Shown one piece after another: positions 1-64,000 of a stretch of DNA of 64,000 nucleotides. The DNA is taken from NCBI GenBank assembly GCA_015521735.1, contig WANQ01000003.1, positions 1 to 64,000 on the forward strand. The letters are read 5' to 3'. Made by a program: the position numbers and the translations under genes. Position 1 is the first letter of the stretch. Each line of letters starts with the position of its first letter. The notes beneath the pieces are model-generated. The model was not told the origin of the DNA, made no database searches, and saw only the letters and a program-made list of their open reading frames with translations. This DNA is from Pyrodictiaceae archaeon (lineage in GTDB: Archaea; Thermoproteota; Thermoprotei_A; Sulfolobales; WANQ01).

Positions 1-2
1 CT

Positions 3-146
3 ATAGGACTAACTAACTGGATAATACTACTAGCTATAGGAGTAACACTACTAGTAATAATGCATAGAGTCTTAAACAAGTTATACGCTAACACAACGAA
101 ATTGCCACCAGTAATCCCTAACTACATAGTAGAATCAAAGAAATAA
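3..146 (+). CDS. C-terminal fragment of a membrane protein, truncated by window start
   Basis: Open frame IGLTNWIILLAIGVTLLVIMHRVLNKLY...ESKK* ending at TAA 144-146; hydrophobic helix followed by basic tail. Confidence 0.5.
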   Translation: MGLTNWIILLAIGVTLLVIMHRVLNKLYANTTKLPPVIPNYIVESKK

Positions 147-316
147 TAACTATTAACTAACAAGTTTCAAATAAATATCAAATAGTTTTTGTACAACTTT
201 TATTACTACTTACAAAGTAATTTTAATATGAAGTAGGTGATATGTCTAGTTAGAAGTTAGTAGGTCAAATAAAATTAATTGTCTATTGTTGTATATGTTA
301 TATAGTTTCTCTATGT

Positions 317-1177
317 TTATCTTCCTCTAAGCTTAGGGTTGAGCCATTCTTCTATGGCGTAGCCTAATTGTGTGAATCCTAGAACTGATATTACTATCAT
401 TGCTCCTGGAGGTATAATCCACCACCATGCTCCATAGCTTAGTGCTCCGGTTCTTTGGGCCCAGTATAGCATCATTCCCCAACTTTTCTGGGTTGGATCA
501 CCTAGTCCTAGGAAGCTTATTGAGGCTTCTGCTATCATAGCTCCGCCTATCCTTAATACTATATTTGCTAGTGCTAATGGTAATACTTGAGGTAATATGT
601 GTTTAAATATTATTCTAGTTGAACTTGCGCCTATTGCTACTGCGGCTTCTATGTACTGTGATGCTTTTATTGATAGAACTTGTGCTCTAATTATTCTAGC
701 TACTCCAGGCCATGCTATTATTGATATGACTAGTATTATGTTTTGATATCCTTGGCCGAGGAATGCGGCTAGGAGTATCATTAGGGGTAGGCCTGGCATG
801 AGTAGTATTATGTCTGTTATAGACATTAGTATTTCATCAATTATTCCTCCAAAGTATCCTGCAATTAATCCTATTATAACACCTATGAGTACGGTAACTA
901 TGGCTGCTGTGAATCCAACTAGCATTGAGATTCTAGAACCATATATGAGTTCACTTAGTAGATCCTGACCTATATCATTGGTGCCTAAAGGATGCTTTAT
1001 TGATGGGGGTTCAAAGGGCATTCCAGTTCTTTCCCAAGGACTGTAGGGTGAAATTATATCGGCAAAGAGCGCCATGGTTAAGGGTACGGCTAACAGAGCT
1101 AGCCCCATCTTACCGTGCTTGCTATGCTTTAATACACCTAAAAACTCTCTGATGGAGAATAGGGCATGTGTACTCAT
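317..1177 (-). CDS. ABC transporter permease (oligopeptide/dipeptide, DppC-like)
   Basis: 286 aa; GTNDIGQDLLSELIYGSRISMLVG and EAAVAIGASSTRIIFKHILPQ (EAA loop) typical of DppC/OppC. Confidence 0.93.
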   Translation of the reverse strand: MSTHALFSIREFLGVLKHSKHGKMGLALLAVPLTMALFADIISPYSPWERTGMPFEPPSIKHPLGTNDIGQDLLSELIYGSRISMLVGFTAAIVTVLIGVIIGLIAGYFGGIIDEILMSITDIILLMPGLPLMILLAAFLGQGYQNIILVISIIAWPGVARIIRAQVLSIKASQYIEAAVAIGASSTRIIFKHILPQVLPLALANIVLRIGGAMIAEASISFLGLGDPTQKSWGMMLYWAQRTGALSYGAWWWIIPPGAMIVISVLGFTQLGYAIEEWLNPKLRGR

Positions 1178-1182
1178 TACTG

Positions 1183-2169
1183 CTACCCTCTCCTTATACG
1201 TGGGTCAATCCATCCATACAATATTTCGGCTACTGTTATAGCAGTAAGAGTGAATGCTGAAATGTATACGAAGATACCTAAAAGTAGTGGATAATCTGAT
1301 GTATAGACTGCTTCATACATTAGTCTACCTACTCCGGGATACGAAAAAACTGTTTCAGCTATTAATGCGCCACCAACGGAAAATCCTAAGTTTATTGCAA
1401 ACACTGTTATTACGGGTGGAAGTACTGGTCTAAGTGCGTGACCATATACTACTTTTCTCTCAGATAATCCCTTAGCTCTAGCAGTAACTATGAAGTCTTC
1501 AGTTATTACATCTAACATGGTGTTACGTGTAAATAGTGTATAACCAGCCATTTGTATAAGTACTAAGGTTATTAGAGGCAACGTTAAATGATACAATACA
1601 TCTAAGAGGTACTCCACGAAACTACTATATTCTGCGCCATAGGTGTAGGCGCCATAGAGAGGAAACCATCCAAGATAGTATCCAAAGACTAGTAGGAGTA
1701 TTAGGCCTAGCCAGAATGAAGGCATTGAGCGGAATACCATTACACTATTAGTTATGATTGAGTCTGCGACTCTTCCTCTTTTTGCGGCACTGTAGGCACC
1801 TAGTAGGATGCCCATTGTGAATGATATTATAGTTGATGAGGTGACAAGTAGTATTGACCAGGGAAGAGCCTCCATTATAACCTCGGTTACAGGCTTTAAG
1901 TATCTGAATGATATACCTAGATCTCCTTTAAGGAAAAAGTTGTGAAGGAAGCGTATATACTGTATATGTAATGGTTGGTCTAAGCCAAAGCTCTTTATTA
2001 GTTCTTCTCTGGTTTCTGGTGGAATGTTAGGATTCTCTATTAGATATGCGAAGGCTCCTCCAGGTAAAAGTCTTGGGAGTATGAAGACCAAGGAGACAAC
2101 TATAAAGAATACAAAAAACCTAGATATTATCTTTTTAATCATATATTCCTTAAAGCCCATGTTTCTCAA
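1183..2169 (-). CDS. ABC transporter permease (oligopeptide/dipeptide, DppB-like)
   Basis: 328 aa; FGLDQPLHIQYIRFL, TARAKGLSERKVVYGHALRPVLPP motif of DppB/OppB. Confidence 0.93.
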   Translation of the reverse strand: MRNMGFKEYMIKKIISRFFVFFIVVSLVFILPRLLPGGAFAYLIENPNIPPETREELIKSFGLDQPLHIQYIRFLHNFFLKGDLGISFRYLKPVTEVIMEALPWSILLVTSSTIISFTMGILLGAYSAAKRGRVADSIITNSVMVFRSMPSFWLGLILLLVFGYYLGWFPLYGAYTYGAEYSSFVEYLLDVLYHLTLPLITLVLIQMAGYTLFTRNTMLDVITEDFIVTARAKGLSERKVVYGHALRPVLPPVITVFAINLGFSVGGALIAETVFSYPGVGRLMYEAVYTSDYPLLLGIFVYISAFTLTAITVAEILYGWIDPRIRRG

Positions 2170-2192
2170 AGCCCTCTATGGTTTAGGAATAG

Positions 2193-4232
2193 TTAGTGTT
2201 TTCTCCTAGCTATAGCGAACCCTACTGCGAATCCTATTATGATTCCTACTACTAATAGTCCTAAAGCAAGACCAGTGTTACCTGTAGTTATAGTAGTTGT
2301 TGCTGTTACTGTTGTCGTTACAGTTGTGGTCGTGCCTGGAGCAGTTGTTGTAACGGTAATGGTGGTTATGGTGCCAGGTATTGTTGTAGTTGCTGTTGTA
2401 GGTACTGTTGTTGTTACGGGTACTGTAACGACAATTGTTGTAGGTGTTGTTATTGTTGTTGCAGTCGTTGTAGTTGTTGTAGGTTTACCTGCAAGCTTTA
2501 CATTGTATAGGTTCATGTATGAGAAGAAGTTGTCTGGAGCAGTGAAAGGCCCTACTACCCATCCATCAAACCTGTCTGTGCGATAAGCGAATACGAATTG
2601 TTGGTGAACTACATTGAATAGTGGTACTTCTTCAGCAAGTATTTCCTGTATTTTCCATACTATCTCTATACGCTTCTTGGGATCTACAGTAAATCTTTGC
2701 TCCTCTAATAGTTTATCTAGTTCTGGATTACTGTATCTTTCCATTTGTTGATTCCATCCGCCCTTACTATGGTAGATAGAGTAGAGGACATCGGGATCAA
2801 GACCTCCGATACCGCCGATTATGAGCATGTCGAAATCTCCAGACTGTATTTTACTAACCAAAGTAGTCCATTCAAGTGGTTGATGTTTTACCTTTACACC
2901 TATTTTCTCTAAACCTTCTTTTATCATGTCACCCCATCTAACTCTATTTGGATCATAGGCAGGGCTGTACATTACTAGTTCTATGGGTGTGCCATCGGGT
3001 TTATCTCTCCATCCATCTCCATCTCTATCAATGAAGCCCATTTCGTCTAGGAGTTTAGCAGCTTTGTCTAAGTCGTATGGGTACTTTTCCTCCTTTGTAG
3101 GCAGGTTTTCATTGTACCAAGGTTTAAGTATTGGTGGTATTCTACCAAGGGATCCAGGTATAGCGTATCCTTGATATACTACTTTAACTACTTCTGTTAA
3201 GTTAAGTACGTGATGTACTGCTTGTCTAAAGCGCTTATCGCTCATAGGCCATCTCTGGCAATTGAATACTAGGAAGCGTGCGCCAGTCTCTGTTACCTTG
3301 TGTATTTTAACGCCTGGTATCTTTTCTAGTTCTGGTACAGAAACATAGGGTACTGTCCATGTCATTACATCTATTTCTCCTCTTTTGAATGCAAGTAGCA
3401 TTGCATCAGGATTTGTTATGACGGGGAAGAGTATTCCGTCAATTAAGGGTCTCCCTAGATGATATTTGTCAAATGCTTCTAGTCTATAGTATTGGCCTGT
3501 TTTCCCCTCTACGAACTTAAATGGTCCTGAACCTATTGGATGCTCGTTTTTGAACTTTTCTGGCTCTGTTATATTCTCCCATATATGTTTTGGTACTATG
3601 TATAATTCTTGTGCTATCCTATACAAGAATGGTGCAAATGGTTTGTTTAAGTATATCTTAACTGTGTACTTGTTAACTACTTCAGTACGGTTTATTATAT
3701 CTACTACGTCTGCTAGTCTTGTCAGTTTACCTATTTTAAGGAATAGATCATAAGTAAACTTTACATCTTCAGCAGTAACCAGCTTCCCATCATGCCATGT
3801 AGCGTTTTCAAATATTGTAAATGTCCATACTAATCCGTCAGGACTTACATTCCATGACTTGGCCAGCCTACCAACGTATTTTAAGTCCGGGGTTAGAGTT
3901 ACTAGGGGATCGTATACTAAGTCTATAATCATGAAGTCCCATGAACTAACAGCTGTAAACGGGTTCAGTGTCCCGGGATCAGCCATTAATGGTACCTTTA
4001 CTACGCCTCCAGGCTTCATCCAAGGTTCTCTCCTTATATAGTCTCTTATATTGGCATAGATGCTATTATCCTTTGAACTATTGCTTTCTAAGACTAGTAC
4101 TGTGTTCTGGAAAGCCATGCTAGCTACACTAATAGTTACCATTATTAGTATGGTGATTAACAAGAGTTTGGGGGCATATTTTATGGTCATGGTCCTCACG
4201 TCGGATTTATTGATGTTCATTACCCTTGCCAA
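2193..4232 (-). CDS. ABC transporter substrate-binding protein (family 5, peptide-binding) with Thr-rich stalk and C-terminal membrane anchor
   Basis: 679 aa; N-terminal hydrophobic segment, GTLNPF...YDPLVTLTPDLKYVGRLAKSWNVSPDGLVWTF (SBP_bac_5), Thr-rich stalk, C-terminal TM + ARRKH. Confidence 0.93.
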   Translation of the reverse strand: MARVMNINKSDVRTMTIKYAPKLLLITILIMVTISVASMAFQNTVLVLESNSSKDNSIYANIRDYIRREPWMKPGGVVKVPLMADPGTLNPFTAVSSWDFMIIDLVYDPLVTLTPDLKYVGRLAKSWNVSPDGLVWTFTIFENATWHDGKLVTAEDVKFTYDLFLKIGKLTRLADVVDIINRTEVVNKYTVKIYLNKPFAPFLYRIAQELYIVPKHIWENITEPEKFKNEHPIGSGPFKFVEGKTGQYYRLEAFDKYHLGRPLIDGILFPVITNPDAMLLAFKRGEIDVMTWTVPYVSVPELEKIPGVKIHKVTETGARFLVFNCQRWPMSDKRFRQAVHHVLNLTEVVKVVYQGYAIPGSLGRIPPILKPWYNENLPTKEEKYPYDLDKAAKLLDEMGFIDRDGDGWRDKPDGTPIELVMYSPAYDPNRVRWGDMIKEGLEKIGVKVKHQPLEWTTLVSKIQSGDFDMLIIGGIGGLDPDVLYSIYHSKGGWNQQMERYSNPELDKLLEEQRFTVDPKKRIEIVWKIQEILAEEVPLFNVVHQQFVFAYRTDRFDGWVVGPFTAPDNFFSYMNLYNVKLAGKPTTTTTTATTITTPTTIVVTVPVTTTVPTTATTTIPGTITTITVTTTAPGTTTTVTTTVTATTTITTGNTGLALGLLVVGIIIGFAVGFAIARRKH

Positions 4233-4516
4233 TAAATAATATTTAACTTTTACTGGTAATGGGGCACCAATGATCTTGGAAATATCTGCTTAGAGTACTA
4301 GAAAATATTTTTATATGGTTGGGATTACTATGAAGTACTATGTTTTAGGTTATTCTAGTTTTAAGTAACGGTGGAGTTCTTGGGATTAGAAATATATGGT
4401 AGTTCTTTAGTTAAGTATTTTAGTTTCTGTATTAGTACTCAACATTAGGATTACATTAGGTTTGTGGCCTCAATAGGGGATAAATGGTATCATACTAGAA
4501 TGTATGGGGGTACTAT

Positions 4517-4786
4517 ATGGTTGTAAGAATTACTGTGAGGTACTTTGGCTATTTGTATGAGTTTCTCGGTGTATTTCAGGATGTAGTTATTGTTAGGGGT
4601 AGAGATAAAGTTAAGGTTAAGGATGTTTTAGTTGAGGTTGAGAAGCTTAGACCTGAGTTAAGGAGTGTTAGAGAGCGTGTGCCTATGTTGTGGTTTTTTA
4701 AGAATGGGCGTCAAGTTCATGAGAATGAGGAGGTTGTTGATGGCGATGTTTTATGGATTATGCCTACTATGTATGAGGGGGGTTGA
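4517..4786 (+). CDS. MoaD/ThiS-type ubiquitin-like protein (SAMP-like) ending in Gly-Gly
   Basis: 89 aa, beta-grasp pattern, C-terminal MYEGG. Confidence 0.85.
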   Translation: MVVRITVRYFGYLYEFLGVFQDVVIVRGRDKVKVKDVLVEVEKLRPELRSVRERVPMLWFFKNGRQVHENEEVVDGDVLWIMPTMYEGG

Positions 4787-5591
4787 TTAACCAGTTTTGT
4801 AGTTTTTGTAGTTCTTGTCTTATTGTTCTCAGTAATTCTTTGTTGTAGTTTTCTTGTGCTTTAATTGGTACTATTGTTCTTGTTCCTCTTGTTACTTCTT
4901 CTAGATCTTTTGGTGTGTCTATTTCAGTCCATTCAATGCCTTCTATGTCTACTACTAATATGTTATCCTCCTTAGAGAGTTTTTTGATTATTTTACTTAT
5001 TGTTATCTTGTAATATTCTTTCTCTATTGTACTTAGCTTGTTTAGTAGGTTTTTGTTTGCTATGAATAAGCCTATGTCTATGTGTGTCCATTTCTCTAAT
5101 TCTTTACCTATGTTTATTAACTGCTTATTTGGTGCTAGTATTTTGGTTGCTTCTCTTATGTCTATGTATTTTGGTTTTGAGTCTCCACCTACTATTAGGC
5201 TTGTTTGCATGTTTTTGTGGGCTTCTATCATTTTTCTTATTATATCTGATACGTGTATGTGATCAGACATTGATATTACGACTGTATTATGTTTTGAGCT
5301 CTCTATGCCTAATATAAAGCTTAACCCATTCTCCCTTTCGGGTTCCTCGTTTACTATAAAGTCTATGTTGATGATCTCTGTTAGGGGTTTAACTACTCTC
5401 TCTATATAGTGGTAGTTTTCATTGTTTACTACTATTAGTATGTCGTCTATGTTTTGGTGTATCATGTTTAAGATGGGGTAGTATATTAATGGTATATTGT
5501 TTATTAGTACTAATTGTTTTGGTTTTCCTTTAAGTATACTTGATAGTCTAGTACTGTATCCTGCAGCTAGTATTACTCCTGATACGTTCAT
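4767..5591 (-). CDS. NTP transferase, probable CTP:inositol-1-phosphate cytidylyltransferase (IPCT)
   Basis: GVILAAGYSTRL nucleotidyltransferase signature; adjacent to a CDP-alcohol phosphatidyltransferase. Confidence 0.75.
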   Translation of the reverse strand: MNVSGVILAAGYSTRLSSILKGKPKQLVLINNIPLIYYPILNMIHQNIDDILIVVNNENYHYIERVVKPLTEIINIDFIVNEEPERENGLSFILGIESSKHNTVVISMSDHIHVSDIIRKMIEAHKNMQTSLIVGGDSKPKYIDIREATKILAPNKQLINIGKELEKWTHIDIGLFIANKNLLNKLSTIEKEYYKITISKIIKKLSKEDNILVVDIEGIEWTEIDTPKDLEEVTRGTRTIVPIKAQENYNKELLRTIRQELQKLQNWLINPPHT

Positions 5592-5598
5592 TGTTTAT

Positions 5599-6243
5599 TC
5601 ACCCCTTATAGTACATGTATAATTCTATTGATTTTAATATTACATATAAGTATCCGAGTATTGATATTATCATAAGTGTAGCGGGGTACAGTATGGGGTA
5701 TAGTGCTCCTAGTAGGCTTAAGAGGAATATTATGAATAGTCTTACATCTCTTGATGCTATGCTTGGAGTTGAACCTACCTTAAGTGGATGTACTCCTAGT
5801 GATGCTTCTCCTCGTGCATGTAGGTAGCTTACCATTATATCTGCTGATAAAGCTAGCATTGCTAGTAGTGTTAGATGTAAAGGATTAATTATGTTTAAAT
5901 CGTGTATGTAGAGGGTTAACCCTATTATTATTGCAGTATCTGTCACACGATCTAGTATTGCATCTATGAATCCTCCTATCTTACTTGTCTTATTGAGTGC
6001 TCTAGCTAATTCACCGTCAACACCATCTATTATTGAAGATATTTGAACTAGTATACCTGCTATTACAGCGTTTACTAGGTATAAGAGTCCGGCTAGTACC
6101 CCTAATAGAAAGCTTATTAGTGATACTTGGTTAGGTGTTACTGGTATTTTGTATTTTACTATTAGAGATGTTATCCTAGTTGATATTCTACGGTTAATGT
6201 ATCTTGATATGGGCCCATCTGTGCTTTTACCAGTTATTTTCAT
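5599..6243 (-). CDS. CDP-alcohol phosphatidyltransferase, probable di-myo-inositol-phosphate-phosphate synthase (DIPPS)
   Basis: Motif DGELARALNKTSKIGGFIDAILD matches DGx2ARx8Gx3Dx3D; start set at ATG 6243 (MKITGKSTDG) because the 6399 start overlaps cdc6. Confidence 0.78.
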   Translation of the reverse strand: MKITGKSTDGPISRYINRRISTRITSLIVKYKIPVTPNQVSLISFLLGVLAGLLYLVNAVIAGILVQISSIIDGVDGELARALNKTSKIGGFIDAILDRVTDTAIIIGLTLYIHDLNIINPLHLTLLAMLALSADIMVSYLHARGEASLGVHPLKVGSTPSIASRDVRLFIIFLLSLLGALYPILYPATLMIISILGYLYVILKSIELYMYYKG

Positions 6244-6346
6244 GTACACTGTTATCACACTGGAATAGTTTTGGCCTAGTAAGTAAGTGTTAGTTTTATA
6301 AAGTATTACAGGGATAGATTGAAGATAGGTGGTTGGGTGAAAGTTT

Positions 6347-7594
6347 GTGCGTACCAGGGATCTTATAGAGGGAGTACTTAATAAATCATCCGTGTTCAAG
6401 AGTAAGGAGAAACTCTATCCAGAATATATCCCACCAGAACTTCCTCATAGAGAGAAACAGCTTAGAGAACTTGCTCTCCTATTTAAGCCCTTACTTACTG
6501 AGCCAGGACATATTAGTCAACGAGTTCTACTTGTCGGAGGGATAGGTACTGGTAAAACCGTTACAGCTAGAGCTTTTGGTAGAGAGTTTAGTAGTTTAGC
6601 TAAGAGTAGAGGTATAAATCTGGAATACATTCATGTTAACTGTTATAGGGATAGAACACTGTACACGGTTATATCGAGTATAGCTAAGCAGGTAGGTATG
6701 CCTGTTCCAACACGTGGCTTATCTGCTCAGGAAATATATCTTGGTCTCCTAGAATTCCTTGAGGACGAGAATAAGTATATAATCGTTGCGTTAGACGAAT
6801 TCGACTATTTCATAGACTTTGCTGGTAGTGAAGCAGTATACTTCCTAGTTAGAACTTATGATGAGTACCCTGAGTATACTAAGAGGATAAACTTCATATT
6901 CATATCACGTAATACCTTATCGTTATCCAAACTCGACCCTGCAACTGAAAGCTATTTGCTACGTAATATAATAAGATTTGAGCCATATACAGCTAAGGAA
7001 CTATACGATATACTTGATAGTAGGAGAAACCTAGCATTCTATGAGGGAACTGTATCAGATGAGATAATTAGCTACATAGCTGAAATAGAGGGTAGAGATA
7101 CTGGTGGTAGAGGTAATGCTAGAGTAGCAATAGAGATACTATTACTAGCTGGTGAAGCAGCAGATAGTGAGGGCTCTCCTAGAGTTACACTTGAACATGT
7201 TAGGAAAGCTCACATTACAGTTAACCCTGATATAGCTATTCTCTATGATACATTATTCTACCTACAACTACATGAAATACTATTCCTACTCGCAGCCATC
7301 AGAACTCTGAGAAGGAAGCAACAACCATACGTAAGAATAGGTGAGGTAGAAGAAGAATACAGAAATGTATGTGAAGAATTTGGGGAAAAGCCTAGAAAGC
7401 ATACACAGGTATACGAGTATGCCATGAACTTGAAGAAACTAGGCTTAATTGAAGCTAAAACATCAGGTAAGGGATATAGAGGCAAGAGCACACTAATAGG
7501 AATAAATGCTGGACCACTAGAATTCCTTGAGCTAAAAGTACTGGATATATTGAATAAGAAGATCGGTGAGAGAGTACATGGAAGAACACACTAA
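6347..7594 (+). CDS. cdc6: Orc1/Cdc6 replication initiator
   Basis: Walker A LLVGGIGTGKTVTA, Walker B IIVALDEFDYF, sensor region and C-terminal winged helix. Confidence 0.94.
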   Translation: MRTRDLIEGVLNKSSVFKSKEKLYPEYIPPELPHREKQLRELALLFKPLLTEPGHISQRVLLVGGIGTGKTVTARAFGREFSSLAKSRGINLEYIHVNCYRDRTLYTVISSIAKQVGMPVPTRGLSAQEIYLGLLEFLEDENKYIIVALDEFDYFIDFAGSEAVYFLVRTYDEYPEYTKRINFIFISRNTLSLSKLDPATESYLLRNIIRFEPYTAKELYDILDSRRNLAFYEGTVSDEIISYIAEIEGRDTGGRGNARVAIEILLLAGEAADSEGSPRVTLEHVRKAHITVNPDIAILYDTLFYLQLHEILFLLAAIRTLRRKQQPYVRIGEVEEEYRNVCEEFGEKPRKHTQVYEYAMNLKKLGLIEAKTSGKGYRGKSTLIGINAGPLEFLELKVLDILNKKIGERVHGRTH

Positions 7595-7862
7595 ATTCAT
7601 TGAACAAGTATTCTCTAGTAGAGGTAAGACTAGGCTTATCAGCGTACTTTTCAAGTTAGGTGAAGTCAATATTTCTAAACTAGCAAGACTCACTGGTCTT
7701 CACCATAAACTAGTCGAGAAATATCTTATACAGTTAAAGAACCTAGACATAGTTGAAGAATGCAGGTATGGAAGATTAAGGGTCTTCAAAATAAACTACT
7801 CTAATCCTAAAACATACATCTTAAAAGAATTACTGGACTTAATGGAGTCAGCAGAAAAGTAA
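7578..7862 (+). CDS. Winged-helix DNA-binding protein
   Basis: KTRLISVLFKLGEVNISKLARLTGLHHKLVEKYLIQLKNLDIVEE; start M at 7578 chosen over 7566. Confidence 0.75.
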   Translation: MEEHTKFIEQVFSSRGKTRLISVLFKLGEVNISKLARLTGLHHKLVEKYLIQLKNLDIVEECRYGRLRVFKINYSNPKTYILKELLDLMESAEK

Positions 7863-7884
7863 ATGATTTAGGGAATGAACATAA

Positions 7885-8670
7885 TTGAGGTATAGAATTG
7901 CGCTAAAAATACTATACGATGGAACAAGCTATCATGGCTTCCAAAGACAGCCTCATGTACGTACAGTTGAAGGTGAAATAGAGGAAGTACTTAGAAGCCA
8001 TAAGTGCATTGAATCATTAAATAATGCTAGATATGCTGCTAGTGGTAGAACAGATAAAGGTGTAAGTGCTATAGGGCAGACAATTATTCTTGAAACAACA
8101 TGTAAACCTCTTGAACTAATAGAGTATATAAATACCCTCAAGCCCAGAATATATGCATGGGCCTATAGAGTTGATACACTAGGAGAATTTCATCCGAGAT
8201 ACTGGGCAATATATAGAGAGTACATATACGTGCATAAAAAGACCAAGCATTATAACATAGACAGAGTTCATAGAACCATAGATAACTTAATTGGTTGCAG
8301 AGACTACTCATTCCTAGGATTACCTAAGGATACTAACCCATACAGATGCTTATTTAGAATAAAAGTATTCGAGTACAATGGATATATAGTATACCGTGTA
8401 GTAGCTGAAAGTTTTGCTAGACAAATGGTTAGGAGAATAGTATCATTGTTTAAAAACATAGCAGAAGGTGTTAAGGATAATATTAAGCCTATGCCGCCGC
8501 AAAACTTAGTACTAGTTAATGTGAAATACCCTTATGGGTTCCATATACCCTTAAACCTAAGGGAAGAGTTAATCGACGTCGTAAAATATAATGCTAGAAG
8601 GGTAATTGTGTTTGACCTCCTCTACCACCTTTTCTTCTCCTCGTCCTCGTGGATCGACGAGTTGTCCTAG
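7885..8670 (+). CDS. truA: tRNA pseudouridine synthase A
   Basis: [30 protein letters not shown] (catalytic Asp), [11 protein letters not shown]. Confidence 0.93.
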
Positions 8671-10021
8671 TAGTTGTCACCTCGCTTACAGTCTTAACAG
8701 TTTTCGTTATAGCTATTTGCGTTTCCTCACTCGGCAATGCTTTCCCCTTCTTCAATTCATTAAGATACCTTAACACCTCGTTACTCCTAGGGCCAGCAAG
8801 ATACTTTATCATGTTCTCTGTTAAATTATATCCCAATGCTATGCGTGCAGCATATCTAGGATTATTCAAGAATATTATTCTAAGTATTGGTATGAACTCA
8901 GACTTAACTAGTCTAGATGATACGTGTAGTTTGCTTGCAAGATGCTTAGCCAAACTATCTCTTATCTCCCTAACTTGCTTTGTTTTAGCCATCATTAATA
9001 TGCGTTGAGGGAAGTTGTACTTAGCCCACTTATACTTGGATTTAACTCTTGCAAGAGCTACTCCAGGGCCCATAGCATCAAATACATACGATAATAGATC
9101 CCAACTAGCAGTCCTCTTAATCCTACCTAGATACAAGGCTGCTCTACTTAGAGCTTCATATGCACGCCATATGTCTTCCATATCAGTATACTGATTAGGT
9201 ATGTTCTCGTTAATCCATTGAAGCATGGTTTCATAGTCAACATTTGTCTGAGTAACAGCTTGTTTAGCTTGCCAAGCATAGCGTGACATAAACAAGTTTC
9301 TTAAAGCTTCAAATGGTGTATACTCTCTATCTCTTCTCCTAACAAGCATTTGAGCTAGAGATAAAGTTACCTTACCATAACCTCTAGCAATAGCTTCTAG
9401 GTCATTTATAGCTGAACGTAAATCTCCTTCACTAAGCTTAGCTATATATCTTAGAGCCTGCGGCTCACATTCTATGCCTTCACTTAAACATATATTCTTC
9501 AATACTTGTGCAACAACAGTTTCTGTAAGTCTATTAAAGGCTATTAGCTTAGAAGCATCACGTAATGGTCTTAGCTTTTGATCCCAAGGATCATTAGCCG
9601 TCATCACTACTGGGTGTCGCGTAGTATTTATGAGGTCAAGTATTGCGTCAAGACCACCTCTATCAGCTGTACCCGAAATACCATCAACTTCATCCAATAA
9701 TATTATCTTACCTCTCCTTCCAAACAAACTCATCTGAGTAGCAGCTATCTTAACTATTCTTTCAATATCCTGTCTCCGACGAAAATCACTTGCATTCATT
9801 TCTATTAATTCCAAATTATACTCATTAGCAGCTGCTTCAACTAAGCTAGTTTTACCACAACCAGGTGGTCCATAGAGTAATGCGGCTTTCTTATCAGGTT
9901 TACCTCTTAACCACTGATTAAGCCATGCAATGAATTCTCTCTTAGCATTATCTTGGTCTACTACATCGCTTATACGCTTAGGCCTATACTTAATTACCCA
10001 TGGTAGCTCCTTTGCAGGCAT
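8594..10021 (-). CDS. rfcL: Replication factor C large subunit
   Basis: [39 protein letters not shown]-terminal QTQLPF PIP-like motif. Confidence 0.96.
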
Positions 10022-10028
10022 TTCCTAG

Positions 10029-11006
10029 TTAACCCTTAACCTTTTTACCAATAAGTGCTAGTCTTGCTAGGAAGGCATTTAACTGAATTTCATCGTCAGC
10101 TCCTTCAACGAGTCTAAACTGTATTTCACCTGCATAATCTGCTATGAGTACTCTAAGCTGTTCGGGCAGCTTTATTTCGGAGCCAAAGATCTCTCTATGC
10201 ACTTGCTTAATTATGTCAATTCCAGATAAACCGTATTCTACCATTAACTGTCTTAGCTTATCTCTTGCTTCAGTAAACCTTCCCTCGAGGGCAAGGTTTA
10301 TCATTTCACGTATTTCTCTTGGATGAGCTAAGCCTATAACCTTGTAAACTGCTTCAACAGTAACCTTACCCAGCGCCGAGGCTGCTTGAAGTATATTAAT
10401 AGCTCTTCTCATATCACCTTCTGATACCTCATATATTACCTCTAGGGCCTCTATATCGTAAGCTACATTTTCTTGTTCTGCAATCCACTTAAGCCTATTA
10501 ACAACATCTTCTTTTTTAAGCGGAGTAAACCTGAAGAAAGCGCACCTAGACTGTATAGGCTCTATAATTTTACTTGGATAATTAGCTATTAGTATAAACC
10601 TTGTAGTACCAGTATACATCTCCATAAGCCTTCTCAATGCTTGCTGAGCATCAGCAGTCATATTATCGGCTTCATCAAGAATTATTATCTTGAATGGTAT
10701 TTCGCCTGGAACTCTACTTCTAGCAAATTCTTTAACCTTAGTACGTATAACATCTATTCCTCTTTCATCGCTAGCATTAAGTTCAAGCAAGTACTGTTGA
10801 TAGTTTTCACCATATAAGTCATGTGCTAATGCATGGGCAGCAGTAGTTTTACCAGTACCTGGAGGCCCAGCAAATAGTAAGTGGGGCATATTCTTTTCTT
10901 CAACAAACTTCTTTAAACGTGTAACTATTTCCTCCTGGTTAACAATATCGTCGAGACTTCGAGGCCTATACTTCTCAGCCCATAAGAGTTCAGCCATGCT
11001 ACTCAA
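10029..11006 (-). CDS. rfcS: Replication factor C small subunit
   Basis: WAEKYRPRSLDDIVNQ, FAGPPGTGKTTAAHAL, ILDEADNM, SRCAFFRF. Confidence 0.97.
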   Translation of the reverse strand: MSSMAELLWAEKYRPRSLDDIVNQEEIVTRLKKFVEEKNMPHLLFAGPPGTGKTTAAHALAHDLYGENYQQYLLELNASDERGIDVIRTKVKEFARSRVPGEIPFKIIILDEADNMTADAQQALRRLMEMYTGTTRFILIANYPSKIIEPIQSRCAFFRFTPLKKEDVVNRLKWIAEQENVAYDIEALEVIYEVSEGDMRRAINILQAASALGKVTVEAVYKVIGLAHPREIREMINLALEGRFTEARDKLRQLMVEYGLSGIDIIKQVHREIFGSEIKLPEQLRVLIADYAGEIQFRLVEGADDEIQLNAFLARLALIGKKVKG

Positions 11007-11095
11007 ATCTATGCCCCCTAACCACTATAACTCTCCTAGTAACAAGTTATATAAGGTGTAGGGGTATAGCGGTATTAGTCAACTAGGTGTAATGC

Positions 11096-11674
11096 TTGGA
11101 TATAAGTATTGGGTTAAAGAACCTACGTAGAGACTATCTATGGAGTAATGTTAGAGTAGTAGTACTTAAAGACCACGAAGACATTATTCTACCTAGCGGA
11201 AAAATACAGCTAAGGCATGGAACAGAAATATCAATACCTCGCTGGCTTGCAAGAATACTTGAAGAAAAGAAAATAGTTGAAGTAAAAGAAACCCCAATGA
11301 ATCTAAATGAACTTGGACGTTACTCGTTTCTAGAAGTTCATACACGTACAATGTCATCAACTATACAGAAGCTACCATTAGACTTCTATCAACGATTAAG
11401 AGATTACCTAGATAAACTACGAAGAGAAGTAATTAAGAAGCCGTCACCTGAAGTAATAGATGAATACCGTAAAGCTCAAAGCTACGTATATGATATATTA
11501 AGGATTAGATTGAATAGAATATTATCCCTAGTACAAGCTGGAGCAGAAACTGGAGAGATAAGAGAGGAATTAAACAAGCTTACGCCCGAAGAGTTAATAC
11601 TCTACAAAACTATTAGGAAACTACTAGAAATCTGGCAGAAAGAAGTATTAGGATTAGAGGAAGCATTGATATGA
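11096..11674 (+). CDS. gins23: GINS complex subunit, Gins23 type
   Basis: N-terminal beta-rich B-like domain followed by helical A-like domain; directly upstream of mcm as in crenarchaea. Confidence 0.8.
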   Translation: MDISIGLKNLRRDYLWSNVRVVVLKDHEDIILPSGKIQLRHGTEISIPRWLARILEEKKIVEVKETPMNLNELGRYSFLEVHTRTMSSTIQKLPLDFYQRLRDYLDKLRREVIKKPSPEVIDEYRKAQSYVYDILRIRLNRILSLVQAGAETGEIREELNKLTPEELILYKTIRKLLEIWQKEVLGLEEALI

Positions 11675-13764
11675 GTATAGAAGAAGCTGAACTACAGGGA
11701 CAAGAAGAACTAGTAGACCCTAAACTACGCTTTGAGGAATTCCTTAAGACATTCCAAGACAGGATTACAAGAGAATTCAAGTACCGTGAACGTATTAGAA
11801 GAATGGTTATAGCACGAATGAGAAGCCTTGTAATAGACTTTGAAGACCTCTACATGTACGACTCTGATCTAGCTCAAAGCCTAGTTAATCAACCAGATAC
11901 TATGCTTGAAGCATTATCTGAAGCTATAAGATCACTTGTAGCAATAGAGAACGTGGAATACGCTAAATCCGTAGACAAATTCTATCCAAGGATAAGAGGT
12001 CTTTCAAACGTAGTAAAGATTAGAGACCTGAAAAGTGATTATATAGGAAAACTAATAATGGTTGAAGGAATACTCGTAAGAGCTACACCAGTTAAAGAGA
12101 AAGTAGTTAAAGCAGTATTCCGCCACATGCACCCAGAATGTGGCCAAGAATTCGTATGGCCTCCAAAAGGAGAAATGGGCGAGTACTTAGAAACACCACC
12201 AGTATGCCCCATGTGTGGTAAATCTACTGGCTCATTCAAACTAGTACCAGAGAAATCCAAGTACATAGACTGGCAAAAAATAGTAATACAAGAAAGACCC
12301 GAAGAAATACCCTCAGGACAAATACCTAGAAGCATTGAAGCAATTGTTACAGGAGATCTAGTAGATAAGGCGAGACCAGGTGATAGAGTTAGTGTTACAG
12401 GAGTACTAAGGATAAGGCCCACATCAGGTAAGCGTAAGTCATCTACAGCTGTATTCGACACGTACATAGACGTAAACTATATTGAAGCTTCACAGAGAAT
12501 CCTAGAAGAAGTTGAGATAACCAAAGAAGACGAAGAAAAAATTAGAGAACTAGCCAGAGATCCATGGATACACAAGAAGATAATAGCAAGTATAGCTCCA
12601 ACAATATATGGCCACTGGGATATAAAAGAAGCAATAGCATTACTTTTATTCGGAGGAGTACCTAAGCAATCAGAAGATGGAACTAGAATACGTGGAGACA
12701 TACACGTTCTAATAATAGGTGATCCTGGTACAGCTAAAAGCCAGCTACTACAATATGCTGCAAGAATTGCTCCAAGAGGAATATACACTAGCGGTAAGGG
12801 AGCAACAGCAGCTGGCTTAACTGCTGCTGTTGTAAGAGATAAGACTACAGGTGAATGGTACCTTGAAGCAGGTGCATTGGTTCTAGCAGATGGAGGTATG
12901 GCAGCAATAGACGAAATAGATAAGATGAGAGAAGAAGATAGATCAGCAATACACGAGGCAATGGAGCAACAAACAGTTAGCATTGCTAAAGCAGGAATAG
13001 TTGCAAGACTTAATGCTAGAGCATCAGTACTAGCAGCAGGTAACCCTAGGTTCGGTAGATACATGGACAACCGTACAGTAGCTGAAAACATAAACCTACC
13101 ACCAACAATACTCTCAAGATTCGACCTCATATTCGTACTAAGAGACCTACCCAATACGGATAGAGATAAGCAAATGGCTGAACACATATTGAAAACCCAT
13201 AAAGAAATAGAATTAGTTAAACCAGAAATACCAGCAGAACTATTAAAGAAGTACATAAGCTATGCTAGAAGATACGTAAAGCCTAAATTAACAGATGAAG
13301 CCATAAAGCTATTAAGAGACTTCTTCGTTGAAATGAGAAAAGTCGATTCAGCGAAATCACCAGTAGCAATAACACCTAGACAACTCGAAGCACTAGTACG
13401 ACTAGCTGAAGCCCATGCAAAAATGGCGTTAAGAGAATACGTTACAGTAGAAGATGCCGAAGAAGCAATAAGATTAATGAAAGCATTCCTAGAAAGCGTA
13501 GGTATAGATGTTGAGAGCGGTAGAATAGACATAGATGTAATAATGACAGGTAAACCTAGAAGTCAACAAGAAAAGCTATCACTAATAGTCGACATAATAG
13601 AAAGAATAGAACAAGAAGAAGGATGTGCACAACTAAAAGCAATCATAGATCAAGCAAAAGAATACAACATAGATAAGAACTTTGTTGAAAAAGCCATAAA
13701 ACTACTAAGAAAAGAAGGAACAATATACGAGCCCAAACCAGCATGCTACGCAACAGTAAAATAA
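11671..13764 (+). CDS. mcm: MCM replicative helicase
   Basis: GDPGTAKSQLLQYAA, DEIDKM, LSRFDLIFVL; Zn motif with Cys pair CPMCG. Confidence 0.97.
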   Translation: MSIEEAELQGQEELVDPKLRFEEFLKTFQDRITREFKYRERIRRMVIARMRSLVIDFEDLYMYDSDLAQSLVNQPDTMLEALSEAIRSLVAIENVEYAKSVDKFYPRIRGLSNVVKIRDLKSDYIGKLIMVEGILVRATPVKEKVVKAVFRHMHPECGQEFVWPPKGEMGEYLETPPVCPMCGKSTGSFKLVPEKSKYIDWQKIVIQERPEEIPSGQIPRSIEAIVTGDLVDKARPGDRVSVTGVLRIRPTSGKRKSSTAVFDTYIDVNYIEASQRILEEVEITKEDEEKIRELARDPWIHKKIIASIAPTIYGHWDIKEAIALLLFGGVPKQSEDGTRIRGDIHVLIIGDPGTAKSQLLQYAARIAPRGIYTSGKGATAAGLTAAVVRDKTTGEWYLEAGALVLADGGMAAIDEIDKMREEDRSAIHEAMEQQTVSIAKAGIVARLNARASVLAAGNPRFGRYMDNRTVAENINLPPTILSRFDLIFVLRDLPNTDRDKQMAEHILKTHKEIELVKPEIPAELLKKYISYARRYVKPKLTDEAIKLLRDFFVEMRKVDSAKSPVAITPRQLEALVRLAEAHAKMALREYVTVEDAEEAIRLMKAFLESVGIDVESGRIDIDVIMTGKPRSQQEKLSLIVDIIERIEQEEGCAQLKAIIDQAKEYNIDKNFVEKAIKLLRKEGTIYEPKPACYATVK

Positions 13765-13806
13765 TCCTTTTAAACTCTAACAACCTCAAATAACGAGGCG
13801 AAAACC

Positions 13807-14049
13807 ATGAGTAGTGAGGAAAGAAAGTACGTTGTAAAAGTAGGTGATAAAGAAATAGAAATAACAACCGAGGTACTCGAGATACTAAACGAATACATAC
13901 ACACTGCCATGCCATTAGAAAAACTAGCAGAAAAACTAGGTCTAGAGTCATGGGAAGAAGCCTACGAGTTCATAAAGAAAGTACCAGCATGGATAATGTG
14001 GACTCCACCAACACTATGGGAGCACCGTAAAAAGTGGATGACAAAATAG
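13807..14049 (+). CDS. Small conserved crenarchaeal-type protein, function unknown
   Basis: 80 aa ORF with good codon usage, GAGG upstream; PAWIMWTPPTLWEHRKKWM. Confidence 0.65.
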   Translation: MSSEERKYVVKVGDKEIEITTEVLEILNEYIHTAMPLEKLAEKLGLESWEEAYEFIKKVPAWIMWTPPTLWEHRKKWMTK

Positions 14050-14222
14050 TGAATACAATCTTAAACAGTACTAGTAGCTAAACATTACCACTACAAATAC
14101 ACCACTACTACTTATCGAATATTAAATCATTAAATCACTCTTAACACACTATTAATACTAGTAACGTTATCTTCCACTTATCCATATTATTCATAATATT
14201 CGTAAAAGTGCTTACAGAAAGA

Positions 14223-14341
14223 TGGTGGGGCCGCCGGGATTTGAACCCGGGACCACCAGCGCTCCGGGGACCCCAGTATTAGGGGGTTGTAGCGGGGACT
14301 CCTCCCCAGGCTGGCATCCTACCAAGCTAGACGACGGCCCC
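14223..14341 (-). tRNA. tRNA-Pro(GGG), 42-nt intron, CCA encoded
   Basis: Acceptor GGGGCCG/CGGCCCC, T-arm CCCGGGTTCAAATCCCGG, encoded ACCA; removing 14262-14303 gives loop CU-GGG-GC closed by CCAGC/GCUGG. Confidence 0.96.
14262..14303 (-). other. tRNA intron at canonical position 37/38 with bulge-helix-bulge
   Basis: 4-bp helix CUGG/CCGG flanked by 3-nt bulges GG^A and AG^C; inner helix GGA/UCC and CCCC/GGGG. Confidence 0.88.
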
Positions 14342-14598
14342 ATGTTGTATAGTTGTCATACCATATTGTGTTTAAGGGGGTTATTTGGCTTTACCCTCAT
14401 TCCTCTACATTACCTAAATGAGTTGAGGGTATTATTTGTAGTGTGAAAACTACGCTGAAATACCATTGTTAGGCTAGCCTAAACTTACTTGAGCCATTTA
14501 GTGGAACCCTAGTGGGAATCATGGGTATTACTGCTGGTATTACTACCCCTAGTACTTACCTAGAACTCCAAGTAATACTCATAGGTAGGAGTAAAGTA

Positions 14599-14901
14599 AT
14601 GCCTGTTGTATACAAGTGTCGGAATTGTGGAACAATACTACATGTATTCTACAAGGTAGGACAAGACTACTATGGTATACCAACACCAAGTGAAGTAATT
14701 AGTTTATTTGGAGGAGTATGTCCTAGGTGTGGATCTAAATTAAGGGTTCCACAATTGCAGAACATACGAATAGTACACTTAGCTTCAGCTATTAGGCTAC
14801 GGTTAGCTGAGATAATGAGTAAGATGAGAAAGGAGGTGGAAGTACCAGAACCTATGGCGCATCAAACACTCCCAACAGCTACTCAGACTATAACAGCTTA
14901 A
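14599..14901 (+). CDS. Zinc-ribbon protein
   Basis: MPVVYKCRNCGTIL...GGVCPRCGSKL two CxxC; start reset to 14599. Confidence 0.7.
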   Translation: MPVVYKCRNCGTILHVFYKVGQDYYGIPTPSEVISLFGGVCPRCGSKLRVPQLQNIRIVHLASAIRLRLAEIMSKMRKEVEVPEPMAHQTLPTATQTITA

Positions 14902-15697
14902 TACAGCTAAGTATTTCTATGAGAACATCATAACCAGGTTTTTTCTTATATTCTCGCAAAAGACTCTTTAACTCATACTCCTCCTTATATGATAATCTAA
15001 GCATGGACTTTAAGTTTGAAGCCAACTTATTTTTCCTCAATATGAGACCTGAAATAAGGCTAGTAACATTAGATGGTTTACGCCTCGTACTAGCAGATTC
15101 ATAGTCTATTATAAAGACTCCTCTAGGAGAAACAAGTATGTGCTTATATGGTCTTGAGAGTTCTCCGTGATCTACTCCAAGGCTATCTAATAGAAATGCT
15201 TTATATATTGCGGCTTTTAGAATATCCTTAATCCTATACAAGTACGCATGTCCTTCTAATAGTTTACCTAAAATAGTGCCATCTACATATTCTAATACAA
15301 TCACGTCGCTATTACAGCCTATAAGTTTTGGTGATATACCATTATCTGATACAATCTCTAGAATTGAACACTCTCCTCTTAGGTTTTGTCTCCGTGAATC
15401 TGTTCTTAGAATCTTAGCTACAGCTAATGAGCCATCCATCAATACTACTAATAGTATTATGCTAGAATAACCTATGTCCAGTACATTCAATTCACCTATA
15501 CTCTTTAAGCCATAGCTAACTATACTTACAACACCCATTTCTCTAAGTGCATTTAACCTCTCCATACAGCAATTAATGCTATGCTTTGGATAACATAACG
15601 CTTTACATAATGTATTGGAGGGCTCCTTTACATCAATATATTTTATTTCTTCTAGGGCATCCACGTAGGCTTCTTTACTATGAATGTTATAAGCCAT
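14888..15697 (-). CDS. Predicted Ser/Thr protein kinase (archaeal COG2112-like)
   Basis: VAKILR (Lys), LGVDHGELSRPYKHILV and FIIDYESAS catalytic/metal motifs. Confidence 0.7.
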   Translation of the reverse strand: MAYNIHSKEAYVDALEEIKYIDVKEPSNTLCKALCYPKHSINCCMERLNALREMGVVSIVSYGLKSIGELNVLDIGYSSIILLVVLMDGSLAVAKILRTDSRRQNLRGECSILEIVSDNGISPKLIGCNSDVIVLEYVDGTILGKLLEGHAYLYRIKDILKAAIYKAFLLDSLGVDHGELSRPYKHILVSPRGVFIIDYESASTRRKPSNVTSLISGLILRKNKLASNLKSMLRLSYKEEYELKSLLREYKKKPGYDVLIEILSCIKLL

Positions 15698-17052
15698 TCC
15701 CTTAACCCTTCACTCTTATTAGCTAAATCAATTATATCATTGATTTCTGCAACCCTATACTTGCATTTAGATAGATTAGGTGTAATAACTATATCCTGTA
15801 ATCGATCCGATATTAGGCTGTACAAGTCTGTGTATCTTCTCTTACGTAGCACAACCAGTCTCCCTGAGTCATTTATCCATGGCCCAAATACTTCTCTTGA
15901 ACCAATGTATTTATTCGTAAATTCGTCTACATTGCTTACTACTATTGGTGGCCCCTCATGTAGTTCATATAGTGGTAAACGTTTACCTTCAACCTCTACT
16001 ACAATTAATGCTATTCTTTCTTCATCACTCCACAAACCATAATCTACTATTTTAAACTTAAACTGTCTAGCTAAGTTAACTATCCTACGTGCTATACGCT
16101 TAAGCTCACCCCATAGAATATCAGGTGATATGTTTAATTCATTGATATCGAACACTATGCCTAAGACACTTGTTTCTCTACTATCAAGTATCCTTACTGC
16201 TTCATCAAACTTTAAGCTAGGTTTAGGTGGATAAAAGAAGTTTATACTAGGTTTACTTATGTAAAGCCTTGACGCATACATGAATGTAGCCATAGACTTA
16301 ACTGATACAGCTGCGGCAACATTACGTTTTGGGTCAACTGGATCTGGGACTATTAATGGTTGTCCCTTAAACCTTGTCCTAAGCAATTTCTTATCGACTT
16401 CTATACTTGGTTCAACCAGGATTACTTGTGGAATTCTCCATTTAACGGCAGCTTCCAGTACTTTTCTAAAACCACCATAGGCTATTACTAGTAGTTCGCA
16501 AAGATATCCCGAGAATCCTTCAACTCTTATTTCAGCTCCATATACTCCTACTCCTTTCAGAAACTTTTTGAGAAGCCTAACATCGTCTCTAAGGCTTGGG
16601 TGTAAATGCTTCAACACGTATTCGGTATGGAATGGTGTTCTATCTACAGCTGTTCGTATTCTTGATGGATCCTTTATCTTCAACGCTGGTACTAAGTCTA
16701 CTTCAACATTATCTACGACTAAGTGTACATATGGGTGTTCAGCATATTTTATGATGTACTCATAGTCTTTAACAGCTTCAACTAGTAGTTGAAAACCCTT
16801 AGTTTTAACCCATCCTACACCATATTCTTCTGGGTAAAGTACGAATATGTCTAGATCTAGTTCACCTGAAAGCCAGGTGTCCTTGGCGAAAGATCCTTGT
16901 AAGGAAGGTTCTCCTTCTACTCCATGCTTTTCTAAAACCTCTAAGACCCTATCCTTTACCATACGGTATACGCGATAACCCTTCTCATACTCTTCCCTAC
17001 TAGGCTTAATCCTAGATAATACGTTTAACTCTATATCATTATAGGGCTTCAA
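15652..17052 (-). CDS. cca: Archaeal CCA-adding enzyme (class I tRNA nucleotidyltransferase)
   Basis: LQGSFAKDTWLSGELDLDIFVLYPEEYG; VEVDLVPALKI. Confidence 0.94.
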   Translation of the reverse strand: MKPYNDIELNVLSRIKPSREEYEKGYRVYRMVKDRVLEVLEKHGVEGEPSLQGSFAKDTWLSGELDLDIFVLYPEEYGVGWVKTKGFQLLVEAVKDYEYIIKYAEHPYVHLVVDNVEVDLVPALKIKDPSRIRTAVDRTPFHTEYVLKHLHPSLRDDVRLLKKFLKGVGVYGAEIRVEGFSGYLCELLVIAYGGFRKVLEAAVKWRIPQVILVEPSIEVDKKLLRTRFKGQPLIVPDPVDPKRNVAAAVSVKSMATFMYASRLYISKPSINFFYPPKPSLKFDEAVRILDSRETSVLGIVFDINELNISPDILWGELKRIARRIVNLARQFKFKIVDYGLWSDEERIALIVVEVEGKRLPLYELHEGPPIVVSNVDEFTNKYIGSREVFGPWINDSGRLVVLRKRRYTDLYSLISDRLQDIVITPNLSKCKYRVAEINDIIDLANKSEGLREWLITFIVKKPTWMP

Positions 17053-17621
17053 GGCTCCTCAGCTTTAACCTCCCTAAGAGTCCTATAGATTGGCCCCTTA
17101 GGAGTTAGAATACTTTGCTTAAGCCTAATACTCTTAACAATCATTTCACCAGCATCAAAATCTCTGAACTCATTTATCACCTTTATTAAAGCCTCACGTT
17201 TCCTACCACTCCTCACCCTAGCTACAGTTATATGAGCTACAAATTCCTCTCTCTCGGGCTTAAAGCCTAGTTTACGTAACCCTCTTTCTAATTCATCATG
17301 TATTCTCTTAAGCTCATCATATCCTTCACGTACACCAACCCAGATAACCCTTGGCCTAGATATGTTTGGAAAACATCCAACACCAGCTACATGTAGCTTG
17401 AATGGCTTAAAACGTATACTCTTTAATACGCCATATATTTCATCAACCATGGTCACTGGTATATTGCCTAAAAACCTCAACGTTATATGCATATTCTCGT
17501 CTTCAACGGGCTTGAGATCAGCACCAGTAGATACAAGTGCATCTCTAAAACTAACTATATTCCTCAATACGTTTGGATCATCTATATCGACCGCTATAAA
17601 TGCTCTAATAACCTCAACCAC
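17049..17621 (-). CDS. thpR: RNA 2',3'-cyclic phosphodiesterase (2'-5' RNA ligase family)
   Basis: HITLRFLG and HITVARV two HxTx motifs. Confidence 0.93.
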   Translation of the reverse strand: MVEVIRAFIAVDIDDPNVLRNIVSFRDALVSTGADLKPVEDENMHITLRFLGNIPVTMVDEIYGVLKSIRFKPFKLHVAGVGCFPNISRPRVIWVGVREGYDELKRIHDELERGLRKLGFKPEREEFVAHITVARVRSGRKREALIKVINEFRDFDAGEMIVKSIRLKQSILTPKGPIYRTLREVKAEEP

Positions 17622-17696
17622 TGTGAATACCCCCAGCTAAGTCTATGAAATTAAAGGCTTTAAAAGACTAATACAATTATAGTCAAGGGATATGTT

Positions 17697-18266
17697 ATGG
17701 CTAAGAAAATAATATGCATTACTGGTATGCCTGGATCAGGTAAGGGTGTTGTAGCACAAGTAGCTAAAAGTAAAGGCATACCTGTATTCGTTATGGGGGA
17801 TGTAGTACGTGAAGAAGCAACTAGAAGAAACCTACCTCATAAACCTGAAGTACTCAATATGATTGCAAGAGAGCTTAGAGAAAAAGAGGGATTAGATGCA
17901 GTTGCTAAGAGACTTGCAACAAAAATAGAGAAGATAAGCGAAAACGTAGTAGTTGTTGATGGGGTAAGAAGTCTTCATGAAGTAAACGTGTTTAAAAAGT
18001 ATGGAGATGTAGTAATAATAGCAGTACACGCATCACCTAAGACAAGGTTTAAGAGAATACTTTCTCGTAAAAGACCTGGTGATCCAAAAACTTGGGAAGA
18101 ATTTGTTGAAAGAGATTTCACGGAACTAGAATTTGGTGTAGGAAATGTTATAGCTTTGGCAGACTATATGATAGTTAATGAGGGAGACATCAATAACACC
18201 ATAAGCATAGCTAATAAAATACTAGATGAGGTATTAGGCATTGGTCAAGATAAGAGTAGAAGTTGA
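17697..18266 (+). CDS. P-loop kinase, UPF0200/dephospho-CoA kinase-like
   Basis: ITGMPGSGKGVVAQVAKSKGIPVFVMGDVVREE, VVVDGVRSLHEV. Confidence 0.85.
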   Translation: MAKKIICITGMPGSGKGVVAQVAKSKGIPVFVMGDVVREEATRRNLPHKPEVLNMIARELREKEGLDAVAKRLATKIEKISENVVVVDGVRSLHEVNVFKKYGDVVIIAVHASPKTRFKRILSRKRPGDPKTWEEFVERDFTELEFGVGNVIALADYMIVNEGDINNTISIANKILDEVLGIGQDKSRS

Positions 18267-18678
18267 AGTAAGGCCTACAGAAGATCTAGAAAAAGTTAGG
18301 AAAGCATTATTGAATGTATTCGAGCCTGGCGAAATCAAAGTCATAGAAAGGAGTAAAGGCTATAAGCTAATTGTAGGTGAAAGCCGTAGCTATAGAAGCC
18401 TAGTAAAAATACACGAATTGATACGTAGAGAAAGAATTATGGATGCTGCTAGAAGTATCCTAAGAAAAGGTGTTATAGGAAACATGCTTGTATTCAAGGT
18501 GAATAAACAAGCAGCACTACAGGGTAGGCTGTCATTTGTAGAATCAGACTCTGAGTCGCCTATGGGAGCTATAACATTCATAGTTGAAACCAGTAACCCA
18601 TACGAAGTAATAGACTGGCTTGCACCTAAGACATCCATGGGTAAACCCTTATGGGAGAAGGACATGCCCAAGAACTAG
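18241..18678 (+). CDS. RNA-binding domain protein, UPF0201-like
   Basis: 145 aa, VRPTEDLEKVRKALLNVF..., TTG start overlapping upstream kinase. Confidence 0.75.
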   Translation: MVKIRVEVEVRPTEDLEKVRKALLNVFEPGEIKVIERSKGYKLIVGESRSYRSLVKIHELIRRERIMDAARSILRKGVIGNMLVFKVNKQAALQGRLSFVESDSESPMGAITFIVETSNPYEVIDWLAPKTSMGKPLWEKDMPKN

Positions 18679-18690
18679 ACTACACCTAAT

Positions 18691-19581
18691 CTATAATGGT
18701 ATTATCATGTAATCTTCTGCAAGAACTACATTACTATGGTATTTCCTTGCATCATCAACTAGTATTCTCGCATCATCACTATACCTAGCACTGATATGAG
18801 TTAGTACAAGCATTTTAGCATTTGCTGACCTAGCAATTCTACCAGCATCTCCAGCAGTAGAGTGCCCCTCATTATGAGCTTCAGTTGAATAGCTATCATC
18901 AAATGTAGAGTCATGGATTAGCACATCAGCGTTTAGGGAATTCTCAACTACACTAAAAGTCGGCCTAGTATCCCCAGTATACACTATCTTATAGCCGCTT
19001 ACTTCAACAACATAGTCACTACTACGTATTAAGCGTTTATTCCATACCAAATCCTTTCCAGATTTAATTAAACTCCACAACCTTCTGGGTATACCCTCGT
19101 TTTCAAGCCTCCTAGTATCTAGTATAAGCCTCTTCTTCTCCTCAAATACATAACCATATGAAGGCATATCGTGGTCTACGGGGAATCTTTTAACAATATA
19201 TTTGCCTCCATCATATAATTCATCTTCCTCTCTTACAATTATGTTAAACTTTGGTCTATGCCTCGTAGCTTCTATGGCCGAGTTAACGTAGTCTTCAACA
19301 CCTTTAGGACCATAAATGATTAGTGATTCACTCCTATTATACATGGCCATAGTCTGTATTAGCCCTGGCAAACCAAATAGGTGATCGCCGTGTAAATGTG
19401 TGATGAAGACTGCTCGTATTTTAACAGGGCTTAAACCCATTTCTATTAACTTATACTGTGCTCCCTCGCCTACGTCAAATAATAGTATATCTGATAAGTA
19501 TCTAAGAGCTATTGAAGGCAAACCTCTATTCTTGGATGGTACAGCCGCTCCAGTACCAAGCATATATATCATAGTCTTCAA
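18691..19581 (-). CDS. rnz: Ribonuclease Z
   Basis: LGTGAAVPSKNRGLPS, FITHLHGDHLFGLPG, VYTGDTRP. Confidence 0.95.
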   Translation of the reverse strand: MKTMIYMLGTGAAVPSKNRGLPSIALRYLSDILLFDVGEGAQYKLIEMGLSPVKIRAVFITHLHGDHLFGLPGLIQTMAMYNRSESLIIYGPKGVEDYVNSAIEATRHRPKFNIIVREEDELYDGGKYIVKRFPVDHDMPSYGYVFEEKKRLILDTRRLENEGIPRRLWSLIKSGKDLVWNKRLIRSSDYVVEVSGYKIVYTGDTRPTFSVVENSLNADVLIHDSTFDDSYSTEAHNEGHSTAGDAGRIARSANAKMLVLTHISARYSDDARILVDDARKYHSNVVLAEDYMIIPL

Positions 19582-20645
19582 GGTCTACGTGTCACCCAAA
19601 GTATTCTAGTTAAGCTTCCATGGACTCTCATGTAGTGTTTCTCAACAAGGTATAATCCAGTAGACCTAACTATATCTGTAACGTCTACGTAGTGAGGAGT
19701 CGCAAAGACAATATAGCCTCCATTTACAATTACTTCTACAGCATTATTTAAGAAATCAACTAGTATTTCCTCAACTCCACGTCCTATAGTAGATGTAGAC
19801 CTACCATAGGGGGGATCAGTTCCAATACTACCAATAAAACCATACATAGATTTTAATGGTAGCTTAGTTGCATCACCATGTATTAACTCATAGTCTTGGA
19901 AGCCATAGTATTCAATATTAACTCTTGCTCCCTCAATCATTACTGGGTTCAAGTCAATACCTATAACTTTATAACCCATAAATAATGCTTCAATCAAGAA
20001 CCCACCAGTACCACAGAAAGGGTCAAGGTAATAGTATTCTCGCTTAGGTCTAGAAAGATTAACGAATACACGTGATAATTCTACACTAAGTGCACCAGGT
20101 CTAAAGAACGGTCTCTTAGCTGGGCTACGCTTACTAAAACTTTTTGTATCTACTTGACCTAGGATTACACCTATAACTACTACTCCTTCAGTAACTACTA
20201 CTCTTACAATGGTTTTGGGATTAACAAGATTTACTCGTAGCCTACATTCACTTATAATCTTAGAGGCTAACGCGTCAATGAGCTCTCTATCACTTAGACT
20301 AGCTCTATGTCCCTTAAATCTTCGTAACCTTATAGCGAACTCTCCTTCAACATAGCTACATATATCAAGTTCTCTTAGCTTGGAATAGAATTCTTCTCTA
20401 CTACTAGTAATAGATGCTACATGTAATCCAACTTCTTTGACCATGCCAGCTCTAGAGATAATGTCCTTGTATGAATTATTTGTAGATCTATATATTACAA
20501 CATTATCATGTAAATGGTCAATAACGTATGCATGGTTTTCTGATTCAAGTATAGCTCTAAGTTCAGCTAATGGTAAAGTAACATGTTCCCCAGAAAGTAT
20601 TGCATAAAATCTACGTAATTTCACATAAATAACCCTTGAAACCAT
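19578..20645 (-). CDS. THUMP-domain tRNA (guanine-N2)-methyltransferase, Trm11/TrmG10-like
   Basis: YLDPFCGTGGFLIEA SAM motif, GTDPPYGRST catalytic motif. Confidence 0.88.
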   Translation of the reverse strand: MVSRVIYVKLRRFYAILSGEHVTLPLAELRAILESENHAYVIDHLHDNVVIYRSTNNSYKDIISRAGMVKEVGLHVASITSSREEFYSKLRELDICSYVEGEFAIRLRRFKGHRASLSDRELIDALASKIISECRLRVNLVNPKTIVRVVVTEGVVVIGVILGQVDTKSFSKRSPAKRPFFRPGALSVELSRVFVNLSRPKREYYYLDPFCGTGGFLIEALFMGYKVIGIDLNPVMIEGARVNIEYYGFQDYELIHGDATKLPLKSMYGFIGSIGTDPPYGRSTSTIGRGVEEILVDFLNNAVEVIVNGGYIVFATPHYVDVTDIVRSTGLYLVEKHYMRVHGSLTRILWVTRRP

Positions 20646-20653
20646 AATGACTA

Positions 20654-21544
20654 TTACAGTGTGCCTAATTGCTTAATAGCTTCAGTGATTAATGGTGCAA
20701 CATTAACTACTTTAACCTCACTAGGTACTGGTACAGTGTTTGCTGCAACAATTTCCTTTATGCCAGACTCAACTAGTAGTTTAAGAGCATTACCTACTAG
20801 TAAGGCGTGAGCACAAGCAGCATAAACATTTAAAGCACCATCCTCTAAAGCTTTCCTTGCAGCTAGTGCCATGGTCTTACCGGTGCTTATGATATCATCT
20901 ACTATGATGACCTCTCTTTCCTTGACGCTTAAAGTTTTAGGTTTAACTGTGATTTCTCCAGTAACCCTATCCCTATGCTTCTCAAGGTAATCATATTCTC
21001 CTCCAAGGAGTTTAGCGAGAAGTTGGGCTCGCGGTAATGCACCCTTATCTGGTGCAAGGACTATCACATTATCAAGACCCTTATCCTTAAAGTATTCTGC
21101 TAATGCATAAGCAACTTTGACGTTTACGGCTTTACCTTCAAAATACCTTAACACGTACTCCTTGTGTACTTCAACAACTACTAATGCATTAGCACCCATA
21201 GATCTAATTGCTTTTAATAAAGTCTTAACACTAATTGCTTCACCTTCACGGAACCTCCTATCCTGTCTAGCATATGCTAGGTATGGTACAACAGCTACAA
21301 TATTCCTAGCTCCGAGATCTCTAAGCGCATCAATTGCTAATAATAGCTCAAGTACGTGTTTATCCTGTGGAGCATACGTAGATTGTACTACAATTACGTC
21401 TTCGCCTTCAACGCTTACTGGAATCCTAATATAGGATTCTCCGTCAGGGAATACCTTGCTCTCAACTCTAACATGTTCTAAGCCAAGTAATCTAGCTACT
21501 TCCTCATCCAAACCATTAGTAGCAGTTAAACCTAAAACAATCAA
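20654..21544 (-). CDS. prs: Ribose-phosphate pyrophosphokinase
   Basis: VVPYLAYARQDRRF, VIIVDDIISTGKTM PRPP loop. Confidence 0.96.
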   Translation of the reverse strand: MIVLGLTATNGLDEEVARLLGLEHVRVESKVFPDGESYIRIPVSVEGEDVIVVQSTYAPQDKHVLELLLAIDALRDLGARNIVAVVPYLAYARQDRRFREGEAISVKTLLKAIRSMGANALVVVEVHKEYVLRYFEGKAVNVKVAYALAEYFKDKGLDNVIVLAPDKGALPRAQLLAKLLGGEYDYLEKHRDRVTGEITVKPKTLSVKEREVIIVDDIISTGKTMALAARKALEDGALNVYAACAHALLVGNALKLLVESGIKEIVAANTVPVPSEVKVVNVAPLITEAIKQLGTL

Positions 21545-21656
21545 TACTTAAACCCTCTAGGCCATGTACCTATTAGCTTTAAACTACCAATAGTTTACTT
21601 AGAGGAAACTAAATATTAGGATTTCTACAAGAACACAGTAAGAAGGTATAAGAGGA

Positions 21657-22640
21657 ATGAGTAATAGTTGTAGGCGCTGTCCACTAAAATGCACTGGTAC
21701 ACCTAACGGAGTAATAGGCAGATGCGGTGTAGTAGAAGTATACGATAACAAAGATGTTGACAAGTATCCCTGGATGATAGCTGACGCCAACATTGTAGTA
21801 ATTGAGAAAACACCCTTCTACCACTATAAACCAGGATCATGGGTTTTAACCCTATGGGTACCTGGATGCCCATATAGTTGTAGAAACTGTCCATGGAATG
21901 CAGGATCACAAGGCGTTGAGGCTGAAAAAGTATATGAGCTATATAAAGTAAAGGAAAAAGACGTTAAGGATTTCATTGAATCATCTAAAGCTGAGATAAT
22001 ACATATTACTGGTGGTGAACCTTTAATCCATGACTGGGTTATAGAGTTTTCATTGAAGTACAAGGAAGCCATGGATGTAACGTTAAAGTCTACATTAAAT
22101 GTAAGCATTGAGCGTATAGATAAGATGACTAGAGCTGTTAAGGCTGTACTCGTAGACATACCATTACTTGATGGGTTTACACCTAGTATTAAGGATGTAG
22201 TAGCCAATACTGCCTACCTAGAGAAACGTGGTGTCCACGTGGAGGTAATTGCAAGTATAGGAGCTAACATATTGTATGCTAAGAAAATGATAGATAAATA
22301 CCTTGCTAAGCTTAAAAGGGATACCCCAATACATGTAGCGTTTACTGAGCCTATTTCAGATAGACAAATGCTGGATATAATACAACGCATAGAAACTCTC
22401 GGATTTACTTATGTCTACGTAAAAGATGATCCTAGCGGAGAATACTCTACAACATATTGTCCTAGATGCGGCGAACCAGTAGTAATAAGAGATGCTTTAG
22501 GACTAAGAAGAATAGCTTTAAAGAACTCTAAATGCCCTAAATGTGGTTACCCAATAAAGATTATAGGTGCTGAAGTATATAGAAAACAAAGTAGAACTAC
22601 TAGACTTTTCGCTTCCGGAGAGAGGCTATGGCGAATCTAG
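21657..22640 (+). CDS. Radical SAM protein with N-terminal Cys cluster and C-terminal zinc ribbon
   Basis: GCPYSCRNCPW (CxxxCxxC), HITGGEPL, CPRCG...CPKCG. Confidence 0.85.
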   Translation: MSNSCRRCPLKCTGTPNGVIGRCGVVEVYDNKDVDKYPWMIADANIVVIEKTPFYHYKPGSWVLTLWVPGCPYSCRNCPWNAGSQGVEAEKVYELYKVKEKDVKDFIESSKAEIIHITGGEPLIHDWVIEFSLKYKEAMDVTLKSTLNVSIERIDKMTRAVKAVLVDIPLLDGFTPSIKDVVANTAYLEKRGVHVEVIASIGANILYAKKMIDKYLAKLKRDTPIHVAFTEPISDRQMLDIIQRIETLGFTYVYVKDDPSGEYSTTYCPRCGEPVVIRDALGLRRIALKNSKCPKCGYPIKIIGAEVYRKQSRTTRLFASGERLWRI

Positions 22641-23719
22641 AAAAACTACTTAAAAGACCTAGTACTAGGGAAGCAAGGCTATGGAAGCCGTTAGGTAATG
22701 GAGTAGTAGAGTGCTATTTATGTCACCGTAGATGTATAATTAAACCTGGACGTTATGGTGCATGTGGTGTTAGAGCAAATATAAACGGTAAACTCTACAC
22801 CCTAGTATATGGTCTATTAACAGCAGCTAACGTAGACCCAATAGAGAAGAAACCCTTAATGCACTTCTATCCAGGCTCCTCAGTTCTATCAATATCTACT
22901 ACTGGATGCAACTTCTTCTGCCAATTCTGTCAAAACTGGACTATAAGCCAGCTAAGACACGATGAAATATATGGTCACCAAGCATCACCTGAAGATGTTG
23001 TAAAATGGGCTTTAGAGCAAGGAGCTGACGGCATAAGCTATACGTACAATGAGCCAACAGTATTCTACGAGTTCATGTATGATACAGCTAAGTTAGCCAA
23101 GAAGCACGGGTTATTCAATACTATGGTTACAAATGGGTACATGACCCCAGAAGCTGTAGATGAACTAGGAAAGCTGATAGATGCAGCTACTGTAGACTTT
23201 AAAGGTGGTGGTAACAAGGAGTTCTATCGCAGATTTATAATGGTTCCAGATCCTACACCAATATTTGATACACTTCTAGCAATGAAGGATAAAGGCTGGT
23301 GGATTGAGATAACTAATCTAGTAGTCCCAAAATATGGTGATAGTGAAGAAGATATCCGTAAACTAGCTAAATGGATTGTAGAAAACCTTGGACCAGAAAC
23401 ACCATTCCACTTACTAAGATTTCACCCAGACTACCGTATGATAGATATTCCGCCAACACCAGTAAAGCTACTTGAAAAACTCGCAAAAATAGCAGAAGAG
23501 GAGGGATTAAAACATGTATACATAGGGAATGTGCCAGGACATCCCAAGGAGCATACATATTGTCCTAGATGTGGTGCATTGCTGATTAAGAGATACGGCT
23601 TCTTCATAGAAGAATACAACTTAACAAAAGATGGACGATGCCCCAAATGCGGGTACAAGATCAATATTCGTGGAGAACCACGTATTAAATCAAAACTTCA
23701 CTGGTGGTCAATAATATAA
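22628..23719 (+). CDS. amrS: AmmeMemoRadiSam-system radical SAM enzyme
   Basis: CYLCHRRCIIKPGRYGACGVR, GCNFFCQFCQNWTISQ, SYTYNEPTVFYEF; C-terminal zinc ribbon. Confidence 0.9.
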   Translation: MANLEKLLKRPSTREARLWKPLGNGVVECYLCHRRCIIKPGRYGACGVRANINGKLYTLVYGLLTAANVDPIEKKPLMHFYPGSSVLSISTTGCNFFCQFCQNWTISQLRHDEIYGHQASPEDVVKWALEQGADGISYTYNEPTVFYEFMYDTAKLAKKHGLFNTMVTNGYMTPEAVDELGKLIDAATVDFKGGGNKEFYRRFIMVPDPTPIFDTLLAMKDKGWWIEITNLVVPKYGDSEEDIRKLAKWIVENLGPETPFHLLRFHPDYRMIDIPPTPVKLLEKLAKIAEEEGLKHVYIGNVPGHPKEHTYCPRCGALLIKRYGFFIEEYNLTKDGRCPKCGYKINIRGEPRIKSKLHWWSII

Positions 23720-23729
23720 GTAGCTTATT

Positions 23730-23795
23730 GCTTAGTCAGATCTAGCCGGGTCATCATAGACTTACTCAGTGCCTAGCCTTATCTCCATACACCTA
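23730..23795 (-). ncRNA. Candidate box C/D sRNA
   Basis: Minus strand: weak C ATGGAGA, N12, D' CTGA, C' ATGATGA, N11, D CTGA in the amrS/GPN spacer. Confidence 0.5.
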
Positions 23796-23830
23796 GGATA
23801 CTAGTATTCGTGTAAGGGTGTATTAATACT

Positions 23831-24625
23831 ATGCCCTACTTCATAGTAATTGTTGGTCCAGCAGGATCAGGTAAATCATACTTAACAGCTGCTTTAAGCG
23901 AATGGATGGAGGATCAACAATTAAGTGTAGCAAAAATAAATCTTGACCCTGCAGCTGAGTGGCTACCATACTCGCCGGATATAGATGTTAGAGAATACGT
24001 TGATGCGAGAAAGGTCATGAAAGAATACAATCTCGGGCCTAATGGTGCTCTCATAGTATCTGTTGACATGTTAGTGAACTATTCTGATAATATTAGAGAA
24101 GAAGTAGAGTCAATAAAACCTAACTACATAATAATAGATTCACCTGGACAATTAGAATTGTTTGCATTTAGATCTTCTGGACCAGCCGTACTCGACACCA
24201 TTATAGGCAATGATAAATCAGTAACATTCTTCCTAGTAGATGCTTCATTTACTACTACTCCATCAACTTATGCCTCAATGCTAATGCTATCAGCATCAGT
24301 TTACATGAGGTTAAAGAAGCCTCAACTACTAGTATTAACGAAAGCAGATATGGTACCTAGAACTCACATAGATAGACTAGTATCTTGGAGTGAAGACATG
24401 TTTGAATTCCAACAAGCACTTATAAGCGAAGCACAGCAAGACATGCATGTATCCATGCTAGCACAAAACCTAGCCGAAATGCTATCAAATCTAGGATTAA
24501 CATGGTCACCTATAGTTACCTCAAGTAGAACTGGCGAAGGCCTTGAAAACCTCTATGCTGAAGCTCAACGTATTCTAAGTGGTGGTGAAGACTTCTTAAC
24601 AGAAGAGCCTTCGGGAAGACTCTAA
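23831..24625 (+). CDS. GPN-loop GTPase
   Basis: VGPAGSGKSYLTAAL, GPNGAL, DSPGQLELF, LTKADMV. Confidence 0.94.
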   Translation: MPYFIVIVGPAGSGKSYLTAALSEWMEDQQLSVAKINLDPAAEWLPYSPDIDVREYVDARKVMKEYNLGPNGALIVSVDMLVNYSDNIREEVESIKPNYIIIDSPGQLELFAFRSSGPAVLDTIIGNDKSVTFFLVDASFTTTPSTYASMLMLSASVYMRLKKPQLLVLTKADMVPRTHIDRLVSWSEDMFEFQQALISEAQQDMHVSMLAQNLAEMLSNLGLTWSPIVTSSRTGEGLENLYAEAQRILSGGEDFLTEEPSGRL

Positions 24626-24730
24626 CCAATGCTTCATAAGTCGAGTTGTAGAGGTAAACACTCAAATAGTAGTATACATCCACAGTGAACGGGAACACTC
24701 TTCACCATACATTTAGGAGGGGTATCTATT

Positions 24731-25444
24731 TTGAGCAATGTAAGAGATATAATAGCTAAAGCACTAGGAGAAGGCAGATCAAAGCTCCTTGAACACGAAG
24801 CCTACGAGATTCTAGAAAAATACGGATTACCAGCACCAAAGTATGGACTAGCAAAAACACCTGAAGAAGCAGCTGAAATAGCAGAGAAAATAGGCTACCC
24901 AGTAGTCTTAAAGATAGTTTCACCAGACATAGTACATAAAAGCGATGTAGGAGGAGTAATATTAAACCTTAACTCAGCAAAAGAGGTAAAAGAAGCCTTC
25001 AATAAGATAATGGGTAATGTCAAAGAGAAAGCACCGAAAGCTAAGATAGCAGGTATACTTGTACAAGAAATGGTTCCACAAGACTTAGAAGTAATTGTAG
25101 GTGCTACAAGAGACCCAATATTCGGCCCAGTAGTAATGTTTGGTTTAGGAGGAGTATTCGTTGAAGTACTCAGAGACGTCTCATTTAGAGTAGTGCCATT
25201 AACAGAAGAAGACGCCTACGAAATGCTTGAGGAAATAAAGGCCAAGAAAATACTAGAAGGGTATAGGCATATAAAGCCTAGAGACAAGAAAGCCATAGTA
25301 AAGATAATACTAGGCGTATCAAAGATTATGGAAGAAAACCCAGAGATATCAGAACTAGACCTTAACCCAATAATGGTGTTCCCAGAAGGTCAGGGAGCAA
25401 AAATAGCCGATGTAAGAATAATAGTAAAGAAACCCTCACAATAA
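24731..25444 (+). CDS. ADP-forming acyl/acetate-CoA ligase beta subunit (ATP-grasp)
   Basis: EILEKYGLPAPKYGLAKTPEEAAEIAEKIGYPVVLKIVSPDIVHKSDVGGV; TTG start with AGGAGGGG. Confidence 0.93.
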   Translation: MSNVRDIIAKALGEGRSKLLEHEAYEILEKYGLPAPKYGLAKTPEEAAEIAEKIGYPVVLKIVSPDIVHKSDVGGVILNLNSAKEVKEAFNKIMGNVKEKAPKAKIAGILVQEMVPQDLEVIVGATRDPIFGPVVMFGLGGVFVEVLRDVSFRVVPLTEEDAYEMLEEIKAKKILEGYRHIKPRDKKAIVKIILGVSKIMEENPEISELDLNPIMVFPEGQGAKIADVRIIVKKPSQ

Positions 25445-25559
25445 CCTAATAGAAAATGTCTGCCTTGTTTTATTCCGCTCATAAACCATAAATATCCCAT
25501 ACATGTAAATATCTGTTAAGCACCATATAGTATGCAATGTTAGCGTTGAGGGTAAATAT

Positions 25560-26459
25560 TTGGCACTAAACACTAGTGATGAAAAACTAACAAGACTACT
25601 AGAAGAAATAGACTCTCTAAGAGAAAAAATTAGAGAAGCTAAGGAAAAAAGAATGCAACTAATAGAGATTGTACGCGAACTTAAAGCTAAGCGTAGAGAA
25701 CACGTTGAACGTAGACGTACGTTAATAGAAGAGGCTAAGAGGCTTAAAAGTGAACGTAGGAACCTCATAGAAGAAATACGTGAACTAAGAGCTAGGCGAA
25801 GAGAAGTAAGAGAGAAACTTAAAGAACTAGTTAATAAGTTAAGCGAGAAACGTAGATTACTAAACGAGTATCAATCAAAGGTTAAAGCACCAATACACGT
25901 CATACAACGTAGACTCCAACAACTGGAATGGAAGCAAATGACCAGTGTTCTACCACTAGAAGTAGAAAAGGAGCTTATCCAAGAAATAGCACGACTAGAA
26001 GAACTATTAGAACAAGCATATAAAGCTAAACAGATAAAGAGAGAAGTCTATGAAGCAAAAGCCGAGTTAATGAAGCTTAGACTAGAGTTAAGTGAGTTAA
26101 CGTCAAAGATAAATGAAGTTAGCTCAAAAATATCAAGTATTGATGCAAGATTAAATGAGCTAAGCAAGGAAATAGATGAGTTAACAAATAAAATCAATGA
26201 GTTAAACACTCAGATAGAGTCATATTCAAGTGAAATAGAGAAAGCATCAGCTCACATACAAGAGCTATATAGTAAGCTAAGAGCTAAGAGAGAGGAATAT
26301 GCAAAGCTTGTAAGAGAGAAACAACAAGAGGAAATAAGACGTAGGCTGGAGGAGAAGAAACGTAGGGTTGAGGAGAAAGTAGCAAAATCCAAGAATAAGC
26401 GCCTTAGCCTTGAAGAATTAAAGCTATTATATGGTGAAGTAGAGGACCTAGAGGAATAG
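25560..26459 (+). CDS. Long coiled-coil protein (archaeal conserved)
   Basis: 299 aa almost entirely Lys/Arg/Glu-rich heptads. Confidence 0.75.
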   Translation: MALNTSDEKLTRLLEEIDSLREKIREAKEKRMQLIEIVRELKAKRREHVERRRTLIEEAKRLKSERRNLIEEIRELRARRREVREKLKELVNKLSEKRRLLNEYQSKVKAPIHVIQRRLQQLEWKQMTSVLPLEVEKELIQEIARLEELLEQAYKAKQIKREVYEAKAELMKLRLELSELTSKINEVSSKISSIDARLNELSKEIDELTNKINELNTQIESYSSEIEKASAHIQELYSKLRAKREEYAKLVREKQQEEIRRRLEEKKRRVEEKVAKSKNKRLSLEELKLLYGEVEDLEE

Positions 26460-26579
26460 CAGACTATCTGGAGAATACATTTTAGACTTCCAGGTCAATA
26501 GTTATCTCGGTATTCCTTGCATTAACTAAGTAGTACTATAGGGTACAGTAATAGTTAGGCCATGTAAGGGTGGAGGAAT

Positions 26580-27683
26580 CTGAAGAAAACTCAGAGACTT
26601 CTAGTGCTAGCAGTAGACGTAGACGATGACATAGGTAGGGTAGGTATACGTACACCTATAATAGGTAAGGCGAACCTACTTAAAGCAGCAGTAGACTTCG
26701 CTACCAAGAGACCGGAAGATTCTGACACCAATGTATTGTTCACAGCATTATCATTAGTTGAAAAGCTAAGTAAAGAGGGATATAATGTAGAGGTAGCAGT
26801 TGTTTCTGGTGATCCAGTTGACCCTATTAAAGCAGATCTTAGGGTAAGAGATCAGGTAAAAGCACTTGTTGAAACTCTAGGTATTGATGGAATAATACTT
26901 GTAAGTGATGGTGCAGAGGATGAAAAGGTAGTACCAATAATACAGAATATTGCTCCAATAGTCTCTGTTAAAAGGGTAATAGTAGAGCAGTTGAGGGGTG
27001 TTGAGGAAACATACATACTGATTGGGAGGTATATTAAGAAAATAATAGAGGAGCCCCGATTCGCCAAGTTATTCCTAGGTGTACCTGGGATAGTTATAAC
27101 AATGGTTTCAGCACTAGCACTACTAGGTATGCTTCAATACGCATTAACTGTAGCATTCCTCATAGTAGGCATAGCAATGATGTTTAGAGGCTTCGAATTA
27201 GATCAGAAACTACAAGCCTGGTGGTCGTCATCACCTATTACATCAGTTGCCCTAATACTATCGTCTATATCCATAATAATAGGAGTCGTTGTAGCTAGCT
27301 ACTATGCTCAAGCATCAGAATCCACTATAAGCCTAATAGCATCAGTAATTAACGTTTTAACACCCTTCATAGGCTTTAGCATTACAGCAATTTTTACGGC
27401 AAGAGCTATTGTCAAGATAATGTCTGGTGATATAAGGGTTTGGCATGATATAGCAGGTCTAATAGTTACAGCTATGATGATAGTAGCCTTATACAATTTA
27501 TCACAAACACTAAATAAGCTCCCATTATCAGCAGGTCCCGACGAAGTACTTAGAGCAGTAATGGAGTCAAAGATACTGCTATGGTTGTTTGCAGCAATAA
27601 TAGTGATAATAATATTGACAACAGTATTTACTTTACTAGAAGATAAGTTAATATCCATTATTCGTGGAAGAATTAAACGTTAA
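26580..27683 (+). CDS. DUF373 family integral membrane protein; possible CTG start at 26580 (GTG at 26604 in ORF track)
   Basis: VLAVDVDDDIGRVGIRTPIIGKANLLKAA motif, later TM helices; GGTGGAGG just before CTG. Confidence 0.8.
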   Translation: MKKTQRLLVLAVDVDDDIGRVGIRTPIIGKANLLKAAVDFATKRPEDSDTNVLFTALSLVEKLSKEGYNVEVAVVSGDPVDPIKADLRVRDQVKALVETLGIDGIILVSDGAEDEKVVPIIQNIAPIVSVKRVIVEQLRGVEETYILIGRYIKKIIEEPRFAKLFLGVPGIVITMVSALALLGMLQYALTVAFLIVGIAMMFRGFELDQKLQAWWSSSPITSVALILSSISIIIGVVVASYYAQASESTISLIASVINVLTPFIGFSITAIFTARAIVKIMSGDIRVWHDIAGLIVTAMMIVALYNLSQTLNKLPLSAGPDEVLRAVMESKILLWLFAAIIVIIILTTVFTLLEDKLISIIRGRIKR

Positions 27684-27701
27684 ATCAAGGAGTTAATCCT
27701 A

Positions 27702-28511
27702 CTATCTGCCGAAACGTCTTTCCCTTTTCTGGTAAGACCTAATAGCTCTCCACAAGTCTATTCTACGGAAATCAGGCCAGTAGACCTCACAGAAATATAG
27801 CTCACTATAAGCCGACTGCCATAGTAGGAAATTACTTATTCTTTCTTCACCAGAAGTACGTATAATTAAGTCTGGGTCGGGTAGGCCACTAGTATACAGG
27901 TACCTTGAAAAGGTGTTTTCATCTAGTTTACTAACATCCAGCTTACCTTCCTTAACGTCAAGTGCAAGTCTTCTAACAGCATCAACTATTTCCTGTCTAC
28001 CACCATAGCATAATGCTACGTTTAACACGTGTTTTTGCTCATACTTTGATGTGAGTTCTTCTATTTCCTTAGCTAACTCTACAACATCATTAGGTACAAG
28101 CTCCATTCTACCAAAGAATTTAATTCTAACACCACGTCTTCTAAAATCATCTATGTTCTCCTTTATCTCCCTTAAAGCCCTCCTAGCTAGATCAAATAAT
28201 TTTTCACGCTCAGTACTGCTCCTATAAAGACAGTTCTCAGTAGACATAGCGTAGACTGTTACAACCTCTATACCTAGATCCCATAACCAGTCTAATACCA
28301 TTCTAAGCTTCTTATAGCCAAACTCGTGCCCTAGCCATGGAGGCATAGACCTCTCTCTAGCCCATCTCCTATTGCCGTCAGGTATTATTCCTACATGTCT
28401 AGGTTTTACTCCATCCTTTATTTGAAGCCAGAGCCAACGCTCATACACCTTATAAACAGGTTTAAGCAAGATGTTTCCTACAGTCATTAGTGTCCTTAAA
28501 GCCTTGCCCAT
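27702..28511 (-). CDS. uppS: Polyprenyl diphosphate synthase (cis-prenyltransferase)
   Basis: HVGIIPDGNRRWARE, YAMSTENCLYR, ALCYGGRQEIVDA, DLIIRTSGEERISNFLLWQ. Confidence 0.96.
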   Translation of the reverse strand: MGKALRTLMTVGNILLKPVYKVYERWLWLQIKDGVKPRHVGIIPDGNRRWARERSMPPWLGHEFGYKKLRMVLDWLWDLGIEVVTVYAMSTENCLYRSSTEREKLFDLARRALREIKENIDDFRRRGVRIKFFGRMELVPNDVVELAKEIEELTSKYEQKHVLNVALCYGGRQEIVDAVRRLALDVKEGKLDVSKLDENTFSRYLYTSGLPDPDLIIRTSGEERISNFLLWQSAYSELYFCEVYWPDFRRIDLWRAIRSYQKRERRFGR

Positions 28512-28594
28512 AATCTTCAGCCCTATTCTTCACCAAGAATAATTTATTATCGCCCCTAATAACTATCAAGGAAGGTAATAGTGGTGAAGAACTC

Positions 28595-29152
28595 TTGCGA
28601 GTAGCAGTAGGCTCTACAAACAAATCTAAAATACTAGCTGTAAAGAAGGCATGGCGTATTATGGGTGAAGCAGAAATAATACCCGTTAAGGTTCAAAGTG
28701 GTGTACCAGAACAGCCTAGAAGCCTTAAACAAACAATTATTGGAGCAATAAATAGAGCTGTAAATGCTAGAGTTAAAGTAAATGCTGAGTACGGTGTAGG
28801 AATAGAGGCAGGATACATGAACATAACCCATAACCTCTTAGTTGACGTACAAGTAACGGCTATAGTAGATGAAGAATATGTAACTATAGGTTTTAGCCCA
28901 GCCTTTCAAATACCATTAGAAGCAACCAGGTACAATACACTAGGAGAATACATGGCGTCAATAACTGGCAGAGCTAAGATAAATGAAGAAATAGGAGCAA
29001 TAGGATACTTCACTAATGGGATAGTAACACGAACAGATCTAACATACTACTCGGTCATAATGGCCCTAGTACCTAGAATTAATAAAAAGCAGTACAAGAG
29101 TCTTCCCAGAATAAGTGAAGTAATAGATAAGGTCAGTAAGGAAACCTTATAA
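28595..29152 (+). CDS. DUF84 inosine/xanthosine triphosphatase
   Basis: VGSTNKSKILAVKKAW, SGVPEQP, GVGIEAG. Confidence 0.9.
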   Translation: MRVAVGSTNKSKILAVKKAWRIMGEAEIIPVKVQSGVPEQPRSLKQTIIGAINRAVNARVKVNAEYGVGIEAGYMNITHNLLVDVQVTAIVDEEYVTIGFSPAFQIPLEATRYNTLGEYMASITGRAKINEEIGAIGYFTNGIVTRTDLTYYSVIMALVPRINKKQYKSLPRISEVIDKVSKETL

Positions 29153-29194
29153 TCCCTAACCTAGTTATCTTGGAACCAGCACTCCAGGGTGTAG

Positions 29195-29584
29195 ATGAAA
29201 ATGAGTTACTACCAAGGAAATGATTTAAAGAAGCCTACAGGTGGTAAAAAGAGGCCTCATAGAGGCAAAAGAAAGTACGAACTAGGTAGACCACCAACAG
29301 AAACAAGACTTGCTGAAGTAGAGCAAAGGAAACTAGTAAGAGTTCGTGGAGGAAACTATAAGGTAAGGTTAAAGAAGGCAGTATACGCTAATGTAGTAGA
29401 CCCCGAAACAAATAAGGCAAGAAAAGTTAGAATACTAAGAGTATTAGAAACACCATCGTATAGAGAGTATGCTAGGAGAGGAATAATAGTTAAAGGAGCA
29501 ATAATTGAAACAGAAATAGGTAAAGCTAAAGTAACTTCTAGACCAGGTCAAGATGGAGTAATAAATGCTGTACTAATTAAGTAG
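29195..29584 (+). CDS. rps8e: 30S ribosomal protein S8e
   Basis: [33 protein letters not shown]. Confidence 0.96.
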
Positions 29585-29602
29585 TTTTAGGAGTACTAAA
29601 AC

Positions 29603-29914
29603 TTGAGCTCTAGAGATTATATAGGTGAAAGAATAGTTATTTGGCCCGTATACATCGATTCTACTAAGTCTAGGAGTAAAGGTAGAAAACTACCTAGAGA
29701 ACTATGTATACCTAATCCAAGAATAGACGAAATAGTTGAAGCAGCAAAACTTCTCGGCTTAGACCCCATAGTTGAGGAGAAAAGTTATCCAAGAGAATGG
29801 TGGGTCTACGATAAAAGAGTAGTAGTATTAAAGCAAGGCTCTAAGAGGGAGACATTAAAGCTAATTGCAGAAAAAGTAAAAGAACTCAGAAGCAGGAAGC
29901 GGAAACATACATAG
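29603..29914 (+). CDS. srp19: Signal recognition particle 19 kDa protein
   Basis: VIWPVYIDSTKSRSKGRKLPRELCIPNPRIDEI. Confidence 0.94.
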   Translation: MSSRDYIGERIVIWPVYIDSTKSRSKGRKLPRELCIPNPRIDEIVEAAKLLGLDPIVEEKSYPREWWVYDKRVVVLKQGSKRETLKLIAEKVKELRSRKRKHT

Positions 29915-30077
29915 AATAGACTTATAAAGCGTACTACCATAATAAGCGATAATACGCTAAGTAGATAAGCCAAAATAGAATTACCATGAGCCACGACATA
30001 GTCTTCAACGAGTATAGGGGGAAGCCGTTTAATACTTAAGTTAGCATTTAAGAATTTTACGAGGTGATAATACTTCT

Positions 30078-30368
30078 ATGCGTAAACTAGGTACTGCACT
30101 CCACGTATCACGTTCAGGTAACATAATAGTAAAGGTTGAACAAAAAGAACCTCCACCAATAGGGTCAAGAGTATTTGATAGAGATATGCGTAGACTAGGC
30201 ATAGTAGTAGACATTATAGGACCTGTAAACTCGCCCTACGTTGTAGTAAAACCTGAAAGTAGTGAAGTACGCCTACTCTTTGAGCCAGGCCCAGTCTATT
30301 ACGCTCCACCCAGACGTCAATTACGTAGACGTGAGCGATCTAGGAAGAAGAAGTCGAGGAGAAAATGA
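30078..30368 (+). CDS. gar1: H/ACA RNP protein Gar1
   Basis: GTALHVSRSGNIIVKVEQKEPPPIGSRVFDRDMRRLGIVVDIIGPVNSPYVVVKP, basic tail. Confidence 0.9.
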   Translation: MRKLGTALHVSRSGNIIVKVEQKEPPPIGSRVFDRDMRRLGIVVDIIGPVNSPYVVVKPESSEVRLLFEPGPVYYAPPRRQLRRRERSRKKKSRRK

Positions 30369-30369
30369 G

Positions 30370-31248
30370 ATGACGTGTCCTAAAGATAGGATAATATATG
30401 ATCCAGAGAGAGGAGAGTACATTTGCATGGATACTGGTGAAGTATTAGAAGACCATGTAGTAGACCAGGGCCCCGAATGGCGTGTATTTTCACCAGAGGA
30501 TAGGGTATCTCGTAGTCGTATAGGTGCTCCACTAACAAGTATAGTCCACGATAAAGGATTGACTACTTATATTGGTAGAGCTTCGAGAAGACTAAGTGAA
30601 TATCAGCGTAGAAAAGCATTGAAGCTACAAGAAATTAATCGCAAACTTAGAGTATCTCCTAAGGATAGGAAGCTGGTAAATATGTTATCTGAACTCAACA
30701 ATGCTACTGGTAGGCTAGGCTTACCATCTAGAGTTAGAGAAACAGCAGCAGCAATCCTAAGAAAACTATATGAGAAACACACTATACGTAGACCACAACT
30801 ACCCAGCTATCTTGCCGCAGCAATATATATTGCATGTAAGATAAATAATGTTACATCTAAGACTAAGGAAGAAATAATGAATATCCTAGATGTTAGTAGT
30901 AAAGAGTTCTGGAATGCTTATCGTAAGATCAGAGATGAAGTGTTAAAGAGGCCTCTAAGTCCATCTAAGCCTATGGACTATGTGGATAGGATTGCTAGTA
31001 AACTAGGACTACCATCACATATATCAACCTTAGCATATAAGTTATCAGTACTTATGACTAAACACGGGTTAACCGACGGTAAGGGTCCCATAGGAGTAGC
31101 AGCAGCTACAGTATATGTTGCTGCAGTTATATTAGATGAGAAGAAAACTCAAAGAGAAGTAGCTGATGCAGCAGGAGTCACTGAGGTAACCGTACGTAAC
31201 CGGTACAAAGACATAGTTGATAACTTCCTAATAGAGGTAGCTATTTAG
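30370..31248 (+). CDS. tfb: Transcription initiation factor B (TFB/TFIIB)
   Basis: IIYDPERGEYICMDTGEVLEDHVVDQGPEWRVF, two cyclin folds; start reset to MTCPKD at 30370. Confidence 0.95.
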   Translation: MTCPKDRIIYDPERGEYICMDTGEVLEDHVVDQGPEWRVFSPEDRVSRSRIGAPLTSIVHDKGLTTYIGRASRRLSEYQRRKALKLQEINRKLRVSPKDRKLVNMLSELNNATGRLGLPSRVRETAAAILRKLYEKHTIRRPQLPSYLAAAIYIACKINNVTSKTKEEIMNILDVSSKEFWNAYRKIRDEVLKRPLSPSKPMDYVDRIASKLGLPSHISTLAYKLSVLMTKHGLTDGKGPIGVAAATVYVAAVILDEKKTQREVADAAGVTEVTVRNRYKDIVDNFLIEVAI

Positions 31249-31425
31249 TCCATTTTTCTCAACATAGGTATAATTCTTTATAGATTTTGGATTATGGTAA
31301 TATACATATATTAGTTCTCAGAACAATATATTATAGAGGCATCAAGAACCTATACAAGCTAGTAGTCTACTCGTCCAGTATACTGAAGCCCTGAATGATG
31401 TACAATAGTTGAGAGGTGAAGTAGT

Positions 31426-31836
31426 ATTCCAAGACCACTAACGGAGTTAGAGAGAAAAGCATATGAGCTCATAAAGTCACGTGGAGAAGAAGGTTTACTC
31501 CAAAGTGAGCTATGGAAGTTAATGAATATAGATAGTCGCGAAGGATCACGTATAACGTTACAGCTACTTAAACGTGGGCTTATTACACGTGAACCAGTTA
31601 TACACAATGGTCGTAGAACATACAAGCTCTACGCTATAAAAAGATATGATATAACAATTAAAGTAAACCTTGATACCGTTAGAGACATTCCATGCTTTAC
31701 GTGTAAGTTCTTTAATAGATGTGGTAGAGGAAACTTCTATGATCCCAGAACATGTAAATTCCTAACAGATTGGTTGCTTAGAGTAACTGGTAATGGAGGA
31801 GCTGGTAAGCCTAAAATGTTTGCACGAGAGAGTTGA
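31426..31836 (+). CDS. Archaeal Rpc34-like winged-helix transcription factor; probable ATT start
   Basis: Frame continues upstream of the annotated ATG to (I)PRPLTELERKAYELIKSRGEEGLLQSELWKLMNIDSREGSR; GAGGTGA 6 nt before ATT 31426; C-terminal CFTCKFFNRCG...C cluster. Confidence 0.78.
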   Translation: MPRPLTELERKAYELIKSRGEEGLLQSELWKLMNIDSREGSRITLQLLKRGLITREPVIHNGRRTYKLYAIKRYDITIKVNLDTVRDIPCFTCKFFNRCGRGNFYDPRTCKFLTDWLLRVTGNGGAGKPKMFARES

Positions 31837-33016
31837 TACAAGATATAATTTCCTCAAGTGGGGCATTGGTAGTTATGCCTCTTGGATCAAAATGAGATCT
31901 ACAAGCACTATAACCCTTACTTCTTAAACACTCTATTAGCTCTGATATCTTAGGCATAGACTTATGTATCTTACTGCAAATTCTATCGAGCCTATAGTAA
32001 ACTCTATTTACATTGTACTCGCATTTAAGTCTATCAATTAATAGTTTTATTCTGCTAGCTGTTTGAAGCCATGGAAGCTCCGGTATATGTTTATCTATCT
32101 CGTCAAGTAGCCCAATGTTACCTAGGCTTCCAGTCCATAGAGGTCCTATGTACATGTTCTTACCACTATTATTAGTGTTTCTTGGTATAGGGTATCCCTT
32201 CACTAAAGTTCTTTCAAGAGTCTCAACATCATACTTAATGTAGCCTAAATTCTCTATTAGCTTATCTGCTCTCCGTGCGCCACGTGTTATTCTAAAGAAT
32301 ATCCTGTAATAATAGTCTGCGTAATAGGCTAGTACTGGTTCAGCAGCTATGTCGCGTGAGGCAGCTCTTAATACAATTGATGCTATTAGGATGCGTAGCC
32401 CAACTTCTTTTTCACAGTCAACTTTTAGTGGTCTTGAATGGTATTTGCGTAGACAAGCATTAACATATGTACCAGTTAGTGCAGCAGTATCCGTGGCTGT
32501 TACGGCAATATACCCATTACTTCTAGTAGCCCATACAGCTGAGTCAATAAATGGTATAGGTGATCCAAAGGGATCTATGTCTATGAAATCAGCTCTTAAA
32601 CCTATTTCCGGTAAGAGATAATGAAGTAGGTTAGCATCGAAGCAGAAAACTTTAACCTTCTCAGATACATTATTTAATCTAATATTCTCTTCCATGAGCT
32701 CACATGCTTCTGGATCACGATCATTTACTATGGCTTCCATAGAGTTAGCTTCAACTACAAATCTTATACCCCTCACACCGCTTCCACTTAACGAGTCTAC
32801 AGCTAATTCAATGTTTCTATGCTTTGAAATAGTGTAGAGAAACAATACTGTTATGTCGCGATTAAAGACCATTCGTGGATTATAGAATATTGGAGCCCAG
32901 GCAGGCTCATATACTCCATCTGGACGTGTATAAGCTTTAGGATCAGGTACTAGGAGCTCTACTTTACCTTCTCTAATACGCTTGAATGGATACTTTAACA
33001 TAACATTCCTAGACAT
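31811..33016 (-). CDS. trm1: tRNA (guanine(26)-N(2))-dimethyltransferase
   Basis: LSGSGVRGIRFVVEA, DIDPFGSPIPFIDSA, TATDTAALTG. Confidence 0.95.
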   Translation of the reverse strand: MSRNVMLKYPFKRIREGKVELLVPDPKAYTRPDGVYEPAWAPIFYNPRMVFNRDITVLFLYTISKHRNIELAVDSLSGSGVRGIRFVVEANSMEAIVNDRDPEACELMEENIRLNNVSEKVKVFCFDANLLHYLLPEIGLRADFIDIDPFGSPIPFIDSAVWATRSNGYIAVTATDTAALTGTYVNACLRKYHSRPLKVDCEKEVGLRILIASIVLRAASRDIAAEPVLAYYADYYYRIFFRITRGARRADKLIENLGYIKYDVETLERTLVKGYPIPRNTNNSGKNMYIGPLWTGSLGNIGLLDEIDKHIPELPWLQTASRIKLLIDRLKCEYNVNRVYYRLDRICSKIHKSMPKISELIECLRSKGYSACRSHFDPRGITTNAPLEEIISCINSLVQTF

Positions 33017-33025
33017 AGTCTCATT

Positions 33026-33580
33026 CTACCTTCTCCTACTAGCTTCCATAACCAGTTCTAGGATTCTAGAAGCAATTTTCTGTTTAAGTAAATCCCTATT
33101 CTCAAGCGTAACAACGTATTTTTCAGCATCACGTGGTAGTCCAAGTATCCTTGGATCATTAAGTCTATAATGCACAACTAATAGTAATGGCTTCGTGTTC
33201 TGGGACAACGCTTTAAGAATACTTAGCCTTAGATCATTAAGTTTAAGCTCCATAGGTCCTACTTCATCTATTGCAACTACATCTGCTCTCTCAAGGGCTT
33301 CACTAATAGCCCTAGAACCAAAGACCCCAGCTCTCGGATTCACTACATATTTCCCTACACGAGGACCATTAAAAGAAGCATTCTTCAATGCCAAAAACTC
33401 TTCCTCACCCGTCAACAAGTTCACTATCTTGAACCCTCTCCTTACGCCTCGTTCTCTTATCTCTGGACAAATTATTCCACCAACAACGTAACCCTTATCT
33501 CTTAATGCTTTAACTGCATGCATGAAAATAGTGGTTTTCCCTATACCAGGTCGACCAGTAATTACTATTGCTTTAGCCAA
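33026..33580 (-). CDS. Nucleoside-triphosphatase THEP1 family
   Basis: ITGRPGIGKTTI, VVAIDEVGPMEL. Confidence 0.93.
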   Translation of the reverse strand: MAKAIVITGRPGIGKTTIFMHAVKALRDKGYVVGGIICPEIRERGVRRGFKIVNLLTGEEEFLALKNASFNGPRVGKYVVNPRAGVFGSRAISEALERADVVAIDEVGPMELKLNDLRLSILKALSQNTKPLLLVVHYRLNDPRILGLPRDAEKYVVTLENRDLLKQKIASRILELVMEASRRR

Positions 33581-33694
33581 TACCTACCCCCATTTCTATG
33601 CTATCATGGCTAAAAAGCTAAAAACTATGATACTGATTTACCAGCAGTACCGTGTTATATTATGTTGTGGTTTAAGAAAGTAGTGTGTTAGGGT

Positions 33695-34636
33695 CTAGTG
33701 TTGGACATCGTTTTTATTGTCATTTAGCTCATCAATACTCGTAACTACGTTAACTCCCATACTTTCTAATTCTTTCTTAACACTAGGTGAAGTTACTAAG
33801 GCTACACGTCTAGTATTTATTACACGCTCTATTTTCTCTGATTCCTCTAGCTTAGTTAGTAGCTTCTCTCTACGTTTCTCTATAACTATCGTATACTTTG
33901 CTCTACCTGTATTAAGAGCTACATCGAATACTGTACTTGTAGCATATGTTGCCCTATAACCTTTCATGGATGCATGCTTTACTATTAGTGTGCCAGGACT
34001 AGTTGAAGATAATATTTCTTCATCATTAATGGACTTTGATGGAGGCTTGAATATGTCTATGGGCTTTAATATATCTTCACCAAGTATTTCAACTAGTTTC
34101 TCAGCTTTATCTATGTTTAAATCCATCGTTCCTCTCTCATACTCGTACACAGCTTTTCTAGTAACACCTAATGCTAGTGCAAGATCACCTAAACTCATCT
34201 TCTTGTTTTCGCGTGCCTCCTTAAGTTTACGTCTATCAATGCTAACGTAGAATTCACCTCTCTTATAATAGAGTAGTATTTCCTCTCTACCGCTAAGTAC
34301 TGATTCAAGTGTTTGAGGAGTTATAGCTGGTAACCCGTATCGTTCATACATTACCATGTCTTCCATGGGCTTCCTATTATATGTCTCACTTATTATTAGC
34401 GATGGTATGTTCAATGTATAAGCTATGTTATATAACTCTCTAGCTTCACGATAATGTACTTCATCTATACTACGAGTTACTTTTATTAGAAGCTTTCTAT
34501 CTCCTCTAGCAGCTACTATATCTATACTCCTCCTCCTTGCGTTTCTAGGGTAGCTTAGTACTTCTATGCTAAACCTACTATTAGCTAGGTATGACAGTAC
34601 GCTATCTACTAGTTTTTCAAAGTACTTCGTATACAT
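33695..34636 (-). CDS. Archaeal HTH (XRE-like) transcriptional regulator with nuclease-fold-like N-terminus
   Basis: SIDIVAARGDRKLLIKVTRS; HTH LKEARENKKMSLGDLALALGVTRKAVYEYERG. Confidence 0.85.
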   Translation of the reverse strand: MYTKYFEKLVDSVLSYLANSRFSIEVLSYPRNARRRSIDIVAARGDRKLLIKVTRSIDEVHYREARELYNIAYTLNIPSLIISETYNRKPMEDMVMYERYGLPAITPQTLESVLSGREEILLYYKRGEFYVSIDRRKLKEARENKKMSLGDLALALGVTRKAVYEYERGTMDLNIDKAEKLVEILGEDILKPIDIFKPPSKSINDEEILSSTSPGTLIVKHASMKGYRATYATSTVFDVALNTGRAKYTIVIEKRREKLLTKLEESEKIERVINTRRVALVTSPSVKKELESMGVNVVTSIDELNDNKNDVQH

Positions 34637-34799
34637 TACTACCTTTACCCTTTTCCTAGTTAGGACTTACTACTCCCCGTCTAACTCCAGTTATAGTAGT
34701 AATTACTTGTGTGGTTCTTAAATCCTGCTCCTAGAGTAATGGATAAAGCGTGAAGTATGTAAAAGAGTATTAACTTGACCTAGGATTAAAAACATAATT

Positions 34800-35504
34800 T
34801 TATTTTCTCTTATATCTTGCATAAACCATTGCATGGTCTCTATCAAATGGTTCAAGGTGTACTACGTCTATTATCTCAAATCCAGCTTGCTTTAACGTGT
34901 CTATCTCCTTCTTATAGACTTCACTTGGAGCTTTAGTTACATCAATGCTCCTAGCCTTTATAGCTAGTAGTAGCCATCCCCCATCACGTAGGAAGAACTC
35001 TGCGTTACGTGCAACTATAGCTGCTTGTTCTGGTTGTGCTATGTCAGCATATATTCCATCAACTGTTTCCACAATATACCTGTATTTTTCAGGGAACCTA
35101 GCATCTCCTAAGATGGGTATAATGTTGGGCCTAGATTCTGCTACTAGTACAAATTCCCTCATAACTCTTGGCGCAAATTCTACTCCAAAAAGCTTACCCT
35201 TAGGCCCAATGATGTCTGATACATGGCTTGGTGTTGTACCTGTAGCAGCTCCAAGGTATAGTACTTTATCTCCCTCTTTTACTGGGAGTTCTTCTATGCC
35301 TTTTAGTAGTGATGCAGCTAGCTTACTACGGTAAGGATTCCATTCTCTATACTCCTTGTCCTTCCACTTAAATAATCTCTCACCATACACGCGTTTACCT
35401 GGTGCTAGATTCTCTGTTGCAAGCTTAGCTGAACCATCATCTAGCTCTACAACGTATACCTTCTTATATTTCTCGTGTTCGTATACGTTTACTACTTCAG
35501 GCAT
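34800..35504 (-). CDS. flpA: Fibrillarin-like rRNA/tRNA 2'-O-methyltransferase
   Basis: VLYLGAATGTTPSHVSDIIG, YADIAQPEQAAIVARNA. Confidence 0.97.
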   Translation of the reverse strand: MPEVVNVYEHEKYKKVYVVELDDGSAKLATENLAPGKRVYGERLFKWKDKEYREWNPYRSKLAASLLKGIEELPVKEGDKVLYLGAATGTTPSHVSDIIGPKGKLFGVEFAPRVMREFVLVAESRPNIIPILGDARFPEKYRYIVETVDGIYADIAQPEQAAIVARNAEFFLRDGGWLLLAIKARSIDVTKAPSEVYKKEIDTLKQAGFEIIDVVHLEPFDRDHAMVYARYKRK

Positions 35505-35559
35505 GTATTACACCCTATATCATGATTAAACTATGTATGCAAGGTTCATAAGAGTTATC

Positions 35560-36855
35560 TTACCTTCTCCTACCCTTACCTCTCCTCCTACCTCTCCGTC
35601 TCCTTGGTGGAGCTCTTTCCTCTACTTTCTTCTTTCTAGCAGGTGGCTTAGCGTATAGTTTCTTTATCTCTTCAATTCTCTTACGTAGTTGTTGTACTAG
35701 TACATCGCCTATGTATCTACCAGTAAATGCATCAACCTTAGCGGCAATAGCTAGTTTAGCAGCTAGGGCTCTTGCAATTTTTCCTCTCTGCCATCTAGGT
35801 GATCTATGGATATCTGGGTACTGGAATATTACTCCATGCTTAGGTGGCTTACCACCAGTTCTAAGTGCTCTAAACAATGCTTTCTCAGCGCCAAGTACCT
35901 GTATAGTGCTTGCGGGCATTCTAGCTAGCTCGTCCAGGCTTCCTGCAAGACTTAGTAGTCTAGCACCCAGTAATGGTCCAACTAGAGCTGTGATGTTGGG
36001 TGCTATCTCCTTCATTACAGCTGCTATGTACTCTGTTAGCTCTCCTCTAAGCCTATAGAGTTCTAGTGTAATTGATGCTAGTGTTTGAATAGGCTTTATA
36101 TCGAAGTCTGAGAGATCAGCACCAATACTCTTCTTGGCGGCCTCGGCTATTCTTTCAGCTTTTGCCTCACTAAAGCCTAGCTTTACTAAATTCTCCTTAG
36201 TAATGTTCTCTCTATGTCCTAGCTCAGCTACTATTCTAACGAAGTCTTCGTGTTCTCTAACTAGTTCATCTAGTTCTGGGAAGTGGAGACTATACCATTC
36301 ACGTAGTCTTGCTGAGAACAAGTTAACAGTTTTGTCAATGTCATCTACTGCTCTAATAGCTTGTATTGCTAGTTGATCTCTCTTCTCAGCTGCACGTCTA
36401 AGCTTACGTCTAGTAAGCTCTATTCCAGCTTCTCTAATGAATTTCTCATAAGTTTCAATAGAGTCAACGTAACCTAGCTTAACTGCAAGCTCGCCCATGC
36501 GTTCTCTTACTGAAACAGCTATTGGGTTACCAGGTTTCAACTCTACATCGAATCCCTGAGAACTAAAATACTTGGCAATAGGCTCGTCTTCTACTATAAC
36601 TTTCTCTATCCCCTCCTTTTTCTTCAACTCTTCGGCTAGTTGCTGGATAGTGTATGGTACTTCTCCTCGCTCAAGCTTTAATGCCTCCTCAACAGCATCA
36701 TCAAGGCTCTTAGGTGCAGGCTTGAATACTATTGGCTCGCCTTTCTCATCTACAGCTAGTGCTCCAATAATGTGTTCTACAATGTAAACCTTCAACGCAT
36801 TACACCTGGTAAGCCTATACTTCTCACACCACTCTAACCTAGCTAAGCTAACCAC
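35560..36855 (-). CDS. nop5: Nop5/Nop56/58 box C/D RNP core protein
   Basis: Nop domain GARLLSLAGSLDELARMPASTIQVLGAEKALFRALRTGGKPPKHGVIFQYP, basic C-terminal tail. Confidence 0.97.
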   Translation of the reverse strand: MVSLARLEWCEKYRLTRCNALKVYIVEHIIGALAVDEKGEPIVFKPAPKSLDDAVEEALKLERGEVPYTIQQLAEELKKKEGIEKVIVEDEPIAKYFSSQGFDVELKPGNPIAVSVRERMGELAVKLGYVDSIETYEKFIREAGIELTRRKLRRAAEKRDQLAIQAIRAVDDIDKTVNLFSARLREWYSLHFPELDELVREHEDFVRIVAELGHRENITKENLVKLGFSEAKAERIAEAAKKSIGADLSDFDIKPIQTLASITLELYRLRGELTEYIAAVMKEIAPNITALVGPLLGARLLSLAGSLDELARMPASTIQVLGAEKALFRALRTGGKPPKHGVIFQYPDIHRSPRWQRGKIARALAAKLAIAAKVDAFTGRYIGDVLVQQLRKRIEEIKKLYAKPPARKKKVEERAPPRRRRGRRRGKGRRR

Positions 36856-36947
36856 GTAGAAATATATAAAGGGTTATAAACTAGATACAACAATACTTAT
36901 AACACCTAACCAGAATAATATTATGCCCGGAAAATAGGTGGGTCAAC

Positions 36948-37109
36948 ATGCCATCACACGGATCGCTTACAAAAGCTGGTAAAGTACGTAGTCAAACACC
37001 TAAAATACCAGCAAAACCCAAGAAGAACTTAGCTCCAAGAATACGTAATAGAAAGGAGTATCTGAGATATCTACAGAAACTACAACAAGGAGCAATGATT
37101 AGAAGGTGA
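36948..37109 (+). CDS. rps30e: 30S ribosomal protein S30e (53 aa; absent from supplied ORF track)
   Basis: [58 protein letters not shown] upstream. Confidence 0.92.
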
Positions 37110-37242
37110 AGTATACTTTAAGTATTTTTAATTCAAGGCTGTGGCATAGATATTGTAGGGATTTATAAGATAATTAACTGCATGGTAGTCTTTTATCCTA
37201 GAACTACGTTCTAGTAAACCTAGACATCTCTAGGTGTTGTTT

Positions 37243-38587
37243 TTGTCCCAAGAAGCTTTACCAGGTTATACTGGGATAGCTAGGAGGGTTCTTGAAGAAG
37301 CTAATGTAAGAATAGGTGATAGGATAAGGATTCGTAGTAGAGGTCAAGTATATGAAGGCATACTCATGCCTAGAGAAAAACTATATGAGAAGCCAATAAT
37401 AGTGTTAAAGCTAGACAATGGATATAATATAGGTGTAAGAGTTACTGAAGACACTGTTGTCGAAAAAATTGGCGTACTCAAGCCAAGGCCTACGCCAACA
37501 CTAGGAGAAGTTGTAGAGCACAGTGGGCTACCTAGAATAAACATTACCAGTACTGGTGGCACAATAGCTAGTAGAGTAGACTATGAAACAGGTGCTGTTA
37601 AGCCAGCATTAACGAGTAGGGATCTAGCAGTACTCGTCCCCGAAATATTTGATGTAGCAAACATTGACACAAACATATTATTCAATGTGTTCAGCGAAGA
37701 CTTAGAGCCAAGGCATTGGGAAATAATAGTAGACGAGGTTAGGAGACTCATAGAGAAAGGCTACGATGGAGTAGTGTTAACTCATGGAACAGATACTATG
37801 TATTTTACCTCAGCAGCACTATCATTTGCTATTCGTAAACTACCAGTTCCAGTAGTACTTGTTGGATCACAACGTAGTAGTGATAGACCTAGTAGTGATG
37901 CAGCATTTAACCTTATATCAGCTGTACTAGTAGCAGCAAAGGCTCCCTTTGCTGAGGTAACCATAGTAATGCATGGGGAAACTGGTGACTCCTATGCATT
38001 AGCGCATAGAGGTACTAAGGTTAGGAAAATGCATACAAGTAGGAGAGATGCGTTCCAGTCAATAAACGATATCCCCTTAGCAAAAATCTATCCATACGAT
38101 AAGAAAATAGTAATGCTAACCAGTAATTACCGTAAAAGAGGTGAAGATAAAGAAATAGTAGTTGAGAACGGCTTTGACCCCAAGGTAGCTTTAATTAAAT
38201 TCTATCCAAGCATAACACACGAGATAATAGACTTCTACGTAGATAAGGGGTATCACGGAATAGTACTTGAAGGTACTGGTTTAGGACACTTCCCCAATAG
38301 ATTAGTGTACTCTATACGTAGAGCTGTAGAAGAAGGAGTGGCAGTCGTCATGACAAGTCAATGCCTTTTTGGTAGAGTTAACATGCACGTATACAGTACG
38401 GGTAGAATGTACCTTGAAGCAGGCGTTATCCCAGGAGAAGACATGCTACCAGAAGTAGCTTACGTAAAACTTAGCTGGATACTAGCACGTACAAGAGACT
38501 TAAAGGAAGTGAGAAAGCTAATGCTAACCAATATTGCAGGTGAAATAAACCCACGTCACACAGTAAACCTCTACCCAAGGTGGTACC

Positions 38588-38598
<11 letters not shown>
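37243..38598 (+). CDS. gatD: Glu-tRNA(Gln) amidotransferase subunit D
   Basis: [41 protein letters not shown] start at 37243 after AGGTG. Confidence 0.95.
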
Positions 38599-40525
<1,927 letters not shown>

Positions 40526-40548
40526 AAACCAAATACAACCAAACATAC

Positions 40549-40612
40549 ACTTGGATGATGAGTACTCCCGACACAGAAAATATGACGAGAAGGCATTTGG
40601 CTGACTACTATC
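40549..40612 (+). ncRNA. Candidate box C/D sRNA
   Basis: C ATGATGA 40555-40561, N12 GTACTCCCGACA, D' CAGA 40574-40577, C' ATGACGA 40582-40588, N12 GAAGGCATTTGG, D CTGA 40601-40604. Confidence 0.78.
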
Positions 40613-40671
40613 CACTATATATTAATTTAATAGTATAGTTAAGTAAAAAGTTAACCCTATGTCCTTTTGTT

Positions 40672-41022
40672 TCATTCCTTTGACTCCTTTATCAATATTA
40701 TTGTGCGGATGATATGAATATTCTCCTTTATTCTTTCTTCAAGAGACCTTGCCTTAGCATAATTATATATTATCAACACTATTGATGTAATAAATATTGC
40801 TATGTCTATAAGAAACACTATGCCTATATCAAAAGAAGGGTATTTGTGTTCAAGATTATACCATATATTAATCATTAATAGAGTAAGGAATAGTTGTATG
40901 CTAAACAAGAACATTATCCATGATAATGCGTACCATAAACGCTTAATCGATACTTGATTTAAGAGTTCTATTACCTCAACTAAATAGTTCGCATATTTTT
41001 CCTTACTCATATTTTTACTCAT
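40672..41022 (-). CDS. Small membrane protein, unknown function
   Basis: 116 aa, two hydrophobic helices. Confidence 0.45.
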   Translation of the reverse strand: MSKNMSKEKYANYLVEVIELLNQVSIKRLWYALSWIMFLFSIQLFLTLLMINIWYNLEHKYPSFDIGIVFLIDIAIFITSIVLIIYNYAKARSLEERIKENIHIIRTIILIKESKE

Positions 41023-41244
41023 GTCTATCGCCCATTTTGTACTAATTGCTTTTGTACTATAAACTCCAGATCATATCCCATTTCTATACATACGATGTAA
41101 TTACTTAAAACATTTGCTCTTCAATCCTACTAATTTATTTAAATTACGTAATCCAATGATTACTTCACATGATGCATTTAACCATGAACGTGGTATGATA
41201 ATGCTTATATTTTCCTCTCATGGTAATACTTCCAGGCGACGACC

Positions 41245-41574
41245 TTGGCTGAAGAATATGAGGAGGTATTAGCAAAATACATTATTGAAGGAGAAAACTA
41301 CGTTGACGTAATAGTATATGTTAAGCCGGAAAGCAATAGAACAATGCTAACAGTGGAAGGCGGTGAACTCGTATTCTACACTCGTGAACCCGCAGAAAAA
41401 GGTAGAGCTAATGCAAGCCTAGTACATTTTCTATCAAGAGTACTTGGATTACCCATAAGTAGGATTGACATAGTACATGGTGTAAGGGATAAAGTTAAAC
41501 GTGTAAGAATCTACGATGTTAGACTAGATCAAGTATTATCGAAGATAGCTAAAGCTATAGCTAGTCAAGAATAA
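41245..41574 (+). CDS. DUF167 (YggU-like) protein
   Basis: VKPESNRTML...AEKGRANASLVHFLSRVLGLPISRIDIVHG; TTG start. Confidence 0.88.
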   Translation: MAEEYEEVLAKYIIEGENYVDVIVYVKPESNRTMLTVEGGELVFYTREPAEKGRANASLVHFLSRVLGLPISRIDIVHGVRDKVKRVRIYDVRLDQVLSKIAKAIASQE

Positions 41575-41584
41575 GTTCTCCCTA

Positions 41585-41649
41585 GGGGGCTATGAGGAAG
41601 CCTTAGACAATGATGCATTGATGAAGTATGCCGTGGCCTCTGAGCCCCA
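41585..41649 (+). ncRNA. Candidate box C/D-like sRNA with closed terminal stem
   Basis: GGGGCT-ATGAGGA ... TTGATGA ... CTGA-GCCCC; terminal helix GGGGC/GCCCC brackets box C and D. Confidence 0.45.
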
Positions 41650-41713
41650 CCATAGTTTAAAGCTACATATTTTATCCCCACTACATATTCTTCTCTAATG
41701 GGATGAAAAGGTC

Positions 41714-43675
41714 TTGTCTTATACTAAGGGATTTGTAAAGTATACTCATGTCGTAGACGTAGAAGTACCACGTCGAGGTTATAGATGGTTTGGTGTAGTT
41801 AAAGTTAAGGTTGATGGAGAAACCATTTCACTGCTTATGACTGGTAGTATTGCTCAATGGCTCTACAAGGGTGATAAGGTAAAACTAGTGCTACTTGATG
41901 AACCCAAAATAGTTGATGGAGTAAGAATACTAGGCTTTAACGACTACGAATTATACCGCATATGGAGTGGGGATGAAGTAAAGATTTGGCCTCCATTCTA
42001 CCGTGAAGTAACACTTCATAGAAGAGACCCTGTTAGAGCAGACATAATCTATGAATACAAGGTTATTGCAAGAGAAGCGGTAAGTGAGCAAGACTACATG
42101 GAAATAGTAGGTTTAGAGCAATACCATTACGCTTCTAAGGAAGAAATTGTAGCTGTATGGAGATGCCCTATTTGTGGTGCATATAAGGAATCAAATGTTC
42201 AGCCAATATGCGATAAATGCAAAGTTACAATGAAATTACAGGAGATAAGGGGTAGTTTACCCTCAAGTAGATTCCTAATGCTAGAGCTAGCTAGCCGTAA
42301 ACCCTTTGAGCCAAGAGTTGTAGCATACGTTAGAGTAGACACACCTATACCACTAATGAGTAGACGAGTAGAAGTAAACGGCAAGACTGTACTAGAGAAA
42401 ATGATACGTGAAAAAGTATTTCCCAAAGACTGGTTCCACCCAACATTTTGGCCAACAGCTCTAGCTAAGAGAAAAGAGATAATAGCAAGGTATAGAGAGC
42501 TCATAAGTTTATACAAGTCTCGTAGACTAGCTAGAGCAATAGTAGGCGAGGAAGTATCACAGGAAGCACTAAGAATAGCAAACACAGCAGCAGCACGTAT
42601 TGCTAGAGTTGTAGTACATCCAGACTACCGTGGTGATGGACTAGGAGTATTAGCGGTGAAGATGGCTCTTGAATGGATAAAGGAAAGAAGAGTACCAGAA
42701 ATGAAGAAACGCAAACATGTAGTAGAAACAATAGCTCAAATGGCTCGATACAACCCGTTTTTCGAGAAAGCAGGATTCTACTACATGTGGGAAACAGCAA
42801 GTGGAAGACCAGTACTAATGTACCCATTAACCTCTGAAGCCAAGGAGAGAATAGAGGAGTTTCTACGAAAAGACCCATATGCGAGAAAACATGGCGGAAA
42901 ACTATATCGTAGTAGATATGGTGTAGTAGAAAAACTAAAAGAACCAATAAGGATAACGAAGCTAACTAAGAGATACTCAAGCGAACTAGATGTAATGAGG
43001 TTGCCGGAAGAGCTTAGACAAGTACTAATAGCCTTTGGCGTAGAGAGAAGACTAATAGAAAGATATGTTCTCAAAGACGTAGACATAACCATAAACCCTG
43101 GAGAAATAGTAGTAGTTGTAGGAGCATCAGGTGCAGGTAAAACCACCTTACTAAGAATGATAATAGGGGCAGCACGAGGAATAGAAGATGAAAACTATAA
43201 GCCTACAACAGGTGAGGTAAAAGTACCAGAAAACACTAAGATAGAGTACATGCTACCAGGTGAACATGAGCCAGTATTCGGTAATGAAACACTATTAGAA
43301 CACATAACTAGAAAAGTAGGAGATGCTGCAACAGCAGTAGAAATACTAAACATGGTGGGATTATCGGATGCAGTATTCTATCGTGCAAGATTCAATGAGT
43401 TGTCAACGGGTCAAAAAGAAAGAGCAAAACTAGCAAGCTTACTAGCTAATAAGCCCAACCTACTAGTTATAGATGAGTTTACAGCACACCTAGATACACT
43501 TACAGCTCAAAGGGTAGCTAGAAAACTAGGAGAACTAGTAAGAAAAGCAGGTATAACATTAATAGTAGCAACAAATCGTCCAGAAATAATAAGAGCACTT
43601 GCACCAAACAAGATTATATACGTAGGCTACGGTACAACAATGGTAGAAGAATACGATCCATCAAAGTGGAGGTAA
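41714..43675 (+). CDS. GNAT-like acetyltransferase / zinc-ribbon / ABC-ATPase fusion (COG2401-like)
   Basis: CPICG...CDKC; VVVHPDYRGDGLGVLAVKMAL; VVVGASGAGKTTLLR, LSTGQKERAKLASLLANKPNLLVIDEF. Confidence 0.85.
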   Translation: MSYTKGFVKYTHVVDVEVPRRGYRWFGVVKVKVDGETISLLMTGSIAQWLYKGDKVKLVLLDEPKIVDGVRILGFNDYELYRIWSGDEVKIWPPFYREVTLHRRDPVRADIIYEYKVIAREAVSEQDYMEIVGLEQYHYASKEEIVAVWRCPICGAYKESNVQPICDKCKVTMKLQEIRGSLPSSRFLMLELASRKPFEPRVVAYVRVDTPIPLMSRRVEVNGKTVLEKMIREKVFPKDWFHPTFWPTALAKRKEIIARYRELISLYKSRRLARAIVGEEVSQEALRIANTAAARIARVVVHPDYRGDGLGVLAVKMALEWIKERRVPEMKKRKHVVETIAQMARYNPFFEKAGFYYMWETASGRPVLMYPLTSEAKERIEEFLRKDPYARKHGGKLYRSRYGVVEKLKEPIRITKLTKRYSSELDVMRLPEELRQVLIAFGVERRLIERYVLKDVDITINPGEIVVVVGASGAGKTTLLRMIIGAARGIEDENYKPTTGEVKVPENTKIEYMLPGEHEPVFGNETLLEHITRKVGDAATAVEILNMVGLSDAVFYRARFNELSTGQKERAKLASLLANKPNLLVIDEFTAHLDTLTAQRVARKLGELVRKAGITLIVATNRPEIIRALAPNKIIYVGYGTTMVEEYDPSKWR

Positions 43676-43684
43676 AGTTAAGCC

Positions 43685-44242
43685 TTGTTCAAGGAAGTAG
43701 AGCCAACATATCTTCCACTACATCCAAGACCAGCATACCTAATAGTATCTGGTAAAGGCAATGAAGTAAACGTTATGGCTGCTTCATGGGTAATGCCTGT
43801 AAGCGAGGAACCATTAAGAATAGCGTTAGCATTGGACCGCGAAACATACACGTTTGAGCTAATAGAAAAATACAGAGAATTCACTGTAAACGTGGTTGAC
43901 GCTAAACTAGTAGACAAGGTATACTTAGCTGGAACAATAAGTGGTAGAAAAGTCAAGAACAAGATAAGCTACCTAGGACTACACACAACACCCTCCCTAA
44001 AAATAGAAACACCAGGTATAGAGGAAGCAGTAGGGATAATAGAAGCTAGGGTATGGAACTCACTAGATGTAGGTGAAGTAAGACTATACATAGCAGATGT
44101 TGTATCAGTAAGAGTAAAACCAGAATACTATAATGAGAAATATGGCTGGGATCTAAGAAAAATACAAATACTATTACATGCAGTAGGAAGAGCTTTTACA
44201 ACACCATCAAGAATAATACTAGCTGAAAGGAAAAAGAAATGA
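43685..44242 (+). CDS. Flavin reductase-like FMN-binding protein
   Basis: RPAYLIVSGKGNEVNVMAASWVMPVSEEPLRIALALDRETYTFELI. Confidence 0.85.
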   Translation: MFKEVEPTYLPLHPRPAYLIVSGKGNEVNVMAASWVMPVSEEPLRIALALDRETYTFELIEKYREFTVNVVDAKLVDKVYLAGTISGRKVKNKISYLGLHTTPSLKIETPGIEEAVGIIEARVWNSLDVGEVRLYIADVVSVRVKPEYYNEKYGWDLRKIQILLHAVGRAFTTPSRIILAERKKK

Positions 44243-44508
44243 GCAAAGTAGATAGCGAACTAGATTCTAGGAAACTATTAAGAGCTTTAAAACTCCCAAT
44301 AGTATTGTTAATCTATGGATGGATAGGAATAATACTACTAGGCGTATGGGCTAAAATACTAGTAGAAACACCATTACACTCTAACCCAATAATAAGGTCA
44401 ACAATAGTATTCATAGCCTTCACCATACCAGCACTAATATGGCTATATATTTGGAGGAAAATAGCAAAACACTATAGAAATAAAATCCTCCAAGCCGGAA
44501 AAGAATAA
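44239..44508 (+). CDS. Small two-TM membrane protein, unknown
   Basis: 89 aa, two hydrophobic helices, 4-nt overlap with upstream gene. Confidence 0.6.
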   Translation: MSKVDSELDSRKLLRALKLPIVLLIYGWIGIILLGVWAKILVETPLHSNPIIRSTIVFIAFTIPALIWLYIWRKIAKHYRNKILQAGKE

Positions 44509-44573
44509 TAGATGAAGAACTTGACCGCTACAGATAAAGTCAAGGTATGAAGAGAAAGGTAGCCACAGATAGA
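44508..44573 (+). ncRNA. Candidate variant box C/D sRNA (A)
   Basis: ATGAAGA 44512-44518, N12, CAGA 44531-44534, N12, ATGAAGA 44547-44553, N12, CAGA 44566-44569. Confidence 0.6.
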
Positions 44574-44575
44574 CT

Positions 44576-44636
44576 CGGGGGATGAAGACACTTGCCCCCC
44601 AAAGATTGGTGAAGAAATTACCGTGGTCAGACCCCT
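44576..44636 (+). ncRNA. Candidate variant box C/D sRNA (B)
   Basis: GGGG-ATGAAGA 44582-44588, N12, degenerate D' AAAG/AAGA, GTGAAGA 44609-44615, N12, CAGA 44628-44631-CCCC terminal stem. Confidence 0.66.
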
Positions 44637-44733
44637 CTCTTCTCCAACCATATGTTCTCTATAGGGTGGTGCTGAGACTAGAAGAGTTATAAGGAATTGA
44701 GGTATAACTATGCTTTGTGGCTAGGTGGTCTAA

Positions 44734-45081
44734 TTGGCTAATGCTACTGGTCATGTAAGGGATTTGCTTGAATCTAGGGGCTTTAGGGTTAGTGTTGATA
44801 CTGTTCGTGTTCGTAGCTTGCTTGGCGACGTTGTTCTTTTTGAAAGAGTTATTGGTGTTGTTGAAGGAAAGATTAGGATTTCATGGAGGTATTGGCCTAG
44901 GCTTAATAGATGTGAAATTAATATTAGTATTTATGGAGGCGGAGATGTTGCTGAGGAATTAGAGTCTAAGGGTGTTATCGTAGAAGTTGTAGATGACACT
45001 GTCTATGGTAAGATTAAGGTTAAAGGTAATGGAGTCGATAAGCTCAAGGAAATAGTTGACATAGTTCATGGTATTGGTTAG
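44734..45081 (+). CDS. Uncharacterised 115-aa protein
   Basis: TTG start with GGTGG; coding-like composition. Confidence 0.6.
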   Translation: MANATGHVRDLLESRGFRVSVDTVRVRSLLGDVVLFERVIGVVEGKIRISWRYWPRLNRCEINISIYGGGDVAEELESKGVIVEVVDDTVYGKIKVKGNGVDKLKEIVDIVHGIG

Positions 45082-45098
45082 GGAAGGGAGAACTATAC

Positions 45099-46439
45099 TT
45101 GGCTCTAGAGAAATTACTGGTTACTCAGACTCCTCTCCCCCCACTAGGCGGTGGCAAGGTATGCTTCATTGATGATTCCAGTGCCCTTGGACTTCTACAA
45201 CTACCCTTGATAGCTTGTTTGCAAGGCTGCGTTAGGCTCCTAGGTGATGTTAGTAGAGAACTTAGACTTGTAGGTGTTGATGGTACTAGTATAGACTTAT
45301 ACCCTATTACTAGTAGTGTTGGAGAAAGGCTTAGAGCTCATACTCCAATCAACGAAGCTTCCACCATTGTTGACTGGGATATTCCACTAATTAGCTTAGA
45401 CTCTATTAAAGAGCTTATCAGCTTCCTTGGACTAGTCAAAGCAGGTGGAACTAGCTTAGTGAATCCTCTACCCTACGAGTTAGTAATTGAAGATATTGAA
45501 GGCTTAATTCATGGTCTTGAAGGTGGTGAAATCAGGATAATACACCCTGTTAAGCGTATTGTAGAGTCGAGTGCCAATACCGTTAAAGTCTATGGCAAAG
45601 TAGAGTGGAGAGGAGATAATATTCTAGTAGAGATAGATGATATCGCCGTAGTATTAAGTCCTTTTAAGCTAGCTAAGGTTGTTAGCGAACTCTATCCCGG
45701 TAATCGTAGTAGGATAGTAGTGTACTCCACTAATAACGATGTATTAATCCTAGGTAAAGATGAAGTAGTTATTAAGCCTTCACATAGGCTAACACTAAGA
45801 ATAAGCCACGGCTTATACAATCCATTACTTAAAGTACTCCAGCCACTAGCATTTGCGGAAACAAGGAAACATACTAGTATAGTTAGCTCCAAGATTATAT
45901 GCATAGTAGATGGCGTTAAGGAGACATGCATACATTCTACTAGTACACTTAAAGCAACCATAGCACCAGGAACACTAACCATAAACAAGGTAAACTCAAC
46001 CACAAGGATAAGTTATGGTAGAAGCATGTATACAGCAATTAATTCTCTCAGACAAACTCTGTTTCAATTAAACGGATTAGTAAGCATTAATGGCATATTA
46101 AGGTATGGTTATCTAAGAATTACACCATACACAGCTCTATTACTTAAAACATCATTCAACGTCAAGGAGAATATAGGAGTACTAAGCCTATACATACTTA
46201 ATACTACTGATAGAGTAGCTCAGGTAGAAGTAACATTACCTGCAAGAATAGTTAAAGCAAGCATAGTTAAGCTTGGAGAAAACATTGTAGACGAAGTTGA
46301 AGTAGACTATAACTCACTCATATTCCACATGGACAAGTACTCACTATACAGAATAGACTTATCCCTAAAGAAGCTTCCACTACTATTCCTAAAAGAACTT
46401 AGCAAAAGACCCTCCATATCAACTTATACTACTCCCTAG
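45099..46439 (+). CDS. Uncharacterised 446-aa protein
   Basis: Long ORF, no motif recognised by eye. Confidence 0.7.
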   Translation: MALEKLLVTQTPLPPLGGGKVCFIDDSSALGLLQLPLIACLQGCVRLLGDVSRELRLVGVDGTSIDLYPITSSVGERLRAHTPINEASTIVDWDIPLISLDSIKELISFLGLVKAGGTSLVNPLPYELVIEDIEGLIHGLEGGEIRIIHPVKRIVESSANTVKVYGKVEWRGDNILVEIDDIAVVLSPFKLAKVVSELYPGNRSRIVVYSTNNDVLILGKDEVVIKPSHRLTLRISHGLYNPLLKVLQPLAFAETRKHTSIVSSKIICIVDGVKETCIHSTSTLKATIAPGTLTINKVNSTTRISYGRSMYTAINSLRQTLFQLNGLVSINGILRYGYLRITPYTALLLKTSFNVKENIGVLSLYILNTTDRVAQVEVTLPARIVKASIVKLGENIVDEVEVDYNSLIFHMDKYSLYRIDLSLKKLPLLFLKELSKRPSISTYTTP

Positions 46440-46488
46440 CAACTATTACTTCTTAGGTCAAGACAGCTATGTAGCTGAGGATGAAAAT

Positions 46489-47448
46489 ATGCCTACTCTA
46501 TCAGAAATAGTTAGGCAAGCACAATCTATGAGGACTCAGCCTAAACTACTAAGTGAGCTAGTAGAGGAATCTATATCCATACTAAGGGATGAAAGAAGTA
46601 ACTCTAATAATAGAGTTAATGGTGGTGTAATACTTCCATCCAACACCAGGTTTATAGTAATAGGTGATATTCACGGAGACTTTGATACACTAGTGAAGAT
46701 ATTGTCTAAAACAGATGCTATAAGATTCCTAGAAGATAAACGTGGCTACCTGGTATTCCTAGGCGACTACGTTGATAGAGGTAGAAGCCAGGTAGAGTCC
46801 GTCTCCCTAGTACTCTTATTGAAGAAGCATTATCCGGATAGAGTAGTAGTTCTAAGAGGTAATCATGAACCACCACCTGAACTACCACCATATCCTCACG
46901 ACTTCCCGTATGTTCTACAAGCATATTATGGTAGCCTAGGCATAGAGATATATAACAGGTTTAAGGAATGGTTCAACGAGCTACCATATGTTGCTATAGC
47001 TAAGAACGAAATATTATTCCTCCACGGAGGTCCACCAACAAGAGTTTTAGATGAGTGTAATGGTCTAGAGGATTGTTTAGGCCTAGAATCATATCCTCCA
47101 AGCATTAGCATATTAGAGGAAGTTCTATGGAATGATCCCGTAGAGTATATAGACTATACGGCTCCATCGCCTAGAGGTGCTGGTGTAGTATTCGGCCCTA
47201 AAGTTACGCGTAAAGTACTTGGATTACTAGGTGTTAAGGCGATTGTAAGAGGACATGAACCAGCTATGGAAGGCTATAAACTTAACCACGATGGAAGAGT
47301 TCTCACATTATTCTCAAGGCTAGGAGAACCATATTTTAACGAGAAGGCAGCATATATGGTTGTAGATACAAGAGTTCCGTCATGGGAGGTAGACTTAACA
47401 GAGTGGATTAGAAAGATAAGCGTAGATGAGGAACCCGAAGTTAGCTGA
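46489..47448 (+). CDS. PPP-family serine/threonine protein phosphatase
   Basis: VIGDIHGDFDTL, FLGDYVDRG, VVLRGNHEPP. Confidence 0.94.
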   Translation: MPTLSEIVRQAQSMRTQPKLLSELVEESISILRDERSNSNNRVNGGVILPSNTRFIVIGDIHGDFDTLVKILSKTDAIRFLEDKRGYLVFLGDYVDRGRSQVESVSLVLLLKKHYPDRVVVLRGNHEPPPELPPYPHDFPYVLQAYYGSLGIEIYNRFKEWFNELPYVAIAKNEILFLHGGPPTRVLDECNGLEDCLGLESYPPSISILEEVLWNDPVEYIDYTAPSPRGAGVVFGPKVTRKVLGLLGVKAIVRGHEPAMEGYKLNHDGRVLTLFSRLGEPYFNEKAAYMVVDTRVPSWEVDLTEWIRKISVDEEPEVS

Positions 47449-47492
47449 AGGATAGTGAGTAGAGTGTGATGAAACCTCGTTGTACTGATACA
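47420..47492 (+). ncRNA. Candidate box C/D sRNA overlapping phosphatase 3' end
   Basis: C ATGAGGA 47426-47432, N12 ACCCGAAGTTAG, D' CTGA 47445-47448, C' GTGATGA 47466-47472, N12 AACCTCGTTGTA, D CTGA 47485-47488. Confidence 0.6.
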
Positions 47493-47500
47493 TTAAAGTT

Positions 47501-47839
47501 CTAAGCTCTATCTATTGGCGGACAAGTCTCCTCGTATCCTCTAAGTGTAGCACATGCATTACATATCTCTTTAGAGACCTCGTTAGGTGGAGCACCTTTC
47601 ACTAGCTTCTCGGCAATCTTTTTAATTAGAGCCTTAACTTGCTGGTTTCTCTCTATCATTTCCAGGTACTTCCTACCTCTTCTACCACTAACGTAGTTTG
47701 AAACAGCTGCAGGTGTTATACCCATTAGCTTAGCTGTAGCATATATGCTTAACTTGTACTCCTTTACAAGGATATATGCTGTGAGAGCCCTAATAGTCGG
47801 CAATATTTTCCTAACAGCTACTTCACATGGTAACTGCAT
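47501..47839 (-). CDS. HTH transcriptional regulator with C-terminal Cys cluster
   Basis: LSIYATAKLMGITPAAVSNYVSGRRG; ICNACATLRGYEETC. Confidence 0.8.
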   Translation of the reverse strand: MQLPCEVAVRKILPTIRALTAYILVKEYKLSIYATAKLMGITPAAVSNYVSGRRGRKYLEMIERNQQVKALIKKIAEKLVKGAPPNEVSKEICNACATLRGYEETCPPIDRA

Positions 47840-47922
47840 TCCCTATTCCTCCTACTTAGAAGGTTATGTAAGTTAAATATATAAACTTTAACGCTGTGAA
47901 AATGGGGGAGGGTAGGATAACT

Positions 47923-48678
47923 ATGGCTTCAAGAAGCAGTAACGTAAGTGATGAGGAAGTTACACCAGTAGACCTTTCAGCTGTAGAGCAAGTTAGAGTA
48001 GAGTTTACGGAAGAAGATAGAGAAGCATTGAGGGAAGCATTAGAGGATATGGTTGAACCAGTAGACATCTACGTATTCAAAGCATCCAAGTGCCCTACAT
48101 GCGGTGAAGCATTAAAACTAGTAAGCACTATAGTGGAAGAAGCACCTGAACGCCCAGGTAAGGGCAAGCTACTAAGACTACACGTATATGATAGAGACGA
48201 GCACTCGGAATTCTTCAACAAGTTCAAGGTTAATAGAGTTCCAACAGTAGCATTAGTAGATGGCTATGTGAGATGGACTGGAACACCTAGCGGTGAAGAG
48301 ATTAGAGCACTTGTTGAAACAATTATAAGGATTAGTGAAGGCGAGTCACAGCTAGAGGAATCAACTAAGAGAAAAATTAGAGAGAAACTAAACAACGAGG
48401 TCTACATAGAAGTAATAGTTACACCCTCATGTCCTTATTGCCCCTATGCGGCACTACTTGCTAACATGATAGCATATGAGGCATGGAAGGCTGGTAAGCC
48501 ATTAGTAACAGCTGATACCGTTGAAGCATACGAGAACATGGATATAGCCTACAAATACCAGGTCATGAGCGTACCCACGATAGCAATCAACGGTATAGTA
48601 ACATATATAGGGGTACCACACGAAGAAGACTTCATAGAAAGAATATTATCCATGTCGAGGATAAAATACAAAAGATAA
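47923..48678 (+). CDS. Protein disulfide oxidoreductase, two thioredoxin folds
   Basis: KCPTCG and SCPYCPY active sites; start MASRSS likely. Confidence 0.93.
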   Translation: MASRSSNVSDEEVTPVDLSAVEQVRVEFTEEDREALREALEDMVEPVDIYVFKASKCPTCGEALKLVSTIVEEAPERPGKGKLLRLHVYDRDEHSEFFNKFKVNRVPTVALVDGYVRWTGTPSGEEIRALVETIIRISEGESQLEESTKRKIREKLNNEVYIEVIVTPSCPYCPYAALLANMIAYEAWKAGKPLVTADTVEAYENMDIAYKYQVMSVPTIAINGIVTYIGVPHEEDFIERILSMSRIKYKR

Positions 48679-48748
48679 AGGCTAAAACACTAGGCTCAAT
48701 AAGCTAAGACTGTTTTTATAAGAAACTATGTGAAAACTCGTAGAATAG

Positions 48749-51700
48749 TCATATATCACAGGTTGGGCATCCACCAGCATATTCTTCCGATACAGCTATG
48801 TATTCTTTCTTGCCTATTCTAAAACGTTTTGGAGTTATTCTTGTTTCAACTACTTGTTCTCTCTTAGCTCTAGTTCTCATGTCTTTTACGATAACAGGTT
48901 TCTCGACTTCTGCTTTCTCCTTCTTCTCCCTTTCCTTTTCCTGTGTCTTTAACCCGAAGTATATTACTTGTTCTCTCCTAGACTTATCACGGTATACTGT
49001 TATACCCTTACATCCAAGTTTCCATGCAAGTATGTAGGCATTCCACACATCTTCTACACTAGCCTCATACCTCATATTAATGGTCTTAGATACGGCGGCA
49101 TCAATCCATTGCTGCCATGCTGCTTGGTGTAGTATATGCCATACTGGTTCTATGTCGTGGGCTGTGCGGAATAGTTTCTTAAGTGTACGTGGTATGAATG
49201 GTAGGTGAGCTATACTACCTGTTTTAGCTATTTCTTCTATTAGTTCTGGTTCATCCATTTCGTAGCGTCTAAGGTATTCTAGGAATAAGCGGTCTACTTC
49301 TAGGAATGTTCCAACACTAACATGTCTCATGAAGGCTAATGCGAATATTGGCTCAATACTACTTGTTGTACCAGCAATAATACTAATACTACCAGTAGGA
49401 GCAATACTTAGCAATGCAGCGTTTCTTAGCCCGTGCTCGTACATTAACTTCTCAACTAAACCCCAGTTTACTTCAGGTCTCTCAGCTACAAGTCTTACAG
49501 CTTTCTCGGAGGGCTTATCCTCTATTCCAGCAGTCTCTAAGAGCTCTGTTAAGCTACGAGCAGTCCACCACATTGGACGGTAAAGTCTAGGGTTCCATGC
49601 AGGGAATACTCCCTTCTCCATTGCAAGCTCTATGCTTGCTAGATAGGCGTTATAAGCTATCCATTCTGCTAGATGGTATGCAAGGTATACTGCGTCAACG
49701 CTATCATATCTTATCCCCAGCTTGACTAGCATGTGCGCCCACCCCATGACGCCTAGTCCTATCTTCCTTGTACGCTTATTCGCTTCCTCAATCTGCTTTA
49801 ATGGGTGCTTATTAGCGTCTATAACGTTGTCAAGGAATCTTACTGCAACTCTAATATCTCTAGCTAAGCCTTCCCAGTCAACATGAGGCTCTCCATCCTT
49901 GCCGTAGACAACGTATTTTTCAAGATTAAGGCTACCAAGATTACAGTTCTCCCATGGGAGTAAAGGCTCCTCTCCACAATTATGGTTTACGAAGCCATTA
50001 GCTATGTATTTATGATATACTGGAACTGTGAAGTCGTAGAACTCTCTTATACCAGCGTCTTCAACTAATACTATTTTCTCAAATACTATACGTCCATTAT
50101 CGTCTACTACTTCTACTAGGTCTCCTACTCTTATATTCTTCGCCTCAACCCACTCAGTAACAGCTTCTCCTCTAACAAGTCTTTTTACTGAGAACTTGTG
50201 GTCATGTGTAACAGTTATCTCTCTCCCAGTCTCTGTTCTAACACGAATACCTGGTTTACGTCCAATACGCCATACCCATGCCTTAGCTACTATTCCTCCT
50301 GGAACAACTATCCTAGTAGGGTAGGCGTAGGGTTCTCCCCCCTCACCTAACACGTCCTTACTAGTTGCTACAGCTACTGGTCTACTATTCCTTTTTGCTT
50401 CCTCGTATACTTCTTTAGCTGTTTTCCATCCTTGTGGTGTTAGTATTCTTGTATCACCGCTTACACAGGGGTTGGTTGCTGTTATTTTGCCTAGGTACCA
50501 TACCGGGTGTCTACGGTTTATTTCATCCATGAATAGCATTCCAGGGTCTCCGCCCTCCCATGCGCCCTTAACTATTTCGTAGAATAGTTGTCTAGCGTTC
50601 ACGGTCTTGGTTATAGCGTTCTCGTTTTCAGCTATAGCGTATGCTTCATCAAGTGTTATGATGAGGGATTCGTCTAGTGGTATAGTCCAGTCGTGTTCTT
50701 CTAGTTCGTCTAGTATGATTTCCTGTACCCATTCCTCGTCTATGCTATGCCTAGCTCTAACTATAGCATAGTATCTTGAATCATAGTGTTCGCCTGGTCT
50801 TAGGAAGGTTTTCCTAGGGTTTACTAGCCTCCACTCCCTACCCTCTAGTACAGCCTCCATGAACTTATCGTAGACTCCTACGCTTATGTTAAAGTTCTGT
50901 AGAAACCTCTCCTTAGCCTCACCTGTCTTAGCCTTAATGAACTCCTCTATATCCGGGTGCCATACATGCATTACACCCATATTAGCTCCACGTCTACGAC
51001 CACCCTGCTTAATAACATCGGTTACAGTATCAAACAACTTCATAAAGCTTAACGGGCCACTTGCTACACCAGCTGTACTTGCAACCATGTCTCCTTTAGG
51101 TCTTAGCTCACTGAAGTCAAACCCTGTTCCACCACCCTGTTGCTGTATTAGTGCTGTAGCACGTACAGCATCCATAATTCCTTCTCCATCAGGTGTTGTC
51201 AAAGCATCTCTTACAGGTATAACGAAGCAAGCAGATAGAATACCTAGCCTTGTCTCAGCATTCATAAGTGTAGGCGAGTTCGGTATAAATCTTAGCTCAC
51301 TAAGGATACGGTAGAACTCGTCTTCTATCTTCTTAACCTCTTCTTCACTCTTACCGTAAAGATACTCTACTCTAGCAAGATGCCTTGCTACACGACGGAA
51401 CAACATCTGTGGAGTCTCCTTAATCCTACCAGTCTCTGGATCCTTAAGCAAATACCTTATCTCTAGCAACTTGAGGGCATTATATGTTAGCTCCAAGTCC
51501 TTAGGGTCAAAATCCTTCCACTTACCCTTACCATAAACTTGATTATATATTCTAGCAAGCAGGTAACGCTTAGCAGCTTCCTCCCATTTAGGATTACGTA
51601 TAATTCTAGAAATCATGGCCTTTTCTACTAGATCACTAATCTCGCGTGTAGAAACTTCTCCACGATCCTCAATAGATTTTAATACTTCTACAACAATGTC

Positions 51701-51859
51701 TTCAACATCTTCATTACTAAGACCAGCACCTAGAACAGCCTTTGATACACTAAGTCTGAGTTTCTCTACATTGAATTTTACTCTTCTACCACTTAGCCTC
51801 TTAGACACCATGGTACCCTTAACTGCTATTACTTGTGTACGCTCTCTCTCATAAGACAT
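48749..51859 (-). CDS. Adenosylcobalamin-dependent (class II) ribonucleoside-diphosphate reductase containing a mini-intein
   Basis: ATP-cone N-terminus, [39 protein letters not shown] after intein removal, [20 protein letters not shown]. Confidence 0.95.
49979..50467 (-). other. Mini-intein (163 aa, no homing endonuclease domain) in RNR
   Basis: Starts [14 protein letters not shown], block B TVTHDHKF, ends [10 protein letters not shown] followed by +1 Cys. Confidence 0.95.
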
Positions 51860-52292
51860 ACTCTACTCACCAGCGCTAATAAACGACTATTACTGAGGAG
51901 ATTAGTAAGCCAATCCTATATTGCTCATAGGGTAAGACCCCTCACAGCTCAATACGAGTATTATCCTGTATCAGATACATGGCCCAGTTACTATCAACTA
52001 GATAGGTTTACGCTAAGATTCTTGACTTCATGAACACTAGTTATTAGGTTATTCGGATAACTAGTACCTGGAGAGTGTTTAGCGAAAGTATTAATCAAGT
52101 CTAAATAGCTTAACCAATTGTTTAAAGCCATACCCTATGCCTAGAACTCTAGGGTAATACACAGTATTACTTTGGATACACCACTATAGTTAAAACGTTT
52201 AATGAGCTAGCAAGTAGCTAAGCTACTAGTGTTCGCTCCATTTAGGGGGGAGAGCTTATAACCTGCTAGTAACACCTTATGATTGTAGGTGA

Positions 52293-52622
52293 ATGCTACT
52301 AATGTATGATGAAGATGAACTTGTTGATATAGTAGATAGCTATATTGGCGAGATGATTGAAAGAGTAGTAACAAAGTATGGCTATGACGTTGACCTAGCT
52401 GAGGAATACTACGAACTCCTCACATACATTACTAAGAAGCTTGTTAAGGCATGGTTTAATGGTAGGAAGCCTGATGCAAGTGAACTAGAAGCTAAGCTAA
52501 GGTATATTAGGAGAAAGTATCCTAGGAGGCTAAATATTCTATTAAGCTACCTCGTGTCAAGGTATATTAGAGCACGTAATAGATATGTTTACGGCTTACA
52601 AAGAAGAGATGATTTAAGATAG
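52293..52622 (+). CDS. Uncharacterised helical protein
   Basis: 109 aa; DEDELVDIVDSYIGEMIERVVTKYGYDVDLAEEYYELL. Confidence 0.6.
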   Translation: MLLMYDEDELVDIVDSYIGEMIERVVTKYGYDVDLAEEYYELLTYITKKLVKAWFNGRKPDASELEAKLRYIRRKYPRRLNILLSYLVSRYIRARNRYVYGLQRRDDLR

Positions 52623-52798
52623 TAGTTTCAAATCATATTAACATGTTGCCTCTACTCTACTGGAGTAGGGGTATGACTGCTTCTTACACTTTTATAAAGG
52701 TAGTTTATAGTAATAGTAGTCTACGAGCAAGGTGTACTACATCAATTAAACTCTACTTTAAATCTACTCTATAAAAGTGTTAGAAGAGGATACATTCA

Positions 52799-53617
52799 TT
52801 GCCACGTAGAAGACGTAGATCAAGTAAAGAAGCAACTTCAAGTACACAACAAGCCACTAAGACTAGGAGAACTAGGCGTACAAGGCGTAAGAAAACTATA
52901 AATGTAGAAGAATATGTTAGAAGCATTGTCAAAGATGTAGCAGAAAGACTTGGACTAGATCTTCTAGGATTAAAGGAGGAAGAATACTATGAAGTTCTAG
53001 GCCCAGCAATTGAGATGGTGCTAGGTGAAGCAACCTATAAGCCTAAGGTAGATCAAATAGTAAGTAGGCTTCAAAGACACTACGATAACGTAGCAGAAGT
53101 AATTTCAGCAAACCTAGTTAGGTTAAAGGATAACTTTACACCAGAACAACTAGAATTCATTATATCATATGGTAGACGTGTTGCTGCTGGAGCAGTTCAA
53201 AAACTCTATAAGGAAGCAGTAAAAATGGGTAGAGAAGACCTAGTATCACAGCTTAGACAAGTATGGCATGAATATGGAAGGCCTACACCCATACCCTGCC
53301 CTAAATGTGGTTTTAGAGCTGTTCTACCAGACTTAACATGTTTTGTATGTGGTGCTGTACTGTCTGAGAAGGAGGTTAAGAAAGCAGTTGACTTTGAAGC
53401 TCTTCTTAAAGAATTTGCTGAAACAGCTAGTATAGATGAGATTAGAGAAGCAGTTGAACGTGGATATGTTCTCCTAGGAGAATATGTTAAAGCCCCTACA
53501 GCTAATAGAGATCCATGGGATATCGAAATATTCTTGTCAAGAGATGAAAGAGATTATTTAAGGAAGAAGCTACTTGAGAAAAGACTAGAGAAACTAGGTA
53601 AGGAGAAAACTACATGA
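52799..53617 (+). CDS. Crenarchaeal-type protein with basic N-terminus and zinc ribbon, unknown function
   Basis: RRRRRSS...; CPKCG...CFVCG; TTG start. Confidence 0.72.
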   Translation: MPRRRRRSSKEATSSTQQATKTRRTRRTRRKKTINVEEYVRSIVKDVAERLGLDLLGLKEEEYYEVLGPAIEMVLGEATYKPKVDQIVSRLQRHYDNVAEVISANLVRLKDNFTPEQLEFIISYGRRVAAGAVQKLYKEAVKMGREDLVSQLRQVWHEYGRPTPIPCPKCGFRAVLPDLTCFVCGAVLSEKEVKKAVDFEALLKEFAETASIDEIREAVERGYVLLGEYVKAPTANRDPWDIEIFLSRDERDYLRKKLLEKRLEKLGKEKTT

Positions 53618-53973
53618 TCAATACAAGTAGTATTGACGAGTTAAGAGAAGTAATTAGTAGGTTCAGAATAGTACTAGTAGCATTCATTGACAAGAAATCA
53701 GATTATTACAACATAGCTCGTGTACTAAGGTTTTTCGAGAGAATAAGAGAACCGAGTATCTACTCAATAATTTTTACTATAACGGATAGTAATAGAGATA
53801 GAGTACTATCAGAGCTAGGAGTTAAGGATATACCAACCATAAGACTATATGTTGATGGCAACATAGTGCTTGAGCAATACGGGGTTTTCGACTCCTATAA
53901 TAGCAATCTCTACGCCTTAAAGGAAGGTGTGAAATCTGTTCTAAAATCTAGGGGGATAAGATTTCTAATTTAA
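53614..53973 (+). CDS. Thioredoxin-fold-like protein lacking CxxC
   Basis: RIVLVAFIDKKSDYYNIARVL...LGVKDIPTIRLYVDGNIVLEQYG; 4-nt overlap with upstream gene. Confidence 0.6.
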   Translation: MINTSSIDELREVISRFRIVLVAFIDKKSDYYNIARVLRFFERIREPSIYSIIFTITDSNRDRVLSELGVKDIPTIRLYVDGNIVLEQYGVFDSYNSNLYALKEGVKSVLKSRGIRFLI

Positions 53974-54856
53974 TGCCCCTAATCTCCTCAATTACAGTGC
54001 TAGCTAGCCTACAGTAATCAAAACTATTACTCCTAGTGCAAGGAGTATCTGGACATTCATTTGCTTTAATTATTGGTGTTAGAAGTCTAGGATTCTTGAG
54101 TATGTTATACCCCAACTCTCTACTATCTCTTATTAGGTCAAGATACATTTCTAGTGCATAGCGTTCATGAGTACTCATTCTATGGTACTCCTTATAGTCT
54201 AGGTTTAGATCATAAACATTGCTTATGTAGTTGAAGTATACTATATCTTCCCAAGGAGTATTATATAATGGGTATCCCATAATAACTTTACCAAATACCT
54301 TAACAGCTACTATGTCTATCCCCAAATTTAAGTCGCCTTTAAGCATGGAAGATAGGTACAGTACTGCTAAGTCGTCGAGACTGTAAGGTAATAGTACATT
54401 ATTGTAACCAGTCTTTTCAGCTAGGACTACCGCGATAGCTCTTGATAAACAATACCTAGATGAAAAACTACTTGCTCTAGCATAGTATTTAGCATAGGAT
54501 AATCCATAGTATAATGCTTTTTCGCTAGCTTTACTGTTAATAAATTTAAGGACATTGAGGCTCCATTGAGTATCTAGTGGAATAACGAAGCCTATACTCG
54601 ATGGATATTTTTCTTCAAGCATAGTGATAGCTATTGATAATGCTAGTGAGGTATAGGGCTTGTCAGGTAATATTGGTACTAGTATGGTTGAGTGAGGTGA
54701 AAGCATTGAGTATTTAGCTATAGTTTTATGTAGGCGTCTAAGGAAACCTTGAATAAAACATCTAGGACAGAAGAGTTCTCCTGAAGTCCTACGTCTATAA
54801 GTTGCGGGTCTACCACAGTAATTGCACTTAGGTATATTAGACTTCAATTCTGTCAA
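53948..54856 (-). CDS. TtuA/Ncs6-like protein with degenerate PP-loop
   Basis: N-terminal CNYCGRPATYRRRTSGELFCPRCF; CLSRAIAVVLAEKTGYNNVLLPYSLDDLAVLYLSSMLKGD; PP-loop replaced by PILPDKP. Confidence 0.7.
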   Translation of the reverse strand: MTELKSNIPKCNYCGRPATYRRRTSGELFCPRCFIQGFLRRLHKTIAKYSMLSPHSTILVPILPDKPYTSLALSIAITMLEEKYPSSIGFVIPLDTQWSLNVLKFINSKASEKALYYGLSYAKYYARASSFSSRYCLSRAIAVVLAEKTGYNNVLLPYSLDDLAVLYLSSMLKGDLNLGIDIVAVKVFGKVIMGYPLYNTPWEDIVYFNYISNVYDLNLDYKEYHRMSTHERYALEMYLDLIRDSRELGYNILKNPRLLTPIIKANECPDTPCTRSNSFDYCRLASTVIEEIRGIKLEILSP

Positions 54857-55181
54857 GTCTCTCCTCCAAGTGTAGCCTCCTAATTTTCTCTAATGCTTCA
54901 GAGATGTTTTCCTCATCTACTTTCTCCTCTAGTATTCCTAAAACCTCCATTATAAATGGATTAGCATATGCAGGTCCTTCAACTATTTTATCTCGTAGAC
55001 TTCGTGCAGCCTCCATTAACTTATCAGCTTCAATGAATCCAGCTAAGTGCTCATATATTAGTGTTTCAATAGCTGCTAGTAAGTATCTATTACCGTTTTC
55101 CAGGTCATCTCTTTCAATGAATTTGGAGAATACTTCAACTATTTCGTTAACCCTCTTCATTACATCTATCAAGCTATGCAC
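54837..55181 (-). CDS. Uncharacterised helical protein
   Basis: 114 aa, overlaps start of TtuA-like gene. Confidence 0.6.
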   Translation of the reverse strand: MHSLIDVMKRVNEIVEVFSKFIERDDLENGNRYLLAAIETLIYEHLAGFIEADKLMEAARSLRDKIVEGPAYANPFIMEVLGILEEKVDEENISEALEKIRRLHLEERLDRIEV

Positions 55182-55253
55182 CTCCTTGATTAACTCCTAG
55201 TCTATGCACGTTAATTTCAAGGAGCCGGGTATTTCAAACTTATCTACGAAAGA

Positions 55254-55261
55254 CTTATATA
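55254..55261 (+). promoter_or_regulatory. Possible TATA box of thermosome gene
   Basis: CTTATATA about 48 nt upstream of the thermosome ATG. Confidence 0.35.
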
Positions 55262-55308
55262 GAAGGGGTCTGTAACTTATCCACGCAAATAAGCTAAGGT
55301 GAAAACTC

Positions 55309-56985
<1,677 letters not shown>

Positions 56986-57120
56986 GCACTATAACATTAT
57001 CTAGGTAACCATAAACTGTTTTAACCAAGATTTTTGCTTAATATCAAACTTATTTTAGGTTTGACCAGAATACTATTTATACCCTAAAATTCTAGGCATT
57101 GAAGAGGTGTTCTCTGAGAA

Positions 57121-57393
57121 TTGATGGTTCTATGGCGTAGAAAGAAAGGTATAACGATACCTAAGCTAACAAGATACGAAATGGCCAGGATAGTAGGGGC
57201 AAGAGCACTACAAATAGCATTAGGTGCTCCAGTACTAATAGATGTATCAAAACTTAAAAACAAGGATCCAGTAACCATTGCTGAAGAAGAACTAAAGCAG
57301 GGAGTACTCCCAGTAACTATACGTAGAAGACTACCCGATGGAACATATGAGCTAGTACCATTATCTGAACTCTTAAAAGGCGAGGAAGAGTAA
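57121..57393 (+). CDS. rpo6: DNA-directed RNA polymerase subunit Rpo6 (RpoK)
   Basis: [26 protein letters not shown]. Confidence 0.93.
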
Positions 57394-58526
57394 TGGATGT
57401 AGATAAGCTAACAACAATTGTATCTAAGTATTTCAGAGTAATAGCTTTTAGAGAACCTTTAGGAAGCTTAGTGGGAGATCTTAAAGTAAAAGAAATCGTA
57501 GTAGAACCACTAGCAAATAATCTAGACGAGGCTTTCAATAAATTATACGATGAGCTAACAAGGCATCACATAATACCAGTACTAGACCATACTCAAGGAC
57601 TACTTGTCTTAAGGGTTATAGAGAAACCTGAAGTATTTACACGTAAAAGCCTAATACGACGCTACCTTCCATTCATATTATTCGCAGTAACTATTATAAC
57701 AGTATACTTGTCCGGGCTATACCTTGCTCAAGGCTTTAGAGAACTAGTAGGCTCTACAGAAAACATAGAATTAGATGCAGTATTTTATACTCTATCATTA
57801 ATGGGAGTACTATTAGTCCATGAACTAGGCCACTACGTTACTGCTAAGTTAAGTGGTATACCCGTATCACTACCATACTTTATACCAGCACCACCAGCAA
57901 GCATAGGTATGCTTGGAACTTTTGGAGCAGTCATAAACATGAAACTTCCTCCAAGAACTATTAATAAGCTAGCACTAGTAGGGATAATGGGGCCATTGAC
58001 AGGTTTTATAGCAGCAATACCAGTAGCCATAGCAGGTATAAGTTTATCCGCAAAAATACCTGTTGAAGAAGTGCATGTTCTCCCAAGCGAAATAATAGAG
58101 ATTAGGGCTGTACCGCTAATACTAAGAGCTATACTAGACACTATTGTAGGAGGTAATGTAACAGTATTATCCCATCCAGTACTACTTGCATCATACTTTC
58201 TATTCCTAATCACGTTCCTAAACCTACTACCTATAGGCCAGCTGGATGGAGGACACATTGTAAGAGCATTAGTTCAACCAGAAACCCACAGGATAATAAG
58301 CATTAGTACTTCAGCATTCCTGTTAATCATAGGCCTGACACTATCTTATACAGTAGATGCTATATACATGGTATTAGTATTCTTTTCAATACTAGCACTA
58401 ATACTTACTGGTAGAAGAGTACACGTAGGTGTACTCAATCCTCTATCAAAGCTTACAGGATACTACAGAATAATACCAGTAATATACGTTATATTGTTAA
58501 TACTCACAGCACCCGTACCAGGATAG
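57393..58526 (+). CDS. Site-2 protease family membrane metalloprotease (M50)
   Basis: VHELGHYVTAK (HExxH) and LLPIGQLDGGHIV, multiple TM. Confidence 0.92.
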   Translation: MDVDKLTTIVSKYFRVIAFREPLGSLVGDLKVKEIVVEPLANNLDEAFNKLYDELTRHHIIPVLDHTQGLLVLRVIEKPEVFTRKSLIRRYLPFILFAVTIITVYLSGLYLAQGFRELVGSTENIELDAVFYTLSLMGVLLVHELGHYVTAKLSGIPVSLPYFIPAPPASIGMLGTFGAVINMKLPPRTINKLALVGIMGPLTGFIAAIPVAIAGISLSAKIPVEEVHVLPSEIIEIRAVPLILRAILDTIVGGNVTVLSHPVLLASYFLFLITFLNLLPIGQLDGGHIVRALVQPETHRIISISTSAFLLIIGLTLSYTVDAIYMVLVFFSILALILTGRRVHVGVLNPLSKLTGYYRIIPVIYVILLILTAPVPG

Positions 58527-59459
58527 CATAGTTAAATCCCGCCATATTAAGCCCAGATTTTAGCCCTGATAACGATATAGAGTAAGGAGAAATGTTATAC
58601 AAAGATAATACTAAAATAACTGCAGAAGCGTTAGCTAGGTTTCCTCCTTTTACAAATACGTTAAGACTACTGTGGAGAAGAATAGAGTATGTGATGATCT
58701 AACGAATACATTAATGATTTTCCCAGTTCATTCAGCCTTTAACCTACTGGCAACTACCTTAGCAACCTAATCAGTACCAAGCGATAATAGTAGCATGAAA
58801 TATATGATCCATTGTCCAGCATCTATCCTAATAGTCAAGAAAACTATAAGCATGTAGCTACGTTAAACATCTCGTCTTAAGAGGGAAGTCTTGGAATATG
58901 AGTTATCGTCATAATGTCTTCGATAAATATGGTACATGCAATGATAGGGCTACGACAGTGTATCATAGCTTCTTGTAGTACTTATTTTTAAGATAGTATC
59001 ACATGTTATCTCCATATTATTTAGCTTAACAAATAGTTTGTTAGAAAGCCTAATATTATTCCTAACGAACATTAATACATGTAGGTTTAATCCTAGTAGG
59101 AATATTAGCGTCATACAAGTTGAATATGTTATTGTTGCTCCTAATACGTGGGTAATTTCAAGAGCTACTAGCATAACCAGTTTACCATTGAGTTTAACGA
59201 AATAATTCTACTACCATATTGTTACCATTAGCTCTCATAAGGGGGCAATTCTATTCGTTCAATAATTCTTATTTTGAGACTTTGACAATGGTGTACTGAG
59301 TACAAAGATAGTTTCAGTGTATCTAGGATCAAGATAATTGCTCTATATATTTCTGGAAAGTATTAGATAACTATTCTCCACAATATGTTTTTACACTAGT
59401 CTTTATATTCTAGAGGTTCTGTACATAGTGATATAGTAGTTATACTGGGTGAGAAGCCC

Positions 59460-61799
59460 ATGAAATCCTTGAGGACTATTTCAATTTTACTAGTATTAAT
59501 AATTGCTACAAGTATCGTAGTATCAGCATTATACCAAGTATCTATCGGTGAGAAGGTAAAATACGCGGAGAAAGTTGTATTGATAAGCATTGATGCTGCA
59601 AGACCAGATATAACGTACAAACTCGCTGAGGAAGGACTCTTACCGGGTTTCAAGAAGATAATGGATAAAGGAATCTACGCTGAGGGCATGATAGTAAGTT
59701 ATCCATCAGTAACAGCTACGTCTCACGCTGTGTTTTCTACTGGCGCTACACCTAGGATAACTGGTATAACTGGTAACCGCATACATATGCTGGGGACACC
59801 AGTATACAAGACTGTTAGTGGATTCGATGGTTCAAATCTATTAGCAGAGCCGTTATGGGTTACCCTTGATCGCCAGGGATTAAGAGCTGTTGTAGCAGCA
59901 TTTCCACAAAGTACTCCCAAGGCATGGGAAGGTAGAGTTAACTATTCAATACTATTCAATCCCTATGATGCCTTTGTATGGCCTATAAGCTATTCAACAT
60001 TGTACACAACTAATACAAGTATACCTGCTGCAACATACATAAACCTAACGTCGGCTACCAATTGGACTAACTTAGAAGTCCTAGGAAACGTATACCGTGC
60101 ATTTGAGGCGGAAATAAAGCTTGGAGATGATACTTGGTGGCTACTAGTCTATGACTCAGACAATGATCTGAAGCTAGACCATGTAGCAATAGTTCCACAT
60201 GAGAAAGATGCTTCTAAGGCTGTAGCAGTATTAGCTGAAGGAGAGTGGAGTCAGCCAATAAACACAACGATAACCTATAAGAACGTAACATATGTTGTAG
60301 CTCCAATGTTCAAGCTATTGAATGCTAGTGAAGAGAACTTTAAGCTCTACCGCTCACAGATGAGACCCCTTAACACCATATGGTATAATAATGAGACATT
60401 AGCTAAAGAGATATGGGAAAACGTTGTATTAAAGACTGGTATGATACTTGGCGGAGACTGGTGGGCTCTAACTCATGACTGGATAGACCTAGAGACCTTC
60501 ATGGAGACTGTCTACTTAGCAAACGAGTTCTTCAAAGAATTCACCAAGTACCTATTAACTCATACCGATTGGGATCTATTAATGACCTACACGCCAGTCG
60601 TAGACAACGTATATCATCAATTACTAGGATTAACTGATCCATCAATGCCCTATTACGATGAAGCAATGGCCGAGAAAGTATGGGAGTACATTAAGCAAGC
60701 CCATATATGGGCTGACGAACTAGTACAAACAGTACTAGACAACGTCGACTTAAACAACACCGTAGTAATAGTGGTATCAGATCACGGGCAGTGGAGTGTT
60801 GCCAAACTAGTATACATTAACAGCATATTATACAATGCAGGTCTGATAAAGACCGACGACCAAGGAAAGATATTATGGAATGAGACAAAAGCATACTATG
60901 TAGGATATAACCAGATATTCGTAAACTTAAAGGGTCGTGAAGATGGAGGCATAGTTGACCCAGAAGAATACGATACCGTTGTAAAACAGATCAAAGTAGC
61001 ATTAGAGAGCACCGTTGATCCAGATACAGGTGAACCAATATTCTCATTAGTAATGAGTCGTGACGAAGCATGCGTACTAGGTATATGTGGTGAACGTGCA
61101 GGAGATGTAATCTTCAGTTTAAGACCCGGCTATGCAGCATGGGGTGGAATAAGAATTGAGAACGGTACCGGAATAGTATTCAAGGAAGTAGAACCACTAA
61201 AAGACGTTACTGGATGGCATGGCGACCTACCATACTATGAGAACCTACTAGCAATATTCGGTGCAATAGGAGCCCATATAAAGCATGGTAAACTAGGTTA
61301 CATACATGCAACAAGCATTGCTCCAACAATAGCAATGCTACTAGGAATAGATCCTCCAGCTAATTCAATTGGAACACCATTACCAATAACTGAGCCAGTA
61401 GTATGGGTTAAGACTGAGACTGTAACAGAAACGGTAACAGCACAGCCAATAACAGTAACAATAACAAAAACAGTAACTACTACCAAGACAGAAGTTGTCA
61501 CCGAGACCACAACTGAGACCTTAACAGAGATAGCATACAAGACAGTAACATTAACTAAGACTGAAACCACGACTAAGACTGTTGAAAAGACCATTACAGA
61601 AACAAAGACTACCACGACAACAGAAACACAGACAATAACGCAGGCCACCACAACAACTGTCACTCAAACACAAACAACAACAGAAACAGTTACTACAACA
61701 ATATCAGAGATAAACTGGGGTGCTACAGCAGGCATAGCAATACTATTACTAGTAGTAGGGCTAGGCATAGGCTACATAATATTTCGTAGGAAGCCTTAA
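59460..61799 (+). CDS. Exported type I phosphodiesterase/nucleotide pyrophosphatase-like (alkaline phosphatase superfamily) with Thr-rich stalk and C-terminal anchor
   Basis: VVLISIDAARPDITYKLAEEGLLPGFKKIMDKG, SYPSVTATSHAVFSTGATP, VVSDHGQW; Thr-rich repeats; C-terminal TM + FRRKP. Confidence 0.9.
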   Translation: MKSLRTISILLVLIIATSIVVSALYQVSIGEKVKYAEKVVLISIDAARPDITYKLAEEGLLPGFKKIMDKGIYAEGMIVSYPSVTATSHAVFSTGATPRITGITGNRIHMLGTPVYKTVSGFDGSNLLAEPLWVTLDRQGLRAVVAAFPQSTPKAWEGRVNYSILFNPYDAFVWPISYSTLYTTNTSIPAATYINLTSATNWTNLEVLGNVYRAFEAEIKLGDDTWWLLVYDSDNDLKLDHVAIVPHEKDASKAVAVLAEGEWSQPINTTITYKNVTYVVAPMFKLLNASEENFKLYRSQMRPLNTIWYNNETLAKEIWENVVLKTGMILGGDWWALTHDWIDLETFMETVYLANEFFKEFTKYLLTHTDWDLLMTYTPVVDNVYHQLLGLTDPSMPYYDEAMAEKVWEYIKQAHIWADELVQTVLDNVDLNNTVVIVVSDHGQWSVAKLVYINSILYNAGLIKTDDQGKILWNETKAYYVGYNQIFVNLKGREDGGIVDPEEYDTVVKQIKVALESTVDPDTGEPIFSLVMSRDEACVLGICGERAGDVIFSLRPGYAAWGGIRIENGTGIVFKEVEPLKDVTGWHGDLPYYENLLAIFGAIGAHIKHGKLGYIHATSIAPTIAMLLGIDPPANSIGTPLPITEPVVWVKTETVTETVTAQPITVTITKTVTTTKTEVVTETTTETLTEIAYKTVTLTKTETTTKTVEKTITETKTTTTTETQTITQATTTTVTQTQTTTETVTTTISEINWGATAGIAILLLVVGLGIGYIIFRRKP

Positions 61800-62170
61800 A
61801 CAAAGATAGGACACAACTCTATTTTTTATACCTCATACAACCTCCTTATATTTTATACCTATACCTGGTTCTTCAACTACCATGTCTACGTTTAATAATA
61901 GGTTGTTAAAGAGTAGTGTAGGGTATCAGTATATCTTCATGGTAAGTCGGAGTCTGTTAATGCGGCTATTATTGATATACGGTTCTTCACCGTTAACATA
62001 AGTTTCCAGTTAACACTCTTCCTCGAAAACCTCTTAATGACTACCAAAATATATCACGAGGAGGTGCTACATGTTAGTAGTAGAAGCATAAAAACCCTTA
62101 ACTAGGAAATTCCCTAGGACGCTACAAACCATAATGTTAACAATGGCTTCCCATAAGGTAAATTAAGGCA

Positions 62171-64000
62171 ATGCCTACAACTAGGTACTTATCTCCAATA
62201 GGATTAGTTGGTAAGGGGTATAGGTTAATAATAGCTGAGAAGCCTAAGGCAGCTAAGAGAATAGCTGAAGCATTATCTTATGGTAAAGCCCGTAAGTACT
62301 ACTATAAAGGTGTTCCATACTGGTACTTTACTCTAGGTTACTCTAAATATGTTGTAGCTTCAGCTGTTGGACACTTATTTACACTTACAACCAGCCTAGA
62401 AGGCTTCCCTGTATTTGAATATTATTGGGCACCTATATGGGAAGTCGAGGACAAGGCTAGTTATGCTAAAAAGTACTATGAGCTACTTGCAATCCTAGCA
62501 AAATATGCCATAGAATACATTAATGCATGCGACTACGATATAGAGGGCTCAGTTATAGGCTACATGATAATAAGGAGTCTAGGCGATGTTAGAAGAGCTA
62601 AGAGAATGAAGTTCTCTAGCCTAACAGATACAGAGCTTAGAAGATCCTTCAACCAGCTAGGTCCTTTAGACACTCCTATGATAGAGGCAGGTCTATGTAG
62701 GCATGAACTAGACTGGATATGGGGTATCAATGTTAGTAGAGCATTAATGAGAGCATTACAGAAGACAACTGGTAGGAGAATAAGCCTTAGTGCTGGTAGA
62801 GTACAATCCCCTACACTAATAGAAGTTGTACGTAGAGAACGTGAACGCAAACTACATGTACCGAAGCCTAAACCAGTTGTTAGCGTTACAGTACTAATAG
62901 GCTCTGAGAAGGTACCAGTAGAACTAGTTGAACCTAAGCCTGAGACACTCATAGAGGCTAGAGAGCTAGCTAAAGCTCTTAAACAACAAGGATTTCTCTA
63001 CGTTTCATCAGTAAGTTATAGTGTTGAGAAGCTTCAACCACCTCCACCATTTAATCTAGGTGATCTACAGTCAGAAGCAGCAAGAATACACGGGTACAGT
63101 CCGTTAACCACGCAGAGAATAGCAGAGCAATTATACCTAGATGCACTAATAAGTTATCCTCGAACCAATAGCCAGAAGTTACCGCCAACACTAAATCACC
63201 TAAAAATACTAGAAAAGATAAGTAGTATAGGAAAATATGGTACACTGATAAGGAAACTAATAGCTGAAACCAAAGGAGTACTAAGGCCTAGGCAGGGAGT
63301 TAAAGATGACCCAGCGCATCCAGCAATATATCCTACTGGTGTTAAACCCGCTAAACTTAGTATACGTCAATGGAGAATATATGACTTGATAGTAAGGAGA
63401 TACTTGGCATGCTTTGCTAAACCAGCAGTAATTGAAGGAATACGTGCACTCTTATTAGGCCCTAAGAAGACATTATTTAAGCTAACCATTAAGTCCCTAA
63501 GATACCCGGGCTGGATAACATATTATCCCTATACACCAATAGAAGCAAGAACAATACCTAAAATAACGAAAGGTATGAGGCTAAAGATAAGTAGAGTAGC
63601 AGTTAAAGTAACATACTCGTCGCCTCCAGAACCCTATACTAGGGCTAAGATAGTTAAATGGATGGAAACAGTAAACATAGGGACTGAGGGGACAAGGGCA
63701 CGTATTGCTGAAACACTATTTGAAAGAAAATACTTGGAGGTAAAGTCGGGTAAGGTAACTGTTACACCATTAGGTTTTGCAGTAGCAGAAGTACTAGAAG
63801 AATACTTTAAAGATCTAACAAGCATTGAACTTACAAGGAAATTTGAACAGTTCATGGAGGAGATAAGATTAGGTAGAAGAAGCCGTAGCCAAGTAGTAAA
63901 TGAAGCTAAGAAAACACTACTAAAACTGTTTACTGAGTACAATAATAGAATAGAGGAAGTAGGATTAAAACTAGGCATTAGCCTAGGACTACTACAGCCT
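62171..64000 (+). CDS. topA: DNA topoisomerase IA (truncated by window end; absent from ORF track)
   Basis: ATG 62171 open to 64000: YRLIIAEKPKAAKRIAEALS, ACDYDIEGSVIGYMII (DxDxEG), LISYPRTNSQKLP catalytic Tyr. Confidence 0.94.
   Translation, partial: MPTTRYLSPIGLVGKGYRLIIAEKPKAAKRIAEALSYGKARKYYYKGVPYWYFTLGYSKYVVASAVGHLFTLTTSLEGFPVFEYYWAPIWEVEDKASYAKKYYELLAILAKYAIEYINACDYDIEGSVIGYMIIRSLGDVRRAKRMKFSSLTDTELRRSFNQLGPLDTPMIEAGLCRHELDWIWGINVSRALMRALQKTTGRRISLSAGRVQSPTLIEVVRRERERKLHVPKPKPVVSVTVLIGSEKVPVELVEPKPETLIEARELAKALKQQGFLYVSSVSYSVEKLQPPPPFNLGDLQSEAARIHGYSPLTTQRIAEQLYLDALISYPRTNSQKLPPTLNHLKILEKISSIGKYGTLIRKLIAETKGVLRPRQGVKDDPAHPAIYPTGVKPAKLSIRQWRIYDLIVRRYLACFAKPAVIEGIRALLLGPKKTLFKLTIKSLRYPGWITYYPYTPIEARTIPKITKGMRLKISRVAVKVTYSSPPEPYTRAKIVKWMETVNIGTEGTRARIAETLFERKYLEVKSGKVTVTPLGFAVAEVLEEYFKDLTSIELTRKFEQFMEEIRLGRRSRSQVVNEAKKTLLKLFTEYNNRIEEVGLKLGISLGLLQP

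Follow-up and report, generated by a model that had tools for sequence, protein, structure and literature searches.

Two probable tandem box C/D sRNA genes with A·A k-turn pairs and covariation of the 3b·3n pair in archaeal guide RNAs

We find that positions 44512 to 44631 of the window (the whole 64,000-nucleotide stretch of DNA analyzed here) very probably hold two tandem archaeal box C/D sRNA genes with A·A at the 3b·3n position of their k-turns, unit 1 carrying a predicted guide to tRNA-Gln and unit 2 predicted guides to 16S rRNA. The A·A combination is one state of a covarying pair and not the hallmark of a separate RNA family. The boxes, conservation, and guide complementarity of the units were observed computationally, as was the covariation. 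The C/D sRNA identity of both had been proposed in an earlier note on this DNA, and it is now supported by orthologues and by guide-target pairing.

Box structure and register of the two units

Unit 1 (44512 to 44569, forward strand) follows the layout C-N12-D'-N12-C'-N12-D, with box C ATGAAGA at 44512 to 44518, box D' CAGA at 44531 to 44534, a spacer on the same strand at 44535 to 44546, box C' ATGAAGA at 44547 to 44553, and box D CAGA at 44566 to 44569. Unit 2 (44582 to 44631, forward strand) is arranged as C-N12/13-D'-C'-N12-D, with box C ATGAAGA at 44582 to 44588, box C' GTGAAGA at 44609 to 44615, box D CAGA at 44628 to 44631, and a degenerate D' box that can be read as AAGA (44602 to 44605) or as AAAG (44601 to 44604). 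All boxes were recovered where the earlier note had placed them, and the GGGG...CCCC bracket that it saw around unit 2 is present as GGGGG (44577 to 44581) and CCCC (44632 to 44635), so that the unit with its terminal stem spans 44577 to 44635 on the forward strand. A small ORF ends at 44508, with unit 1 beginning 3 nucleotides past its stop, and the next ORF downstream of both units starts at 44734.

Box C position 5 and box D position 2 are, as we take them from k-turn nomenclature, the 3b and 3n nucleotides. On this assignment both 3b·3n pairs of unit 1 and the terminal pair of unit 2 are A·A. The earlier note had joined each box C to the D' box that follows it in a C-N12-D' module; the register of that module holds, whereas its use as a k-turn pairing does not, the true partners being C with D and C' with D'. 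The A·A claim survives this correction because every partner pair of unit 1 is A·A. The k-turn core RUGAxGA/CxGA (sheared G·A and A·G pairs, 4b-4n G-C) is found in all four boxes of unit 1 and in boxes C, C', and D of unit 2, while the D' box of unit 2 keeps its GA only when read as AAGA, and then without the 4n C. Since the obligatory GA is thereby retained, AAGA with a 13-nucleotide guide, which the earlier note had offered as an alternative, fits better than AAAG. Guide lengths are 12, 12, 12 to 13, and 12 nucleotides, against an expected 10 to 13 or so for archaeal C/D sRNAs; the commonest length in our catalogue of 160 sRNAs (among the matches listed) is 12.

Three exact copies of RTGAAGA-N12-CAGA lie inside 120 bases, and the whole window holds four against 0.16 expected, a number reached by none of 100 shuffles; the fourth copy, at 46693, is within an ORF. 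A genome-wide scan for RTGAAGA-N10-13-CAGA, suggested in the earlier note, revealed no enrichment (19 matches versus 34 for the reversed control). The modules are distinguished by register and clustering, not by the pattern alone. Minimum-energy folding of the single RNAs was no better than that of shuffles, a result not out of the ordinary for C/D sRNAs, and a scan for bacterial-type promoters and terminators, with models not suited to archaea, gave nothing above chance. A repeat or CRISPR-like array was rejected, with no repeat families found and guides that differ from one another.

We note three further elements in the window. A four-box C/D-like element at 40555 to 40604 (forward strand; ATGATGA/CAGA/ATGACGA/CTGA) has a terminal U·U and an internal C·A pair. 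Another, at 47426 to 47488 (forward strand), overlaps the 3' end of the ORF at 46489 to 47448, the TGA stop of which lies inside the D' box; such overlap of stop codon and sRNA has been described for other archaeal sRNA genes. An intron-containing tRNA gene, apparently tRNA-Pro, at 14226 to 14341 (reverse strand) was found by Rfam and missed by ARAGORN.

Predicted targets in tRNA-Gln and 16S helix 18

Searching the own genome for the complement of the unit 1 guides, as the earlier note had advised for guides and tRNAs, led to tRNA-Gln. The D' guide ACTTGACCGCTA (44519 to 44530, forward strand) forms 11 Watson-Crick pairs with the D-arm of both tRNA-Gln genes, and in both the D'+5 position falls on G18 (tRNA numbering assigned by hand). 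The genome contains the core 10-mer of the guide complement, AGCGGTCAAG, at three places only: antisense to the guide itself and in the two tRNA-Gln sequences. One of these genes, tRNA-Gln(UUG) (L152), was called by ARAGORN and has no intron; the other, tRNA-Gln(CUG) (L153; G000:C38, around 64139), was recognized by eye and has an intron after the anticodon. In ten relatives, neither the 16S nor the 16S-23S regions held a match to the unit 1 guides that was better than those of shuffled guides. Unit 1, which had been left without a target in the earlier note, is therefore predicted to be a tRNA-Gln guide and not an rRNA guide. For its D guide GAAAGGTAGCCA (44554 to 44565, forward strand) no target was found, yet the guide is conserved; two other genomic matches to it were set aside as they are not tRNAs and look unrelated.

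The prediction is that unit 1 would direct 2'-O-methylation of tRNA-Gln G18. In Sulfolobus acidocaldarius, C/D guidance has been proposed for G18 of tRNA-Gln(UUG), and methylation was observed there (PMC7668247). The guide proposed in that species and unit 1 share the predicted target nucleotide, and we liken them by target only, not by sequence, unit 1 being distinguished by its two A·A k-turns. The combination of a tRNA guide (D') with a D guide for which no target was found also resembles a pattern described in Pyrobaculum, where a tRNA guide shares its RNA with a targetless guide (PMC7994747).

For unit 2, the own assembly proved to be without 16S in 19-mer and Rfam searches, and we therefore used the 16S of relatives (G001, of the same family, and nine others). 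The D' guide CACTTGCCCCCC (44589 to 44600, forward strand) forms 11 Watson-Crick pairs with 16S GGGGGGCAAGTC, and the D guide AATTACCGTGGT (44616 to 44627, forward strand) forms an 11-bp pairing, including two G·U, with GCCGCGGTAATA, which starts 23 nucleotides beyond the start of GGGGGGCAAGTC in the 16S of G001. The neighboring 16S targets that the earlier note had proposed are thus upheld on actual sequences of relatives. Most unit 2 orthologues carry the D guide ATTACCGCG, with full complementarity. When aligned to the E. coli sequence, D+5 is C528, and D'+5 is G505 with the 12-nucleotide guide or G504 with the 13-nucleotide (AAGA) guide; these positions sit in the two halves of the helix-18/530-loop pseudoknot region. 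Unit 2 would then direct methylation of C528 and of G505 (or G504) in 16S helix 18.

Predicted C/D methylation in archaea is known to cluster in helix 18, and Tte sR114, Iho sR21, Pca sR28, and Sac sR115 are likewise dual guides to two neighboring helix-18 sites (PMC4644070). The sites differ, however: those four sRNAs target the equivalents of E. coli A535 and G515, whereas the sites predicted for unit 2 are C528 and G505/504.

Conservation and covariation of the 3b·3n pair

Both units were recovered by DNA search of 60 relatives and have orthologues across the order, with boxes and guides kept across families, and the conservation in related genomes that the earlier note had left to be looked for is thereby in place. 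In two genomes of the same family (G002 and G003), unit 1 keeps every box and its A·A pairs, and in G012 its terminal k-turn is again A·A. Elsewhere the state changes: in G022 and G032 the terminal pair is G-C and the internal one, formed by D' CGGA and C' GTGAAGA, is A·G, and G019 has a terminal U·U and an internal G-C (G019 and G032 were read by eye because their boxes deviate at other positions). Unit 2 orthologues occur in many genera of the order, several with a degenerate D' box, and their terminal pair is A·A in the own genome and in G027 (with a 15-nucleotide guide), U·U in G003, C·C in G022 and G032, G-C in G012 and G017 (and in G011 if the guide-nearest box is used), A-U in G021 and G059, A·G in G007, and G·U in G041 and G031. 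The two units also adjoin in genomes of three families (f1, f7, and f10), which supports the proposed tandem arrangement. With orthologues of both units switching state, about seven 3b·3n pair types appear in the same RNAs of relatives, and the notion of a separate A·A family, put forward in the earlier note, is rejected.

The flanking flavin-reductase gene has its named relatives mainly in Desulfurococcales and other Thermoproteota, which points to a Desulfurococcales-like archaeon as host. In same-family genomes, another C/D-like element lies just behind this gene (L035 from 2070; L044 from 385); none was noticed there in the window.

The own genome is also rich in canonical U·U sRNAs. A C/C'/D pattern in which the 3b and 3n positions were left free gave 39 matches there versus 12 in the reversed control. 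Among the matches listed, 30 own-genome sRNAs have all four boxes, with U·U in the terminal k-turn of 19 and in the internal k-loop of 9. Together with 98 from relatives in the order and 32 from genomes drawn across the phylum, the latter serving as an independent set, they make up the catalogue of 160 four-box sRNAs (again among the matches listed), in which both 3b/3n positions are free and the other box positions are held at consensus. Mutual information (MI) across the catalogue is 0.364 for C'5-D'2 and 0.334 for C5-D2, compared with 0.066 and 0.068 in within-genome shuffles, and was reached by 0 of 3,000 shuffles. The non-partner pairs of the 160 sRNAs (C-D', C'-D, C-C', and D'-D) are near background. 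When each guide family is represented by a single sRNA (n = 76), a sampling that handles the kinship of orthologues only in part, partner MI is 0.50 and 0.55 (0 of 3,000 shuffles). Within the independent set alone, it was reached by 9 and 2 of 5,000 shuffles, and the own genome by itself gives a modest signal (14 of 5,000 for the terminal and 294 of 5,000 for the internal pair). Some catalogue entries may be coding-sequence noise, which is expected to dilute covariation and not to create it.

Enrichment is seen for U·U, A·A, C·C, G-C, and A·G, with A·A observed 32 times against 14.0 expected (P = 2e-9); A-U and G·U are common, and U·A, U·G, and U·C occur less often than expected or not at all. 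The concerted change from U·U to A·A, which the earlier note had read from these boxes, is strongly supported by this covariation and its non-partner controls, and because 3b·3n covaries, we regard the pair, not the letters, as being under selection. Such covariation may already have been described for Pyrobaculum sRNAs (Lui et al. 2018). C/D sRNAs of G067, from another family of the phylum, often have C·C, G-C, or A·G at 3b·3n, which suggests lineage preferences. A further candidate in the own genome (G000:C30:107969-108025), with guides AAACTACGGCGACA and ACAGTCCCGCAA, has A·A in both k-turns.

Three other readings of these data were weighed. That the units are decayed or chance C/D-like sequence, with boxes drifting without function, could be argued from the departure of the boxes from RUGAUGA/CUGA, the degenerate D' box of unit 2, and Rfam scores under the gathering cut-offs; against this stand the retention of both units across families with guides intact, box deviations that are paired changes and not random ones, and guides that match a tRNA and 16S, and we hold decay to be extremely improbable. 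Hardly more credible is independent drift, in which base composition or lineage acts on the two positions separately and shared descent, not pairing, brings A5 and A2 together. Related sRNAs do have states in common, and the internal signal is weak in the own genome alone, but none of the 3,000 within-genome shuffles reaches the observed MI, also when one sRNA per guide family is taken, non-partner pairs stay near background, and orthologues switch both sides together.

The third reading concerns unit 1 only, which might be an mRNA 3'-UTR or antisense element with an incidental match to tRNA-Gln, as its start so close behind an ORF stop and the lack of a target found for its D guide could indicate. 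An incidental match would, however, have to extend over 11 Watson-Crick pairs in both tRNA-Gln genes and place D'+5 exactly at G18, a predicted C/D target seen methylated in S. acidocaldarius (PMC7668247), and a tRNA guide paired with a targetless one is a described pattern in Pyrobaculum (PMC7994747). This reading is very unlikely too, if slightly less so than the other two, and two tandem box C/D sRNA genes remain the reading that we favor.

Assembly, pair states, and detection

Units 1 and 2 resemble archaeal box C/D sRNAs in box order, GA dinucleotides, 12-nucleotide guides, tandem genes, dual guides to nearby 16S sites, and a place close behind a protein gene, and they differ from RUGAUGA/CUGA sRNAs in having A·A at 3b·3n in place of U·U, for which archaeal C/D k-turns show a strong propensity (PMC5689011). 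We infer from sequence that both units would be expressed, bound by protein, and engaged in methylation, and that their evolution would have run along the lines given below. L7Ae would bind the C/D k-turn and the C'/D' k-loop of each unit and recruit Nop5 and fibrillarin, with methylation expected at the nucleotide paired 5 nucleotides upstream of D or D'. The 3b·3n pair would adjoin the tandem sheared G·A pairs, with A·A there taking the place of U·U. The sheared G·A core is what L7Ae recognizes, and a k-turn with G-C at 3b·3n, which metal ions by themselves fail to fold, does so upon addition of L7Ae (PMC4382518); by analogy, since L7Ae recognizes this core and folds even the G-C k-turn, the A·A k-turns of units 1 and 2 should be tolerated as structural equivalents of U·U.

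Selection would hold a compatible pair (U·U, A·A, C·C, A·G, G-C, A-U, or G·U) and avoid U·A, U·G, and U·C. A U in the second position of box D would accept U, A, or G in the fifth position of box C as its partner, and the counts hint at one-step routes between states, one leading from U·U through A-U to A·A and another from U·U through G·U to G-C. A variable 3b·3n pair is also known from U4 snRNA and ribosomal Kt-7, in which it may be G-C, G-U, or A·G and sets ion-induced folding (PMC4382518). The archaeal sRNAs are similar in this variability, with the difference that those RNA classes each have a preferred pair, whereas the sRNAs form one class that draws on many pairs within a single genome. 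A bolder view, which we consider unlikely, is that 3b·3n can be tuned separately in every guide RNA of these archaea and that selection adjusts sRNP assembly one RNA at a time. Each k-turn and k-loop would then have its own ion dependence and assembly order, with A·G self-folding, G-C and G·U strictly protein dependent, and A·A and C·C perhaps in between.

On the reading preferred here, that of a covarying pair, the choice of pair matters for detection. The k-turn test of SnoReport 2.0 demands at least one U in the 3b·3n pair (PMC5249026), and both units, being A·A, fail it. Among the matches listed, the same would hold at the terminal k-turn for 36 of the 160 sRNAs in the catalogue and, within the own genome, for 5 of 30. 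Rfam at its cut-offs has no match on either unit. In a permissive search, four of the five best matches were archaeal C/D families (sR11, sR23, sR43, and sR32), in register on the units, with best scores of 12.6 to 14.3 bits versus cut-offs of 39 to 45; the sR families are guide specific. The earlier note was therefore right, as far as SnoReport 2.0 and the Rfam cut-offs are concerned, to suspect that standard searches miss such RNAs.

Teaching and searches alike treat box C and box D as fixed consensus words, but the structural pair connecting them covaries, and strict consensus searches would overlook sRNAs in which it has been interchanged. The pair grammar would provide a simple rule for improving such searches, natural test sets for the tolerance of L7Ae toward 3b·3n, and, for the two units described here, checkable methylation predictions at tRNA-Gln G18 and 16S C528/G505. 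With the covariation there is also direct comparative evidence that archaeal guide RNAs form the C/D k-turn and the C'/D' k-loop.
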